This document shows, piece by piece, positions 1 to 64,000 of a stretch of 64,000 nucleotides of DNA. Each line of letters begins with the position of its first letter. Position 1 is the first letter of the stretch. Position numbers and translations under genes: made by a program. Below the pieces are notes generated by a model. It did not search any database. It saw only the letters and a program-made list of their open reading frames with translations, and was not told the origin of the DNA. This DNA is from Haemophilus parainfluenzae (lineage in GTDB: Bacteria; Pseudomonadota; Gammaproteobacteria; Enterobacterales; Pasteurellaceae), in NCBI RefSeq assembly GCF_900638025.1, contig NZ_LR134481.1, positions 186,001-250,000 on the forward strand, read 5' to 3'.

Positions 1-118
1 CAGCGGACTCAGTAGATATTGATTGGTGAGAAGACGAAGGAGGACTCGCTATCACAGATTGTTGAATGCCAATACATGACGCTAATCCAAGTAACACAGA
101 ATGAAAACTGATTTTCAT
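1..118 (-). CDS. N-terminus of an exported protein (partial, runs off window)
   Basis: Reading right to left, an ATG at 116-118 opens a frame with no stop up to base 1 (39 codons). It begins [15 protein letters not shown], a classic signal peptide with a Lys at position 2 and a hydrophobic core, followed by a Ser/Pro-rich segment after a likely cleavage site near VIAS. A GAGG Shine-Dalgarno lies about 8 nt upstream. The cysteine in LASC could suggest a lipobox, but the hydrophobic stretch continues past it, so cleavage by signal peptidase I is equally likely. Too little is present to name the protein. The upstream region contains a Fur-box-like half site (about 231-246), so an iron-regulated surface protein is one possibility. 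Confidence 0.55.
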
Positions 119-428
119 AATAAACCTCATTTAACTGATATTTTATCAATATAAAATACCGCTTAACGCGTAAACTTGACCTAAAACTATTTGAGAGTTT
201 CTTAGATTATACGTAAAACAAAATTGCATGTGAATGATAATGTTTACTTTTTCAAGAGAATATAACGTACTTATTAGAATGCTCATCCAAAACTTGCAAT
301 TTTGCTCAAAAAGTATAAAACTCGCAGGCTTTTTGTCTATATATACAGAGAAAAAAGTAAGCTATATTCTTAAATCGCTTTCGAGTTTAGGAATATTCTT
401 TTAGTCATTAAACATTTAGAGGAAGGTT
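119..428. promoter_or_regulatory. Divergent intergenic region upstream of rpsP and the exported protein
   Basis: About 310 bp of AT-rich DNA between two divergent genes, without a credible coding frame. It must contain the promoter of the ribosomal operon starting at 429 and that of the minus-strand gene ending at 118. A segment near 231-246 reads GAATGATAATGTTTA, which matches the AATGATAAT core of one half of a Fur box, but the second half is poor. TATAAA near 314-319 could be a -10 element; I could not pair it with a well-spaced -35. These are sequence matches only. Confidence 0.35.
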
Positions 429-674
429 ATGGTAACCATTCGTTTATCTCGTGGCGGAGCTAAAAAATGCCCATTTTATCAAATCGTAGTAACTGACAGC
501 CGTTCACCACGTGACGGTCGTTTCATTGAGCGTGTAGGTTTCTTCAATCCAATCGCACAAGGTAACGCAGAGCGTCTTCGTGTTGATCTTGAGCGTGTAA
601 ACCACTGGGTTGCTCAAGGTGCTTCACTTTCAGACCGTGTTGCAACTTTGGTAAAAGAAGCTCAAAAAGCATAA
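429..674 (+). CDS. rpsP: 30S ribosomal protein S16
   Basis: 81-residue protein beginning [10 protein letters not shown] and containing the family's conserved stretch around [18 protein letters not shown], typical full length for bacterial S16. It is a structural protein of the 30S body that assists assembly of 16S rRNA. An AGAGGAAGG Shine-Dalgarno lies just upstream of the ATG. It is the first gene of the conserved rpsP-rimM-trmD-rplS operon, with rimM following 43 nt downstream. Confidence 0.98.
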
Positions 675-717
675 TCTCGCTTTTTGATTTAGTTCTTAAA
701 CTAAGATAGGTGAAAAT

Positions 718-1245
718 ATGGAACAACAACGTATTGAAGTTGTGGGCAAATTAGGCTCAACCTACGGTATTCGTGGGTGGTTACGTATTTATTCATCAAC
801 AGAACAAGCTGAAAGTATTTTTGATTATCAACCTTGGTTTTTAAAAATCAAAGGTGAATGGCAGCCTGCAGAATTAGAAAATTGGCGTCATCATAATCAC
901 GAAATCATCGTTAAATTAAAAGGCGTTGATGACCGTGAAGCCGCACAAATTTTAGCAAATGTTGAAATTGGTGTGGATTTATCTATATTCCCAGAACTGG
1001 AAGAAGGGGATTATTACTGGCACGATTTAATTGGTTGTTCAGTCGTAAACTTAGAAGGTTATACAATGGGAACGGTAACAGAGATGATGGAAACCGGTTC
1101 TAATGATGTGTTAGTGGTGAAAGCCAATACCAAAGATGCTTTTGGAAAACAAGAGCGGTTAATTCCGTTCTTGTATGAACAAGTAGTTAAAAGAGTCGAT
1201 CTCACCACGAAAACAATTGAAGTGGATTGGGACGCTGGTTTCTAA
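718..1245 (+). CDS. rimM: Ribosome maturation factor RimM
   Basis: 175 residues. The N-terminal RimM barrel (about residues 7-90) starts with the typical [17 protein letters not shown], and a PRC-barrel domain follows (about 96-172, with YYWHDLIGC and GSNDVLVV). RimM binds S19 and helps mature the head of the 30S subunit. Its length is normal for the family. It lies between rpsP and trmD as in most gammaproteobacteria, with a GGTGA Shine-Dalgarno a few bases upstream of the ATG. Confidence 0.97.
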
Positions 1246-1282
1246 TCTCAAGTATGCACAAACGTAATGTAGTAGGCTTTTT

Positions 1283-2023
1283 ATGTGGATAGGGGTGATT
1301 TCATTATTCCCCGAAATGTTTAAAGCGATTACGGAATTTGGGGTTACAGGTAGAGCTGTAAAACATAATCTTCTGCAAGTGGAATGTTGGAATCCAAGAG
1401 ATTTTACATTCGACAAGCATAAAACTGTGGATGACCGTCCTTATGGTGGTGGCCCGGGAATGCTGATGATGGTGCAACCTTTACGGGATGCGATTCATGC
1501 TGCGAAAGCAGCGGCAGGAGAAGGCGCAAAGGTGATTTACCTTTCGCCACAAGGACGTAAACTCGATCAAGGTGGCGTAACCGAGCTTGCTCAAAATCAG
1601 AAATTGATTTTGGTATGTGGACGTTACGAAGGTATTGATGAACGGTTGATTCAAACTGAAATTGATGAAGAATGGTCAATTGGTGATTACGTTCTAACAG
1701 GTGGGGAATTGCCGGCAATGACATTAATTGATGCTGTTGCGCGTTTTATTCCCGGTGTATTAGGCAAACAAGCCTCCGCAGAAGAAGATTCTTTTGCAGA
1801 CGGTTTATTAGATTGCCCGCATTACACCAGACCGGAAGTGTTAGAAGGATTAACTGTGCCATCCGTGCTGATGTCGGGACATCACGAAGAAATTCGGAAA
1901 TAGCGATTAAAACAATCGCTACAAAGAACGTGGCTCCGACGCCCTGAGCTCTTAGAAGGCCTAGCTCTGACTGACGAACAACGTAAACTGTTAAAAGAGG
2001 CGCAAGCCGAGCATAACAGTTAG
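1283..2023 (+). pseudogene. trmD: tRNA (guanine-37-N1)-methyltransferase, interrupted by an in-frame TAG
   Basis: TrmD methylates G37 next to the anticodon of a subset of tRNAs using SAM and prevents +1 frameshifting. The frame from ATG 1283 encodes a SPOUT-fold N-terminal domain with knot motifs ([24 protein letters not shown]) and stops at TAG 1901-1903 after 206 residues. Continuing in the same frame past the TAG gives [19 protein letters not shown] and so on to a TAG at 2021-2023, which is the normal TrmD C-terminus; total length would be 246, the family norm. In relatives the codon at 1901 is Trp (EIRKW or EIRRW), so a single G-to-A change made TGG into TAG. The missing 40 residues belong to the C-terminal tRNA-binding domain. 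It could be a sequencing error, a true mutation tolerated through read-through, or a hypomorphic allele. Gene identity is certain; its functional state is not. Confidence 0.85.
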
Positions 2024-2410
<387 letters not shown>

Positions 2411-2420
2411 TTTCGCAAAG

Positions 2421-2449
2421 AAAAAGGCTTGGGATCCCAAGCCTTTTTT
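2421..2449. terminator. Bidirectional rho-independent terminator between rplS and mnmA
   Basis: Perfect palindrome AAAAGGCTTGGGA/TCCCAAGCCTTTT with A-runs on one side and T-runs on the other, so it can end transcription from both converging genes. It lies 11 nt after the rplS stop and just before the mnmA stop. Confidence 0.9.
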
Positions 2450-2455
2450 GTTAGG

Positions 2456-3610
2456 TTATTTAATCCGTTCTTCGATAATCCCACCGCCCAAACAAATTTC
2501 ACCAAGGTAAAATACGGCAGATTGTCCTGGTGTGACGGCTGATTGAGGTTCATCGAAAATCACTCGAATAGTTTCATCATCAATCGGTTCAATCACACAA
2601 GGAATATCTTGTTGGCGATAACGTGTTTTAACCGTGCAACGTACTAATTCACGAATTGGCTCGCGATCAACCCAATGTAATTGGCTAGCAATCAAACCTT
2701 TTGAAAATAAACGAGGATGGTCATGCCCCTGAGCGACAATAAGCTCATTATTTTCAACATCCTTATCTACCACATACCAAGCCTCATCACCCGCATTTTT
2801 TAAACCACCAATGCCTAACCCTTTACGCTGTCCCAACGTGTGATACATCAAACCATCATGGCGACCAATAATTTCACCATCAACAGTACGAATATCACCA
2901 GGTTGAGCCGGTAAGTAACGAGCTAAGAAATCCTTAAATTTACGCTCACCAATAAAACAAATACCGGTAGAGTCTTTTTTCTTCGCCGTAATTAAGCCAA
3001 GCTCTTCAGCAATAGCGCGAACAATGGGCTTCTCAATTTCACCAACGGGGAATAAACTTTGTCCCACTTGTTTATGGCTTAAGGTATAAAGAAAATAACT
3101 TTGATCTTTATTAGCATCTAAACCACGTAATAATTTTGCATTTTCATCATCACCAGCCCTACGTACATAATGCCCTGTTGCAATGTAATGAGCACCAAGA
3201 TCTTCAGCTGCATATTCTAAAAATGCTTTAAATTTAATTTCTTTATTACACAAAATATCTGGGTTCGGCGTGCGCCCTGCTTTATATTCAGTTAAAAAAT
3301 GCTCAAATACATTATCCCAATATTCTGCAGCAAAATTAATTTTATGTAGTTTAATCCCCAACTTATCACATACAGCCTGAGCATCTGCAAGATCAGCTGC
3401 TGCAGTGCAGTAATCCGTATCATCATCTTCTTCCCAGTTTTTCATAAACAGGCCTTCCACCTGATAGCCTTGCTGTTGAAGAATAAAAGCTGACACAGAA
3501 GAATCCACTCCGCCAGACATACCACAAATGACTTTTTTTGTCGCATTTCTCGCAAGCTGTTCTTGCGTCAATTGAGGAAAGTATTGATTATAAGTATTTG
3601 AAATTAACAT
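2456..3610 (-). CDS. mnmA: tRNA-specific 2-thiouridylase MnmA
   Basis: Catalyses 2-thiolation of U34 in Lys, Glu and Gln tRNAs, taking sulfur from the TusE relay. The protein has the PP-loop SGGVDSS (about residues 32-38), the catalytic-pair regions [12 protein letters not shown] and [10 protein letters not shown], and a C-terminal beta-barrel. I place the start at the ATG at 3608-3610 ([11 protein letters not shown], 384 residues) because GGGAG lies 5-9 nt upstream and the family length fits; the open frame extends 25 codons further to 3685 without a good ribosome-binding site. It is last in the minus-strand series after nqrM and apbE, separated from nqrM by about 100 bp that contains an uptake sequence. 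Confidence 0.96.
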
Positions 3611-3710
3611 AGTTCTCCCGTAACTTCGGTTAAGACGAAGCACATTGGTCATTGAATGAGAAAACGGCAAAATAATTTTGCACATAAAGTGCGGTCATTT
3701 TTGATGCAAG

Positions 3711-3971
3711 TTATTTCACTTCATAAAATTGCGAATCATCGTCTTTCTTCGCAAATTTTTGCTCATATTCGGCTTTTGCTTGTTTATCGCCCGCATCTAA
3801 TTTTGATTGAAGCGTGTCGCAAGGTTTATCACAATCACAAGCTTTGGCAATACCAAGGGTAGATAAACCACCGCAGCTGCCTTTTAAACTTTGTTTTTTG
3901 ATAATAAATCCGATAGACATCAACAATATAATTGCGACGAAAGCGATTAAAGTAAAAAATAAAGTTTGCAT
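3711..3971 (-). CDS. nqrM: Na+-NQR maturation protein NqrM (DUF539)
   Basis: 86 residues: one N-terminal membrane segment (about 3-24), then a cysteine cluster with C33, C45, C47 and C51 (SCGGLSTLG, ACDCDKPC) and a charged tail. This matches NqrM/DUF539, which is needed to deliver or build the iron centre between NqrD and NqrE in the sodium-pumping NADH dehydrogenase. It lies 2 bp from apbE and downstream of nqrA-F, the usual context for this small gene. The identification rests on the cysteine pattern and neighbourhood. Confidence 0.9.
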   Translation of the reverse strand: MQTLFFTLIAFVAIILLMSIGFIIKKQSLKGSCGGLSTLGIAKACDCDKPCDTLQSKLDAGDKQAKAEYEQKFAKKDDDSQFYEVK

Positions 3972-3973
3972 AA

Positions 3974-5014
3974 CTATTCTTTTGTTTCTGTTAATTTTTT
4001 GAAAGCAGAGGATGATTTTGTCACAAAACCATTATCTGTTTTAATGATTAAATAAACGGCAAGATTATTTTTCTCAGCCACTTCTAACGCCTTGTCTTCA
4101 CCAAGCACAAATAACCCTGTTGATAAGCCATCTGCAGTCATTGAAGTTGGTGCAAGTACCGTAATTGAGGCTAAATGATGCTGAATTGGATAACCTGTTT
4201 TCGGATCAATTTCATGAGCAAAGCGTTTACCATTTTCTTCAAAGTAAATTCGATAATCGCCAGAACTTGCCATTCCCATATTGTCTAATCCAATGACAGC
4301 TTCAACCGCTCTTTCACCTGTTGTAGTTGGTTTTTCAATTGCGATCTGCCAAGGTTTGCCTTCAATATTTTTTCCTTTCGCACGAATTTCTCCGCCGATT
4401 TCAACCATGTAATTCTGAGCATTTAATTGTTCTAACTTTTCAGCGACCAGATCAACGCCAAAGCCTTTAGCAATCGAGGACAAATCGACATAAACTTGAG
4501 GAAGTGCTTTGCTTAATGTCGGTTTGGCAGCACTCATATCGAGGGCAATTTTATCAATACCAACCCAAGCTTGGCGTTCAGCTAATTGTTCTGGTGTAGG
4601 TTGTTTTTCTGGACGTTTTTCCGGGCCAAATCCCCATAAATTAACGACAGGGCCAACAGTTACATCCAATGCACCTTCAGTCACTTTATTTAAACGAATC
4701 GCTTCGGCCAATACTTTGGCAAAATCTGCTGAAATCTCAATCGGTGTATTCACTTGGGTATTTTGATTGAAACGACTCAATTCCGAATCTTTTTTGTAAG
4801 TGGACATTTTAGCGTTCACATCTTTTAAGATAGCTTCAATTTCTTCATGCGTCTTTTCAGATGTTGCTTTCATTGAGCCTTCATCAAGGTATTTAACATG
4901 ATAAGTTGTTCCCATTGTTTTACCACTTAATGAGATAACTTTTGTTTCTTTTTCACAGGCTGCAAGACTTAATGCCATTGCCACCGCCACGATACCGCTT
5001 ATTAATTTTTTCAT
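3974..5014 (-). CDS. apbE: FAD:protein FMN transferase ApbE (lipoprotein)
   Basis: 346 residues, starting with a lipoprotein signal MKKLISGIVAVAMALSLAAC whose lipobox LAAC puts the mature protein on the periplasmic face. The body has ApbE motifs including GKTMGTTYHVKY, VDLSSIAKGFGVD and EIGGEIRAKG. ApbE moves FMN from FAD onto Thr in the SGAT motifs of NqrB and NqrC, and both targets are encoded just upstream. The gap to nqrF is 144 bp and contains an inverted pair of uptake sequences that may attenuate transcription. Confidence 0.95.
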   Translation of the reverse strand: MKKLISGIVAVAMALSLAACEKETKVISLSGKTMGTTYHVKYLDEGSMKATSEKTHEEIEAILKDVNAKMSTYKKDSELSRFNQNTQVNTPIEISADFAKVLAEAIRLNKVTEGALDVTVGPVVNLWGFGPEKRPEKQPTPEQLAERQAWVGIDKIALDMSAAKPTLSKALPQVYVDLSSIAKGFGVDLVAEKLEQLNAQNYMVEIGGEIRAKGKNIEGKPWQIAIEKPTTTGERAVEAVIGLDNMGMASSGDYRIYFEENGKRFAHEIDPKTGYPIQHHLASITVLAPTSMTADGLSTGLFVLGEDKALEVAEKNNLAVYLIIKTDNGFVTKSSSAFKKLTETKE

Positions 5015-5101
5015 CTGGATTTCCTAAATCTGTGAACTACTAGCAAACTAAACAAAATTTACCTGTAATCATAGAAAATTTTCTAAAAACACCTTAAATA
5101 T

Positions 5102-5130
5102 TGACCGCACTTCATCACAAAGTGCGGTCA
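5102..5130. repeat. Inverted pair of DNA uptake sequences, potential terminator
   Basis: Two head-to-head copies of the Haemophilus uptake core (TGACCGCACTT and AAGTGCGGTCA) separated by 7 nt form a stem of about 11 bp between nqrF and apbE. Such paired signals are known to serve as intrinsic terminators in Pasteurellaceae. The downstream T-run on the minus strand is weak, so partial termination is more likely than complete. Confidence 0.7.
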
Positions 5131-5158
5131 GTTTTGATGATGTTTTGATTAACTAAAA

Positions 5159-6394
5159 TCAACCACCGAAGTCATCTAGTAAGATGTTTTCATCTTCAAC
5201 ACCGAGGTCTTTCAACATTTTGATTACCGCAGCGTTCATCACCGGAGGTCCACACATGTAGTATTCACAATCTTCTGGTGCTTCATGATTTTTCAAGTAG
5301 TTTTCATAAAGTACGTTGTGAATAAAGCCGGTGTAACCTGTCCAGTTATCTTCTGGCAATGCATCGGAAAGTGCTACATGCCATACGAAGTTTGGATTTT
5401 CGGCTTGTAATTGGTCAAAGTCTTCTTGATAGAAGATTTCGCGTTTAGAACGTGCACCATACCAGAATGACATTTTACGTTTAGAGTGTAAACGTTTTAA
5501 TTGGTCAAAGATATGAGAACGCATTGGTGCCATACCCGCACCACCACCGATGAAGACCATTTCATTATCGGTTTCTTTCGCAAAGAATTCACCGAATGGA
5601 CCAGAAATTGTCACTTTATCACCTGGTTTTAATGACCAAATGTAAGAAGACATTTGACCTGGAGGTGCATCAGGTTGACGTGGTGGAGGCGTTGCAATAC
5701 GCACGTTAAGCATAATGATGCCTTTTTCTTCTGGGTATGAAGCCATAGAATAAGCACGGATAATATGCTCATCCACTTTAGACACATAACGCCATAAATC
5801 GTATTTATCCCAGTCTTCGTGGTATTCTTCTGGAATATCGAAATCTTTATAGTAAACCGTATGTGGATTAGCTTCGATTTGGATATAACCACCCGCACGG
5901 AAAGGAACTTCTTCACCTTCAGGAATCGCTAATTTAAGCTCTTTAATAAAGGTTGCTTTGTTATCATTAGAAATAACCGTACATTCCCATTTTTTCACAC
6001 CGAAGATTTCTTCTGGCAATTCAACATCCATACTGCCTTTTACATTGACTTGGCAAGCTAAACGATAACCTTCTTTCGCTTCACGTTTGCTGATATGAGA
6101 AAGTTCGGTTGGTAAAATTTCACCACCACCGCTTTTTACTTTGACGACACATTGGCCACAAGAACCGCCGCCACCACACGCAGAAGAAACGAAGATACCT
6201 TTACTTGCTAAAGCACCAAGTAATTTACCACCAGCTGGTAAAGTAATCGCTTTTTCAGGATCGTCATTAATAGAAATGGTGATATCACCAGAATCTACTA
6301 ATTTTGATTTAGCGAATAAAATAATCGCAACGAGCACTAAAAGGATAACCGTAAATGCCGCAACACCTAATAATAAAATTGAAGATTCGCTCAT
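5159..6394 (-). CDS. nqrF: Na+-translocating NADH:quinone reductase subunit F
   Basis: 411 residues. It has an N-terminal membrane anchor (about 5-27), a 2Fe-2S ferredoxin domain with cysteines C73, C79, C82 and C114 ([19 protein letters not shown]), then an FAD domain (RAYSMASYP) and an NADH-binding domain ([12 protein letters not shown]) ending in the conserved DDFGG tail. NqrF is the entry point where NADH is oxidised and electrons pass through FAD to the iron-sulfur centre. It is the last structural gene of nqrABCDEF, 10 bp after nqrE. Confidence 0.98.
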
Positions 6395-6404
6395 TTATGC
6401 CTCC

Positions 6405-7001
6405 TTATAACTGAATACCAGAGAATGACATAAAGCCAAGCGCCATCAAGCCTGCAGTGATAAAGGTAATCCCTAATCCTTTTAAGCCTGCCGGTACATC
6501 GGCATATTTCATTTTCTCAGTTAAGCCTGCAAGCGCAACGATTGCTAACATCCAACCTACACCCGCACCGATACCATAAACTGCCGCTTCAGCGAAGTTG
6601 TATTCACGTTGCACGGCAAAAGATACACCACCGAAGATCGCACAGTTTACGGCGATAAGTGGAAGGAAGATACCTAATGCGTTATAAAGTGCAGGGAAGA
6701 ATTTATCTAAAGTCATTTCAAGTAATTGAACAAGACCTGCGATAATCCCGATAAAGGTAATGAAGTTTAAGAACTCAAGGCTCACACCTTCTACCAATGC
6801 GCCATCTTTTAATACGTGTTCGTATACAAATTGGTTAGCCGGTACCGCAATACCAAGTACGACAACTACTGCAACGCCAAGGCCAAAAGCCGTGGAAACT
6901 TTCTTAGAAACCGCAAGGAAAGTACACATTCCTAAAAAGAAAGAGAGCGCCATGTTTTCAATGAAGATCGCCTTCACGAATAGGCTAATATAATGTTCCA
7001 T
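6405..7001 (-). CDS. nqrE: Na+-translocating NADH:quinone reductase subunit E
   Basis: 198 residues, highly hydrophobic with about six membrane helices, beginning [21 protein letters not shown]. It contains the conserved cysteine segments [11 protein letters not shown] and AVNCAIFGG, which with NqrD hold the membrane-embedded iron centre. NqrE and NqrD are homologous, inverted-topology subunits of the sodium pump. It starts only 3 bp after the nqrD stop, indicating one transcript. Confidence 0.98.
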
Positions 7002-7004
7002 TGA

Positions 7005-7634
7005 TTATTTCTCCTGTTGCTCAGGTTTCCACGTTCTTAAACCCCAAATAACGAAGCCGATAATAAAGAACGCACTTGGTGCAAGAAGGAATAAACCGTT
7101 TGGTTGATACCAACCACCGTCTTGAATTGTTTGGAATACAGGGAAACCAAATAAACGACCAGAACCGATTAGTTCACGTAATGTGGCAACAATTAATAAG
7201 ATCGCACCATAACCTAAACCGTTACCGATACCATCAACAAAGCTTTCTAGCGGAGGTGATTTCATCGCGAATGCCTCTGCACGACCCATTACGATACAGT
7301 TTGTAATGATAAGACCGACGAATACAGAGAGCTGTTTAGATAAACCATAAGCATAAGCTTTTAATACTTGGTCAACCAAGATTACTAAAGACGCGATAAT
7401 CGCCAGTTGCACAATAATACGGATACTATTTGGAATATAGTTACGAATCAATGAAATGAACAAACTGGAAAAACCGGTTACCAAACTTACCGCAATCGCC
7501 ATAACGATCGCTGTTTGTAATTGGGTTGTTACCGCTAATGCAGAACAGATACCCAAAATTTGCAAGGCAATCGGGTTATTTTTAACAATAGGATCGAATA
7601 AAAGACCTTTTAAATTTACTTTTGCATCAGCCAT
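7005..7634 (-). CDS. nqrD: Na+-translocating NADH:quinone reductase subunit D
   Basis: 209 residues with about six membrane helices, typical of NqrD, including the conserved GICSALAVT and [14 protein letters not shown] stretches, each with the cysteine that forms the iron site shared with NqrE. Its ATG overlaps the final base of the nqrC stop codon, so translation is probably coupled. Required for sodium translocation in the NQR complex. Confidence 0.98.
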
Positions 7635-8425
7635 TATTTGATTTCTCCTGCTTTAAATTTCGCTAAGAATGGACCAAAGCCATTTTGGCTGAACCAATAA
7701 TCAAATGAACCTTGAACACCGTTACTGGTTAAAGTTGCACCTGATAAACCATCTACACCGTGCTCTTTATCTGCAGCAGAGCTACCTTTGTAGATTTTGA
7801 ATTTTTGGTTACCTTGTTCATCGAATAATTTTTTATCCACGAATTGAGCTTGCCAACGAGGATTCGCAATTTCACCACCAAGACCGGCTGTTTCACCTTG
7901 ATCATAGTAAGTAATACCTTTGATGGTATTCGCATCTGGTGCAACAGAAACAAAACCATACATGGTTGACCATAAACCACGGCCATACATTGGTAATACA
8001 ACTTGGGTTACATTGCCTTGTTCATCTTTTACAAGATAAACACGCGCTTGGTTTGCACGAACCTTAATTCCTGCTTTATCAGCCTCAGCTGGGATAGCTT
8101 GGCTTTTAGCTGGATCTTTAACGGCATCTTTAGGTTCAAATTTATTAATTTCTTCTGCTGAAGCTTGAACGTAATCACCACTTTGCAAATCCACTAAACG
8201 TGGTTCAATAAATTTGCTGTAAGTGTCTTTAATTACTGATGCATTATCTTCTTTCATTAAGCCAGCAACAGTTAAAATGTTACGTTGAACGTCGAGTGCT
8301 TTTTGTTCATCTTGTTTGGATTTTAATGCTACTGCAGCACCAGAAACCACAATAGAACACACTAAACTTAGCAACACAACAACGGTAACTGTACCGCTAA
8401 CGCTATCTTTATTAAATTTAGCCAT
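7634..8425 (-). CDS. nqrC: Na+-translocating NADH:quinone reductase subunit C
   Basis: The start is placed at ATG 8423-8425 ([11 protein letters not shown], 263 residues): GGAGAG lies upstream and this is where family members begin; the open frame runs 25 codons further inside nqrB. It has one N-terminal membrane helix (about 12-35) and a periplasmic FMN-binding domain. The covalent FMN site is [10 protein letters not shown] with the acceptor Thr near 231, loaded by ApbE from the same cluster. The gene overlaps the 3' end of nqrB by 8 bp. Confidence 0.97.
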
Positions 8426-9653
8426 TTGTTCTTGCTCTCCGACGTTTGATATTTGCTTGAACCACGATGTAGTCGAAAATTGGTGCAAATAAGTTTGCAA
8501 ATAAAATCGCTAACATCATCCCTTCTGGATAAGCTGGGTTCACTGTACGAATTAATACAGCCATCACGCCAATTAACGCACCGTACCACCATTTACCTGT
8601 GTTAGTAAATGAAGCTGATACAGGATCTGTAGCCATGAAGATCATACCAAGTGCAAAACCACCTAATACAAAGTGCCAATGCCAAGGCATTGAGAACATT
8701 TGGTTAGAATCAGAACCGATTAAGTTGAATAAGGTTGCTGTACCAATCATACCAATCATGACACCAGCCATAATGCGCCAAGAAGCAATACGGGTGAATA
8801 CAATTAATGCACCACCGATTAATAACGCAAGCGTTGAAACCTCACCCATTGAACCAGGAATATTACCGATGAATGCATCCATCCAAGTAATTGGTTGACC
8901 GGTCACGGTGTGTTGTAATGCCGCTTGACCACCTTGAGACCATTGTGAAAGTGCGGTTGCACCAGAGAAACCATCTGCCGCAGTCCATACTAAGTCACCC
9001 GAAATTTGAGCTGGGTAAGCGAAGAATAAGAATGCACGACCAGCAAGCGCAGGGTTCATAAAGTTACGACCTACACCACCGAAGATTTCTTTCGCTACCA
9101 CGATACCAAAACTGATACCAAGTGCCGCTTGCCATAATGGCAATGTTGGTGGAACGATTAACGCAAATAAAATGGTTGAAACGAACATCCCTTCATTTAC
9201 TTCATGACCACGCACCACTGAGAATAATAATTCCCAAATTGTACAGACGGTGAATACTACTAAGTAAATTGGTAAGAAGAAGATAGCCCCTAACGCCATT
9301 TTTGAACCCCAAGTTGCATTATTGGTTAAATCTAAACCTAATGAACTTGCAAGTGCATAATGCCAATCGTTAGCAATTAATTGATCTAAATTGCCTAATT
9401 GATTTAAGGCAGGGATCGCTTGGTTACCCACATTGTACATCCCGTAGAAAATCGCAGGGAACAACGCAAGGAAAACCGTAATCATCATACGTTTTGAGTC
9501 TAACGCATCACGAACGTGTGTGTTTTTGTGCGTTACCGTACCCGGTGTATAAAGCAAGGTATAAATCGATTCAAAGATCGGATAAAGCTTGCTGTATTTA
9601 CCGCCTGGTAAAAACGCGGGTTCCATTTTTTCAAAAAGATTTTTTAAACCCAT
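8418..9653 (-). CDS. nqrB: Na+-translocating NADH:quinone reductase subunit B
   Basis: 411 residues, about ten membrane helices. It carries the covalent FMN site GFSGATALS with acceptor Thr233, and NqrB also holds riboflavin and lies on the sodium path. Its N-terminus ([14 protein letters not shown]) is the normal cytoplasmic segment. The ATG is 2 bp from the nqrA stop and the gene overlaps nqrC, so the operon is tightly packed. Confidence 0.98.
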
Positions 9654-9655
9654 TT

Positions 9656-10999
9656 TTAACCTTCCTTCTCAATCTTATCTAATACTTGACGCAAGATTGA
9701 ACCGTATTCATATTTACCCGGGCAAACGAAAGAACATAACGCTAAGTCTTCTTCATCTAATTCAAGACAACCTAACGCTTGCGCACCATCGGTATCGCCC
9801 ACGATTAAATCACGTAATAATAATGTCGGTAAAATATCCAACGGCATCACGCGCTCATAGCTACCGATTGGTACCATTGCACGCTCACCACCATTTTCTG
9901 CGGTAGTGAAGTTGAATAGTTTTTTACCAAAGTGACCCAATACGGTACGGGTAATCGAGTATTTGTTCGATTGTGGTGTGATCCAACCTAAGAACTCTTT
10001 CTCATTACCTTCTGCTATCACAGAAACTTGTAATGCATAACGACCTAAATAATCGTGAGCATCTTTTGCAGTTTGACCACAAAGCACAGAACCAGAAATC
10101 ACACGGTTATTACCGTCTTTCAATTCACCTGTCGTTAATTGAGAAAGGTTAGCACCGATTACTGTACGAACTAAACGAGGCTCTTTCACTTGCGGACCCG
10201 CAAGAGAAACAACACGTTCTACATAAAGTTCGCCCGTAGTGAATAATTTACCTACAGCAATCACATCTTGGTAATTGATGTGCCATACGCTTTTATGAAC
10301 ACCAACCGGATCGATAAAGTGAATATGTGTACCCACTAAACCAGCAGGATGAACACCACCAAAATCATGTACTTTTAGATTAGCTAAATCCACGGTTGGA
10401 ATATTACTATCACCCGCTTTACATAGATTTAATGGTTTATTTGGAAATAGACGACTTAATACGGTTAAACCATCAATAAAATCTTGATGATGAGCACTCA
10501 ACACTACTTCTGGATTGACCGCCAAAGGATTAGTATCCATGGCATTAATAAATAAGGAGGATGGTTCTGCATCCACTGCTGGTACTTTGCTAAATGGACG
10601 AGTACGCAATGCTGTCCATAAACCAGAGTCAATAAGATTTTGTTTAACTTGCTCGGAAGAAAGCGTATTGAGTTGATCTGCGTTATATTTGGCAAAAGTA
10701 ACAGACTCATTACCTTGCACATCAATAACCACAGATTGTAATACACGTTTTTCGCCACGATTAATGGCAGTGATAGTACCACTGGCTGGGGCTGTAAAAA
10801 CCACACCTGGTTTTTTCTTGTCTTCAAAAAGTACTTGGCCTTTTTTCACGACATCGCCTTCACGTACCTTCATAGAAGGACGCATACCTACATACTCTTC
10901 ACCAAGAATCGCAACTTGATTCACAGCGTTACCGCTGTGGATTACTTGTGCTGGCTTTCCCGCAATAGGAAGATCCAAGCCTTTTTTGATTGTAATCAT
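9656..10999 (-). CDS. nqrA: Na+-translocating NADH:quinone reductase subunit A
   Basis: 447 residues, soluble, starting [18 protein letters not shown], with a lipoyl-like N-terminal domain ([16 protein letters not shown]) and a C-terminal region [12 protein letters not shown] typical of NqrA. It is the cytoplasmic subunit implicated in quinone binding. First gene of nqrABCDEF-apbE-nqrM. The Shine-Dalgarno is weak (AGAAAAG well upstream), in contrast to later genes that are translationally coupled. The operon promoter should lie in the 350 bp upstream. Confidence 0.97.
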
Positions 11000-11351
11000 A
11001 CTGTTTGCACTACTTTTCTAGGTTAAAAACACGACTGCAATCAAAGCCTACGCCTTAAAAGCAATCTCACGATTGAGCGTGACAAAAATACTTTTAAAAC
11101 AAAGCATTATCAACTGCCACATAAATAAAAACTCAAATCTGTTTTAATATCTCGACAAGTTAAACAACTATTAACTTGCCCAAAATTAAAATTTAAAAGC
11201 ACACTATTCTAGCGGAAAATAAGGGGTTATTCCACTTTAACCCGCACTTTTTGTAAAATATTTGTGAACTGATTTTCACAATACTCTTTAATTAGGTGGT
11301 AATGTTACAGTTAACCAAAAGACCATTCTACATTACCCGATAGTAATTTCC
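11000..11351. promoter_or_regulatory. Non-coding region between bolA and nqrA with two inverted repeats
   Basis: 352 bp with no credible gene. Reading toward nqrA it first holds an inverted repeat TTGTGAA-N6-TTCACAA (11262-11281), then a stem GGGTTA/TAACCC (11224-11243) next to a partial uptake sequence, which may act as a weak terminator after bolA, and then about 220 bp of AT-rich sequence that must hold the nqr promoter. The 11262 repeat resembles a CRP site but its half sites are 8 rather than 6 nt apart, so I do not call it one. Confidence 0.4.
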
Positions 11352-11663
11352 CTATTGACCAATCCCAAGACAATTTGGTGATTTTGGAAATGCTTCACCT
11401 TGTTTTTCCCATTCACTTTTTGTATAAAGATGAAGCGCTAATGCGTGAATGCCATTTTTTAAATCATCGGCAAAAAGTTGGTACAGTTTTTGGTGACGTT
11501 GCACCTTGCGCATACCTTCAAAAGCATCGCTGACAATTACTAATTTAAAATGAGAATCAGCTCCGCGACCGGAACTGTGCATATGGCTTTCATTTTCCAC
11601 GGTGGCAAAGTGCGGTTGCAATTCGGCCTGAATTCTCTCTAATAATTCTTGCTGTTTTGACAT
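11352..11663 (-). CDS. bolA: BolA family transcriptional/iron-sulfur regulator
   Basis: 103 residues from the ATG at 11661-11663 (MSKQQELLERIQ), chosen because GGGAG is about 8 nt upstream and family members begin here; the frame is open 10 codons further. It contains the BolA fold with NESHMHSSGRGADSHFKLVIVSDAF, QRHQKLYQLF and a conserved His in ALALHLY. BolA partners with monothiol glutaredoxins, sharing a 2Fe-2S cluster, and affects cell morphology genes. It lies directly upstream of nqr, transcribed in the same direction. Confidence 0.95.
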   Translation of the reverse strand: MSKQQELLERIQAELQPHFATVENESHMHSSGRGADSHFKLVIVSDAFEGMRKVQRHQKLYQLFADDLKNGIHALALHLYTKSEWEKQGEAFPKSPNCLGIGQ

Positions 11664-11747
11664 AAATAAACTCCCTAACTTTTTGCTATACATTCAGCGT
11701 TAAGTTTGTAAGAATAACACAAATTAACCTAATTCAATGAGGAAATT

Positions 11748-12347
11748 ATGAAAGTAACAAACAAAATCAAAGCATTATCAACAATGACGTTGGCCGCTGC
11801 GACATTATTTTTAGCAGGTTGCCAAGCGCAATCTAATACCTTAACGTTTACCCCTCAATCACCGACTGCATCAATGAATATCAACCAATCAGCAGTGGTA
11901 ACAGTCAATACTCGCGATTCTCGTCCACAACAAGAAATTGCAACTTATACTAAATCAGGTGAACTGATTAAATTAAACGCCTCACCAAGCGTGACTCAAC
12001 TTTTCCAACAAGTGATGCAACAAAATTTAGTTAGCAAAGGTTTCCGTATCGGACAAGCAAATAATGCGAATGCGGGTGTAACCGTTGAAGTGAAAGAATT
12101 CAACACTCAAGTTGAGCAAGGCAATTTACGTTACACCTTGAACAGTAAAATTCAAGCGGTTGTTTATGTACAAGGTCCACGCGGACAATACAACAAAACC
12201 TTTAATGCGACCCGTTCACAATCTGGTGCATTTAATGCGAGCAATGATGAAATTCAAAAAGTGTTAGGCGAAACATTCAAAGATATTGTTAATAATATTT
12301 ATCAAGATCAAGAGGTTACTAACGCAATTAATCAATATACCAATTAA
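11748..12347 (+). CDS. YajG family lipoprotein
   Basis: 199 residues with a lipoprotein signal ending LFLAGC (Cys25). The mature part has repeated [24 protein letters not shown] and a beta-rich body, matching the YajG/DUF lipoprotein family found next to bolA in enterics and Haemophilus. The position after the lipidated Cys is Gln, not Asp, so sorting to the outer membrane is expected. Function is unknown. It is divergent from bolA, with GAGGAA just upstream of the ATG. Confidence 0.88.
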
Positions 12348-12657
12348 TTAAAAGTATCGTGTCCTTTTCAATAATACTTGACGAAAGCGCCTTTCAAGCG
12401 TAACATTCGCCCGATTTTTTAACGAGAAGGACACACACTTTGGACAGTCATGGTCGATACCGAATATCGCTCTAGACTCTCGCCTCTTATCAGCGAGAGT
12501 TCGCTGGTAATCAACTTACCTTTCTTCGGCATCTTTTATCGAACGAAACCTATTTTTAAAACATGAAAATTTGACCGCACTTTTCCCTAGTGTTAATTTC
12601 GTTTGATCTTTTTTTGTTCACAGTTAGATCTTCATAATCCCCAAAGGAGTATGACCA
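12348..12657 (+). promoter_or_regulatory. Structured leader region upstream of corA
   Basis: 310 bp without an annotated gene. Two strong base-pairing features stand out: a long-range helix of 11 bp (12359-12369 GTGTCCTTTTC with 12424-12434 GAGAAGGACAC, one G-U pair) enclosing smaller stems such as CTTG/CAAG (12377-12380/12395-12398), and a hairpin ACTCTCGC/GCGAGAGT (12476-12483/12492-12499). An uptake sequence lies at about 12573-12586 and AAAGGAG precedes the corA ATG. The layout suggests a cis-acting RNA controlling corA. It does not match the M-box, Mn2+ riboswitch or other consensus that I know. Confidence 0.5.
12450..12566 (+). CDS. Candidate 38-residue leader peptide upstream of corA
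   Basis: ATG at 12450 opens a 38-codon frame (starting MVDTEYRSRL, ending in TGA 12564-12566), with GGA 6 nt upstream. It spans the ACTCTCGC/GCGAGAGT hairpin and ends 91 bp before corA. In Salmonella, corA is controlled by a translated short leader (corL) coupled to Rho termination; this frame could be an analogue, but I see no sequence similarity and it may be chance. Confidence 0.25.
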   Translation: MVDTEYRSRLSPLISESSLVINLPFFGIFYRTKPIFKT

Positions 12658-13605
12658 ATGATTAACGCTTTTGCCATTAACGATTCCCGCTTGCTTCGTA
12701 TTGATGACGAGCCGGCCGACCTCAGTTCTGCCATTTGGTTAGATTTGCTTGAGCCATCAGGGGAAGAGCGTGAAATGTTGCAAGAAGGCCTAGGCCAAAG
12801 TCTCGCCTCATTCCTTGAATTGGAAGATATCGAAGCATCGGCTCGTTTCTTTGAAGACGAAGATGGTTTACACTTGCACTCATTCTTCTATTGTGAAGAC
12901 GAAGACAATTACGCCGACCTCGCAAGCGTAGCGTTTACTATTCGTGATGGGCGCTTATTTACCCTACGTGATCGTGAATTACCGGCATTCCGTTTATATC
13001 GTATGCGTTCCCGTAGCCAGCGTTTATTAGAATGTAATGCATATGAAGTTTTGCTCGACTTATTTGAAACTAAAATTGAGCAATTAGCGGATGTTATTGA
13101 AAACGTCTATGCAGATTTAGAAAAATTAAGTCGTGTGATTTTAAACGGCACACAAGATGAAGCTTTCGATGAAGCCTTAAATACGCTAACAGAACAAGAA
13201 GATACCAGTTCTAAAGTGCGTTTGTGTTTGATGGATACACAACGCGCATTGGGTTTTTTGGTGCGTAAAACTCGCTTGCCTCCAAATCAATTGGAACAAG
13301 CACGTGAAATCTTACGAGATATCGAATCCTTGCAACCGCACAATGAGTCTTTATTCCAAAAAGTAAACTTTTTAATGCAGGCGGCGATGGGTTATATTAA
13401 TATCGAGCAGAATAAAATCATGAAATTCTTCTCGGTAGTGTCGGTCATGTTCCTACCGGCAACCCTTGTGGCATCCACTTACGGGATGAACTTTGACTTT
13501 ATGCCGGAGCTACATTTTAAATATGGCTATCCAATGGCTATCGGCTTAATGATTGGTGCGGCAATTACGCCTTATATCTATTTTAAACGGAAAGGTTGGT
13601 TATAA
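12658..13605 (+). CDS. corA: Magnesium/cobalt transporter CorA
   Basis: 315 residues, the normal length. A large acidic N-terminal cytoplasmic funnel is followed by two C-terminal membrane helices; the signature YGMNF lies at residues 275-279, directly after the first helix, and the basic tail KRKGWL is present. CorA is a pentameric channel for Mg2+ uptake. AAAGGAG sits 8 nt upstream of the ATG. Its stop overlaps the yggT start (TAATG), so the two are coupled. A structured leader precedes it. Confidence 0.97.
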
Positions 13606-14150
13606 TGGAGATTTCCCAAACTGCGTTATTTTTAGGATCGATTATCGATCTGTACTGTTTAGTGTTAATTTTACGCACATGGCTGCCTTTAGCGAACGTG
13701 GATTATTACAATCCCATTTCTCAATTTACGCTGAAATTAACCCAGCCGGTTATTGCGCCATTGCGTAAAGTTTTTCCTGTGGTAAGAAAAGTGGAAACCG
13801 CTGCACTGGTTTTAGTCTTCTTGCTTTGCGGATTAAAATCAGTTCTATTTGGCGGATTAAATCTCAACTACTTCCTACTATTGGGCATATTAGGGCTAAT
13901 TAAAAATATCGGTATAGCCATTTTCTATGTGTTAATCGCAGGTGCAATTTTAAGTTGGTTTAATCGTGGCAATAACCCTGCATTCTATGCGTTATATCAG
14001 CTGACTGAGCCAGTATTAAAACCAATTAAACGCATTTTACCCACAGTAGGCATGATTGATTTTTCACCGATGGTTATCGCCATTGTTCTGTTATTTTTGA
14101 ATAATCTCTTTTACGACTACTTCCAGGGTTTATGGGTAATCGCCGCTTAA
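13605..14150 (+). CDS. yggT: YggT family membrane protein
   Basis: 181 residues from ATG 13605-13607, which overlaps the corA stop as TAATG; a TTG nine bases earlier is a less likely start. It has two YGGT domains, each a pair of membrane helices joined by a short amphipathic part (LTQPVIAPLRKVFP and LTEPVLKPIKRILP). The family is conserved but of uncertain role, with links to osmotic or cofactor homeostasis. It is followed by yggU in the same order as in enterics. Confidence 0.93.
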   Translation: MEISQTALFLGSIIDLYCLVLILRTWLPLANVDYYNPISQFTLKLTQPVIAPLRKVFPVVRKVETAALVLVFLLCGLKSVLFGGLNLNYFLLLGILGLIKNIGIAIFYVLIAGAILSWFNRGNNPAFYALYQLTEPVLKPIKRILPTVGMIDFSPMVIAIVLLFLNNLFYDYFQGLWVIAA

Positions 14151-14178
14151 AGTGCGGTCAAAAATAACATTATTTTTC

Positions 14179-14197
14179 GGGCTGGATTTTCCAGCCC
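14179..14197 (+). other. Stem-loop between yggT and yggU
   Basis: GGGCTGG and CCAGCCC separated by five bases form a strong 7-bp hairpin. No T-run follows on either strand, so it is not a standard intrinsic terminator; it may stabilise mRNA or cause partial termination. Confidence 0.4.
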
Positions 14198-14227
14198 TCA
14201 TTATAAATGTGGTGAGTAAATTTAGTT

Positions 14228-14515
14228 ATGTCTGCAATCGAACAAACGCCTGAAGGGCTACGTCTTAAAATCATTTTGCAACCCAAAGCTAGCAAAGATC
14301 AAATCGTGGGATTACATGATGACGAACTCAAAATAACGATCACCGCGCCACCTGTTGATGGTCAAGCAAATGCTCATTTGCTGAAATTTTTGAGTAAAGC
14401 ATTCAAAGTACCTAAGAGCTCAATAGTTCTTGAAAAAGGTGAATTAAACCGACATAAACAAGTTTGGATTCCTTCGCCCAAATTAATTCCATCTGAAATT
14501 CAAAATCTCTTATAA
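14228..14515 (+). CDS. yggU: UPF0235/DUF167 family protein YggU
   Basis: 95 residues with the conserved [12 protein letters not shown] and [18 protein letters not shown] motifs and a C-terminal [12 protein letters not shown], diagnostic of DUF167. The fold is small alpha/beta; the function is unknown. It follows yggT in the same direction. Its length is normal. Confidence 0.92.
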
Positions 14516-14633
14516 AATCAGCAAAAAAATCACCGCACTTTCTACCAATTTTCCCTGTTTTACGCTATCCTATATCACATTTTACAAAGCAAAATATGCC
14601 GCAAAGTGCGGTCAAAATTTAAGGTGATTTTCT

Positions 14634-17222
14634 ATGCAACAACATTACCGTCCTGATTTGATTGAACCCGCAGTTCAACAATATTGGGCTGAAAATAAAG
14701 TCTTCAAAGCAATCAAAGATACGTCTAAAGAAAAATATTACTGCCTTTCAATGTTCCCTTACCCATCTGGTCGTTTACACATGGGCCACGTGCGTAACTA
14801 CACGATCGGTGATGTGGTTTCTCGTTATCAACGTATGAATGGCAAAAATGTGTTACAGCCAATTGGTTGGGATGCATTTGGTTTACCGGCCGAAGGTGCC
14901 GCAATTAAAAATAAAACTGCACCCGCTAAATGGACTTACGAAAATATCGAATACATGAAAAACCAGCTCAAAATGTTGGGCTTTGGTTATGACTGGGATC
15001 GCGAAATTGCGACCTGCCGTCCAGAATACTACAAATGGGAACAATGGTTCTTCACTGAGCTTTACAAAAAAGGCTTAGTGTACAAAAAAAACTCAACCGT
15101 AAACTGGTGTCCGAACGATGTAACTGTGTTGGCGAATGAACAAGTGCACGACGGTTGTTGTTGGCGTTGTGATACTCCAGTAGAACAAAAAGAGATCCCA
15201 CAATGGTTTATTAAAATCACTGATTATGCAGAACAATTATTAGGTGGATTAGACCAACTACCACAATGGCCAGATATGGTTAAAACCATGCAACGCAACT
15301 GGATCGGTCGTTCTGAAGGGGTAGAAATTACTTTTGATGTAGCAGATACCGCAGAAAAAGTTGCGGTTTATACGACCCGTCCAGATACCTTCTATGGTGT
15401 AAGTTATTTAGGTATTGCGGCAGCGCATCCATTAGCCGAATTAGCGGCAGAAAAAAATCCTCAATTAGCCGAATTCATCCGTGAAGCGAAAAATGCCAAA
15501 GTGGCCGAAGCAGACCTTGCCACTATGGAGAAAAAAGGGATGGCAACCGGCTTATTCGCTATTCATCCATTAACCGGTGAAAAATTACCGATTTGGGTCG
15601 CTAACTTCGTGTTAATGCATTATGGGACTGGCGCAGTAATGGCGGTTCCAGCTCACGACCAACGCGACTTTGAATTTGCTCAAAAATACAATTTGCCAAT
15701 TAAACAGGTAATCGCACCGCTTGCAGATGAAGAAATTGATTTAACCAAACAAGCTTTCGTTGAACATGGCAAGTTAGTGAATTCTGCTGAGTTTGACGGT
15801 TTGGATTTTGATGGTGCATTTAACGGTATTGCGGACAAATTAGAAAAATTAGGCGTAGGTAAACGCCAAGTAAATTACCGTTTACGTGACTGGGGCGTTT
15901 CCCGTCAACGTTATTGGGGCGCACCAATTCCAATGCTGACCTTGCCAAACGGTGAAACCGTACCGGCGCCAATCGAAGATTTACCGATTATCCTACCAGA
16001 AGACGTGGTCATGGACGGCGTGAAAAGCCCAATTAAAGCGGATCCAAACTGGGCGAAAACCACCTTCAATGGTGAACCTGCGTTAAAAGAAACGGATACT
16101 TTTGACACCTTTATGGAATCGTCTTGGTACTACGCACGCTACACTTCACCAAGCTATGCTGAAGGCATGTTGGATAAAGATGAAGCTAATTACTGGTTAC
16201 CGGTGGATCAATATATCGGCGGTATTGAGCACGCAACCATGCACTTGCTCTACTTCCGCTTCTTCCACAAGTTATTGCGTGATGCAGGTTTCGTAACGAG
16301 TGATGAGCCAGCACAAAAATTATTATGCCAAGGCATGGTATTAGCCGATGCATTCTACTACACCAGCCCGACTAACGAGCGTATTTGGGTAAGCCCTACG
16401 CAAGTGACTCTTGAGCGTGATGAAAAAGGTCGTATCATCAAAGCAACCGATCCGGAAGGCCGTGAGTTGGTGCATACCGGTATGACCAAAATGTCGAAAT
16501 CGAAAAACAACGGTATCGACCCACAAGAAATGGTGGAAAAATACGGTGCAGATACCGTGCGTCTCTTCATGATGTTCGCGTCTCCTGCAGAAATGACGCT
16601 TGAATGGCAAGAATCTGGCGTAGAAGGGGCAAAACGTTTCTTAGGTCGTGTATGGAATTTAGTGTATGAATACAGCCAAAATCCAGCAAAAACTGCTTTA
16701 GATGTGAGCGCACTTTCTGCAGATCAAAAAGCACTTCGCCGTGATGTGCATAAAACGATCGCGAAAGTGAGTGATGATATTGGTCGCCGTCAAACATTCA
16801 ATACCGCTATCGCAGCAGTGATGGAGTTAATGAATAAATTAACTCGTGCACCATTAGAAAGCGAACAAGATCGCGCTGTTATGGCAGAAGCATTAAGCGC
16901 AGTCGTGCGTATGCTTTACCCAATCACACCACATATCTGCTTTGAGTTATGGAAAGCTTTAGGCAACGAAAGCAACATCGACCATGCAGAATGGGTGAAA
17001 GCTGATGAAGCGGCGATGGTAGAAGATGAAAAACTTATCGTGGTGCAAGTCAACGGTAAAGTACGTGGTAAAGTGACTGTTGCAGCTGATGCGGATGAAG
17101 AAACCGTGAAAACTGTTGCATTTGCAGATGAAAATGTGAAGAAATTTACTGACAATACACAAATCGTGAAAGTGATTTATGTACCAGGTAAATTGTTAAA
17201 TATGGTGGTTAAACCACAATAA
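14634..17222 (+). CDS. leuS: Leucyl-tRNA synthetase
   Basis: 862 residues, class I synthetase. HIGH box is HMGH (residues 49-52), KMSKS at 619-623; the editing domain lies about 220-415 with [10 protein letters not shown] and [19 protein letters not shown]. The C-terminal VNGKVRGKV tRNA-binding motif is present. It charges tRNA-Leu and hydrolyses mischarged products. It starts a leuS-lptE-holA group as in Escherichia. Two opposed uptake sequences lie in the 118 bp upstream. Confidence 0.98.
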
Positions 17223-17309
17223 TCCATAAAATAACCGCATTTTATTCCAAGCGTTGCATAAACGGCTCTTAAACAAAATAAAGTGCGGTGAATTTTACAG
17301 GTAATTTTT

Positions 17310-17813
17310 ATGATGAAATCAATCAAAGCAATCTGCTTAGTTGGGGCAACTGCCTTTTTAACTGCTTGTGGTTGGCACTTCGATAATGGTGCTGCGGTTC
17401 CTGCGGAATTAAAAACAATGGCCCTTGAAAGTAGCGACCCATACAGTGAAATGTCTATGGCAATGCGTAAGCAACTGCTTAGCAACAACGTAAACCTTGT
17501 TCCTGCAAAACAAGGTGTGCCAGTGTTGCGTTTAAATAAACAGACCTCAAGTGATAAGGTCGCCTCTGTCTTTAAACAGGGTCTTGAAGCAGAAAAAGTG
17601 CTAACCCTTGATGTCGAAGCAAGTTTACGCCTGGCTAACGGAGAAACCTATCCAATCTCTGCAAAAATCAACCGCACTTTCTTTGATAACTCACGTGCTG
17701 CATTAGCAAAATCAGCTGAGCGCGATGTAATTTGGAATGATATGCGTGAACAAGCGGCTCGCCAATTAATTAATAAAATGGCCGCCTTGCAACACCAAGT
17801 TCAAGGAAAATAA
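17310..17813 (+). CDS. lptE: LPS-assembly lipoprotein LptE
   Basis: 167 residues with lipoprotein signal ending AFLTAC (Cys20) followed by GWHFDN, the usual LptE beginning. LptE plugs the LptD barrel at the outer membrane and aids LPS insertion. Two adjacent ATG codons are possible; AGG is 8 nt before the first. It sits between leuS and holA, the order seen in enterics, and its last base overlaps the holA ATG. Confidence 0.93.
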   Translation: MMKSIKAICLVGATAFLTACGWHFDNGAAVPAELKTMALESSDPYSEMSMAMRKQLLSNNVNLVPAKQGVPVLRLNKQTSSDKVASVFKQGLEAEKVLTLDVEASLRLANGETYPISAKINRTFFDNSRAALAKSAERDVIWNDMREQAARQLINKMAALQHQVQGK

Positions 17814-18850
17814 TGAACCGCATTTTTCCTGAGCAACTGGCCTCTAACCTGAACAGCCATTTAGCGAAAGTCTATTTTTTGGTTGGGACAGATCCCCTGT
17901 TGCTCAGTGAAAGTGAAGATCTCATTCATCAAGCAGCCCTTCTTCAAGGTTTTGATGAAAAAAATCAAATCACCATAGACTCTAATACTGACTGGTCTGC
18001 ATTAATTGAGACCAGCCAATCTATGGGGCTCTTCTTTAATAAGCAAATTTTCATTCTCAATTTACCCGAAAATTTGACCGCACTTTTGCAAAAAAACCTT
18101 CAGCACTTTATCAGTGGATTAAACGAGGATAGCTTGCTTGTTCTCGCCTTGTCTAAATTGTCTAAAGCAGCCGAAAAACAAGAGTGGTTTATTCAGGCAA
18201 ATCAACTTGATCCGCAAGCTGTTATTGTTAACTGCCAAACACCAAACTCAGAACAGCTTTCTCGTTGGGTGAAGCATCGTACAAAAAACATGGGATTATC
18301 AGCTGATGAGGAAGCCATTCAACTATTTTGTTACAGCTATGAAAATAATCTACTGGCATTAAAACAAGCATTACAGCTTTTAGATTTGCTTTATCCTGAT
18401 CACAAACTCACGTATAACCGCGTTAAATCCGTCGTAGAGCAATCTTCTGTCTTTACCCCTTTCCAATGGATTGATGCTTTGTTGTCAGGCAAGGCAAATC
18501 GCTCAAAGCGAATTTTGCGAGGTTTACAAGCTGAAGATGTGCAGCCAGTTATTTTATTGCGTACTTTACAGCGTGAACTGCTCACGTTGTTAGAATTAAC
18601 AAAACCACAGCTACGTAATCCCTCTCTTAACACGAGTTTGCCAACACAGACACTCAAAGCGGATTTTGACCGTCTCAAAATTTGGCAGAATCGTCGTCAT
18701 CTTTATATGGCAGCGATACAACGACTCACCTATCAAAAGCTCTTTGAAATATTGCAAGAATTGGCAGATATTGAGCGCACAACCAAGCAAGAATACGGTC
18801 AAGACGTGTGGGTAAAATTGGCAGACTTATCGGTTAAATTTTGCTTATAA
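17813..18850 (+). CDS. holA: DNA polymerase III subunit delta
   Basis: 345 residues, starting MNRIFPEQLASNL, with an AAA+-like N-terminal domain (YFLVGTDPLLLSES) and the C-terminal collar domain; delta opens the beta clamp in the clamp-loader complex. Its ATG overlaps the lptE stop (TAATG), so it is translationally coupled. An uptake sequence (GACCGCACTTTT) is embedded in frame at about 18076-18087. A terminator follows the stop. Confidence 0.94.
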   Translation: MNRIFPEQLASNLNSHLAKVYFLVGTDPLLLSESEDLIHQAALLQGFDEKNQITIDSNTDWSALIETSQSMGLFFNKQIFILNLPENLTALLQKNLQHFISGLNEDSLLVLALSKLSKAAEKQEWFIQANQLDPQAVIVNCQTPNSEQLSRWVKHRTKNMGLSADEEAIQLFCYSYENNLLALKQALQLLDLLYPDHKLTYNRVKSVVEQSSVFTPFQWIDALLSGKANRSKRILRGLQAEDVQPVILLRTLQRELLTLLELTKPQLRNPSLNTSLPTQTLKADFDRLKIWQNRRHLYMAAIQRLTYQKLFEILQELADIERTTKQEYGQDVWVKLADLSVKFCL

Positions 18851-18879
18851 AAAAATCTCGGCGTTAACCGAGATTTTTT
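18850..18879. terminator. Bidirectional terminator between holA and LTA-synthase-like gene
   Basis: AAAAATCTCGG and CCGAGATTTTT around a CGTTAA loop, flanked by A and T runs, ending both convergent genes. Confidence 0.88.
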
Positions 18880-18880
18880 A

Positions 18881-20560
18881 TTATTGCGCAATTTTTAAAT
18901 CTTGATACAGATAATTTCGATAGCTATTCACTAAATCCATATCCTCTGCATCTTCGAGCTTACCTTGGCTTAGCTGACGCATAGCGATATTCGCTCGCAT
19001 AAAGTCATCTTTCGGTGATAAATCTGCCACATCAAGTAATACGCCACCAACAAAGGCTAAATCTAAGAAATCTTGCTGTTGAACAAAGTCAGTTTTACGA
19101 TTAGTTCTAACCACAAATTGAGTCACATAATCTGGATTTACAAAATTACCTTTTTTCGGTGGAAGCTGATTATCAAAAGCGACTTGGTGATCACCAAAAT
19201 AACCGAATACATAAGGTGTTTCACGCGATTTTAAATAATCATTTAAACCTTCAATTGCCTCATTAAGGCTATCAATACGATCAATATAATCGTTCAAGCA
19301 AGAAATCGCTTTTCCTCCTAAACGCTTACTCGCCAAATTAAAATGGTTTGGCATATTCGTGTTGTAAGGGCCGTGCTCTTTCATCGTGAGCACATAAACA
19401 AACATTGGCTGTTGTACATTTTCCAATGATGGATGCTGTTTCTGCAAAATCAGTTTGGTGTAATACATCATCTCTTCACTGCTAATATGCCAGAGATTTT
19501 TGCTGATTGATGCGGGATAGCCTAAATCTTGTGGTTGCAGCATCAAATCAAAACCAAAGTGGTCATAGGCAGGTTTTGCGTTGTAGTTACCTTTCGTAAA
19601 AGGCGATAACGCCACGCAAAAATAGCCTTGCTCACGGAGATTTTTAATAAACCCTGTCTGTAAGTGTGGGACAACGGAATAAAACACCCCACTTGCTAAA
19701 GCACCAAAATCGGTTGAAGGCACCCCTGCAAGGAAAGCAAATTCAGATTTCCACGTTGCACCGCCCACCGTATGTACACGCAATGGACTCACAAATGCGG
19801 TATCTTCCTGCTTATTAAACATTGAAAATGGTGGGATGGTTTCTGCATCAAAATCAAATTGATGAGGATTCAAGGTTGATTCTTGTAGACACACCACTAT
19901 GTCTGTTTTTTCTGCGTCTGGCTTTTCTGCACTTTCAGTTTTACTCTCAGCCTTTTCACTTAAAAGTGCGGTCATTTTTTCTTTAAATTTTTGGCTATTA
20001 CCTTCAAATTCTGGCACTTTAAAGAATACGCCACGACAAGACATAGGCAGGTTTAAGAAAACATCTCGACCATCATCTGGCAATGAGTCTAACCATACTT
20101 TTGTTGCATCTGGATCTTTAGAATAATGCCACATTAAACCAAAGCTCGTTGCAGCGAGTATTGCTGCAAATACGCGAAATCCAGTAGAGGCAGTTTCCAC
20201 ATCTGACCAACCAAAGATAGCATAACCCAATAGGCCTAATAGCCCTAATACACCGAAAATCGCCCCTTTATAATGCAATAAGGTTTCCCAATTCCGCCAG
20301 TCTGTCACGAGCCAAAAATCTGAAATGAGTAAAGGTTGTTTGTAGTAATGAATTTTCATTCGATGGAATAACATCAACACCACAAAAAGTACGGACGCAA
20401 AATTCAATCCGCGTTGCCATTGACCAGTTATCGCAAACATTGCGCTAAACAATAAGACGAATAATGCAATCGCAAAAAAATATGTCCAGCGATAGTGCGA
20501 ATTGACGATAAAAATCACCGTCGCAATAAAAAATAAACTCAGAAAAATACTTGAAATCAT
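18881..20560 (-). CDS. LTA synthase-like/sulfatase-family membrane protein
   Basis: 559 residues. About five membrane helices occupy the first 145 residues, followed by a periplasmic alkaline-phosphatase-superfamily domain. Candidate metal and nucleophile residues follow the lipoteichoic-acid synthase pattern: E227 (QEST), T269 (GGATWKSEF) and D457-H458 (GDHQV). In Gram-negatives such proteins transfer phosphoglycerol or phosphoethanolamine to envelope glycans; the acceptor here is unknown. It is the last gene after mutT on the minus strand, 22 bp away, suggesting a shared transcript. An in-frame uptake sequence lies at about 19965-19975. Confidence 0.8.
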   Translation of the reverse strand: MISSIFLSLFFIATVIFIVNSHYRWTYFFAIALFVLLFSAMFAITGQWQRGLNFASVLFVVLMLFHRMKIHYYKQPLLISDFWLVTDWRNWETLLHYKGAIFGVLGLLGLLGYAIFGWSDVETASTGFRVFAAILAATSFGLMWHYSKDPDATKVWLDSLPDDGRDVFLNLPMSCRGVFFKVPEFEGNSQKFKEKMTALLSEKAESKTESAEKPDAEKTDIVVCLQESTLNPHQFDFDAETIPPFSMFNKQEDTAFVSPLRVHTVGGATWKSEFAFLAGVPSTDFGALASGVFYSVVPHLQTGFIKNLREQGYFCVALSPFTKGNYNAKPAYDHFGFDLMLQPQDLGYPASISKNLWHISSEEMMYYTKLILQKQHPSLENVQQPMFVYVLTMKEHGPYNTNMPNHFNLASKRLGGKAISCLNDYIDRIDSLNEAIEGLNDYLKSRETPYVFGYFGDHQVAFDNQLPPKKGNFVNPDYVTQFVVRTNRKTDFVQQQDFLDLAFVGGVLLDVADLSPKDDFMRANIAMRQLSQGKLEDAEDMDLVNSYRNYLYQDLKIAQ

Positions 20561-20582
20561 AATAAATAAAGTTGATTAAATG

Positions 20583-20990
20583 TTATTTGACACTTTCAGC
20601 CACTAAACGCTGAATCAGCTTTAAATTGGCTGGTGGGAATTGCCCTGCATCAAGCTCCCCTTGTTCAAGCCAGAAGCCTTCCTGGCCTTCGCGTCCAAAA
20701 GGCTCGCCGATCCATTCTGTGACCAAGTAAAAACTAAAATCTAAAATTTTGGTTGGATATTCAAATTGAAAACGTTCGTACAGTTCAGCATTTAAAATAT
20801 GAATGCCAATCTCTTCTTCCAATTCTCTTTTTAAGGCTTCTTCAGGGGTTTCACCTGCATCAACTTTACCACCTGGAAATTCTAATGCCTGTGCAAAATC
20901 TTGCCCTTCTAAACGCTGGGTCAAATATAGCTGCCCAAATTCATTACGAATAATCCCTGCCGCAACTTGAATGATAGGCTTACTCATCAT
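20583..20990 (-). CDS. mutT: 8-oxo-dGTP diphosphatase MutT
   Basis: 135 residues with an intact Nudix box GGKVDAGETPEEALKRELEEE (residues about 40-60). MutT hydrolyses 8-oxo-dGTP and prevents A:T to C:G mutations. AGGA lies 5 or 8 nt before two adjacent ATGs; the second (MSKPII) has better spacing. The order secM-secA-mutT matches Escherichia, but a strong terminator-like hairpin separates it from secA. Confidence 0.95.
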   Translation of the reverse strand: MMSKPIIQVAAGIIRNEFGQLYLTQRLEGQDFAQALEFPGGKVDAGETPEEALKRELEEEIGIHILNAELYERFQFEYPTKILDFSFYLVTEWIGEPFGREGQEGFWLEQGELDAGQFPPANLKLIQRLVAESVK

Positions 20991-21011
20991 TTTTCCTTAT
21001 CTCAAAAGTAG

Positions 21012-21068
21012 AAAGAGCGGTTATTTTTAGCGGTGTTTTAAAACACGCAAAAATTTAACCGCTCTTTT
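21012..21068. terminator. Long hairpin between secA and mutT
   Basis: Nested inverted repeat: outer arms AAAGAGCGGTTA and AACCGCTCTTT and inner arms near TGTTTT/AAAACA, with T-run after it on the minus strand. The outer arms resemble degenerate uptake sequences (GAGCGG in place of GTGCGG). It should end much secA transcription before mutT. Confidence 0.75.
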
Positions 21069-21074
21069 CCTTAA

Positions 21075-23771
21075 CTAAGCATATCGGGCTTTATTGCCGT
21101 GACAATGCTTGTATTTTTTACCTGACCCACAAGGACAAGGTTCATTACGTCCAATATGGCGATCTGAATAATCCTCGCTTTGAGCTTGCTCTGTGTTTTC
21201 ACCTACAGGATGATGCGTTTGAGCTTCACGCTCAGCCATTGCTTGACGTGCACGTTCTGCTTCTTCCATCTCTTCCTGCGTACGTACTTTCACACGAGTG
21301 AGTGTCGTAATCACATGATGTTTTAAAGAATCTAACATTTCAGTAAACATACGGAAAGATTCTTTTTTGTACTCTTGTTTTGGATCTTTTTGCGCATAAC
21401 CACGTAAATGAATACCTTGACGTAAATAATCCATTGCAGCCAAGTGCTCTTTCCAGAGTTCATCAAGGGTTTGTAACATCACGCCTTTTTCGAAATGACG
21501 AATGGTTTCTTCACCCGCAAGCGCTTCTTTCGCTTTGTATTCATCTTCCGCTTCTTGAATAATGCGTTCACGCAAGTTTTCTTCGTGAAGATTATTATTT
21601 TCTTCTAACCAATGTTCAATTGGTAACTCAAGGCCAAACTCTTGCGCTAAACGCTCTTCTAAGCCTTTAATATCCCATTGTTCTTCCAAAGATTGCGGTG
21701 GAATATACTGGTCAATCACATCGTTAAATACATCGCTGCGGATTGCTTTAATAGTCTCTGAAATATCATCATTATCGAGCAAGTAATTACGTTGTTCGTA
21801 AATCGCATGACGTTGGTCGTTCGCTACATCATCATATTCAAGCAAGTTTTTACGACCATCAAAATGGAACGCTTCTACTTTCGCTTGCGCTGATGCGATC
21901 ACTTTAGCAAGAAGCTTGGACTCCATCGCTTCGCCTGGTTGAGAGAAGGCTTTACGCATCATATTTAATTTACCTTCATTTAGATAAATGCGCATTAAGC
22001 CATCTTCTAAAGAAAGGTAGAAACGTGAAGAACCAGGGTCACCTTGACGACCTGAACGACCACGCAACTGGTTATCAATACGACGGGATTCATGACGTTC
22101 TGTCCCAATAATATGTAAACCACCGGCTTGCATCACGATCTCGTGATTTTTCTCCCACTCAGCTTTAAGTGCCTCGATTTGCTCTGGGGTTGGATTATCC
22201 AATTTTGCAGCTTTTGCTTTCCAGTTACCACCCAGGATAATATCGGTACCACGACCTGCCATATTGGTTGCAATAGTTACTGCACCTGGTGCCCCGGCTT
22301 CAGCAACAATTTCCGCTTCTTGTGCGTGGAATTTTGCATTCAATACGTTGTGTTTGATGCCCGCTTTATCTAAAGCTTGAGAAAGCATTTCAGATTTTTC
22401 AACTGATACCGTACCGACAAGAACAGGTTGATTGCGAGCGACGCAGTCTTTGATATCTTCAATAATTGCATTGAATTTGTATTCTTCATTCTCAAACATA
22501 ACGTCCGTACGATCATCACGAATCATTGGACGATTGGTTGGGATAACGACAGTTTCCAAACCATAAATTTGTTGGAATTCAAAGGCTTCGGTATCTGCTG
22601 TACCAGTCATACCCGCTAATTTGTCATAAAGACGGAAGTAGTTTTGGTAAGAAATAGAGGCAACAGTTTGGTTTTCGCTCTTAATCTCTACCCCTTCTTT
22701 CGCTTCGATCGCTTGGTGTAAACCATCAGACCAACGACGACCCGCCATAGTTCGACCAGTGTGTTCATCGACGATCACGATCTCACCATCTTTCACGATA
22801 TAGTCTACATCGCGCTCAAATAAGGTGTTTGCACGTAATGCCGCCATAACGTGGTGTAACAACACAATACGCGCTGGTGAATAAAGGGAATCACCTTCTG
22901 GCATTAAACCTTGTGCGATTAACCACTCTTCTACTTTTTCTTGACCGCGTTCAGTTAAATACGCTTGTTTAGTTTTAAGATCTAAGGTGTAATCGCCTTC
23001 ACCGGTATATTCTTCCGTATCTTCTTTTTCTTGCTTAATTAAATTCGGAATTAATTTATTTACCGCAATATAAAGCTCAGAACTGTCTTCCGCTTGACCT
23101 GAAATAATCAACGGCGTACGTGCTTCGTCGATTAAGATCGAGTCCACCTCATCCACTAAGGCATAGCCTAAATGACGTTGGAAACGCTCTTCTTTAGAAT
23201 GCGCTAAGTTATCACGAAGGTAATCGAAACCTAATTCGCTGTTTGTCGCGTATGTAATATCAGCCGCATAAGCTTCACGTTTTGCTTCAGGCGGTAAACC
23301 AGGGATATTCACCCCAACAGTCATACCTAAGAATTCAAATAACGGACGGTTGGTATCCGCGTCACGACGTGCCAAGTAATCATTCACTGTCACAACATGT
23401 ACGCCTTTACCTTCCAATGCCATTAAATAACAAGGCAAGGTTGCGGTTAAGGTTTTACCTTCACCGGTACGCATCTCTGCGATACAACGATTTGTTAGCA
23501 CCATACCACCAATTAATTGCACATCGAAATGGCGCATGCCGAGTACACGTTTACCCGCTTCACGCACGGTAGCAAACGCTTCTGGTAAAAGTTGTTGTAA
23601 AGTTTCACCGTTAGCTAAACGGCTACGGAACTCGTCAGTTTTCGCTCTTAATTCATCATCACTTAATGCTTCAAAAGCCGGTTCCATTTTGTTGATTTTC
23701 GCAACTTGTTTTCTTAATCTGCGTAAAATACGTTCGTTACGGCTGCCAAAAATTTTTGTTAAAAAACTCAT
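21075..23771 (-). CDS. secA: Preprotein translocase ATPase SecA
   Basis: 898 residues from ATG 23769-23771 ([15 protein letters not shown]), the standard start, with GAAAGAGA just upstream; the frame is open about 77 codons further into the secM gene without support. Walker A is GEGKT (103-107), and DEAD-like box VDEVDSI follows. The C-terminus bears the zinc finger [13 protein letters not shown] that binds SecB. SecA drives preproteins through SecYEG. Expression is probably set by the upstream secM arrest gene. Confidence 0.97.
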
Positions 23772-23846
23772 AATTTCTCTTTCAAATAAAAAATAAAAAG
23801 GATCATCCGATAAAAAAATCGGTTCGTTCAAAGATAAAAGAAAATT
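23772..23846 (-). promoter_or_regulatory. secA: secM-secA intergenic RNA with potential masking of the secA ribosome-binding site
   Basis: Read on the minus strand, the first bases of the intergenic segment (23836-23846, starting with the last two bases of the secM stop, AATTTTCTTTT) can pair with AAAGAGAAATT at 23772-23782, which contains the secA Shine-Dalgarno: 10 of 11 positions pair, two as G-U. Between them lies a second hairpin CCGAT/ATCGG. A ribosome halted near the end of secM would open the masking helix, as known in Escherichia. Confidence 0.6.
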
Positions 23847-24162
23847 AAATGATGGCTGGGCCGGCACGAATAGGGGCAAAAACAGGGAATTCTGCCGCAA
23901 TAAAGTGCGGTTGAATTTTTTCGTGTTTTTGATTGGAATGGGTTTTGTGATTTGTTGGCTGAGGTTGAACCTGCAATGCTTGACGAATTTCACGCACCGC
24001 AATCAACATATGTTGTTCAGATGATGTTTGATAATTTTCGCCACTCATATTTGATGAAGGTGGCACCTCCAATCCCTGAGCAGCAGGTAAAGCAAAAATC
24101 GCAATCATGCTTAACAGCAACTGCGACCAGAAATTTGTTTTACCTTTGTTTGATTTCATCAT
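23845..24162 (-). CDS. secM: Secretion monitor SecM with arrest motif FAPIRAGP
   Basis: 105 residues: signal peptide (basic [12 protein letters not shown], hydrophobic core [16 protein letters not shown]), a variable middle, and the C-terminal [11 protein letters not shown]. The IRAGP end is identical to the Escherichia SecM stall motif (GIRAGP) and the API core matches the form known from Mannheimia (HAPIRGSP). SecM nascent chains stall in the ribosome tunnel until pulled by SecA, which exposes the secA start region. Stop codon lies only 3 residues beyond the Pro. Immediately upstream of secA on the same strand; AGAG precedes the ATG pair. Short, low-similarity gene easily missed by annotation. 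Confidence 0.88.
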
Positions 24163-24234
24163 CTTATTGTCTCTGACAAAATTTGTGTGTATTGTATCGG
24201 AAATTCAACGTAAAGTCATTATTGGGGTATTTTT

Positions 24235-24555
24235 GTGGAAAACAAGCATGAGCGTTATCAAAAGGCCATGAATATTATTGATGTGCTAGAGGGATCACAA
24301 TTTGTCAAAATCATGCAGAAAGGCTTAATGTTGAATGAACTGAACCAAAATATCAGTCGCCTTTTCCCACAAGAATTCAAAGGACTTTTTCGGTTAGGCT
24401 CCATCACAGATGGGAAACTCTTTATCGAAGTCAAAAGTGCGGTCGTTCGACAAGGAATTTTATTTCGCCAACGAGAATTACTCACTGCAATTCAACCAAC
24501 TTATCCCGAAGTAAAAGGATTTGAGATTAAAATCAACCCAGAATTAACCTGCTAA
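24235..24555 (+). CDS. DUF721 (DciA-like) protein
   Basis: 106 residues beginning at a GTG (24235), the only start that keeps the N-terminal helix. Contains the DUF721 core LFRLGSITDGKLFIEVKSAVVRQGIL with its K-homology-like fold. DciA is the replicative helicase loader/operator in bacteria lacking DnaC/DnaI; Haemophilus has no dnaC, so this is a reasonable candidate, although the protein is shorter than typical DciA. It is divergent from secM, with 72 bp between. An uptake sequence lies inside the gene (about 24433-24444). Confidence 0.72.
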   Translation: MENKHERYQKAMNIIDVLEGSQFVKIMQKGLMLNELNQNISRLFPQEFKGLFRLGSITDGKLFIEVKSAVVRQGILFRQRELLTAIQPTYPEVKGFEIKINPELTC

Positions 24556-24556
24556 A

Positions 24557-25411
24557 CTAACCTTTAAAAATAGCGATTAATTCTTTTACCTTAACTCGTT
24601 TCTCTGAAGATTGGCTAATTGAGCGCTGTACTTTAACGCGTTTAAATTTTGCCTCTTTGTAAATCTCACGTGTGAATTTTGTATCGTGGTTAGAAATCAC
24701 GACGGAAATTTGCTTTTCTTTTTGCGCTTTTTTTGCACATTCTGCTAAATTCTTTTGATGCTCAAGACCAAAAGCATTCCCCGCATATCCAGTAAAATTA
24801 GTATCTTGCGGAAGCGGTGCATAAGGCGGATCACAGTAGATCACGCTATGCTTATCCGCTAATTCAAACGTTTGTTGAAAATCGGCACATAAAAAGACCG
24901 CACTTTGTGCCTTATGAGCAAAATAGCGTAATTCATCTTCTGGGAAATAATGGGTTTTATAAGCCCCAAAGGGTACATTGAACTCATTTTTACTGTTATA
25001 ACGGCACAATCCATTAAACCCAAAGCGGTTCAAATAAAGGAACAACACCGAACGTACAAAAGGATCGGTGGATTGATTAAAAGCTTCACGCTGAGCGTAA
25101 TAATAGTCGGCGGTATTGGCATTTTCTGCAAAGAAAACTGGCTTACAAGCCTCAATATAGGCATCCACATTGTCTTTGACGATATTAAACAAGTTAATCA
25201 AATCAGGATTAATATCTGCCAAAATATAACGTTCAAAATGGGAATTCAAAAAAACAGAACCCGCGCCAACAAAGGGCTCAATCAAACACTGTTTTCTTTT
25301 TGGAAAGACTCGGTTGAGATCGTCCGTTAAACGAAATTTACCGCCCGCCCATTTCAAAAACGGACGGTGTTTAATTCGAGGTTTCGTTTTGTTATTTTTC
25401 GGACGCAACAT
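24557..25411 (-). CDS. dam: DNA adenine methyltransferase (GATC)
   Basis: 284 residues. Motif I FLKWAGGK (18-25), FVGAGSVF (47-54) and catalytic DPPY (194-197) show a class alpha N6-adenine methylase. It methylates GATC for mismatch repair, replication timing and gene regulation. It stands 14 bp after aroB in aroK-aroB-dam, the typical gammaproteobacterial arrangement without damX. Its stop meets the end of the convergent DUF721 gene. Confidence 0.96.
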   Translation of the reverse strand: MLRPKNNKTKPRIKHRPFLKWAGGKFRLTDDLNRVFPKRKQCLIEPFVGAGSVFLNSHFERYILADINPDLINLFNIVKDNVDAYIEACKPVFFAENANTADYYYAQREAFNQSTDPFVRSVLFLYLNRFGFNGLCRYNSKNEFNVPFGAYKTHYFPEDELRYFAHKAQSAVFLCADFQQTFELADKHSVIYCDPPYAPLPQDTNFTGYAGNAFGLEHQKNLAECAKKAQKEKQISVVISNHDTKFTREIYKEAKFKRVKVQRSISQSSEKRVKVKELIAIFKG

Positions 25412-25425
25412 GAGAGCAATGACAG

Positions 25426-26514
25426 TTAGTCATGTTGTGTGCAACGCTCAATCGCGTTTAGCACAAGAGATTTGTCAGTATCAGTTGCCACGTAGGCTTG
25501 ACCAAGAGCTTTTAGCAACACAAGACGTAATTTACCTGCCAGCACTTTTTTATCTCGCATCATGTGCGGTAAATAATCGTCTGGTTGCATAGTATCAGGC
25601 GAAACGGTCGGCAAATTAGCGCGTGCTAAAAGCTTTTCTAAACGAGCAACATCTTCAAAAGAAAGATCGCCTAATTGTTCAGATAATACCGCAGCCATCA
25701 TAGCTCCTACTGCAACAGCTTCACCATGTAACCAGTTTCCGTAGCCTAAATGTGTTTCGATCGCATGCCCAAAAGTATGCCCGAGATTTAGTAATGCACG
25801 ATCACCTTTTTCGGTTTCATCACGCGCAACAACATCCGCTTTAATTTGGCAACAACGTGCAATGCAATATTGAAGTGACTGTTGATTTAACGCGACTAAT
25901 TCATCAATATGTGCTTCAAGCCATTCAAAAAAGGCATAATCTAAAATCGCCCCATATTTAATGACTTCCGCAAGTCCCGCATTCACTTCACGTTTTGGCA
26001 AGGTATTGAGTGTAAGGGTGTCAATGATCACCGTAGAAGGTTGATAAAACGCCCCAATCATATTTTTACCCAACTCATGATTAACGGCTGTTTTGCCACC
26101 AACAGAAGAATCCACTTGGGCTAATAATGTGGTAGGAATTTGAATAAAACGCACGCCACGTTGATAACTTGCTGCAGCAAAACCAGCTACATCACCAATC
26201 ACACCACCACCTAATGCAATGATGGTGGTATCTCGCCCATGATTATGCTTTAAAAGTGCGGTAAAAATGAGATTTAAAGAATCGAGCGTTTTATATTTTT
26301 CACCATCAGGCAATAATACCGATTCAACCTGACAGCCGATTTTTTCTAAGGTTTGTGTAACGGTTTCAAGATAATATTGTGCGACGGTTGGATTAGTCGC
26401 GATCATCACTTTATCCCCTTTCTTCAGCGGATAACAGGTTTCATCTTTTAATAAACCTTCGCCAATATAAATGGGATAACGACGTTCTTTTAATTCAACA
26501 TTTACGCACAACAT
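25426..26514 (-). CDS. aroB: 3-dehydroquinate synthase
   Basis: 362 residues, normal length. NAD-binding [13 protein letters not shown], the DGEKYKT segment and zinc ligands in the GHTFGHAIE region are present. It converts DAHP into 3-dehydroquinate, second step of the shikimate pathway. It follows aroK by 9 bp on the same transcript. An in-frame uptake sequence is present at about 26251-26262. Confidence 0.97.
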
Positions 26515-26523
26515 TTTTAATCC

Positions 26524-27066
26524 TTAGAGTGAACCGTTTAATCCGTTTAGATTATCAATTAAATCAACAATTTGATTAACCATTACTTTGGCATTTTGCT
26601 CATCTGTTGGCAAAGTAATATCCGCAATTTCTTCGTATAACGGATTACGCACTTTCGCTAAATCTTCAAGCACTTGGCGTGGGTCATTAGCCCCTTGTAA
26701 TAATGGGCGCTTTTTATCACGTTGCGTACGTTGATATTGCTTATCTACCGTGGTTTCTAAATAAATGACAATACCACGAGCAGAAAGATAATTTCGACTC
26801 TCTTTTGACATCACTGCACCACCACCAGTAGAAAGCACAATACCCTGCAATTGAGTTAATTCATTAATTATACGCTCTTCACGCTTACGAAAGCCTTCTT
26901 CGCCCTCTAAATCAAAAATCCAGCTAATATCTGCCCCTGCACGGTCTTCAATTACAGAATCTGAATCAATAAAATCCATATTTAATTGTTGCGCAAGTTG
27001 ACGTCCAATCGTACTTTTACCCGCACCCATGGGACCTATTAAAAAAATATTACGTTTTTCAGCCAT
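26524..27066 (-). CDS. aroK: Shikimate kinase
   Basis: 180 residues with Walker [10 protein letters not shown] (11-19), shikimate-binding DSD region (35-37) and GGGAV (about 80-84), and lid RPLLQG. It phosphorylates shikimate with ATP in aromatic amino acid synthesis. First gene of aroK-aroB-dam. In H. influenzae the pilus com genes precede aroK; here a 368-bp non-coding gap and dcuB are found instead. Confidence 0.97.
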
Positions 27067-27390
27067 TGTTATTCTTCTAACTTAAATAATGTTCAAATTA
27101 ATCTTTCCTAATAAAAACTGACTACCACTCAAAAAGCAATTACAGTCCGAAAGATCACCCAAAAAATAATAAAGATTATCGCAATAAACTCCCCCATGTT
27201 TCAACCTTTAGCAGGAATTTATTTTAAGGAGAGTAATAGTGCGGTTAATTTTTGAGACATTTTTAACTTTTACTTAGTTTAAGTATTTTTATTATTAACG
27301 CCAATTGTTCAATATCTGATGCTCATCAATAATACGTCGATGCAATGCAAAGAGAAAACATTATAAAAGCGCACTTCTATTCACAAACAA
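27067..27390. promoter_or_regulatory. Non-coding region upstream of aroK
   Basis: About 320 bp of AT-rich sequence with no credible gene. It should hold the aroK promoter. An incomplete uptake sequence (AGTGCGGTTAA) lies near 27238-27248. Nothing else was recognised. Confidence 0.4.
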
Positions 27391-27417
27391 AAAAGGCTAT
27401 TCAAAGAATAGCCTTTC
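27391..27417 (-). terminator. Terminator after dcuB
   Basis: AAAGGCTATTC and GAATAGCCTTT around a short AAA loop, followed by a T-run on the minus strand, 18 bp past the dcuB stop. Confidence 0.88.
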
Positions 27418-27434
27418 ATTTTATCAGCAGTTAA

Positions 27435-29102
27435 TTAGAGATAACCAAACAAGCTTGTGAAAATGTAACCAAAGATACATGAAGTGATTACACCGATTAA
27501 GCCCGGTAAAATAAAGCTATGGTTAATTACAAATTTACCAATGTGGGTTGTACCTGAACGGTCAAATTGGATTGCCGCAAGATCGCTTGGGTAAGTTGGT
27601 AAAATGTAGTAACCGTAACAAGCTGAAGCAAAGGCTAAAATAACAGCTGGATCAACACCGATACCTAAAGCGAGTGGAACGAATGCAACCAATGCTGCCG
27701 CTTGTGAATTGACGAATTTAGAAATTAATAACAACATCACGGCGTAAGTCCAAGGATGCGCTTTTACCACATCACCAAGTGCTGCTTTCATCATTGGTGT
27801 ATGAACGGTAAACATGGTTTCCGCCATCCAAGAAATCCCGAATACAGCGACTAACGCAATCATACCTGAACGGAAAATTTCATTTTTACTGATTTTGCCT
27901 GCATCAGTTTTTGTAAAGATAACAATTAATGCACCCGCTAATAACATGAAGATTTGAATAACGTGAACCATACTTAAATTCACTTTTTTCTTCGCGGTAT
28001 CTTTTAATACAATTGCAGCATTATCGATAGTTTCAGTTTTATCTCCCGCTGTAATCACAACACTGTTATCTTGAGCAGTAATTGTTTGAGCGACTTCACC
28101 TTTATCATTATAAATCGCTACGTTGTTATAGGCTGTTTTGGCTTTTGCTTTGCTGTCTTTAACATCAAGTACTAATGTACCGTCTTTTGCTAACGCAACG
28201 ATTTTACCGTCTTTAACATTAAAGGTTTTCACAGCTTTATCAGCAGAAACAATTTCAACCACTTGAGCTGGTGCTGATTTTTCAAAGGCTGGGCGTAAAT
28301 CTTTAAAGTAACCTAATAGTGCTACCACTAAAATCGCACCAAAGAAGATCCACATCGCATTCCAACTAGATTGTGGCAATTTTTTGTCTAACAATGATGT
28401 GCTATCACCATAAACATATTTTTTGAATTCGGGATCTTTTAATTTCTCTTGGAATTCTGGATCTTTATCTAAATCTTTACCACGGAACCAGCTGAAAATA
28501 CCGATAGCTAATACACCACAAAGCGTTGAAGGCACAGTAATTTTTAATAAATCTAAATAACCATCAAAACCTGCTAATGGGGTTTTAGCATTTACTAAGA
28601 ATGTGGTTAAAGTCACGACTGCTACAGAAACTGGTGATGCGATGATACCCATTTGAGAGGCAATTGAACTTGCCGCCATTGGACGTTCAGGACGAATATC
28701 ATTTTTGATCGCAATATCATAGATGATTGGTAACATAGTATAAACCACGTGGCCTGTACCACATAAAATGGTCAAAAAACAGGTGACAAACGGAGCCAAA
28801 ATACTGACATATTTCGGGTTACGACGAAGCATTTTCTCCGCAATTTGCAACATGACATCCAAACCACCACTGGCTTGTAATGTTGCCGATGTCACCACCA
28901 CCGCAAGGATAGTTAACATAACATCGATAGCTGGCTTACCTGGTTCAATACCAAAGCCGAAAACAAGAACTATTAAGCCTACCCCACCGAGCATGCCCAG
29001 TGCGATACCTCCTTTTTTTGCCCCGTAAAATAAACAAATAAGAACAATCACCAGCTGGATAGCAAATTGGCTACCCTCACCTAAGTTCATTAAAAAATCC
29101 AT
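27435..29102 (-). CDS. dcuB: Anaerobic C4-dicarboxylate transporter, DcuB type, with inserted domain
   Basis: 555 residues versus about 440-446 in the family. Both halves match DcuB throughout ([68 protein letters not shown]). Roughly residues 274-372 (27987-28283) are extra: a hydrophilic, Lys/Asp/Val-rich, probably beta-structured segment inserted after DLRPAF and before [14 protein letters not shown]. DcuB exchanges fumarate for succinate during fumarate respiration. A candidate FNR site lies upstream. The base use of the insert is similar to the rest of the gene. Confidence 0.9.
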
Positions 29103-29196
29103 AAGATACTCCGAATCATTTTATGATTAATTAGAAAAATTTAGGTTGAATACTAGCATTAAAGTTAACTCATAATAAGTATTTTTAAGATAAATC

Positions 29197-29210
29197 TTGT
29201 TTTAAATCAA
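29197..29210 (-). promoter_or_regulatory. Candidate FNR site upstream of dcuB
   Basis: On the minus strand the 14-mer TTGATTTAAAACAA matches the FNR consensus TTGAT-N4-ATCAA at 9 of 10 defined positions and sits about 95 bp before the dcuB ATG, a plausible activator position for an anaerobic transporter. Only a pattern match. Confidence 0.45.
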
Positions 29211-29337
29211 AAAACAAAGACGCTAAAAAATAGAAGTGAATTGACATCAGATTAAATAAAGAAAAATATGGTCAGAAATTTAAAAGATTTAAATATATGT
29301 TGTTTATTTGAGAATGATTAGAAAAGAAATTTAAAGA

Positions 29338-29366
29338 AAAAAATTAGGCGACCTAAAAGATCGCCC
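29338..29366 (-). terminator. Terminator after acpP
   Basis: GGCGA and TCGCC arms enclosing a 9-nt loop, followed on the minus strand by TAATTTTTTT. It lies 11 bp past the acpP stop. Confidence 0.7.
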
Positions 29367-29376
29367 AACTTAAAAA

Positions 29377-29607
29377 TTACTGATTGTTTTGCACGTAATC
29401 AATCGCAGATTGAACAGTTGTGATTTTTTCAGCTTCTTCATCAGGAATTTCGATATCGAATTCTTCTTCTAAAGCCATAACTAGTTCAACTGTATCTAAA
29501 GAGTCCGCACCTAAATCTTCAACAAAAGAAGCTTCTGGTTTTACGTCTTCTTCTTTAACACCTAATTGTTCAACGATGATTTTCTTCACGCGTTCTTCAA
29601 TACTCAT
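29377..29607 (-). CDS. acpP: Acyl carrier protein
   Basis: 76 residues, acidic, with the phosphopantetheine attachment motif GADSLD (Ser36). It carries growing acyl chains for fatty acid and lipid A synthesis. AGGA lies 8 nt upstream of the ATG. It is the last of the fab group, 217 bp after fabG, a larger gap than between the other fab genes, so it probably has its own promoter as well. Confidence 0.98.
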
Positions 29608-29824
29608 TTGTTTTTCCTATTGTTGTTTTAACTCATTTAAGAGTGGTTAGTGTATGCATTTTTGATAAAGTTGCAACTATTTCTTAAACGGTCACCCCGC
29701 AAAAAACAGGCAATGTAAAAACACATACAGAGAAAAAGTTACATTGCAGTTGGGATTTTATCATTAACCAAACGGCTTTGCTATATTTTATAGGCAAAAT
29801 CCCTAATATATCTCCCCTAAAGGG

Positions 29825-30553
29825 TTAGCTCATATATAAGCCGCCATTCACATGCAATGTAGTACCCGTAATATAAGCTGCATCGTCAGAAGCTAAAAAT
29901 GCCACTGCTTTTGCGATATCTTTTGGCTCACCTAAACGGCCAGCAGGAACATTACCAAGAATACCGGCTTTTTGTTCTTCTGTAAGCACTTCGGTCATAT
30001 CCGTTGCAATAAAGCCGGGAGCGACAACGTTTACAGTAATGCCACGTGATGCTACTTCTTTCGCTAAGCCTTTAGAGAAACCAATCAAACCTGCTTTTGC
30101 GGCACAATAGTTAGATTGACCTGGATTACCCATTGAGCCTACAACTGAGCCAATAGTAATGATACGACCGAAACGTTTTTTCATCATGGAGCGTAACATT
30201 GCTTTAGAAAGATGAAACACAGAGGTTAAGTTGGTTTGCATAATATCGAACCATTCTTCATCTTTCATACGCATTAATAAGTTATCACGTGTGATACCTG
30301 CGTTATTCACGAGAATATCAATATCACCGAATTGTTCTTTAATTTGTTCTAATACGGCATCAATACTTTCTTTGTCTGCCACATTTAATACTAAACCTTT
30401 ACCTTTATCACCAAGATAAGCTGAAATTGTATCTGCACCTTTTTCAGAGGTTGCGGTACCAATTACAAAAGCACCTTTTGATGCTAATTCTTCTGCAATT
30501 GCGCGACCAATACCACGTGTTGCACCTGTCACTAATGCGATTTTATTTTGCAT
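29825..30553 (-). CDS. fabG: 3-oxoacyl-ACP reductase
   Basis: 242 residues, short-chain dehydrogenase. NADPH-binding TGATRGIG (9-16), NNAG (83-86), and catalytic S136, Y149, K153 (YCAAK) are all present. It reduces beta-ketoacyl-ACP in each elongation cycle. It follows fabD by 13 bp on the same transcript. Confidence 0.97.
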   Translation of the reverse strand: MQNKIALVTGATRGIGRAIAEELASKGAFVIGTATSEKGADTISAYLGDKGKGLVLNVADKESIDAVLEQIKEQFGDIDILVNNAGITRDNLLMRMKDEEWFDIMQTNLTSVFHLSKAMLRSMMKKRFGRIITIGSVVGSMGNPGQSNYCAAKAGLIGFSKGLAKEVASRGITVNVVAPGFIATDMTEVLTEEQKAGILGNVPAGRLGEPKDIAKAVAFLASDDAAYITGTTLHVNGGLYMS

Positions 30554-30566
30554 TCTTAATCCCCTT

Positions 30567-31505
30567 TTATGCTAATAATGCTTCAACAGCATCCAATGAT
30601 GTCACATCGTTTACTGATGTTGCTTGTAATTCTGCCACGATACGTTTTGTTAAACCGTTTAATACTTTACCAGGACCAATTTCAACTAAAACCTCTACGC
30701 CATCTTGCGCCATTTTCTCAACAGTTTCAGTCCAACGAACAGGACTATATAATTGACGAATAAGTGCGGTACGAATTTCTGCACTTTCTGTTTCCGCTTT
30801 GACATCCACGTTGTTTAATACTGGTGTTGCTGGCGCATTAAGCGTAATGCTTTCAAGTGTTACGGCTAATTGTTCTGCTGCTGGTTTCATTAATGCGCAA
30901 TGTGAAGGAACACTTACCGCTAATGGTAAAGCTCGTTTTGCGCCCGCTTCTTTACATAATGCAGCCGCACGTTCTACCGCTTCTTTCGCTCCCGCAATGA
31001 CTACTTGGCCTGGTGAGTTAAAGTTTACTGCAGAAACCACTTCGCCTTGCTCGGCTTGTTTACATGCATTGATAATCGCATCATTGTCTAAACCAATAAT
31101 CGCATACATTACACCTGTACCTTCTGGTACGGCCTGTTGCATTAATTTACCCCGTAATTCCACTAATTTAATGGCATCTTTAAAATCAATTACACCTGCA
31201 CAAACTAATGCTGAATATTCACCTAAACTGTGACCAGCCATCACACTTGGTTGTAATTGTGGGTATTTTTCTTGCCATACACGGAAGATCGCAACGGATG
31301 CCGCTAATAATGCCGGCTGAGTTTGCCAAGTTTTATTTAATTCTTCTGCTGGACCTTGTTGAACCAAGTTCCATAAATCATAGCCAAGCGCTTCAGATGC
31401 TTGTTTAAAAGTCTCAGTGACTACCGGATATTCATTAGCAAGATCAGCTAACATGCCAACAGCTTGAGAACCTTGTCCTGGAAAAACCATTGCGAATTTT
31501 TTCAT
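30567..31505 (-). CDS. fabD: Malonyl-CoA:ACP transacylase
   Basis: 312 residues. Active-site GHSLGEYS with nucleophile Ser93 and catalytic His202 (VPSHCALM). Loads malonyl groups onto ACP. GGAAG lies upstream of the ATG. The 92 bp separating it from fabH contain an inverted pair of uptake sequences. Confidence 0.97.
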   Translation of the reverse strand: MKKFAMVFPGQGSQAVGMLADLANEYPVVTETFKQASEALGYDLWNLVQQGPAEELNKTWQTQPALLAASVAIFRVWQEKYPQLQPSVMAGHSLGEYSALVCAGVIDFKDAIKLVELRGKLMQQAVPEGTGVMYAIIGLDNDAIINACKQAEQGEVVSAVNFNSPGQVVIAGAKEAVERAAALCKEAGAKRALPLAVSVPSHCALMKPAAEQLAVTLESITLNAPATPVLNNVDVKAETESAEIRTALIRQLYSPVRWTETVEKMAQDGVEVLVEIGPGKVLNGLTKRIVAELQATSVNDVTSLDAVEALLA

Positions 31506-31541
31506 GTTTTCTTCCTATTTCTTCATTGTTTAAATGTTGAA

Positions 31542-31567
31542 AGTGCGGTCAAATTTAACCGCACTTT
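31542..31567. repeat. Inverted uptake-sequence pair between fabH and fabD
   Basis: AAAGTGCGGT and ACCGCACTTTT, 8 nt apart, form a stem of about 10 bp in the gap between two genes of the fab cluster. Possible attenuator; there is a short A/T run on both sides. Confidence 0.7.
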
Positions 31568-31597
31568 TAAAATTCTGTTGGGATTCTAACAAATTAA

Positions 31598-32548
31598 TTA
31601 GAATCGCACCAATGCTGAACCCCAAGTCCAACCACCGCCAAAAGCTTCGAGTAAAAGCAATTGACCACGTTGAATTCGGCCATCTCGGACTGCTTCATCT
31701 AAAGCCGTTGGCACAGTTGCCGCACTGGTATTGGCTGTACGATCAAGCGTTACCACGACTTGCGACATATCCATCTCTAATTTTTTCGCTGTCGCCGTGA
31801 TAATACGTAAATTCGCTTGATGTGGCACAAGCCAGTCGATATCTGTTTTTTGGAGATTATTGGCAGAAAGGGTTTCTTCCACGACATTGGAAAGCTCGCG
31901 CACCGCTAATTTAAAGGTTTCATTACCTTGCATTTCAATATAACCAGATTTCTCCACGCCACGCTCAGCTTGTGGAAGTAGTAATGCCGCATTGTTATCT
32001 GGCGATGCATGTAAATGCGTTGAAATAATGCCTTCTTGCTCTGATGCTTCTAAAATCACCGCACCTGCACCATCACCAAATAGCACGACAGTGCTACGAT
32101 CGGTTTCATCTAATTTACGCGAGTTAAGATCTGCACCAATCACAAGGGCTTTTTTCACGCTACCTGAACGAATAAATTTATCCGCTACGCCTAAAGCATA
32201 AACAAAACCGGTACAAGCCGCCGCTAAATCAAAAGAAATCGCATCTTCGATGCCTAATAAGCCTTGAACTTGGCAAGCTGAACTTGGATAAGCGTGAGAA
32301 CCACTGGTTGTCGCAACGATGATCAACTCGATTTCTTGAGGAGCAAGATTAGCCATTTCAAGTGCTTTTTTGGCTGCTTCACATCCCATTGTTGCAACAG
32401 TTTCATCTGCTGCAGCAATACGACGTTCACGAATACCTGAACGTGTCACGATCCATTCATCTGAAGTATCAACCATTTTTTCCAAATCCGCATTGGTACG
32501 AATATGGCTCGGCAAATAACTACCGGTGGATAAAATTCTACTATTCAT
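31598..32548 (-). CDS. fabH: 3-oxoacyl-ACP synthase III
   Basis: 316 residues with catalytic triad Cys112 (AACTGF), His243 (VPHQANLR) and Asn273 (ANTSAAT). Starts fatty acid synthesis by condensing acetyl-CoA with malonyl-ACP. It follows plsX by 18 bp. Its length and C-terminal GGGWTWGS region are typical. Confidence 0.98.
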
Positions 32549-32566
32549 AATATCAAAACTTATTAA

Positions 32567-33586
32567 TTAATAACGTTGTAAACCCGCCAAGATTTTTTGT
32601 GGAATTTGCAAACGAGCTTGTAAAGCTGCATCCGCAATTGCACGAGCAAATGCATCCACATTTGCGCTGCCATGGCTTTTCACCACAACAGCCGTTAATC
32701 CGAGTAAAGACGCCCCATTATATTCATCTGGGTTAATGCGTTTCAAGCGGTGATAAGCATCCTTAAAGAAAAAACGCAGAATAAATTTGGCAAATGATTT
32801 AAAAATAGGCTGTTTTTCTTTTCCTTTCAGAAGAGACAACAGATTCTTAGCTGCCCCTTCAAGGGTTTTTAATGCAATATTTCCCGAAAACCCATCACTC
32901 ACGATCACATCAGCCACACCATTTAATAAAAGGTTACCTTCAATAAAGCCGGTATAATTAAGTGCGGTCGATTTTTCTAATAAATTCGCGGCTTCACGAA
33001 TGGATTGATGTCCTTTAATTTCTTCCACACCAATATTGAGTAAGGCAATACGTGGATAAACTAAGTTCAATCGGTTTTCGGCAAAGATCGAGCCCATGAC
33101 GGCAAATTCATAAAGATTTTGAGCAGAACATTCTACGTTTGCGCCTAAATCTAACATCACGGTTTTATCACCCGTCATTGACGGTAATAAGGATACCAAC
33201 GCAGGCCGTTGAATCCCCTCTAAAGGCTGTAAGAGAATCTTTGACAATCCCATCAATGCCCCCGTATTTCCTGCACTCACGCAACCTTGCGCCTCACCTT
33301 TCTGAACCATTTCAATCGCTAAACGCATCGACGTGCCTTTGCTATGACGCAATGCATGAGAAATACCTTGATCGTTATCAATAGTCTTAGTGCAATGATG
33401 AATTTGAATACGTTCTAAAAGAGAAGAAGGTGCATTTTCCAGCAAGGGGGAAATTTGTTGGCTATCGCCAAACAATACTAAAGAGAGCATTGGATCTGCT
33501 TCCAACGCTGAAAGAGATGCGGGGATAGTAATACGGGGACCAATGTCCCCGCCCATCACATCTAACGCTAAGGTTAGACGGTTCAA
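32567..33586 (-). CDS. plsX: Phosphate acyltransferase PlsX
   Basis: 339 residues starting MNRLTLALDVMGGDIGP, with SAGNTGALMG and ALLNIGVEEIKG motifs. Makes acyl-phosphate from acyl-ACP, feeding phospholipid synthesis. It lies in the conserved order yceD-rpmF-plsX-fabH. An in-frame uptake sequence sits near 32959-32970. Confidence 0.96.
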   Translation of the reverse strand: MNRLTLALDVMGGDIGPRITIPASLSALEADPMLSLVLFGDSQQISPLLENAPSSLLERIQIHHCTKTIDNDQGISHALRHSKGTSMRLAIEMVQKGEAQGCVSAGNTGALMGLSKILLQPLEGIQRPALVSLLPSMTGDKTVMLDLGANVECSAQNLYEFAVMGSIFAENRLNLVYPRIALLNIGVEEIKGHQSIREAANLLEKSTALNYTGFIEGNLLLNGVADVIVSDGFSGNIALKTLEGAAKNLLSLLKGKEKQPIFKSFAKFILRFFFKDAYHRLKRINPDEYNGASLLGLTAVVVKSHGSANVDAFARAIADAALQARLQIPQKILAGLQRY

Positions 33587-33607
33587 GTGAATACCTTATA
33601 AGTAAAA

Positions 33608-33778
33608 TTACTTATTGATCACTTTGCGACCACGATAGTAACCATCAGCAGTTACGTGGTGGCGTAAGTGAGTTTCACCGCTTGCTTTATCCACTGATAC
33701 TGCAGCAGTAGTTAATGCATCGTGTGAACGACGCATATCACGACGTGAACGAGATTTTTTGTTTTGTTGAACAGCCAT
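33608..33778 (-). CDS. rpmF: 50S ribosomal protein L32
   Basis: A 56-residue protein starting [20 protein letters not shown] and ending RGRKVINK, the conserved bacterial L32. ATG at 33776-33778 is preceded by TAGGAG. It lies between yceD and plsX, as in most gammaproteobacteria. It has HLRHH in place of the zinc cysteines, as usual for enteric-type L32. Confidence 0.97.
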
Positions 33779-33800
33779 TGGCTATACTCCTAAATTTAAT

Positions 33801-34325
33801 TTACTTTTGCTTTAAATTAGCTAATACAGCGAACGGGTTCGGTTTTTTTGCCAACTCTTCAGGCAATTCGCCAAAAACCTGTTCGTGCGCGGACACTTCA
33901 CAGTGTTCAGATAAATGCATTGGGACAAGCGGTAGAGCTAAAATAAGTTCGTCTTCCACTGCACCAAGTAAATCTATTTCACCAAACTCATTAAATTCGA
34001 TTGGCTCATAAATTTCCGGCAAGTCATCAGCCTGATCCCAATTAGCCACTGGACTATACATAAAATGACATTCCAATGTTTGTTTGAATGGTTCACCACA
34101 ACGTTGGCAGTCTAATTCGACATCAACTTGTACTTGCCCTTTCATTACCACTAATTTTTGTGGATCAATATAAAACGATAATGTTACCTGTGCATCGCTG
34201 AGCACTTTCCCCGTAGATTCAGCTAAACGCACTAACTGACTAGCGGTATAATAACCATCATAATCAATTCTTTGTTGAGCGTCTTTAACCGGATCAACGG
34301 TTAGGGGTAGTTTTACCTTTTGCAT
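33801..34325 (-). CDS. yceD: DUF177 family protein YceD (23S rRNA accumulation protein)
   Basis: 174 residues with the DUF177 core [10 protein letters not shown] and acidic [23 protein letters not shown]. The family is linked to rpmF and to 23S rRNA levels or ribosome assembly; its mechanism is unclear. It is first in yceD-rpmF-plsX-fabHDG. The 133 bp upstream contain an uptake sequence and the presumed promoter. Confidence 0.92.
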
Positions 34326-34458
34326 AGGGTGCGAATATTACCTGTTGTCAATAAAATAGTCAAAGGAAATTCGCACTAATTATGAGAAAAGTTCAATCTC
34401 TATCTAAACTCTCTCAAGATTTACACCTTTACAAAGTGCGGTCATTTTTTCCTGTGTT

Positions 34459-36303
34459 TTACTCGGCATGCTCACTCAAGAAGCCGCCACTTTGATGTTT
34501 CCAAAGGCGAGCATAAAGACCATTTTGTTCGAGCAACTCTGCATGCGTACCTTGCTCGACAATTTGTCCTTTATCTAACACGATCAAACGATCCATTGCA
34601 GCAATGGTCGATAAACGGTGAGCAATGGCAATAACTGTTTTATTTTCCATCATCTTGTCTAAACTTTCTTGGATCGCCACTTCTACTTCAGAGTCTAGCG
34701 CACTGGTCGCTTCATCCAACAGTAAAATTGGCGCATCTTTTAACATGACACGCGCAATAGCTATACGTTGACGTTGACCTCCAGATAGTTTCACCCCACG
34801 TTCACCAACATGAGCATCATAGCCTTTTCTACCTTGTGCATCGCTGAGATAAGGGATGAAGTCTACCGCTTCCGCACGTTTAGCTGCATTTATCATTTCT
34901 TCGTCCGTCGCAGTTGGACGACCATAAATAATATTATCGCGAACAGAGCGGTGTAAAAGCGAGGTATCTTGTGTTACAAGACCAATCTGACTACGAAGGC
35001 TTTCTTGGCTTACATCTAAAACATTTTGACCATCAATGGTAATTGAACCTTCTTGCGCTTCGTAGAAACGTAGAAGCAAATTCACAATGGTTGATTTGCC
35101 CGCACCGGAACGACCAATTAAGCCTACTTTTTCACCCGGTTTGATGGTGAGATTAAAATGGTTAAGTAACGATTTATTTGAATCATAGGCAAACGAAACA
35201 TTGTTAAATTTGATTTCACCTTGTTTTACTTCTAATGCAACACAATTTGGCTTATCAACAATGGTATGCGGTTTGGTTAGCGTTGCCATACCATCATTCA
35301 CTGTCCCGATATTTTCAAATAAACGTGCTGATTCCCACATAATCCAACGAGAAAGGCCATTTACACGTAACGCCATCGCAGTTGCAGTCGCCACCGCCCC
35401 GACACCAACTTGACCGTTTTGCCACAACACCACACCTAAAATTGCGGTGCTTAACGTTAAGAAAATATTGGTTGCGTAAGTTAAGGTATCTAATGAACTC
35501 GCCAAACGCATCTGTGCATGCACGGTGACCATAAATTCTTCCATGGAACGTTTTGCATAATTCGCTTCTCTCGCATCATGTGAAAATAGTTTCACTGTTG
35601 CAATATTTGAATAAGCATCCGTAATACGTCCTGTCATTAAAGATCGCGCATCAGCTTGTCGTTGTGCGGTTTTCGCTAAACGAGGAATAAGCAAACGTAA
35701 AATAGTCACAAATGCCACAATCCATAAGAAAAACGGCACTAAAAACCAGGTATCTAAAGCCGCAAGCACCAAACCTGAAGTAATAAAATATACGGCAACA
35801 TACACCAACATATCCGCAATGGTCATCACCGTATCACGCACTGCAAGGGCGGTTTGCATCACTTTTGCCGATACACGACCTGCAAATTCATCTTGGTAGA
35901 AACTTAAGCTTTGGCCTAACATCAAACGGTGGAAATTCCAACGCAAACGCATTGGAAACACCCCTTGTAACGTTTGTAAGCGTACATTCACACCAACAAA
36001 TGACCATACAATACTGAAAATAAGTAAAGCTGTCATACCTGCGAGCAAATGCCCTTTTTCTTGCCAAAGCGTGGTTGGCGTATAAGCCCCCAGCCAATCC
36101 ACCAACAACCCCATAAATTGGAAAAGCAAGGCTTCCATTACCCCAGTACCGACCGTCAATACCGCGAGCAAAAAGATCCAGCCCTTCATACCATCAATGC
36201 TTGACCAAATAAAACGGAACAAGCCTTTTTCAGGCGTTGTTGGATTGCTTTCCGGATAAGGATTTAAACGGTTTTCAAACCATGAAAATATTTTATTAAA
36301 CAT
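34459..36303 (-). CDS. ABC transporter, fused permease-ATPase (exporter type)
   Basis: 614 residues: an exporter-type six-helix membrane domain (about 35-340) followed by an ATPase with Walker A GRSGAGKST (about 398-406), signature LSGGQRQRIA and Walker B ILLLDEATSALDSE. Resembles the half-transporters of the MsbA/HlyB class found in Haemophilus beside this locus; it is not msbA itself as the N-terminal extension NRLNPYPESN is unlike it. Substrate unknown. The 76-bp upstream contains an uptake sequence. Confidence 0.88.
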   Translation of the reverse strand: MFNKIFSWFENRLNPYPESNPTTPEKGLFRFIWSSIDGMKGWIFLLAVLTVGTGVMEALLFQFMGLLVDWLGAYTPTTLWQEKGHLLAGMTALLIFSIVWSFVGVNVRLQTLQGVFPMRLRWNFHRLMLGQSLSFYQDEFAGRVSAKVMQTALAVRDTVMTIADMLVYVAVYFITSGLVLAALDTWFLVPFFLWIVAFVTILRLLIPRLAKTAQRQADARSLMTGRITDAYSNIATVKLFSHDAREANYAKRSMEEFMVTVHAQMRLASSLDTLTYATNIFLTLSTAILGVVLWQNGQVGVGAVATATAMALRVNGLSRWIMWESARLFENIGTVNDGMATLTKPHTIVDKPNCVALEVKQGEIKFNNVSFAYDSNKSLLNHFNLTIKPGEKVGLIGRSGAGKSTIVNLLLRFYEAQEGSITIDGQNVLDVSQESLRSQIGLVTQDTSLLHRSVRDNIIYGRPTATDEEMINAAKRAEAVDFIPYLSDAQGRKGYDAHVGERGVKLSGGQRQRIAIARVMLKDAPILLLDEATSALDSEVEVAIQESLDKMMENKTVIAIAHRLSTIAAMDRLIVLDKGQIVEQGTHAELLEQNGLYARLWKHQSGGFLSEHAE

Positions 36304-36379
36304 AACAATACCTTAAAAAATTAAAGGCGACAGCGCCGCCTAAAGTGCGGTCATTATAACGCAAGTTTTAAACGATGGG

Positions 36380-37270
36380 CTAGATTTTGCGAAATTGGCT
36401 CGGTGAAAGCCCATAAATTGCTTTAAACGCCTTACTAAAATGCGCTTCTGATTGATACCCTATTTCAAGAGCAATCGCTAAAATGGTCTTTTGCGTATTT
36501 TTCAACAAAACGGCCGCCATTTCTAACCGCACTTGTGTGAGAAATTTTCCTGGGGGCATCCCTAATTGCTGTTGAAAGATCCGCATAAAGGTCGCACGAG
36601 ACATGGATGCCAGCTCTGCTAATTGCTCAATATGCCAATCTAATTGAGGTGAAAACAGGATTTTTTCAAGGACTTGATTCAGTCTTTTATCCTGCAATGC
36701 GGCTAATAAGCCTTGATTGAGCAAACCTATTTGCTGAGCATGACGCAAAATATAAATAAACAACACATTTGATAGCGCATCTATCACGGATTTTGTGCCT
36801 TGCTCCGGTTTCTCGGCTTCTTGTAAAAAAAGCGAAACCAAAGGCTGCACTGGTGTATTTTGTAGCGAAAGATGCAAATAATCTGGTAACGAATCAATTA
36901 ATAATGACGGTTTTTGGTAATAAAATGCCCCACAAAACATCTTCAGATCGGGCGTACCTGCTCCTATTTGATGAACATTAAAAAGGGCATTTGATTGCGC
37001 TCTCTGTAGGCTATTCTCTCTTTTTTGTTGAGAGCTACCCAAAAAGTGCGGTCGATTTTGAGGGAGAAAAAAGAGATCACCTTTTTTTAAATGAAACTGT
37101 TTTCCCGCAAAGGTTACCCAGCACTCACCTTGCTCGATTAAATGAAATAAACCTTGATATTCCGCCGTATCTGGCTGATGTTCAACTTGCCAATCCCCTT
37201 GAAACAAGCAGCGAATATTGATTTCCCCGCGCACTTGCGCCAGCTGTGTTAATTTATCTAAATAATCCAT
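36380..37270 (-). CDS. AraC family transcriptional regulator
   Basis: 296 residues: an N-terminal cupin ligand domain (GECWVTFAGKQFHLKKGDLFFLPQNRPHF) and two C-terminal helix-turn-helices (IEQLAELASMSRATFMRIFQQ and IALEIGYQSEAHFSKAFKAIYG). It is divergent from an AhpD-like gene with only 103 bp between, so that gene is a likely target. It resembles regulators of electrophile or oxidative stress genes; the inducer is unknown. Confidence 0.9.
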   Translation of the reverse strand: MDYLDKLTQLAQVRGEINIRCLFQGDWQVEHQPDTAEYQGLFHLIEQGECWVTFAGKQFHLKKGDLFFLPQNRPHFLGSSQQKRENSLQRAQSNALFNVHQIGAGTPDLKMFCGAFYYQKPSLLIDSLPDYLHLSLQNTPVQPLVSLFLQEAEKPEQGTKSVIDALSNVLFIYILRHAQQIGLLNQGLLAALQDKRLNQVLEKILFSPQLDWHIEQLAELASMSRATFMRIFQQQLGMPPGKFLTQVRLEMAAVLLKNTQKTILAIALEIGYQSEAHFSKAFKAIYGLSPSQFRKI

Positions 37271-37373
37271 TGTGAGATTTTCCGTCTAAAAGTTAAGACA
37301 ATTTGACAAGTATCATACGCTAATCTGCTTATAATTCCTCTCGAAATTTGTACTAAATTTAAGGAGAAAAACT

Positions 37374-37718
37374 ATGTTTGCAGATTGGAAAAATGATGTA
37401 GCACACGTTAAAAAATCATTCGGTGCATTAGGTAAAAAATACCCTAAAATGTTACAAGCTTACGGCGCATTAGGTGCAGCTGCAGCAGAAGGTAACGTAT
37501 TAGATGCCAAAACCCGTGAATTAATTGCATTAGCCGTTGCCGTAACAACACGTTGTGAAAGCTGCATTGGTGTGCACGCTGATGAAGCGGTGAAAGCAGG
37601 TGCAACTGAAGAAGAAGTGGCAGCAGCATTAGCGATGTCTATCGCATTAAATGCAGGTGCAGCTTACACTTACTCTCTTCGTGCATTAGAAGCTTACAAC
37701 GTACAAAAAGGCGAATAA
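37374..37718 (+). CDS. Carboxymuconolactone decarboxylase/AhpD-like protein
   Basis: 114 residues with the CxxC-type motif CESCIGVH (residues 60-67) and helical fold of the AhpD/CMD family; such proteins act as peroxidase-type thiol reductants or detoxify small electrophiles. AAGGAG precedes the ATG. Divergent from an AraC regulator, and followed by a terminator, so it is a single-gene unit. Confidence 0.9.
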   Translation: MFADWKNDVAHVKKSFGALGKKYPKMLQAYGALGAAAAEGNVLDAKTRELIALAVAVTTRCESCIGVHADEAVKAGATEEEVAAALAMSIALNAGAAYTYSLRALEAYNVQKGE

Positions 37719-37743
37719 TTCGCAAGGAACTTTATGATTCTTT

Positions 37744-37770
37744 TAGCCCTCATTTGAGGGCTTTTTTTTA
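37744..37770 (+). terminator. Terminator after AhpD-like gene
   Basis: AGCCCTCA and TGAGGGCT arms with a TT loop and a run of eight T on the plus strand, 25 bp past the stop. Confidence 0.9.
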
Positions 37771-37790
37771 TCTCTAAAATTGACCGCACT

Positions 37791-38846
37791 TTAAAATAAA
37801 TTCAAAGCTCTCATCTGAGCCACCACTTGCTCTACCTGAATTTCAGCCATTAAATTTTTACCTTTTAATTTGGTCACCCAAGGCAATTCGCTTGAAGGTT
37901 TTCCTTGTTCTTTTTGCACATTTTCTTCATATACCGACACCACATTATCCAGATTATGATAAGGCGCAGTGCGCAATGGATTGTGGTAAGCATACAATCC
38001 AATCACTGGCGTACCTTGAGTAGTGGCGATATGAGCAGGACCAGAATCAGGCGAGATCACTAAATTTGCTTGATGAATTAATGCGGCAAGTTGTTTTAAA
38101 CTGGTTTTTCCTGAAGCATCAACTGGTTGAAAATCACAAAGTGCGGTAATTTTTTTCACCATTTCTAATTCGCGTTTTGCCGGTGAGCTGCAAAAAATTA
38201 CATTCACATTATGTTGATGAGCAATATTTGCCACTTCCGCATAACGCTCCACCAACCAATCTTTCTCGGCTTTACTAGAGCAAGGAGAAATAATCAGATT
38301 TTTACGCGTTGGATCAATGAACTGTTTAGCATATTCTCGATCTGAATCAGAAATTGCCAATTGCCAAGAAAGCATTTCCGCCGGTGGTACACCAAGATAA
38401 TCCGCAAAAGCCATAAAACCATCTAATACGTGAGGCGTTTCAGGATCTTGAACTCGACGATTCACAAATAACCACTGCCCTTCTCGAGAACGTTTTTTGC
38501 CAAACCCAATTTTATATTTCGCTTGAATACCAAGAGATATGATAGATGCACGAAATGCTGTCTGCATATTCAAAAGCGCATCAAATTGATTATTTTTCAA
38601 AAACATCCATAAATTCCACACGCCTTTCCAACCGCTCTTTTTATCATAAGAAACAAGTTCCACGCCTTCAATACCAGAAAGCAGACCCATTTCTGTTTTA
38701 CCCACAATCCACGTTAATTTCGTTTGCGGCCAATGACGTTGAATATGCTGCACCACAGCAAGTGCATGGCAAACATCACCCACCGCAGACAAACGTAAAA
38801 TACAAAGTGATTTAGGGGAAGAGGTAAAAAGGGGAGAATGGGACAT
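37791..38846 (-). CDS. opsX: LOS heptosyltransferase I
   Basis: 351 residues, GT9 family, with the N-terminal ILRLSAVGDVCHALAVVQHIQ and C-terminal SPDSGPAHIATTQGTPVIGLY motifs. It adds the first heptose to Kdo-lipid A in the LOS inner core. It is divergent from kdkA (77 bp between), the arrangement known in H. influenzae for opsX and kdkA, which makes this symbol preferable to waaC. Confidence 0.93.
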   Translation of the reverse strand: MSHSPLFTSSPKSLCILRLSAVGDVCHALAVVQHIQRHWPQTKLTWIVGKTEMGLLSGIEGVELVSYDKKSGWKGVWNLWMFLKNNQFDALLNMQTAFRASIISLGIQAKYKIGFGKKRSREGQWLFVNRRVQDPETPHVLDGFMAFADYLGVPPAEMLSWQLAISDSDREYAKQFIDPTRKNLIISPCSSKAEKDWLVERYAEVANIAHQHNVNVIFCSSPAKRELEMVKKITALCDFQPVDASGKTSLKQLAALIHQANLVISPDSGPAHIATTQGTPVIGLYAYHNPLRTAPYHNLDNVVSVYEENVQKEQGKPSSELPWVTKLKGKNLMAEIQVEQVVAQMRALNLF

Positions 38847-38923
38847 TTGAATTCCTCGCGCATTTAATTTCCGTCTATTTTAAAGTAGAATGAGGGTATT
38901 TTCTATTATTCGGTTCAACTAAA

Positions 38924-39649
38924 ATGCTTGAATTCCAACAAGATAATCAATTCTTTCTTTTTAATCTCACGGAAAAACCAACTGAGCCCGCTTCATTTTT
39001 TGAATCGGCTTTTTGGGAAAAACAACAACGTATTACCGGTTCAGCCAAAGGACGCGGCACAACCTACTTTCTGAATACAAAAGTTCTGTTTGGTATAAAC
39101 ACTGCTCTTCGTCATTATTATCGCGGTGGTTTATGGGGAAAATTCAACAAAGATCGCTATCGTTTTCAATCATTGACTGAAACTCGCAGCGTGGCGGAAT
39201 TTCAGCTTTTAAATCAACTTTATCAAGCAGGTATTGCTGTACCCAAACCGATCGCTGCACGAGTTAAAAAAGGCAAATTAGGGATTTGCTACCAAGCAGA
39301 TATCTTGATTGAAAAAATCGAAAATGCCCAAGATCTGACCGCACTTTTACAAACACAGCAACTGCCGAATGACATCTGGCAAGCCATTGGTAAATTAATT
39401 CGTCAGTTACATGATTTACAAATTTGTCATACCGATCTCAACGCCCATAATATTCTCGTTCAACAACTCGAAAATGAACAAAAGTGTTGGCTTATTGATT
39501 TCGATAAGTGCGGTCAAAAATCAGGCGATTTTTGGAAACAAGGCAACCTAGAAAGATTACACCGCTCTTTTGTCAAAGAAGTCGGCAGAATGAATATTCA
39601 ATTCAATAAAGAAAATTGGGCTGAATTATTGAAAGGATATAACGCCTAA
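38924..39649 (+). CDS. kdkA: 3-deoxy-D-manno-octulosonate (Kdo) kinase
   Basis: 241 residues, kinase-like fold with catalytic HTDLNAHNILV and metal-binding LIDFDKC. Phosphorylates the single Kdo of Haemophilus-type lipid A. It is paired with opsX as in H. influenzae. Two in-frame uptake sequences occur (about 39338-39347 and 39507-39516). Confidence 0.94.
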   Translation: MLEFQQDNQFFLFNLTEKPTEPASFFESAFWEKQQRITGSAKGRGTTYFLNTKVLFGINTALRHYYRGGLWGKFNKDRYRFQSLTETRSVAEFQLLNQLYQAGIAVPKPIAARVKKGKLGICYQADILIEKIENAQDLTALLQTQQLPNDIWQAIGKLIRQLHDLQICHTDLNAHNILVQQLENEQKCWLIDFDKCGQKSGDFWKQGNLERLHRSFVKEVGRMNIQFNKENWAELLKGYNA

Positions 39650-39671
39650 AAACGCAGTAGAAAAAGGCAAT

Positions 39672-39694
39672 AAAAAAGACCGCCTAATGCGATC
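39672..39694 (-). terminator. Terminator of the tRNA-Ile gene
   Basis: On the minus strand GATCGC-ATTAG-GCGGTC followed by TTTTTTA, starting 9 bp after the tRNA CCA end. Confidence 0.7.
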
Positions 39695-39702
39695 TCTGAG
39701 AA

Positions 39703-39780
39703 TGGTCCCCCCTACCGGACTTGAACCAGTGACCAAGCGATTATGAGTCGCCTGCTCTAACCGACTGAGCTAAGGGGGGA
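39703..39780 (-). tRNA. ileX: tRNA-Ile (CAU anticodon, lysidine type)
   Basis: 78-nt cloverleaf including encoded CCA. Acceptor TCCCCCC/GGGGGGA, D-arm TTAGCTCAG, anticodon loop CTCATAA with anticodon CAT, and T-arm GGTTCAAGTCC. The anticodon arm (GCGACTCATAATCGC) is the one found in tRNA-Ile2, whose C34 becomes lysidine by TilS to read AUA, not that of elongator or initiator Met. Single gene, on the minus strand next to glyS. Confidence 0.93.
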
Positions 39781-39825
39781 AAGTGCGGTGATTATAGAGA
39801 AATAATCACTTGAAGTCTATAAAAG

Positions 39826-39863
39826 AAGGGATGATTGATGAAAAATCGACCATCCCTTTTTAT
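39826..39863. terminator. Hairpin after glyS
   Basis: AAGGGATG and CATCCCTT arms with inner GAT/ATC pairs; a T5 run lies on the plus side and a CTTTT run on the minus side. Probably ends glyS. Confidence 0.55.
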
Positions 39864-39865
39864 CA

Positions 39866-41932
39866 TTATTGAAGCACTGAAATATCAGCTACTTGTAAGA
39901 ATAACCCTTGCAACGTATTTAAAATCGCTAAGCGGTTTTGGCGTAATACTGGATCTTCAGCATTTACCATCACGTTATCAAAGAAACTGTCTACCGGTGC
40001 GCGTAAGTTCGCTAATTTATCTAACACAGAGGTGTAATCACCTTGTGCGATAAGCGGTTGAACTTCAGTGCGTAATGCAAGTACGGCTTCAGCAAGGGCT
40101 TTTTCTGCTGGCTCTACGCAAGCGGTCAAATTGATCTCGCCAATTGCAGCATCTGCTTTGGCTAAGATGTTGCTTACACGTTTATTTGCTGCTGCTAACG
40201 CTTCCGCTGAATCTAAAGTACGGAAGTGTGAAACCGCACGCACGCGCGCATCAAAATCAGCAGGGCGAGTTGGACGACGTGCCAATACTGCTTGAATCAC
40301 ATCCACTGCAATGCCGTCATCTTGATACCATGCACGGAAACGACCGAGCATGAAGTCCACCACATCAGCAACCACGTTTTGGTTCGTGAGTTTATCACCG
40401 AAAAGTGCGGCTGATTTTTTCACTAAATCTTCTAAATCTAGTGGTAAATTTTTCTCTACGATAATACGTAATGCACCTAATGCCGCACGACGTAATGCAA
40501 ATGGGTCTGCGCTCCCTTTTGGTGCTTGGCCGATGCCGAAGATCCCCGTTAAAGTGTCAAATTTATCGGCTAAAGCGACCGCACTTGCCACGAGTGATTT
40601 TGGTAATTCATCACCGGCAAAGCGAGGCATATATTGTTCATTTAATGCCACTGCGACTTCTTCATCTTCACCATCATGACGAGCATAGTGCATGCCCATT
40701 ACACCTTGCGTATCGGTGAATTCGAATACCATGTTAGTCATTAAGTCACATTTCGACAATAAGCCTGCACGTTTTGCCTTTGCTTCGTCTGCACCGATTT
40801 GTTTTGCAATTTCGCCTGCCAGTTGCTCAATGCGGTCAGTTTTGTCTTTCAATGTACCCAGTTGCTGTTGGAACAACACGGTTTCTAAACGCGGTAAACG
40901 ATCAACCAGTTTTTGTTTTAAGTCGGTTTTGAAGAAGAATTCTGCGTCGGTTAAACGAGGACGCACGACTTTTTCGTTCCCTTCGATAATCGCGGTTGGA
41001 TCTTCTGGGTTGATGTTCGATACGAAAATAAAGTGCGGTAATAATTTGCCGTCTTTATCATAAATCGGGAAATATTTTTGGTCGCCTTTCATGGTGTAAA
41101 CCAAAGCTTCCGCGGGCACGGCTAAGAAACGTTCTTCAAATTTTGCCGCTAAAACATTTGGATATTCCACCAACGAAGTCACTTCTTCAAGCAGGCTTTC
41201 TTCAATATCAGCCACGCCGCCAAGTGCGGTCGCTTTTGCTTGCGATTTTGCAAGGATTTCTGCTTTACGCTCGTTGAAATCTGCTACTACAGAACCTTTT
41301 TCACGCAATAATTGCGGATATTGGTCTGCATGTTGAATTTCAAATTCTTTTTCACCTAAGAAACGGTGACCGCGAATAGTGCGAGCACTTGCCACACCTA
41401 AAATTTCGCCTTCAATTAACTCATCACCTAACAACATAGTCACGGTGTGAACCGGACGGATAAATTGCACGGTTTTATCTGCCCAACGCATTGGTTTTGG
41501 AATTGGCAATTTCGCCAACGCATTTGCCACAATGTCATTAAGCAAGTTTTTGGTCGGTTGACCTTCAATTTTTGCACGATGAACGAGCCATTCACCTTTA
41601 TCAGTTGCAATGCGTTCTGCTTGTTCAACAGTAATACCACAACCACGCGCCCAGCCTTCTGCCGCTTTAGTTGGCTTACCTTCCGCATCAAAAGCTGCAG
41701 ACACTGCCGGTCCGCGCTTTTCGATTTCTTTGCTTGGTTGTTGTGTCGCTAAGTTCAACACTTTCACCGCCAAACGACGCGGCGCCGCAAACCATTCGAT
41801 TTTATCGAAGGCTAAACCTGCTTGGTTTAATTCCGCCTCAACGTTATCCGCAAAAGAGGTCGCTAATGTTTTGAGAGCTTTTGGTGGCAGCTCTTCTGTG
41901 CCGATTTCTACTAGGAAGTTTTGGGTTGTCAT
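39866..41932 (-). CDS. glyS: Glycyl-tRNA synthetase beta subunit
   Basis: 688 residues from ATG 41930-41932 ([17 protein letters not shown]), the standard start; eight more codons are open upstream. Contains the GlyRS-beta body and C-terminal anticodon-binding domain ([14 protein letters not shown]). With GlyQ it forms the alpha2-beta2 enzyme. Unlike in most relatives, where glyQ and glyS adjoin, six extra genes separate the two here. AGAG lies 9 nt upstream. Confidence 0.97.
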
Positions 41933-41978
41933 TTTGTTTTCTCTGGTAAGGTGCACCTTGGCACCATTTTATTTTAAT

Positions 41979-42449
41979 TTAATCTTTTTCAATAATAGCT
42001 TCACATTTCACTGGAAAATTAAGTGAATTTGCAATAAAACACGCGTGATGCGCATTTTCATGTAATGCCAATGCCTTAACAGCATCCGACTCACTTGAAA
42101 TTCTTACACGAGGTTTTAATGTTGCTGAAATAAAACGTCCTGCATGCTCTGAACTGCCTTCATCCATAATTGCTATTGCTTCATCACGGTATTCTTGCAC
42201 AATAATGTTATTAACGGCACAAAAATGTAAATACCATAATTTATGACAGGCAGAAATGGAGGCTAATAACATATCTTCTGGGTTCCAACGTGTTTTATCA
42301 CCACGAAAAGCAGGATCAGCAGAACCTAAAATATTAGGTTTATTCAATGCCGAAGCAATAAAATCTCGCTCATACGCAGTATAAGAGGATGTGCCTCGCC
42401 CTAAATTCCCCACCCACTCTACGGTAGTTTGATAAGTATGTTGCTTCAT
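41979..42449 (-). CDS. OsmC family protein
   Basis: 156 residues. The two cysteines SACHKL and HHACFIANS mark the OsmC/Ohr peroxiredoxin-like fold, which reduces organic hydroperoxides. Sequence around YERDFIASALNKP resembles the YhfA/OsmC-like subgroup. It lies just upstream of glyS, 46 bp away, with the first MITE-like element behind its promoter. Confidence 0.88.
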   Translation of the reverse strand: MKQHTYQTTVEWVGNLGRGTSSYTAYERDFIASALNKPNILGSADPAFRGDKTRWNPEDMLLASISACHKLWYLHFCAVNNIIVQEYRDEAIAIMDEGSSEHAGRFISATLKPRVRISSESDAVKALALHENAHHACFIANSLNFPVKCEAIIEKD

Positions 42450-42473
42450 TATATTTTCTTCGTTGTCACTTCT

Positions 42474-42669
42474 GCCAAATCTCCCCTACCCCCTCTTTGC
42501 TAAAGAGGGGATTGGATCTTTGCAGAGTTAAATATCTATGTTTTACTTTAACATTTTTTTGAAAGCAGATAATTTAATCTCTATTGAAATTAAAATGTAA
42601 ATGAGCCAGTTACTATCAATTTACTCAAGAATCCCCCTCTTTAGCAAAGAGGGGTAGGGGAGATTTGGC
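42474..42669. repeat. MITE-like element, copy 1
   Basis: 196 bp bounded by near-perfect terminal inverted repeats of about 37 bp (42474-42510 and 42633-42669), each beginning GCCAAATCTCCCCTA and containing an inner palindrome CCCCTCTTTGCTAAAGAGGGG-type hairpin (differs by one base between the ends). The interior is AT-rich with no gene. A second copy with the same ends is at 49677-49847. No transposase is seen; the structure suits a miniature element moved in trans or a repeat acting as RNA hairpins between genes. Confidence 0.85.
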
Positions 42670-42690
42670 GAAGCTACTTAACGCTCATAC

Positions 42691-43056
42691 TCAATCAGTC
42701 CTTACATTCTCTAAAAACAAATAAATCTGCTCTACTACACTTTCAATTTCACGCATGACTTCATCATTGCTAAATCGCATCACCGTGAAACCAAGTGAAT
42801 TTAATTCTGCATCTCGCAATGCGTCTTTTTCCTGATAATCAGGTTCATAGTGCTGACTACCATCTAATTCGATAATCAGCTTTGCTTTCGCACAATAAAA
42901 ATCAACGATATAACTTAAAAGTGGCTTTTGTCGATTAAATCGAAAACTTAATAATTGATCTCGATTGATGCGTTGCCATAGCTTTCTTTCCGCATCCGTT
43001 TGATCCACTCGCAATTTTTGCGAATTCTCTTTTAAGTATTTTTCATAGGGTTGCAT
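42691..43056 (-). CDS. DUF559 endonuclease-like protein
   Basis: 121 residues with DUF559 hallmarks: TDAERKLWQRIN, FRFNRQKPL, YIVDFYCAKAKLIIELDGSQHY and FTVMRFSNDEV. The D...E..G pattern is that of restriction-type nucleases (PD-(D/E)XK-like), and the family is related to Vsr mismatch endonucleases. The biological role is unknown. It lies 5 bp after the phosphatase and 22 bp from the MITE-like element. Confidence 0.87.
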   Translation of the reverse strand: MQPYEKYLKENSQKLRVDQTDAERKLWQRINRDQLLSFRFNRQKPLLSYIVDFYCAKAKLIIELDGSQHYEPDYQEKDALRDAELNSLGFTVMRFSNDEVMREIESVVEQIYLFLENVRTD

Positions 43057-43061
43057 GAACG

Positions 43062-44327
43062 CTATTTCTTACCGTTCTCAATCCCTTCACTCAACACCTT
43101 TTGAAACTGCTCATAATCACAAAAACCATGTTCATCTTTTTCACAGCCCTTGAGGGTTAATGCCGTTTGGTTTGGTGGTGTCGCTAAACTTAGTGGCGTG
43201 ACGTTAATCAGCTGATCGGTGGTTTGATACACATAATCCAACTTAAATTTGAGCTTACCACTGGGTTTGTGTTTCCACACTTCAAATAGTAACTTGCCAC
43301 CGATTGGGATATTTTCCAATGAATCATCTAATTCATAAGGTTCAACACCTAGTGCTGCAAGCAGAGCAACAATATTAGAATCATGTCCAACCAATAAGTT
43401 AATTTTGTTTTCACTATTTAGCTGTTGCTGAATAAATGCCAATAGCGGGTATGATGCATTTTGTGCTAACGCTTCATTATTTTTAAATAACGTGCGGTAA
43501 TATTCGTTTTTAATTTCGTTAATTGCACGCCATTTTTCTTGGCTATCCACACGGCCGTTTGCGATTTCTGAATCAGGCTTGCCCACATAATGCGCGAGTA
43601 ATAATGCACTGACAATTTTCTTTCCGGTGCTGATAGAACCAGTAATCTTGACTGACTTGCCGTCTTTAATACTGTATTCACCGACTTTTCCACCTAAATC
43701 ACACTCGCCTTTTTGTAAGCAATTTGGTGAGTTTTTGTAATCAATGATTTCACTCAATAGTGCATAATTTGGCGCTAATTTTTGCTGTAAAGCGGTTAAA
43801 TCAACGTTATTTTTTGCAGATTCAATCAAGGCTTTGCTTGGATTATGCGCTTGCGTTTTAAAAATCGGATCTTTTTCTAAACCAATTTTACCGTGATGTT
43901 GCAGTTGAACATTACAGCCCGCAAATGCACCAGAAACAATCGCTTGCCCTGTTGCAATGGTGCGTTGTACACCATTTGCATAAGCGAAAATACCTTCACC
44001 CGATGCACAACGTTCCGTTGTTAATAACCCTTTATCTGCAAGCCATTGACCTAAATACTGTCCGAAATAGGTTTCTAGCACCGTCCCTTTTGCAGTGAGA
44101 TAGCCAGATGGTACATTCCATTTTGCCCATTCATAAGGGGAATATTTCGCCATTTCTTGCGGATCTTTTTCCACTGGTGAACGCAATCCGTGTCGGCTGA
44201 AAATCAATACTTTCTCTAATTCATAATCAGAACTTGAGGAAGTTTGACCATTTTCTGTTGCAAACGCACTACTTGCTAAAGCTGAGCCAAGCAAAAGTGC
44301 GGTGAATTTTAGGGTTATTTTTTTCAT
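43062..44327 (-). CDS. Periplasmic histidine acid phosphatase
   Basis: 421 residues with a Sec signal peptide (cleavage near ASSAFA). Catalytic RHG is at 45-47 (SRHGLRSPV) and the C-terminal proton-donor motif HD at 315-316 (GHDSN), as in acid glucose-1-phosphatase and AppA phytase. Releases phosphate from sugar phosphates or phytate in the periplasm. No clear Shine-Dalgarno precedes the ATG. It is part of the block between glyQ and glyS. Confidence 0.9.
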   Translation of the reverse strand: MKKITLKFTALLLGSALASSAFATENGQTSSSSDYELEKVLIFSRHGLRSPVEKDPQEMAKYSPYEWAKWNVPSGYLTAKGTVLETYFGQYLGQWLADKGLLTTERCASGEGIFAYANGVQRTIATGQAIVSGAFAGCNVQLQHHGKIGLEKDPIFKTQAHNPSKALIESAKNNVDLTALQQKLAPNYALLSEIIDYKNSPNCLQKGECDLGGKVGEYSIKDGKSVKITGSISTGKKIVSALLLAHYVGKPDSEIANGRVDSQEKWRAINEIKNEYYRTLFKNNEALAQNASYPLLAFIQQQLNSENKINLLVGHDSNIVALLAALGVEPYELDDSLENIPIGGKLLFEVWKHKPSGKLKFKLDYVYQTTDQLINVTPLSLATPPNQTALTLKGCEKDEHGFCDYEQFQKVLSEGIENGKK

Positions 44328-44336
44328 ATTCGAGAC

Positions 44337-44783
44337 TTAATCATTTAATGTTGAAATTGAGCTATAAAAATTCAAGGCATATTTGGTGCCGTAAACTAAC
44401 ACCATAAATACTGCAACAATATTGACTACCGCAAAAAAGATTAGTTGTTTACTGTTGCTCTCCACCCAGAGCATTTTAAATAATGCGAGCGTACCAATAT
44501 TTTCATCAAGTTCACTCTCTCCGCTTAATGCTCTTAAGGTTTTCAGAATCTTGTGTACAAAAGCGACAGTATTGATTGCTATTACACTGAGTGCAATGAA
44601 TCCTGAAGCCAAACTTAAAAACAGCACTAGCACATTACTCCACGCCCAATGTGTCCAATTCAGCTCAGAATACATAAATAACGCGAGTGATAAAAACAAC
44701 ACAGCGGGTGTTAAATTTCGCAAAAACATTAAATAGTCATCACCAATTCTAAATAAAAATTGCAAAAAACTGACTTTCTTCAT
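44337..44783 (-). CDS. Hypothetical membrane protein
   Basis: 148 residues, unrecognised. Three hydrophobic segments (about 26-40, 50-72 and 112-131) are separated by a short charged loop (SGESELDENIGT). It lies 9 bp before the phosphatase gene and 4 bp after the glutaredoxin-like gene, so it is in the same transcript. No motif suggests a function. Confidence 0.7.
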   Translation of the reverse strand: MKKVSFLQFLFRIGDDYLMFLRNLTPAVLFLSLALFMYSELNWTHWAWSNVLVLFLSLASGFIALSVIAINTVAFVHKILKTLRALSGESELDENIGTLALFKMLWVESNSKQLIFFAVVNIVAVFMVLVYGTKYALNFYSSISTLND

Positions 44784-44787
44784 TACT

Positions 44788-45045
44788 TTAAAAAATCTCT
44801 TTTAATTTGGCTTCATCTAAAATAACACGATCATCATCTAACAATAATGCCGGAAAGCCTGCATAGCCTTGTGCTTTTGCATCATCAAATGCGGCGTGAC
44901 GATCACGCAAACGCAACCATTGTTTCAAGTTTGGAATGGAAGATAATACTTCCACCGCCTCATAATTCACGCCTAAGCGTTTTAACTCTGCGACAAATGG
45001 CGCTGTATCTGGGCAATCTGCCGCATAATAAAGAATGGGTTTCAT
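44788..45045 (-). CDS. Glutaredoxin-like protein
   Basis: 85 residues: YYAADCPDTAPFVAELKRL has the glutaredoxin beta-turn with a single active-site Cys (CPDT), followed by GYAGFPALLLDDD, the cis-Pro loop. It is smaller than classical glutaredoxins and may be monothiol. Its ATG overlaps the stop of the upstream nitrobindin-like gene (TAATG), implying coupled synthesis. Confidence 0.8.
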   Translation of the reverse strand: MKPILYYAADCPDTAPFVAELKRLGVNYEAVEVLSSIPNLKQWLRLRDRHAAFDDAKAQGYAGFPALLLDDDRVILDEAKLKEIF

Positions 45046-45698
45046 TATTCACCTTCTTGTTCTGCTGCCGCAGTTGGGTTCAATTTCGGTTCGCCAATTT
45101 TAGTTAAGCGGTTACGATCGCGATGTTCAAATGGCGCATCATAATTCGGGATAATCAGGATGGTGGTTTGATCGTATGACCAAGTGCCATCATCATGGAA
45201 TTTCACCGTCATTTCAAAACTTTCCGTGGTAAATGAACGCTCCAAGAACGGATTCGAAATAATACCGTTTGTTAGTGAACCGCGTACTGCTTTTACCGTA
45301 AACTCTTTCGCATCAGCCGGTGCATTACCGACAGCAATAAACGTTTGGCCGCGTGGAATGCTACCAGTTAATAAAATATTGCCTGTTTCAGGTTCCCATA
45401 ACCAATAGCCCACTTGATCGTGGAAGGTTTCCACTTCGTCTGGCTCAACAATATGAGTGTGATAACGTAATCCATAATAGAGTTGCGGACCATTGGGTTG
45501 ACCATCAGTTGGATGAGCTTCGTAACGTTCGATATAAGGATCTTTTTCTGGTCCTTCTGCTTTCGGGTTGATATCCACACCACGCTTACCTTCCCAAACA
45601 CCCGCTAATCTAGCCAATGGGCCTAAATTCGCAAGCGTATTAGGATCAATTTCTGGTTCCGTGTAGATATCGTCTGGGTATTGAAAATCTTTCATCAT
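45045..45698 (-). CDS. Nitrobindin-like heme-binding beta-barrel (FABP/DUF1794 family)
   Basis: 217 residues. The barrel domain has LARLAGVWEGKRGVD, YYGLRYHTHI and GYWLWEPETGNILLT, matching the FABP-like/nitrobindin family whose members bind heme or small ligands. Domain-typical GIISNPFLERSF and the C-terminal DRNRLTKIG are present. Coupled to the glutaredoxin-like gene. Heme binding is an inference from family; a His ligand candidate lies in YHTH. Confidence 0.78.
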   Translation of the reverse strand: MMKDFQYPDDIYTEPEIDPNTLANLGPLARLAGVWEGKRGVDINPKAEGPEKDPYIERYEAHPTDGQPNGPQLYYGLRYHTHIVEPDEVETFHDQVGYWLWEPETGNILLTGSIPRGQTFIAVGNAPADAKEFTVKAVRGSLTNGIISNPFLERSFTTESFEMTVKFHDDGTWSYDQTTILIIPNYDAPFEHRDRNRLTKIGEPKLNPTAAAEQEGE

Positions 45699-45748
45699 TT
45701 TCTCCTTATATCGTTGGGTTAATGCTTAAAGTGCGGTCGTTTTTTGCC

Positions 45749-46657
45749 TTATTTTTTACAACCAGGGAAACCTAGGGCTTCACGGCTCGCATAGTACGCT
45801 TCCGCCACGCCTTTAGTTAATGCACGAATGCGTAAAATATAGCGTTGACGTTCTGTTACCGAAATTGCTTTACGTGCATCTAATAAGTTAAAGCTGTGTG
45901 CTGCTTTCAAAATGCGCTCATAAGCCGGTAATGGTAACGGACGTTCTAATTCTAATAAACTTTTCGCTTCTTTTTCGTATTGATCAAAGCAGTAGAATAA
46001 GAAATCGGTATCCGCATATTCAAAGTTGTACGTGGATTGTTCAACTTCGTTTTGATGGAACACATCACCGTAAGTGGTTTTGCCAAGCGGGCCGTCAGAC
46101 CAAACTAAGTCATACACAGAATCTACGCCTTGAATGTACATGGCTAAACGCTCTAAACCGTAGGTCACTTCACCTGTTACGGGTTTACATTCTAAGCCAC
46201 CCACTTGTTGGAAATAGGTAAATTGAGTGACTTCCATACCGTTTAACCACACTTCCCAGCCTAAACCCCAAGCACCTAAGGTTGGGTTTTCCCAGTTATC
46301 TTCTACGAAACGAATGTCGTTTTGTGTTGGATCAAAACCGAGCATTTCAAGGGAACCTAAATAGAGTTCTTGAATATTATCTGGAGACGGTTTAATCACC
46401 ACTTGGAATTGGTAGTAATGTTGTAAGCGGTTTGGGTTTTCGCCATAACGACCATCTGTCGGACGACGTGAAGGTTGCACATAAGCAAATGCCATCGGCT
46501 CAGGGCCTAATGCGCGTAATGCAGTCATTGGGTGAGAGGTTCCTGCGCCCACTTCCATATCAAAAGGTTGCACAACGGTACAACCTTGATTTGCCCAATA
46601 TTCTTGCAAGGCTAAAATCATGCCTTGGAATGTTTTTACGTTGAATTTTGTACTCAT
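45749..46657 (-). CDS. glyQ: Glycyl-tRNA synthetase alpha subunit
   Basis: 302 residues with class II motifs ([55 protein letters not shown]). Forms glycyl-adenylate. It is upstream of the accessory block and of glyS. Normal length and start; an uptake sequence lies between glyQ and the next gene. Confidence 0.98.
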
Positions 46658-46784
46658 AATTTTTTTAATAACAATGTGATGAAAAATACAGGCATTATAC
46701 TTGAAACTATAAGGCGGATAAAGGCGAAAAAGTGCGGTCAGAAAAATCCTTAAATTTTTTATTTCTCTTAAATTTCATTCATTT

Positions 46785-46829
46785 TCATGATGAGTTATTT
46801 TCATCATGATAGGTTTGCTTGCCAAGCCT
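46785..46829 (+). promoter_or_regulatory. Inverted repeats in the btuB-like promoter/leader
   Basis: A perfect 9-bp inverted repeat TCATGATGA-N7-TCATCATGA (46785-46809) is followed by a second stem AGGTTTG/CAAGCCT (46811-46829; one G-U). The first could be an operator or an RNA hairpin 75 bp before the ATG. It does not match the Fur box or the cobalamin-riboswitch B12 box. Confidence 0.5.
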
Positions 46830-46884
46830 CAAATGTGTAAACTGCTGGCGCTTTTATACAGACTTTTATCCTAAGGATTCTACA

Positions 46885-48807
46885 ATGAAAAAAAATATGA
46901 TTACTTCAGCGATTTTATTAGCAATTCCAGCATTAGCGGCGGCTGAAGACGTGACAAAATTAGATGTGATTAACGTCTATTCTGCATCAGCCACGCCAAC
47001 TAGCCTTCATCAAACCGCCTCATCTGTTACTGTTTTAACTGAAAAAGATTTTGCACAACGTGGTGCGACTTATGTCAGTGACGTATTGAAAACGGTACCG
47101 AGTTTAGCCGTAAGTACTTCAGGCGGTCGTGGCACATTAACTAATGTATTCTTACGTGGTGCGGATGCAAACCACACTGCAGTGATTATTGATGGCGTGA
47201 AAGTGAACCCAGTTTCTGGTTATGGCTTTGATTTCGGTGGCTTAGCATTAAGCAATATTGACCGCATCGAAGTATTGCGCGGGGAGCAATCAGCTCTTTG
47301 GGGAAGTGATGCGATGGGTGGTGTGATTTATATCACCACGAAAAAAGGCTTAGAAAAAGGCAAAACCTTCAACGTTGATTACGATTTTGGCACAGGCTCG
47401 AATCGAACAGTGGATGGTTCATTAACCCTTTCAGGCACAAACAACAATTTCTATTATGCTTTACATGGCGACAGTCACCACACCAAAGGCATTTCAGCAC
47501 TCAGCAAAAACCGCTTTAACTACACTGCGCAAGATGGCACAGCGGTAAGTACTGGTGGTTCAAGCGAACGCGATAAATTCCACCGTGATAACGCCTCTCT
47601 TCGTTTTGGCTATGACGATAACCAAAAAGGTTTTGATTTCTTAACCTCTCACAGCAGCCAAACTGCAAACTTTGATAACAGCGCAACGGATGAAAAAGGC
47701 CACTACACTCGCACACGTGAAACCTTATTCAAATTAAGTGGCTTCTTAGGTAATGATGATGAATTACTTAAACACAAGGTTGGTGTAAGCCATATCAAAA
47801 CTGACAGCGATACCGTTGGCTACACATCGGCTTATGATGCGAAAAAACTCAACGCAAACTATCAATTAGACGTCAATTTCGATCGTGAAGGCACTCTCAC
47901 GCAAGGTTTAAGCTTCTTAACTGACTATCAAAAAACAGATTTCAACTCATCTTATTTCAACAATGCTGGCAATAAAAAACTTGTTGAGAAAAGCTTAGCG
48001 GCAGAATATCGCTTATTGCACGATGCAGATCATAGTTTAAATATTAGTGGTCGTTACACTGATAGCTCTGAATACGAAAATTCATGGACTGGCCGTATCG
48101 CAGGCGCTTACCGTTTACACAATAACGTGAAAGCACACGCAAGTTTCGGTTCAGCGATTCAAAACCCGACGATCACTGAATACTACGGTTACAACGCGCG
48201 CTATATCGGCAACCCGAATTTACAACCAGAGAAAAGTTTAGGTGGCGATGTTGGTTTCTTATTTGAAACCAATGATGGTCGTCACAGCTTTGATGTGACT
48301 TATTTCGCTCGCAACGTGAAAAACGCGATTAGCAGCGAAGTAATCAACTTTACCACTTATGCAAGCCGTGCAGTAAACCTTGAAGGTAAAAGCAAAGTGA
48401 AAGGTGTTGAAGTGGCTTACAACGGTAAAATCACCGATGCATTAACCGCTTATGCAAACTACACCTATACTCAAACCCGAGACAGCAAAGGCGCTGAATT
48501 AGCACGTCGTCCAAAACATTTAGCGAACGCAGGCTTAGCATACCAAATCACTGAAAAATTGGGTACAGATGTAAATGTATCTTACACAGGCAAACGCATG
48601 GACACCTACTATTCACCAACTTACAGCACGCATAAAGTGAAATTGCCATCTTACACCTTGGCAAACTTAGGCGTGAACTATAAAGTGGCCGATAGCTTGA
48701 CGATTTACGCAAACCTTAACAACGTATTCAATAAAAAATACGAAAACGTACTGGGCTATGGCCAAGAAGGACGTAATGTTTACGTTGGGTTGAAAGGATC
48801 GTTCTAA
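46885..48807 (+). CDS. btuB: TonB-dependent outer-membrane receptor, BtuB type
   Basis: 640 residues from ATG 46885 (MKKNMITSAILL) with AAGGA 8 nt upstream; 22 further codons are open upstream without support. Signal peptide ends ALAAAE; TonB box KLDVINVYSA; plug domain (about 35-150) with VFLRGADANHTAVIIDGVKVN and IDRIEVLRGEQSALWGSDAMGGVIYI; the beta-barrel ends in a C-terminal aromatic FKGSF-type strand. Closest to BtuB-like receptors. The next genes encode a binding protein, permease and ATPase, supporting metal-chelate or corrinoid uptake. Substrate not proven. Confidence 0.85.
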   Translation: MKKNMITSAILLAIPALAAAEDVTKLDVINVYSASATPTSLHQTASSVTVLTEKDFAQRGATYVSDVLKTVPSLAVSTSGGRGTLTNVFLRGADANHTAVIIDGVKVNPVSGYGFDFGGLALSNIDRIEVLRGEQSALWGSDAMGGVIYITTKKGLEKGKTFNVDYDFGTGSNRTVDGSLTLSGTNNNFYYALHGDSHHTKGISALSKNRFNYTAQDGTAVSTGGSSERDKFHRDNASLRFGYDDNQKGFDFLTSHSSQTANFDNSATDEKGHYTRTRETLFKLSGFLGNDDELLKHKVGVSHIKTDSDTVGYTSAYDAKKLNANYQLDVNFDREGTLTQGLSFLTDYQKTDFNSSYFNNAGNKKLVEKSLAAEYRLLHDADHSLNISGRYTDSSEYENSWTGRIAGAYRLHNNVKAHASFGSAIQNPTITEYYGYNARYIGNPNLQPEKSLGGDVGFLFETNDGRHSFDVTYFARNVKNAISSEVINFTTYASRAVNLEGKSKVKGVEVAYNGKITDALTAYANYTYTQTRDSKGAELARRPKHLANAGLAYQITEKLGTDVNVSYTGKRMDTYYSPTYSTHKVKLPSYTLANLGVNYKVADSLTIYANLNNVFNKKYENVLGYGQEGRNVYVGLKGSF

Positions 48808-48822
48808 TTATTACCCACTAAC

Positions 48823-48848
48823 AAGGGCGTGCTTAGCACGCCTTTTTT
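48823..48848 (+). terminator. Terminator after the TonB-dependent receptor
   Basis: GGCGTGC-TTA-GCACGCC followed by TTTTTT, 16 bp past the stop. It separates the receptor from the ABC genes, which must rely on read-through or an own promoter. Confidence 0.9.
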
Positions 48849-48881
48849 ACATTATTGATGGCGTAGCGTATCATTATCTAT

Positions 48882-49667
48882 ATGCAAAAAACTCGCTTAA
48901 TTTTAACCGCACTTTTCCTTCCGTTTACCGCTCAGGCTTCGGAACAATTTGTCTCGCTTACGCTTTGCAGTGACCGACTGCTTATCGAACTGGCTGAGCC
49001 TTCGCAAATTGCTGCTCAATCGCCTTATTCGAAAAAACCGTTGATGATGTTAGACAAAATCAATACCGATAAACCTGTGCTAGAACCGCAATTAACGGAA
49101 TTATTGCCCTATTTGGATAAAACGATTCTGATTAACGAAACCTTTTATCCACAATTAGTCGCAGAGCTGAAAAAACTCAATGTGAAGATTATTCCCATTA
49201 ACGACAGCCCACAAACGCCAGATGAATTATTTACGTTGATTCTAGACTTAGGCAAACAACTGGGTAATGAGCAAAAAGCGGCTGATTTAGTAACAAAACT
49301 CAAATCGCAAAACTTTCACTTAAATCGACCGCTTACTGATACACTGATTTTGTCAGAAACTGGTGTGGTAGAAAGTTATTATCCGCAATATCCCGTGCTG
49401 TTAAGTTTACTCGGATTAACCCCGTTAAAAACGCCACTTACCGCACAAAATTTCTCGTTAGAAAAAGTGATTTTAAGCCAACCGAATGTGCTCATTTCAC
49501 TGACTGACAAACGAGGTTACAATGCACAAGCCGAATTGCTACAACACCCTATGTTGCAAGATTTTTTCAAAAACCAACCGCTTGTCAGCATCCCTATGAA
49601 ATATACTTATTGCTTCGATCATGGCGTGTGGCAAGGGGCAGAGAAGATTTATCAACAATTAAAATAA
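48882..49667 (+). CDS. Periplasmic substrate-binding protein (BtuF/FhuD class)
   Basis: 261 residues with a signal peptide ending TAQAS. The N-terminal lobe reads FVSLTLCSDRLLIELAEPSQIAA, typical of class III helical-backbone binding proteins for cobalamin, heme or siderophores. No lipobox. Forms a set with the permease and ATPase downstream. Upstream an uptake sequence overlaps the signal peptide codons. The substrate cannot be told from sequence alone. Confidence 0.82.
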   Translation: MQKTRLILTALFLPFTAQASEQFVSLTLCSDRLLIELAEPSQIAAQSPYSKKPLMMLDKINTDKPVLEPQLTELLPYLDKTILINETFYPQLVAELKKLNVKIIPINDSPQTPDELFTLILDLGKQLGNEQKAADLVTKLKSQNFHLNRPLTDTLILSETGVVESYYPQYPVLLSLLGLTPLKTPLTAQNFSLEKVILSQPNVLISLTDKRGYNAQAELLQHPMLQDFFKNQPLVSIPMKYTYCFDHGVWQGAEKIYQQLK

Positions 49668-49676
49668 TGTAGCTGA

Positions 49677-49847
49677 CAAATCTCCCCTAATCCCTCTTTG
49701 CTAAATGGGGGGAATTCCATTATTAAATTAACTCTAGATGACATATTTATATATCTTTATGTATAAATGATTAGAATAAACCATCAGAATTATAAGTCCC
49801 TACACTATAATCACCCTCTTTAGCAAAGAGGGGTTAGGGGAGATTTG
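49677..49847. repeat. MITE-like element, copy 2
   Basis: 171 bp bounded by inverted ends CAAATCTCCCCTAA and TTAGGGGAGATTTG, each with an inner CCCTCTTTGCTAAA/TTTAGCAAAGAGGG hairpin motif as in copy 1 at 42474-42669; the left arm is more diverged (ATGGGG for AGAGGGG). It starts 9 bp after the binding-protein stop and ends 49 bp before the permease start, so it separates genes that should share a transcript. Confidence 0.82.
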
Positions 49848-49896
49848 ACAAAATCAAATTAACAAATGATATTTGGATTACATAGGAAATTGATCA

Positions 49897-50874
49897 TTGA
49901 CCAAAACACTAAAATTAAATACCGCACTTTTCTTCACGTTGCTGTTGATTAGCGGCTTTGCGATTTATCATCAACTAGGCGACTTTGCCCATCTCAAAAA
50001 TGCGGATGGCATTCTCACTGACATGCGCTCGATGGTACTGTGGGATATTCGTTTTCCACGCATTGGTTTAGCTTTATTGACAGGCGCTAGCCTAGCAATA
50101 GCGGGCAATGCGATGCAAGGCATTTTCCAAAATCCATTGGCGAGCCCGGGCTTACTCGGCAGTAGCGCTGGCGCAACAGCAGCTAGTGTATTTATCCTTT
50201 ATTATTTTGCCGTACCATTTTCATTACTCTTAGCTGGAGGTGTAATTGGTGCGCTTTTAAGCTTTTTCATCGTGTATTTGATCGCTAAAAACTACGGCAC
50301 CACGATGATGATTCTAAGCGGTTTAGCAGTCAATATGTTGCTTGGGTCAGCAATCGCATTATTGCTCTCCAACGCGGAAAGCCCATGGGCATTAGCTGAA
50401 CTTTATCGTTGGTTACAAGGCTCGTTGATGTGGGCAAAATTAGATACCCTGCTTATTTCACTCCCGATTGTTCTGGCAGGGGTTTTCTGCTTATACCACA
50501 CTCGTCGATACTTAGATTTACTCACCTTTGGTGAAGAAACTGCGAGCACCATGGGGGTTGATCCAAAACGTAGCTTTTTCATCAGCACCTTTGGTGTGGC
50601 TTTATTAGTGGGGGCAACCATTCCACAAACCGGCACCATCGGTTTTATCGGCTTAATCGCGCCACACTTTGCCCGTATCTTACTGAAAGCTCGCCCATCA
50701 CAGCTTTACCTCACCAGTGCATTAATCGGGGCATTATTGCTGTTACTGGCCGATTTAGCCATTTTATATATCCCGTTGTTCTCACATATTTACATCGGGA
50801 CATTGACCGCACTTATCGGTGCCCCTTGCTTGATTTGGATGTTATTAACGCAACAGAGAAAAATCTATGATTAG
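49897..50874 (+). CDS. btuC: ABC transporter permease, FecCD/BtuC family
   Basis: 325 residues with about nine to ten membrane helices and the family motifs DIRFPRIGLALLTGASLAIAGNAMQGIFQNPLASPGLLG and GTIGFIGLIAPHFAR. The start is a TTG at 49897 with AGGA 9 nt upstream; no ATG in the right place was seen, possibly a result of the adjacent MITE insertion. Overlaps the ATPase gene by 8 bp. Confidence 0.88.
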   Translation: MTKTLKLNTALFFTLLLISGFAIYHQLGDFAHLKNADGILTDMRSMVLWDIRFPRIGLALLTGASLAIAGNAMQGIFQNPLASPGLLGSSAGATAASVFILYYFAVPFSLLLAGGVIGALLSFFIVYLIAKNYGTTMMILSGLAVNMLLGSAIALLLSNAESPWALAELYRWLQGSLMWAKLDTLLISLPIVLAGVFCLYHTRRYLDLLTFGEETASTMGVDPKRSFFISTFGVALLVGATIPQTGTIGFIGLIAPHFARILLKARPSQLYLTSALIGALLLLLADLAILYIPLFSHIYIGTLTALIGAPCLIWMLLTQQRKIYD

Positions 50875-51598
50875 AATTGAAAAACTCACCCAATCCTATT
50901 GCTTAAATGACATCAACTGCACGCTTCCATCAGGTAAATTGATTGGCATTATGGGCGCCAATGGTGCGGGAAAATCTACCTTATTGAAAACCATTGCGGG
51001 TATCTTACCCCTCAAACAAGGGGAGGTTTGGTTCGATAATCAACCATTAAGCAAAATGAATGCTCCCGAAAAAAGCCAATACATTGCTTATCTTGCACAA
51101 AATACGCAAATTCATTGGGATTTATCCGTTTATGATGTGATTGCATTAGGTTTAGCTGCGACCTTACCAAAAGAAAAAGAGCGGTCAAAAATTCAAGCGT
51201 TTTCAGAAAAATTTGCGGTAACGCATTTACTCGATAAGCCATTTCAACAACTTTCAGGTGGCGAGAAAGCACGTGTACAACTCGCTCGTTGCTGTATTAA
51301 AGAATCCCCTGTTTTATTGGTTGATGAGCCGATTGCGCCACTCGACCCTTATTATCAAATTGATATGATGGAACAGCTTCAATCACTCACACCGCAACAT
51401 ACGTGTGTTGTTGCCATTCATCACCTTTCATTGGCTTATCAATTTTGTGATGAAATTGTTCTATTAGATAAAGGAAAACTGTTAGCTGTAGGTGAAACGC
51501 AAGCCGTGTTAAATGCGGAGAATTTAGCGAAAGCCTTTCACATTCGAGCTGAAATTAATCCAATAAAAAAGACTATCTCAAAAATTGAAAAGCAATAA
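50867..51598 (+). CDS. btuD: ABC transporter ATP-binding protein, BtuD/FhuC family
   Basis: 243 residues. Walker A GANGAGKST (30-38), Q-loop YLAQNTQ, signature QLSGGEKARVQLARC and Walker B PVLLVDEPIAPLD are present. Energises the FecCD-type permease encoded just upstream (overlapping ATG). Normal length. An in-frame uptake-like GAGCGGTC is at about 51179-51186. Confidence 0.9.
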   Translation: MIRIEKLTQSYCLNDINCTLPSGKLIGIMGANGAGKSTLLKTIAGILPLKQGEVWFDNQPLSKMNAPEKSQYIAYLAQNTQIHWDLSVYDVIALGLAATLPKEKERSKIQAFSEKFAVTHLLDKPFQQLSGGEKARVQLARCCIKESPVLLVDEPIAPLDPYYQIDMMEQLQSLTPQHTCVVAIHHLSLAYQFCDEIVLLDKGKLLAVGETQAVLNAENLAKAFHIRAEINPIKKTISKIEKQ

Positions 51599-51602
51599 AA
51601 AT

Positions 51603-51634
51603 AAAAGCACTTAGCGATTCACTAAGTGCTTTTT
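51603..51634. terminator. Bidirectional terminator between ATPase and ndk
   Basis: AAAAGCACTTAG and CTAAGTGCTTTT arms with a 7-nt loop between the convergent genes. Confidence 0.92.
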
Positions 51635-51645
51635 ATAGAAATGAA

Positions 51646-52065
51646 TTATGGCTGGATTTCTGAATCTACGAAGAAATAAGCAATTTCTCGTTTTGCGCTT
51701 TCAACGCTATCAGAACCATGAACAGAGTTTTCTCGCTGGCTTAACGCGAAGTCTTTGCGGATAGTGCCTTCTGCCGCCTCAGCCGGATTCGTTGCCCCGA
51801 TTAAAGTGCGGTAATCTTTTACGGCATTTTCTTTTTCCAATACAGAAACCACTATCGGGCCAGAGAGCATATACTCCACCAACGGTTCAAAAAATGGTTT
51901 ACCTTGGTGTTCCGCATAGAAACCTTCCGCTTGTTCTTTGGTTAACTGCACCATTTTAAGCGCAACGACACGGAATCCCTGTGCTTCAAAACGCCCTAAA
52001 ATAGCACCAATTAAATGACGCTTTACTGCATCAGGTTTAATAATTGAAAAAGTACGTTCTACCAT
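51646..52065 (-). CDS. ndk: Nucleoside diphosphate kinase
   Basis: 139 residues with the catalytic His116 motif NSVHGSDS and the signature [14 protein letters not shown]. Equalises NTP pools by phosphate transfer. It lies 10 bp after pepB, in the same order as in H. influenzae. An in-frame uptake sequence lies near 51803-51812. Confidence 0.98.
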
Positions 52066-52075
52066 AAAATCCTAC

Positions 52076-53377
52076 TTAACTTGCTTTAGTTACTAATAAA
52101 TTTGCTAAAGTTTTCACACCAATTCCGGTTGCGCCAACCGCCCATAAATCACTACCTGATTTACGATAAGTGGCCGAACAATCAATATGTAACCAACGTT
52201 GTTGATAATTTTTCACAAAATACGATAAAAATGCCGTTGCAGTACTTGCGCCCGCGACAACCGGCGCTGTACCTGTATTTGCAATATCCGCAAAAGAAGA
52301 GGTAATTTGGCTACGATGAAATTCTTCGAAAGGTAAACGCCAGAACGGTTCATTTTCTTCTTTGGCAGCTTGAAATAGGCTATTTACCAACGCATCATCC
52401 ATAGAAAGCACGCTGTGGTAATCATTACCGACTGCCACTTTCGCTGCACCGGTTAAGGTTGCACAATCGACAATAAATTGTGGATTTTGACTATCGGCTT
52501 CAATTAAGCCATCCGCCAATACTAAACGGCCTTCCGCATCAGTATTTAGAATTTCAGCGGTTACACCATTTTTATACGTGATGATATCACCCAATTTAAA
52601 CGCATTACCGCTCACCAAGTTTTCCGCACAGCATAGATAGAGTTTTACTCGTTGATTTAAACCGTGCGCAATCGCAAATCCTAATGCCCCCGTTAATAAC
52701 CCAGCGCCACCCATATCGGTACGCATGGTGCTCATGCCATCACTTGGCTTGATGCTATAACCACCACTATCAAAAGTAATACCTTTACCAACCAAGCACG
52801 CTAATACAGGCGCATTTGGGTCATTAGTCGGATTAAAATCTAATTGCAACATAGCGGGCGGATTAATAGAACCACGGCCCACAGTAAAGATCCCGTGGTA
52901 ACCTTGCTCTTTTAACGCTTCCCCAGAAATGATCTGAAAACTGACCGCACTTTTATCGGCATAATTTTCGGCTTGTTTAGAAATAAACTCAGCCGCGCGT
53001 TCGGCTAATTTAACTGGCGTGAGTGTTTCGGCTGGTTCATTAATAATTCCACGCACAAAATCGCCGCATTCAATACGCGCTAATAATTCATCTTGTGGCT
53101 CATCATCTAAATGAGGAAATTCAATCGAATAATCCTGCTTCGCCGAGTAAAAACCTTGATAAAATGCCCAGCAATTTTCTAACTCCCATGCATCCCCCAC
53201 AAGTTCAACATCTTTAATGCCTTGTCCACGTAACTTACGTGCAGCTTTTTGAACTAAAACAAGGTTAGATTTTTCATCATCTTTAAGATGAATAACGGCT
53301 TGATCTTGATTAAAACTTAAAATGGCATTTTTGCCCCAACTCTCCGAAGCGGGAGCCGTTGATAATGTAATTTGCAT
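52076..53377 (-). CDS. pepB: Peptidase B (M17 leucyl aminopeptidase family)
   Basis: 433 residues with the M17 signature [12 protein letters not shown] and the metal/Lys site [16 protein letters not shown]. The length and N-terminal region match PepB rather than PepA. Cleaves N-terminal residues with broad specificity using Mn2+. Located between rfbB and ndk as in H. influenzae. Confidence 0.94.
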
Positions 53378-53395
53378 GTGGTTTTTCTCCTTTAT

Positions 53396-54406
53396 TTATC
53401 TATTATTCTCTAGGTGCCATTTTACCGTCTGACGAAGTCCTTGTTCAAAGGTTATTTGTGGTTGCCAACCTAATTCTGCATGAATTTTAGAACAATCCAA
53501 TGAATATCGCACATCGTGACCAGGTCGGTCTTTTACAAAAGTAATTAAATCTTCGTAATACTTAATATGATTAGGCTTATTTGGCGCAAGTTCTTCGAGT
53601 AATTGGCAAATTGTTTTAACCACTTCAAGGTTTGTTTTTTCACAATTTCCACCGATATTATAGTTTTCTCCGACTCGACCTTTTGTTAAAACTAAATATA
53701 AAGCTTGAACATGATCTTCCACAAATAACCAATCACGAATTTGCTGCCCATCACCATAAATTGGCAAAGACTTTCCCTCTATCGCATTTGAAATCATTAA
53801 AGGAATGAGTTTTTCAGCATGTTGATAAGCTCCATAGTTATTGGAACTGTTTGTGATAATCACCGGCAAACCATAAGTACGATGCCAAGCCTGTACCAAA
53901 TGATCACTTGCTGCTTTTGAGGCAGAATAAGGACTACTCGGATGATAAGGAGAATATTCAGTAAAGGCGGGAGCAGAAAGGGATAAATCCCCATACACTT
54001 CATCTGTAGAAATATGGTGGAAACGGAATGCCGCTTTTTTCTCATCACTTAAACCATTCCAATAGGCACGAGCTGTTTCTAATAAGGTGTAAGTACCAAC
54101 TATATTAGTCTCAATAAACGCTGCAGATCCATCAATAGAACGGTCAACGTGGCTTTCTGCCGCTAAGTGCATGACTGCATCGGGCTGGTGTTGTTCAAAG
54201 ACACGAGCAAGTGCTTTTGCATCACAAATATCCACTTGTTCAAAGGCATAGCGTGGGTTATTTTCCACGGATTCGAGAGATTCTAAATTCCCTGCATAGG
54301 TTAATTTATCTACGTTAACTACGCTGTCTTGAGTGTTTTCAATAATATGGCGAACTACCGCAGAACCAATAAAGCCTGCACCGCCTGTGATTACGATTTT
54401 TTGCAT
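53396..54406 (-). CDS. rfbB: dTDP-glucose 4,6-dehydratase
   Basis: 336 residues, SDR fold: GGAGFIGS (8-15), catalytic STDEVYGD and YSASKAA. Makes dTDP-4-keto-6-deoxyglucose for deoxysugars. Here it opens the polysaccharide locus; no rfbA, C or D is present in the window, so the other steps, if any, are encoded elsewhere. Its GC content is higher than that of the genes that follow, suggesting it belongs to the old flank. Confidence 0.94.
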
Positions 54407-54505
54407 ATTAATAGAGGATCAGTTTGAAACAGAGGTAAGTATAAATGATATTGATAGAATAAAAACAATCAACTAAAACATTATAATAAAAAGAAAAAAT
54501 AGTAT

Positions 54506-55543
54506 TTAATCTAATAATGAGAGGGGATTATCCCCTCCACAGATTCTAGACTTAATTAAGAACACAATAGAAAAACATGCAAAATATGTAAGAAAAGCAC
54601 CAAAGAATGTCCAATAAACATTATCTGCCTCTATACCTAAAATAGGTAATTCTACCTTATACATCATAAACACATGTATTAGATATATACCAAAGCTACA
54701 AGAAGAAAGTGCTTTTACTATACGTATAATTTCTCCATTTTCTACATAAACAGAAATTTCTTTAATAAGAATAAAAATAGAAACTGCTAAGAACACAGAA
54801 TGAAATTGCGTATAACTAAATAATATTCTATCTAAATTATTATTTATAGTCGAATAATAAACTGTACCACAATATCTTATAATGGCACCTAAGATGCCTA
54901 ATATATAAAAAGTAATTCTAACTCGTTTAGATAAATGTATTTCAGATAGCAAGAAGCCAATTAAGAGAAACATCACATATCCATTCATAGGAAAGGATAT
55001 ATCCCAATTATATTGAATCCCTATAATTTGAAATAACATAGGAAGACAAGAGTGCGTGATAAAAATAGCAATGATTATATAGAGTAAAATACTCTTATTA
55101 TCTTTCAAGTGCGAAAGAACCGGAATCAACGTATATAAAGCAAAGAGAGGTATAAAGAACTAATATGCCCAACCTTCTGGAATCCTTGTTATAAAAACAG
55201 GACTAATCCAGTCTTTCATGCCAGTTATATTAAATTGTCCTAAAAGATAAAAATAAATAGACAACAATAAGCTAAAAAATATGAAAGGAAAGAATGTTTT
55301 AGCGACTCTCTTTTTGAAGAATTCAACTGTACTATATTTTTCTCTATAGTGCCGCACCTGTAAGCATAAAGAAAACAGGAACTGCCCAATAAAAGAGAAC
55401 CTCAAACGCTAAAGCTTGTTTCCATGTAGATGTATGAATATCATAATTATGCACAATACCATTATGATCTAACATTATTACTGCAAAACAAACTAGTATA
55501 TTAAGAATATCTAGATATAATATTCTTATTTTTTGTTTTGCAT
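54506..55543 (-). pseudogene. Acyltransferase family 3 gene, broken by at least three lesions
   Basis: An O-acetyltransferase-like multi-helix membrane protein can be rebuilt: the start ATG is at 55541-55543, followed by an A-run that needs one more A to enter the main frame; the frame carrying LDILNILVCFAVIML, VLFYWAVPVFFMLTGAAL and then, after a frameshift at about 55348-55352, YREKYSTVEFFKKRVAKTFFPF; then an in-frame TAG at 55160-55162 where the intact neighbour has Trp (WFFIPLF). The remainder (FFIPLFALYTLIPVLS onward) runs to the stop at 54506. The gene is decayed, so any glycan modification it gave is probably lost. Confidence 0.85.
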
Positions 55544-55586
55544 TATATTCTCTTAATCTTAAAAATTACACTAATAATAAAAATAA

Positions 55587-56591
55587 TTAATCAGGAATAA
55601 GTTTTTTTATATATGGAATATGCTTAATAAGCCAAGTTAACAATAAACATACAGAAAAGACACAAACAGCACCTACAGTAATAAAATAAACATTATCTGT
55701 AGGAATAAATTTGGTATCATAAATTGCTTTGATAACAAACCAATGCGTTAGATAAATACCAAATGTATATTTAGATATAATGCCACATATTTTAAATAGA
55801 GAAGTAAATTTATCAAATTTATCTGCTTCTTTAAGAAATAATAGAATAGCAGCACTTATTGCAACATTAGGTATATTAAGGTATCCCATGAAATCTTGAA
55901 CTAAATGACCAGCTCTTATGGATAATAAATAAGTTCCTAAAACTAACATAAACCATCCTATAACACCTAATGTGTAAATGATTAAACGATATACTTTAGG
56001 TATTTCATTATGTGAAATATAATATCCTAGTAATGGGTATATAATCCATCCAGTAATAGGAAAAGTTAGATTTCCAATTTGGTCAGTACTGGATATGTTA
56101 AATAAAAAGGGAAGTAGAACAACAAAAATAAAGATGAACAAGATTGTGTATAAAAGAATGGCCTTTTCAGTAATATAACTAAAAATAGGAATTGATAGGT
56201 AAATCATAAATAATGGAATGAAAAACCAATAATATTCAACGACACGCGTTGAAAAAATATTGTAGATAAATTGAGAAATAGTGCCAAATTCATGATTATA
56301 TATTACCATCCCATAAACTACACCTAGTGTAGACCATATTAAGAATGGTAAAAATGTTTTTCTAATTCGTTTAATAAAGTATTCTTTTGTTGTATATCTT
56401 GAACGATAATCTAGTAAATTTACCCCAGAAATCATAAAAAAGATAGGAACAGCAAAATTTAACATATGTCCTGTTAAGTTAGCAACAAACCAGGCAGGAC
56501 TATCTGAAAAAGTCCAAAATAATGTATTTGAGTGCATTAAAATAACACCAAAACAAGATATAACACTTAAAACTGATAAATATCTTTTCAT
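55587..56591 (-). CDS. Acyltransferase family 3 membrane protein (O-acetyltransferase-like)
   Basis: 334 residues, about ten membrane helices, with the acyltransferase 3 features MHSNTLFWTF, VPIFFMISGVNLLDYRSRYTTKEYFIKRIRKTFLPF and WFFIPLFMIYLSIPIFS. Likely O-acetylates a sugar of the surface glycan. It is AT-rich. The neighbouring pseudogene is a paralogue sharing several motifs. It follows the GT14 gene with a 45-bp gap made mostly of a tandem duplication. Confidence 0.85.
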   Translation of the reverse strand: MKRYLSVLSVISCFGVILMHSNTLFWTFSDSPAWFVANLTGHMLNFAVPIFFMISGVNLLDYRSRYTTKEYFIKRIRKTFLPFLIWSTLGVVYGMVIYNHEFGTISQFIYNIFSTRVVEYYWFFIPLFMIYLSIPIFSYITEKAILLYTILFIFIFVVLLPFLFNISSTDQIGNLTFPITGWIIYPLLGYYISHNEIPKVYRLIIYTLGVIGWFMLVLGTYLLSIRAGHLVQDFMGYLNIPNVAISAAILLFLKEADKFDKFTSLFKICGIISKYTFGIYLTHWFVIKAIYDTKFIPTDNVYFITVGAVCVFSVCLLLTWLIKHIPYIKKLIPD

Positions 56592-56597
56592 TCTTAC

Positions 56598-56676
56598 TTA
56601 CTCGGGTAAAACATCTAATTTTTTAACAGTTCTTTATTACTCGGGTAAAACATCTAATTTTTTTAATAGTTCTTTA
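56598..56676. repeat. Tandem duplication of the 3' end of the GT14 gene
   Basis: A 39-bp unit (56598-56636) and a 40-bp unit (56637-56676) are nearly identical, both beginning TTACTCGGGTAAAACATCTA and differing in a T-run length and one base. The second unit encodes the C-terminal LLKKLDVLPE and stop of the GT14 protein on the minus strand; the first is an untranslated copy just after the stop. Confidence 0.85.
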
Positions 56677-57512
56677 GAGATAGAAAGATCAATTTTTCTC
56701 ATAAATTGAGCATCTCCATTTTTAATTTTATCTAAATCTGATTCATCTAGAATTGCAGGGTATGCATTATATTTTACATTCCAGTTTATATAACGGTGAA
56801 AGTTATTATTAATTCTATTTTTAAATGAGGAATTTTCTAACAATGTTTGCATCCATGTTTCATCTGGGCAAAAACTTGTTGAGAATATTTTCTTATATAT
56901 TAGATTATTATCGAAAGTATGGATTAAATATTCTGCAGCATCTCTAGGTAAATCACACCATACTGCCCCATGATAAATTTCATCTTTTATATTTGACTTT
57001 TCTAATTTATTAATTTTTAATAAAAACTGACTCCAATATAGACATCTATGCAATATTTTTCCTAAGATTGTTCTTCTTTTGATTATTGATTTATCATAAT
57101 TAAAATAAAATTTTGTCCAGTTCTCTACTTTTTCACCAGATTTTATAATGCCTTTAGCTGGTTCAGACTGCAAATAAACTTCATTATTTTCGTCATAAAA
57201 GTCATAAATATCTTTTGGTGATCTTATAATCCAGTCTTCACCTGAAATGATATGCATATATTTAATATTATTATTTTTTAATGCTTCTTTTATTAAGAAA
57301 TAGGTAGTTTCGCCAATACTCCAGCCCCCCCATTGAACATCTATTTTTGAATAAAATTTCACCGATAGTTTTTCAAAAGCTTCTTTATGTAAATTACTAA
57401 TATGACATTTTTTATCTATATGTATATACACTTCAAAGCAAGTTCTTAATATTTTTACTAATGAAATAACTTGATCAAGATTTTTATGAGCTAAAATCAA
57501 TACTGCTTGCAT
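56637..57512 (-). CDS. Glycosyltransferase family 14 (core-2/I-branching type)
   Basis: 291 residues. Features of the GT14 fold: LAHKNLDQVISLVKIL, YIHIDKK, VQWGGWSIGETTYFLIKEAL, HIISGEDWIIRSP and CPDETWMQTLL. Bacterial members add GlcNAc or xylose in branching linkages. It probably acts at a late step on the repeat unit. The gene is AT-rich and lies 19 bp after the sugar-transferase gene. Confidence 0.88.
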   Translation of the reverse strand: MQAVLILAHKNLDQVISLVKILRTCFEVYIHIDKKCHISNLHKEAFEKLSVKFYSKIDVQWGGWSIGETTYFLIKEALKNNNIKYMHIISGEDWIIRSPKDIYDFYDENNEVYLQSEPAKGIIKSGEKVENWTKFYFNYDKSIIKRRTILGKILHRCLYWSQFLLKINKLEKSNIKDEIYHGAVWCDLPRDAAEYLIHTFDNNLIYKKIFSTSFCPDETWMQTLLENSSFKNRINNNFHRYINWNVKYNAYPAILDESDLDKIKNGDAQFMRKIDLSISKELLKKLDVLPE

Positions 57513-57531
57513 AATAATTCCTTAAGAGAGC

Positions 57532-58842
57532 TTAGCATGCCCCATCTCTCTTAATAACCGTTTGGAAAGTCTTAACTAAAATAATAATATCATTCCATAA
57601 AGACCAATTTTTCATATACCAAACATCCATTTCAACACGCTCATTAAAATGTACATCACTACGACCACTAACTTGCCACAGTCCAGTAATGCCTGGCTTA
57701 ACTGCCAATACTAAAGGAGCCCTTTTTCCAATATCATTTTTTTCAATGACCATATAGGGTCGAGGTCCAATCAGGCTCATCTCTCCACGCAAAACATTTA
57801 TTAATTGAGGAAGCTCATCAAGTGATGTTTTTCTTAAAAAAGCCCCGACTCTAGTAATTCTAGGATCATTCATATACTTGTGATAAAGATCATAATATGC
57901 TTTTTCCTCAGGGTGCTTTTCCAACCATGCAGGCATAAAAGATTGATCTGAATACATTGACCTAAATTTATAGCAAAAGAATTCTTTACCATTTAGTCCT
58001 AAACGTCTTTGCTTAAATAAAATATCACCTTTAGGGTCTTCAAGCTTCAACCAAAAAGCAATTATCAGAAGCACTGGCCCCCATAAAAAGAATGAAAACA
58101 CCACCAGTAGATAATCAAGCATTAACTTGATAAACTTGTTTATCTTGCTTAATAGTTTATTTTCCAAAATAAATACATTTGTACGCGAACTAAACACATT
58201 ATAAATATGAGATTGCGAGAAGTCATACCCATTAAGCACTGGTGTAAATATAATTTCTCTGCTATTTTTTATATTTTCCTCAATAATCCTATCAAGTTTA
58301 TCTTTCGTCAAATTCATACTATCGATGAAAAGTGTCGAGTGTTTAGAATCCGATGACTTTACATAACCTAAGTAATAATTATCAAACAATACAGACTCAA
58401 AATCATGATTATTTGAGATCACTTTTGCCGTTTTCTTCCAAAAGCCTAATAGAAATAAAACCTTCTTAGCAAATATCTTCAGTAATGGTATAGTAATCAC
58501 ACTTAACGAGAATATTAGAATCAGCGTACTTCTAGAGTAATATTCTGCATTCTGCCCTAAAACCAACCCTGCTAATACAATAACAAAAGATAAGAAGCTA
58601 GAACGCACAACTATTCTAGCCTCGTGCCAAAAGTCAAAACGTTTCGTATAAACGCCAAAATAAAATAAAATAAAAATAAGGGTAATATAAACACTTCCAA
58701 ATGAGAGATAACTATATCCAATAACTGGCAAATCAAAGAAGATATTTAATATCTGTCTTAGTGTCACAGCTAGCGCGATTGCTAAAAATATAGCCACCAC
58801 ATCAAATAGCATTAAAGTGATCGTTGATATGAACTTATTCAA
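57532..58842 (-). CDS. Initiating undecaprenyl-phosphate glycosyl-1-phosphate transferase (WbaP/WcaJ type)
   Basis: 436 residues: an N-terminal group of about four to five membrane helices and a central domain, then the bacterial sugar transferase domain with DPRITRVGAFLRKTSLDELPQL, RGEMSLIGPRP and KPGITGLWQVSGRSD. Transfers a sugar-1-phosphate (often galactose or glucose) to undecaprenyl phosphate and so begins the repeat unit. Corresponds in position to rfbP of the H. influenzae high-molecular-weight LPS locus. Confidence 0.92.
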   Translation of the reverse strand: MNKFISTITLMLFDVVAIFLAIALAVTLRQILNIFFDLPVIGYSYLSFGSVYITLIFILFYFGVYTKRFDFWHEARIVVRSSFLSFVIVLAGLVLGQNAEYYSRSTLILIFSLSVITIPLLKIFAKKVLFLLGFWKKTAKVISNNHDFESVLFDNYYLGYVKSSDSKHSTLFIDSMNLTKDKLDRIIEENIKNSREIIFTPVLNGYDFSQSHIYNVFSSRTNVFILENKLLSKINKFIKLMLDYLLVVFSFFLWGPVLLIIAFWLKLEDPKGDILFKQRRLGLNGKEFFCYKFRSMYSDQSFMPAWLEKHPEEKAYYDLYHKYMNDPRITRVGAFLRKTSLDELPQLINVLRGEMSLIGPRPYMVIEKNDIGKRAPLVLAVKPGITGLWQVSGRSDVHFNERVEMDVWYMKNWSLWNDIIILVKTFQTVIKRDGAC

Positions 58843-58863
58843 AGCTAACCCTCTATACTTATT

Positions 58864-59964
58864 CTATTTGAAATGACTATTTATACATTCTAAGGCTTCA
58901 GCAATAATATTATGCATATCAAAATATTTATACTGGGCCAATCTACCACCAAAAATCACATTTGGTGTGTTATCGGCTAATGTTTTATATTGAGCATATA
59001 ACTCATTATTACGTTGGTCATTAATTGGGTAATAAGGCTCATCACCCTCTTCATACTCTTTTGAATGTTCACGAGTAATTACTGTTTTAGGCTGAGTGCC
59101 ATATTCAAAATGTTTATGTTCAATAATACGAGTATAAGGTACTTCCGCTTCAGTATAATTAACTACTGCGTTACCTTGATAATTAGGCATATCTAATACC
59201 TCATTATCAAAACGTAAACTACGATATTCTAATTTCCCAAATTGATAACCAAAATATTCATCAATCATACCAGTAAAGACTATTTTTTCTGCAAGATTTT
59301 CATAATACTCACGTTCAGCAAAGAAATCAACATTAAGCTTCACTTCAATGCCATCAAGCATTCTTTCAAAAATACCTGTATAACCACCGATTGGAATGCC
59401 TTGGTAAGTATCATAGAAATAGTTATTATCATAAGTATAGCGAACAGGTAAACGTTTAATAATAAAAGCAGGAAGTTCGGTACATTTTCGACCCCATTGT
59501 TTTTCTGTATAGCCTTTAATTAACTTTTCATAAATATCACGCCCAACTAAAGAAATTGCTTGTTCTTCAAGGTTTTGAGGTTCTGTAATATTTTCTTTTG
59601 CAATCTGTTCTTTAATTTTCGCTTCAGCTTCTTGTGGTGTAATCACACCCCACATTTTATTGAATGTTAGCATATTAAATGGCAAGCTATATAATTCATC
59701 TTTATAGCGAGCGACAGGAGAATTAGTAAAACGGTTAAATTCAGCAAATTGTTGGATATAGTTCCATACCGTTTTATTACTTGTATGGAAAATATGTGCA
59801 CCATATTTATGAACGTTAATCCCTTCCACATTTTGGGTATAACAGTTTCCACCAATATGATCACGTTTTTCAATCACTAAACATTTTTTTCCACGCTTAG
59901 TCGCTTCATGAGCAAAAATTGAGCCGAATAATCCAGCACCAACAATCAGATAGTCATATGACAT
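58864..59964 (-). CDS. glf: UDP-galactopyranose mutase
   Basis: 366 residues, FAD-binding GAGLFGS (8-14) and KRDHIGGNCYT, FTGMIDEYFGYQFG and GGRLAQYKYFDMHNII motifs, all typical of Glf. Converts UDP-Galp to UDP-Galf. Its presence shows that the polysaccharide contains galactofuranose. It lies between the flippase and the initiating transferase genes with short gaps. Confidence 0.96.
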   Translation of the reverse strand: MSYDYLIVGAGLFGSIFAHEATKRGKKCLVIEKRDHIGGNCYTQNVEGINVHKYGAHIFHTSNKTVWNYIQQFAEFNRFTNSPVARYKDELYSLPFNMLTFNKMWGVITPQEAEAKIKEQIAKENITEPQNLEEQAISLVGRDIYEKLIKGYTEKQWGRKCTELPAFIIKRLPVRYTYDNNYFYDTYQGIPIGGYTGIFERMLDGIEVKLNVDFFAEREYYENLAEKIVFTGMIDEYFGYQFGKLEYRSLRFDNEVLDMPNYQGNAVVNYTEAEVPYTRIIEHKHFEYGTQPKTVITREHSKEYEEGDEPYYPINDQRNNELYAQYKTLADNTPNVIFGGRLAQYKYFDMHNIIAEALECINSHFK

Positions 59965-59982
59965 TTTTGTTCTCCAATGTAG

Positions 59983-61449
59983 TTATCTTTTATAAGCAAT
60001 AAATTTTGTGTATATCGTATGATAGACATACATAGTAAATTTTTCTTTTAATAGAAGTAGAATAATGAAATAAGCTAGGAAGAAGACCGAGCTTGAGCAT
60101 AAAAAGATAATTAAAGTAGAGGTATTTACAATAACATCTTTCACAAATAAAGCACAAGCTATCGCAATGAGTAAGGCGATAATAATCTTATGCAACTGTA
60201 ACCCAGAAAATAGGACTTTTATATATTGACGTAAAATTATTATCTGTACAATGAGTACTGAAAGCTCCGCAGCAATTACAGATAATGCTGTACCAACTGC
60301 TGCTAATTTAGGAACCAAAAGAAAATTTGCAATAACATCTACCGTCGCAGCACATAAAACAGAAAAAAGCAATTGTTTATCTTTTTTTAATGGTAAAAGT
60401 ATCTGAATACCTAAAATATTTGTAATCGCACTCAGTATTAACGCCCAAACAACAATTTGTAACGGAATAATAGATGCCACATAATTTTCACCAGCAAGAA
60501 TTAAAATGGTTTCTTTAGCGAATAAAGTAAAAAAGATAACAACAGATGCTGCAATAACAATGATAAAATTAGTTGACTTTGCTAAAGCCTCATGAAATTC
60601 TGTTTCCATATGGTTTTCAACGTAATAGGATAAGCGAGGCAATAACACAACACCTAATGAAGTTATTAAAGTAAACAAAATACCTTTTACTCTTACTGCT
60701 GCATTATAATACCCTACCTGTTCTGGCGCACTAAGCAAGCCTAGCAATCCTTCATCTAAACTGGTATAGATCGCAATAGCCATTGAAGTTAAAAATAATA
60801 CAAACATCGGCTTTAAATGTTTCTTAAACTCATACTCAGGATACAATGTATAATTTATTAGTTTTCTTGAGTTGATTAAATTAAGAACACCTGAACCAAC
60901 AATAGCAAAAATAGAGATAAAAGCAAAAATAATATAGTCACTTTTTTCTTTGACAAAGAGAAAAACTAAAAATAATGATGCAATCTTGAAAATAATTGTT
61001 CTTATCGTAATATATTGATACTTTTCTAACCCTTTATAAAGCCATTCTATTCCAATAATCGTAAAGAGAATAAATAATGAAGTTACCCAGAATAACTCTT
61101 TCTCCATAGCAAATTTGGGTACAACTAATATTGCAATAGCCAATGCAATATAAACAATAATCATTGAGATAATATTAATAAATAATAACTCATGCATTGT
61201 TTTAGATAAACGCTCTTTATCATCTCTCACTTGTGCTATAGCTCTTATTCCATAAGTCGCTACACCAAAAGATGCAAAAAGAGTAAAATAGCTTACAATA
61301 GAGAGAGCAAAAGCTACTTTTCCTGTGCCTTCGGGTAATAAAACTCTTGATACATAAGGGAATGTAATTAGAGGAAAAAGAAAGTTAGACACCGTGAGTA
61401 TAAAATTCATTATAAAATTAAATTTTATACTTTTGATATTATCCGTCAT
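59983..61449 (-). CDS. wzx: O-antigen/polysaccharide flippase Wzx
   Basis: 488 residues, about twelve to fourteen membrane helices of the MATE/MOP-like polysaccharide transport family, with N-terminal NFILTVSNFLFPLITFPYVSRVLLPEGTGKVAFALS. Moves lipid-linked repeat units to the periplasm. No wzy candidate lies in the window. AT-rich coding sequence. Confidence 0.92.
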   Translation of the reverse strand: MTDNIKSIKFNFIMNFILTVSNFLFPLITFPYVSRVLLPEGTGKVAFALSIVSYFTLFASFGVATYGIRAIAQVRDDKERLSKTMHELLFINIISMIIVYIALAIAILVVPKFAMEKELFWVTSLFILFTIIGIEWLYKGLEKYQYITIRTIIFKIASLFLVFLFVKEKSDYIIFAFISIFAIVGSGVLNLINSRKLINYTLYPEYEFKKHLKPMFVLFLTSMAIAIYTSLDEGLLGLLSAPEQVGYYNAAVRVKGILFTLITSLGVVLLPRLSYYVENHMETEFHEALAKSTNFIIVIAASVVIFFTLFAKETILILAGENYVASIIPLQIVVWALILSAITNILGIQILLPLKKDKQLLFSVLCAATVDVIANFLLVPKLAAVGTALSVIAAELSVLIVQIIILRQYIKVLFSGLQLHKIIIALLIAIACALFVKDVIVNTSTLIIFLCSSSVFFLAYFIILLLLKEKFTMYVYHTIYTKFIAYKR

Positions 61450-61457
61450 AATAATAT

Positions 61458-62516
61458 TTAACTCACTCTTATCACTAATTCAGCTTTTTCTAAAGCCAAG
61501 CGAGTATAATGACCTTTTTGTAGTAATTGAGATATTTCTTGAACATTTAATAGCATATTTTTATACTCATCTTCAGAAATAGTAGATAATTTATCTTTCA
61601 ACTCATTTAGAGAGGAAACACAAATACCCACATTATGTTCTCTTACAAAGTCTGCTTCAGCAGCTTTATCCCAAATAACCACGGGAATTCCAGAGGCTAG
61701 ATAAAGAGAAAGTTTATGTGGGTTGTTATATTGCAAATATTCTCCAAAGTCACCACTACAAGTATCTATACTATTTCCATCCCAAACTAAACCAAACCCT
61801 GAGTTGAGCTGATTTGGAATCTCTGAAGCGGGGAATGAGCCATGATATTGAATATCTTCATATTGTTCTAATGAATGAGAAAAATTAGGTCCATATAAAT
61901 GAACGATAATACCTAACTTACCAAGTTGGGCAATATAGGCCGATTTATTAATATCTAGATTTCCTGCAATTGAAATTGCTCGTTCAAATATAACATTCTG
62001 GTTTGTCGCTTCTTTATCCATTAAATAATCAAAAATTTTAAGGATAACTAGTTTATTTTCTGAAGTTCCTTTTTTTGTAAAGAAAGCTTTCATCTTATCA
62101 TTATGTATAATAATTGAATCAGCAATAGATAGCATAAAATTAAATTCTTTTTTATAATAGTTATTATACAGACTCTTTCTTAGCTCCTCTACATCATGAA
62201 CTAAAGATATAAATATTACTTGTTTATCTTTCTTAAGTTTATTAAGGACCCAATTACGAATCAGTTGCTTGTGGTGATAAGGGTTTTGAATAAGTACTAA
62301 TGAATTAGGAGTAATAGAAAAATAGATCTTGAGCCAATCAATAAAAAAAAGTGTTTGTCTTCTAATTTTTCCCCATAATGAGTCTATGCTTGTTGCTGTT
62401 CTAATTACTTTAGCTTCATAATCTAAATTTTTCGCTATATCACATACGTCTTGTACAGCTTTACTACCTGCGTGGTTATGTTCATTACTTAACTCAACAA
62501 TTTGATATTTTTTCAT
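61458..62516 (-). CDS. Galactofuranosyltransferase-like glycosyltransferase
   Basis: 352 residues, GT4-like with N-terminal SNEHNHAGSKAVQDV, IQNPYHHKQLIRN and C-terminal GLVWDGNSIDTCSGDFGEYLQYNNPHKLSLYLASGIPVVIW, a stretch known from WbbI-type beta-1,6-galactofuranosyltransferases. With glf two genes away, Galf transfer is a reasonable inference. The acceptor is unknown. Confidence 0.8.
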   Translation of the reverse strand: MKKYQIVELSNEHNHAGSKAVQDVCDIAKNLDYEAKVIRTATSIDSLWGKIRRQTLFFIDWLKIYFSITPNSLVLIQNPYHHKQLIRNWVLNKLKKDKQVIFISLVHDVEELRKSLYNNYYKKEFNFMLSIADSIIIHNDKMKAFFTKKGTSENKLVILKIFDYLMDKEATNQNVIFERAISIAGNLDINKSAYIAQLGKLGIIVHLYGPNFSHSLEQYEDIQYHGSFPASEIPNQLNSGFGLVWDGNSIDTCSGDFGEYLQYNNPHKLSLYLASGIPVVIWDKAAEADFVREHNVGICVSSLNELKDKLSTISEDEYKNMLLNVQEISQLLQKGHYTRLALEKAELVIRVS

Positions 62517-62538
62517 TTGATTATTAACCTTATATTAT

Positions 62539-63582
62539 CTAGCCTTTTAACTTTGTAAATAAAATAGGCAATCTAGATTTTACTAATTTTACAAAATTAC
62601 CTAATAACACAAGTAGATAACTCATTCTATATTTTAATAAAAAATATATTGGTTTCTGTTTTCTACTTACAAGCCGAGCATTATTCTCCATCAATCTAAA
62701 TTGTTCTTGACTATACACAGAATTGATGATCCAATCTCTTTGTGCTTTAAATGTTAAATTTGCATTAGGTGAGGAATTTCTCTCAATGGCAGAAAGTGTA
62801 TAGCGAATAAATCGATTTACTAATAATTTTAGTGCGTCTTCATTAAGCTGCCCCTTTGTTTTTAAAAGAGAACTGAATGAAGAAAGCGTTTTCATATGAA
62901 TTGGAAAATAATCTGGTACAAACTTAGCCGTTAAGCTACCATTATTTCTTTTCATATAGAAATATAAAGGCTTATTAAGAATATAGAAATTAGATATAAC
63001 TTTAAAAACCTCAACATTAAATTCAAAATCTTCTTTTAATGCTTGATGATGATTTCTAAAATTATATTTATCTAAAATTTCCTTTCTATAAAATTTATTA
63101 TTCATATAACCAAACAGGAAAGTCTTTTCTAAATCTACTAACACAGGGTTAAAATCTGTTTTTATTAATCCTTCAAATTTGCTAATAATGTTTTTTTTGT
63201 ATGATAATTTACCATCAATTTCATATCTTTCTTGCATTCCTATTGTAATTATATCAGGATTATGCCTTGATATAATTTGAGTTACTTTCGATAATAATTC
63301 AATATCAAATAAATCATCTGGATCAGGAAACCAAATATAATCTCCAGTTGCATATTCAATACCTTTATTCCTATTATTAGCCAATCCAATGTTTTCGTTA
63401 TTTAATAAAACACGGATTCTTGGGTCATTAAATTTAAGTAATTTTTCTTTTGTATTATCTGTTGAACAATCTTCTATAAAGATATACTCTATATTTTCAT
63501 TAGTTTGAGTGGTCAATAAACTATATAATTCATCTAAATAATGAGAAACATTATAACAAGCAAAAATAAGACTAATTTTCAT
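62539..63582 (-). CDS. Glycosyltransferase family 2
   Basis: 347 residues. GT-A fold with FACYNVSHYLDELYSLL, FIEDCSTDNTKEKL, NIGLANNRNKGIEYATGDYIWFPDPDD (DPDD replaces the more usual DSDD). C-terminal helices are membrane-near. The donor sugar cannot be told. It lies 4 bp after the upstream partial transferase. Confidence 0.88.
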   Translation of the reverse strand: MKISLIFACYNVSHYLDELYSLLTTQTNENIEYIFIEDCSTDNTKEKLLKFNDPRIRVLLNNENIGLANNRNKGIEYATGDYIWFPDPDDLFDIELLSKVTQIISRHNPDIITIGMQERYEIDGKLSYKKNIISKFEGLIKTDFNPVLVDLEKTFLFGYMNNKFYRKEILDKYNFRNHHQALKEDFEFNVEVFKVISNFYILNKPLYFYMKRNNGSLTAKFVPDYFPIHMKTLSSFSSLLKTKGQLNEDALKLLVNRFIRYTLSAIERNSSPNANLTFKAQRDWIINSVYSQEQFRLMENNARLVSRKQKPIYFLLKYRMSYLLVLLGNFVKLVKSRLPILFTKLKG

Positions 63583-63586
63583 TGTG

Positions 63587-64000
63587 CTAACCTAATAAAA
63601 TTTTTTGAACAAAATGAGAAACATTAATAATATTATATCCATTTTTATTTAAAGCATTAGTATCACTTATCCGTTGATTATCTTTATTATTTATAATTGA
63701 TATAATTCTATTACTCCAATGAGTCACATTATCAATAGGCAAGAATTCTGTTGAAGAAACTAATTTTGCCTCTTTTGATACATTATCTGATAATAATGTT
63801 GGTAAACCTGCTGCTTGTGCTTCAACAGAAACAATCGGCAATCCTTCAAATAAAGAAGGCAGTATAAGTATATCTGAAGCAATCATAAGTTGATTGACAT
63901 CATCACGAATGCCCATAAAAGAGATATTTTTGATATTTCTCTCTGAAATATATTTCTCAATATCTTTTTTTAATTCTCCATCGCCGATATAAGCCATCAT
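63587..64000 (-). CDS. Glycosyltransferase family 4 (C-terminal part; start beyond window)
   Basis: 137 residues are visible and the frame is still open at base 64000, so the N-terminal half is missing. The visible part is a GT-B C-terminal domain: IGDGELKKDIEKYI, MGIRDDVNQLMIASDILILPSLFEGLPIVSVEAQAAGLPTLLS. It belongs to the same polysaccharide locus. Confidence 0.88.
   Translation of the reverse strand: MMAYIGDGELKKDIEKYISERNIKNISFMGIRDDVNQLMIASDILILPSLFEGLPIVSVEAQAAGLPTLLSDNVSKEAKLVSSTEFLPIDNVTHWSNRIISIINNKDNQRISDTNALNKNGYNIINVSHFVQKILLG

Follow-up and report, generated by a model that had tools for sequence, protein, structure and literature searches.

The SecM of Escherichia coli is a long arrest peptide (PF06558, about 170 residues) that is encoded before secA and carries the motif FxxxxWIxxxxGIRAGP. 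According to the available part of PMC10951299, its Arg163 lies in a 23S rRNA pocket, and the Ala164 carbonyl takes the sole hydrogen of the A-site proline. The stalled E. coli ribosome opens a stem that hides the Shine–Dalgarno site of secA, and SecM occurs in a long and a short class, the latter in Pasteurellales (both from the accessible text of PMC10987492). Two further peptides, described in the accessible part of PMC7886326, invite comparison. The first is the SecM of Mannheimia succiniciproducens, a member of the small class that ends HAPIRGSP. The second is SecM(Ec-Sup1), FSTPVWISQAPPIRAGP, an E. coli SecM engineered to have two prolines ahead of IRAGP, which is in use as a strong arrest peptide.

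Here, we report an analysis of the secM–secA locus of Haemophilus parainfluenzae in a window of 64,000 nucleotides (NZ_LR134481.1, positions 186,001 to 250,000), compared with SecM genes across Pasteurellaceae and other families. It is very probable that the gene encodes a short secretion monitor of the Pasteurellaceae class with an ordinary motif, and that a Pro-His-Phe (PHF) segment upstream of its arrest core is kept mainly as a DNA uptake signal.

Methods

The Pasteurellaceae table covers 139 of the 140 genomes examined; the SecM of the remaining genome (G054) was found later and was not added. Arrest cores were extracted by a rule demanding R..P close to the C-terminus, preceded by I, V, L or M; this rule notwithstanding, a row was obtained from every genome that PF10818 matched. 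A second, weak SecM-like match to PF10818 in G108 (L119), which falls below the cut-off, contains one stop and lies away from secA, was left out of the table for want of a secA. From other families, 101 loci gave 97 rows; L152, L187, L212 and L213 gave none, L213 being a second match in genome G409 without secA. The rule misread L201, which really ends NRADPDSLHA; this locus counts among the 97 rows and was excluded from the tree, footprint and uptake-signal-position analyses.

The tree was built from the N-terminal parts of SecA from 139 Pasteurellaceae and 95 others, leaving out L220 with its short SecA, and states were reconstructed on it by parsimony. In the footprint test, we asked whether a stalled ribosome lowers the cost of opening the secA Shine–Dalgarno region, in comparison with shuffled spacers. 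The two uptake-signal dialects were counted in all 140 genomes, and secM was inspected in 139; dialects were assigned from genome counts with both strands summed (Hin, at least 205 copies; Apl, at least 173; six genomes with neither).

The secM gene and its place

The features of the locus are collected in Table 1. As the earlier note had claimed, the interval holds a reading frame of 105 residues; it lies on the minus strand, the plus strand being interrupted by stops. The frame scores 71.4 bits against PF10818 (SecM_small; cut-off 26.1) and 108.4 bits against the NCBIfam equivalog NF038363 (cut-off 45), which is far beyond chance. The long NCBIfam model NF002799 gives 19.6 against a cut-off of 100, and PF06558, the long SecM family, has no match in the genome from which the window was taken. 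Over its full length the protein is 95–99% identical to those in five Haemophilus records, four of them named H. parainfluenzae. The next gene downstream on the same strand is secA. The N-terminus resembles a Sec signal as judged by hydropathy and its basic start only, the peak (2.88) falling on 11 residues from residue 15, and the limit at about 30 residues is our own estimate.

Table 1. Features of the secM–secA locus; positions are those of the window.
Feature	Position	Strand	Remarks
secA	21075..23771	−	Start codon at 23771; the list of open reading frames gives a longer in-frame start
secM–secA spacer, 73 nt	23772..23844	−	
Possible 5' arm of a helix covering the secA Shine–Dalgarno region	23835..23844	−	Partner 23784–23775; pair probabilities about 0.4–0.6
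secM, small type, 105 aa	23845..24162	−	Stop codon 23847–23845; open-reading-frame reading and family models
Arrest core PIRAGP (Pro97–Pro102)	23857..23874	−	Arg99 codon 23868–23866; Pro102 codon 23859–23857
Hin-dialect DNA uptake signal AAGTGCGGT, exact 9-mer inside secM	23903..23911	+	Complement encodes Pro-His-Phe, codons 23910–23902 (−)
Signal-sequence-like N-terminus	24073..24162	−	Basic start, hydrophobic stretch at about residues 10–25; from hydropathy
Divergent upstream neighbour, DciA-type (PF05258)	24235..24555	+	39.9 bits, cut-off 24

In the core, the arginine is residue 99, the glycine 101 and the proline 102; Val-Phe-Ala-Pro precedes IRAGP, and there is no Trp near the core. The tail is Ala-Ile-Ile, so the three residues remarked on after the proline are confirmed, and a tail of this length is ordinary (76 of the 139 Pasteurellaceae SecM). 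The gene resembles the small class (PF10818, NF038363; the short class of PMC10987492 as far as its accessible text goes) in length, place, signal-like N-terminus and PIRAGP ending, and nothing sets it apart from that class. With the long E. coli SecM it has the IRAGP core and the place before secA in common, but it is shorter, lacks Trp at Arg-8 and has Pro rather than Gly at Arg-2. The Mannheimia peptide likewise belongs to the small class and has API before Arg, but there RGSP stands in place of RAGP and His in place of Phe. SecM(Ec-Sup1) also has Pro directly before IRAGP; unlike the window peptide, it keeps Phe150 and Trp155, has two prolines and is not natural.

Rfam, at gathering thresholds, has no match at secM–secA, solved structures searched with the SecM sequence gave two weak, unrelated matches only (E 0.15 and 1.1), and a promoter scan found one site, fewer than the mean of 2.7 for shuffled sequences. 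Elsewhere in the window, Rfam places an Aggregatibacter sRNA 54 (RF02899) at 12398–12504 on the plus strand with 82.6 bits.

The family models, the place, the signal-like N-terminus and a conserved I-R-x-x-P bear out the earlier identification of a SecM-type gene before secA, whose product would be predicted from its sequence to arrest translation. The frame is a real and ordinary gene that already has a name, and its motif is the one usual in the family; gene, place, family and motif, together with the conservation of the core as a peptide, are direct observations.

The arrest motif across Pasteurellaceae

A small SecM is present in all 140 Pasteurellaceae genomes examined. PF10818 matches it in 139 of them, covering all 43 genera, and secM stands before secA in each of these 139 tabulated genomes. 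The exception, G054, has a diverged SecM ending ILIRAGPKPIV, which was found by protein search. A match to the RAGP codons on contig C44 of the same genome (L180) was rejected as its SecM, being an unrelated and putatively IlvD-like reading frame.

Isoleucine, arginine and the last proline of IR..P occur in 139 of 139 Pasteurellaceae SecM, an invariance that for R and P is partly built in because the extraction rule demanded R..P. The codons of the core vary synonymously: Pro, Ala and Gly are each written with four different codons, and Arg with six. The core reads RAGP in 128 genes, RGSP in 10 and RASP in one; Pro precedes Ile in 132, and the endings include PIRAGP (121), APIRAGP (56), FAPIRAGP (10) and HAPIRAGP (6). 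All ten FAPIRAGP genes belong to the genus of the window, where the proposed conservation among near relatives was found in 10 of 11 genomes; in the remaining one, G079, the ending is HAPIRAGP. To have FAPI in place of xAPI or xxPI is a genus-level spelling, and the window SecM has the default Pasteurellaceae form. Between 0 and 7 residues follow the core proline in the 139 genes. One SecM (L098, from G082) has PPIRAGP directly followed by a stop, so that it ends on the arrest proline itself.

Ancestral and derived cores

The earlier note had taken the peptide for a natural intermediate, a hybrid of the Escherichia and Mannheimia arrest motifs. IRAGP is indeed common to it and Escherichia, and API to it and Mannheimia HAPIRGSP. 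However, PIRAGP is the majority ending, and parsimony reconstructs both RAGP and the Pro ahead of Ile as basal in Pasteurellaceae, with three changes of the core within the family. A single clade of 13 (support 0.983) takes in all ten RGSP genes, together with three RAGP genes. Since RGSP is confined to this clade and RAGP is basal, the Mannheimia form is derived from that of the window, and the window peptide is no intermediate. Two of the three RAGP genes in the clade are HAPIRAGP (L100 and L101), so transitional or reverted forms do exist, though not here. Motif frequencies and the SecA tree rule out the hybrid reading, to which we assign almost no probability. The earlier note was right in its gene call and wrong in its evolutionary reading.

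Tryptophan and proline upstream of the core

The comparison with other families refines known ground. In their 97 rows, Trp stands at Arg-8 in 86 and Gly at Arg-2 in 92, against none with Trp at Arg-8 and 132 with Pro at Arg-2 among the 139 Pasteurellaceae SecM. The two sets represent two natural solutions, Trp plus Gly and Pro in the absence of Trp, though neither is universal. It had been noted that the Trp and Phe needed in Escherichia are not conserved here. For Trp this is correct, the nearest case being one Pasteurellaceae SecM with Trp at Arg-7 (L101). For Phe the statement needs qualifying, as other families do not strictly conserve Phe at Arg-13 themselves: in their 97 rows that position holds 43 F, 30 H and 12 Y.

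On the Pasteurellaceae side, seven genes have neither Pro before Ile-Arg nor Trp: L015, L054, L067, L089–L091 and L108, with endings ALIRAGP, ILIRAGP, IIIRAGP, ISIRAGP and YSIRAGP. L015 comes from G058, a genome listed with 6% contamination. Because these 7 of 139 lack both residues, the proline is not indispensable. On the other side, Enterobacterales SecM have Arg (seven genes) or Leu (two genes) in place of Trp, for example GIRLAQLQGIRAGP. Arg replaces the E. coli Trp, with RAGP kept, in L190, L192, L194, L197, L199, L210 and L234, and Leu does so in L196. These exceptions on both sides are ready-made test peptides. The work of Yap and Bernstein from 2009, which lies behind SecM(Ec-Sup1), reportedly established that remodelled C-termini can arrest.

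Two long SecM genes before secA have changed cores, NRADP in L201 and TRAGP in L187. The latter ends LGTRAGPKLSLV and is a real variant that the extraction rule missed. Both are possibly decaying or altered arrest genes.

An uptake signal within secM

Upstream of the core, conservation is strongest for Pro-His-Phe, which occupies Arg-14 to Arg-12. Read on the opposite strand, the codons of this tripeptide, CCGCACTTT, together with the preceding A, include AAGTGCGGT, the DNA uptake signal of the Hin dialect, of which the window carries the exact 9-mer. This signal has 1276 copies in the genome of the window, against 40 of a backwards control. Unlike the usual signal, it occupies a fixed codon position in secM: among the 91 genomes with the Hin dialect, the exact Hin signal lies at offset −43, counted from the Arg codon, in 67 (16 of 22 genera) and anywhere in the secM frame in 75. 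The Apl signal, ACAAGCGGT, occurs at offset −70, where it encodes xQAV, in 33 of 42 Apl-dialect genomes (12 of 17 genera). These counts run over related genomes, and as few as two separate origins may lie behind the two positions. The Apl signal is absent from secM in all 91 Hin-dialect genomes and the Hin signal in all 42 Apl-dialect genomes; neither occurs in secM of the six dialect-less genomes, nor at those offsets in 96 SecM genes outside Pasteurellaceae. The first 430 codons of secA are poor in signals: 117,390 bases from Hin genomes contain three, which all come from a single genus, and the 54,180 bases from Apl genomes contain none.

The PHF segment was at first thought likely to be an arrest element, which would make it the small-class counterpart of Escherichia Phe150 and the signal a product of codon chance; this reading lost ground once the codons of PHF were recognised as the uptake signal. 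In its favour, His is the second commonest residue at Arg-13 in other families (30 of 97), and PHF places His and Phe at Arg-13 and Arg-12; moreover, PHF persists in L025 and L068, where a synonymous change has broken the signal. Against this, the codons are nearly frozen: where PHF stands there (n = 71), CCG is used in 69, CAC in 71 and TTT in 69, whereas their usage in secA of Hin-dialect genomes is 0.42, 0.43 and 0.68, respectively. The absence of the Hin signal from secM of the Apl-dialect and dialect-less genomes argues in the same direction, as does the loss of the site in Hin-clade genomes with few signals, namely G079 (205 copies), G128 (357) and G129 (334). An arrest role for PHF is accordingly unlikely, and the codon evidence suggests that PHF is kept mainly because its codons are the DNA uptake signal.

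Weighing against a pure uptake reading, as do L025 and L068, are the 24 of 91 Hin-dialect genomes without the signal at −43. They include the seven genomes of the genera g11 and g40, which have the highest signal counts and carry signals elsewhere in or near secM; G082, G085 and G097 are of Hin dialect and have no exact signal in secM. Three Apl-dialect genes (L085, L086 and L094) contain two exact Apl signals in opposite orientation, at offsets −70 and −32, a pair that could form an mRNA hairpin just before the arrest core.

Proposed control of secA

The mechanism set out here for the window gene, including stalling, its release, the control of secA and a compensating role of the proline, is modelled on E. 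coli SecM and on engineered peptides. Guided by the signal sequence, the nascent SecM chain would reach the Sec translocon. Under slow export, the ribosome would stall with Gly101 in the P site and the prolyl-tRNA for Pro102 in the A site, Arg99 anchoring the chain in the tunnel. The stalled ribosome would hold the mRNA open at the start of secA, so that more SecA is made, and pulling by the translocon would relieve the stall. In the small class, Pro97 before Ile98 accompanies the absence of the Trp of Escherichia, for which it may compensate.

In the footprint test, one representative per genus (43 genera) gave a mean gain of 1.26 kcal/mol, against −0.10 in shuffles; 37 of the 43 lay above the mean of their own 20 shuffles (sign test 1.6e-6), and the gain was at least 2 kcal/mol in 10. 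For 24 SecM genes of other families the mean was 1.51 against −0.10, with 16 of 24 above their shuffles (sign test 0.15). While the family shows a clear trend, the window itself gave −0.2 kcal/mol when the footprint spanned 15 nt and about 0.3 when it spanned 18 nt, and its predicted helix (23844–23835 with 23784–23775) starts just past the ribosome footprint; G079, of the same genus, gained 1.9.

The unconvincing secA hairpin of the window would suit a frame that is translated but no longer arrests, a relic that couples secA to upstream translation. The I-R-x-x-P of all 139 genes, kept under free synonymous change, and the FAPIRAGP of 10 of 11 genomes of the genus stand against such a relic, which we consider extremely improbable; a working secretion monitor is the reading we retain.

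A helix at the end of secM that pairs with the Shine–Dalgarno sequence was considered as the cause of the short tail and rejected: the mean rank was below 0.05 in 8 of 43 genera, and the genus of the window stood at 0.35. The corresponding permutation test was suggestive, 67 of 20000 permutations reaching the observed sum over the 43 genus representatives.

Discussion

To call this arrest gene ordinary forestalls a false 'missing link' story. The most useful by-product of the analysis is the uptake signal written into the tunnel segment of an arrest peptide. Findlay and Redfield are said to have worked earlier on uptake signals and proteomes. We found no report of an uptake signal within secM in the open-access literature. 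In general, uptake signals are biased toward gene ends (PMC2346458, accessible text). PMC12616744, which gives an extended form of the Hin signal, counts SecM among those proteins that co-vary strongly with signal dialect and attributes this to the Sec dependence of pilins; it also warns that signal-rich coding sequences can create such co-variation, naming trmO, and its accessible text contains no statement that secM carries the signal. The embedded signal offers a simpler source for the published co-variation, which, if our reading is true, would arise at least partly from the signal within secM and not from Sec-dependent pilins (PMC12616744, as far as its accessible text goes).

How a tunnel segment became free for this use is a matter on which we can be only tentative. 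It is conceivable, though we lean against it, that in small SecM the Pro before Ile-Arg lifted the need for Phe and Trp upstream, and that transformation then took the segment over.

For studies of arrest peptides in competent bacteria, these observations carry a warning: the best-conserved segment upstream of an arrest core may be kept as DNA and not as an arrest determinant. On the tentative view that natural transformation took over the segment, selection for DNA uptake would dictate residues of an arrest peptide within the ribosome tunnel, and a switch to another dialect would alter its sequence.
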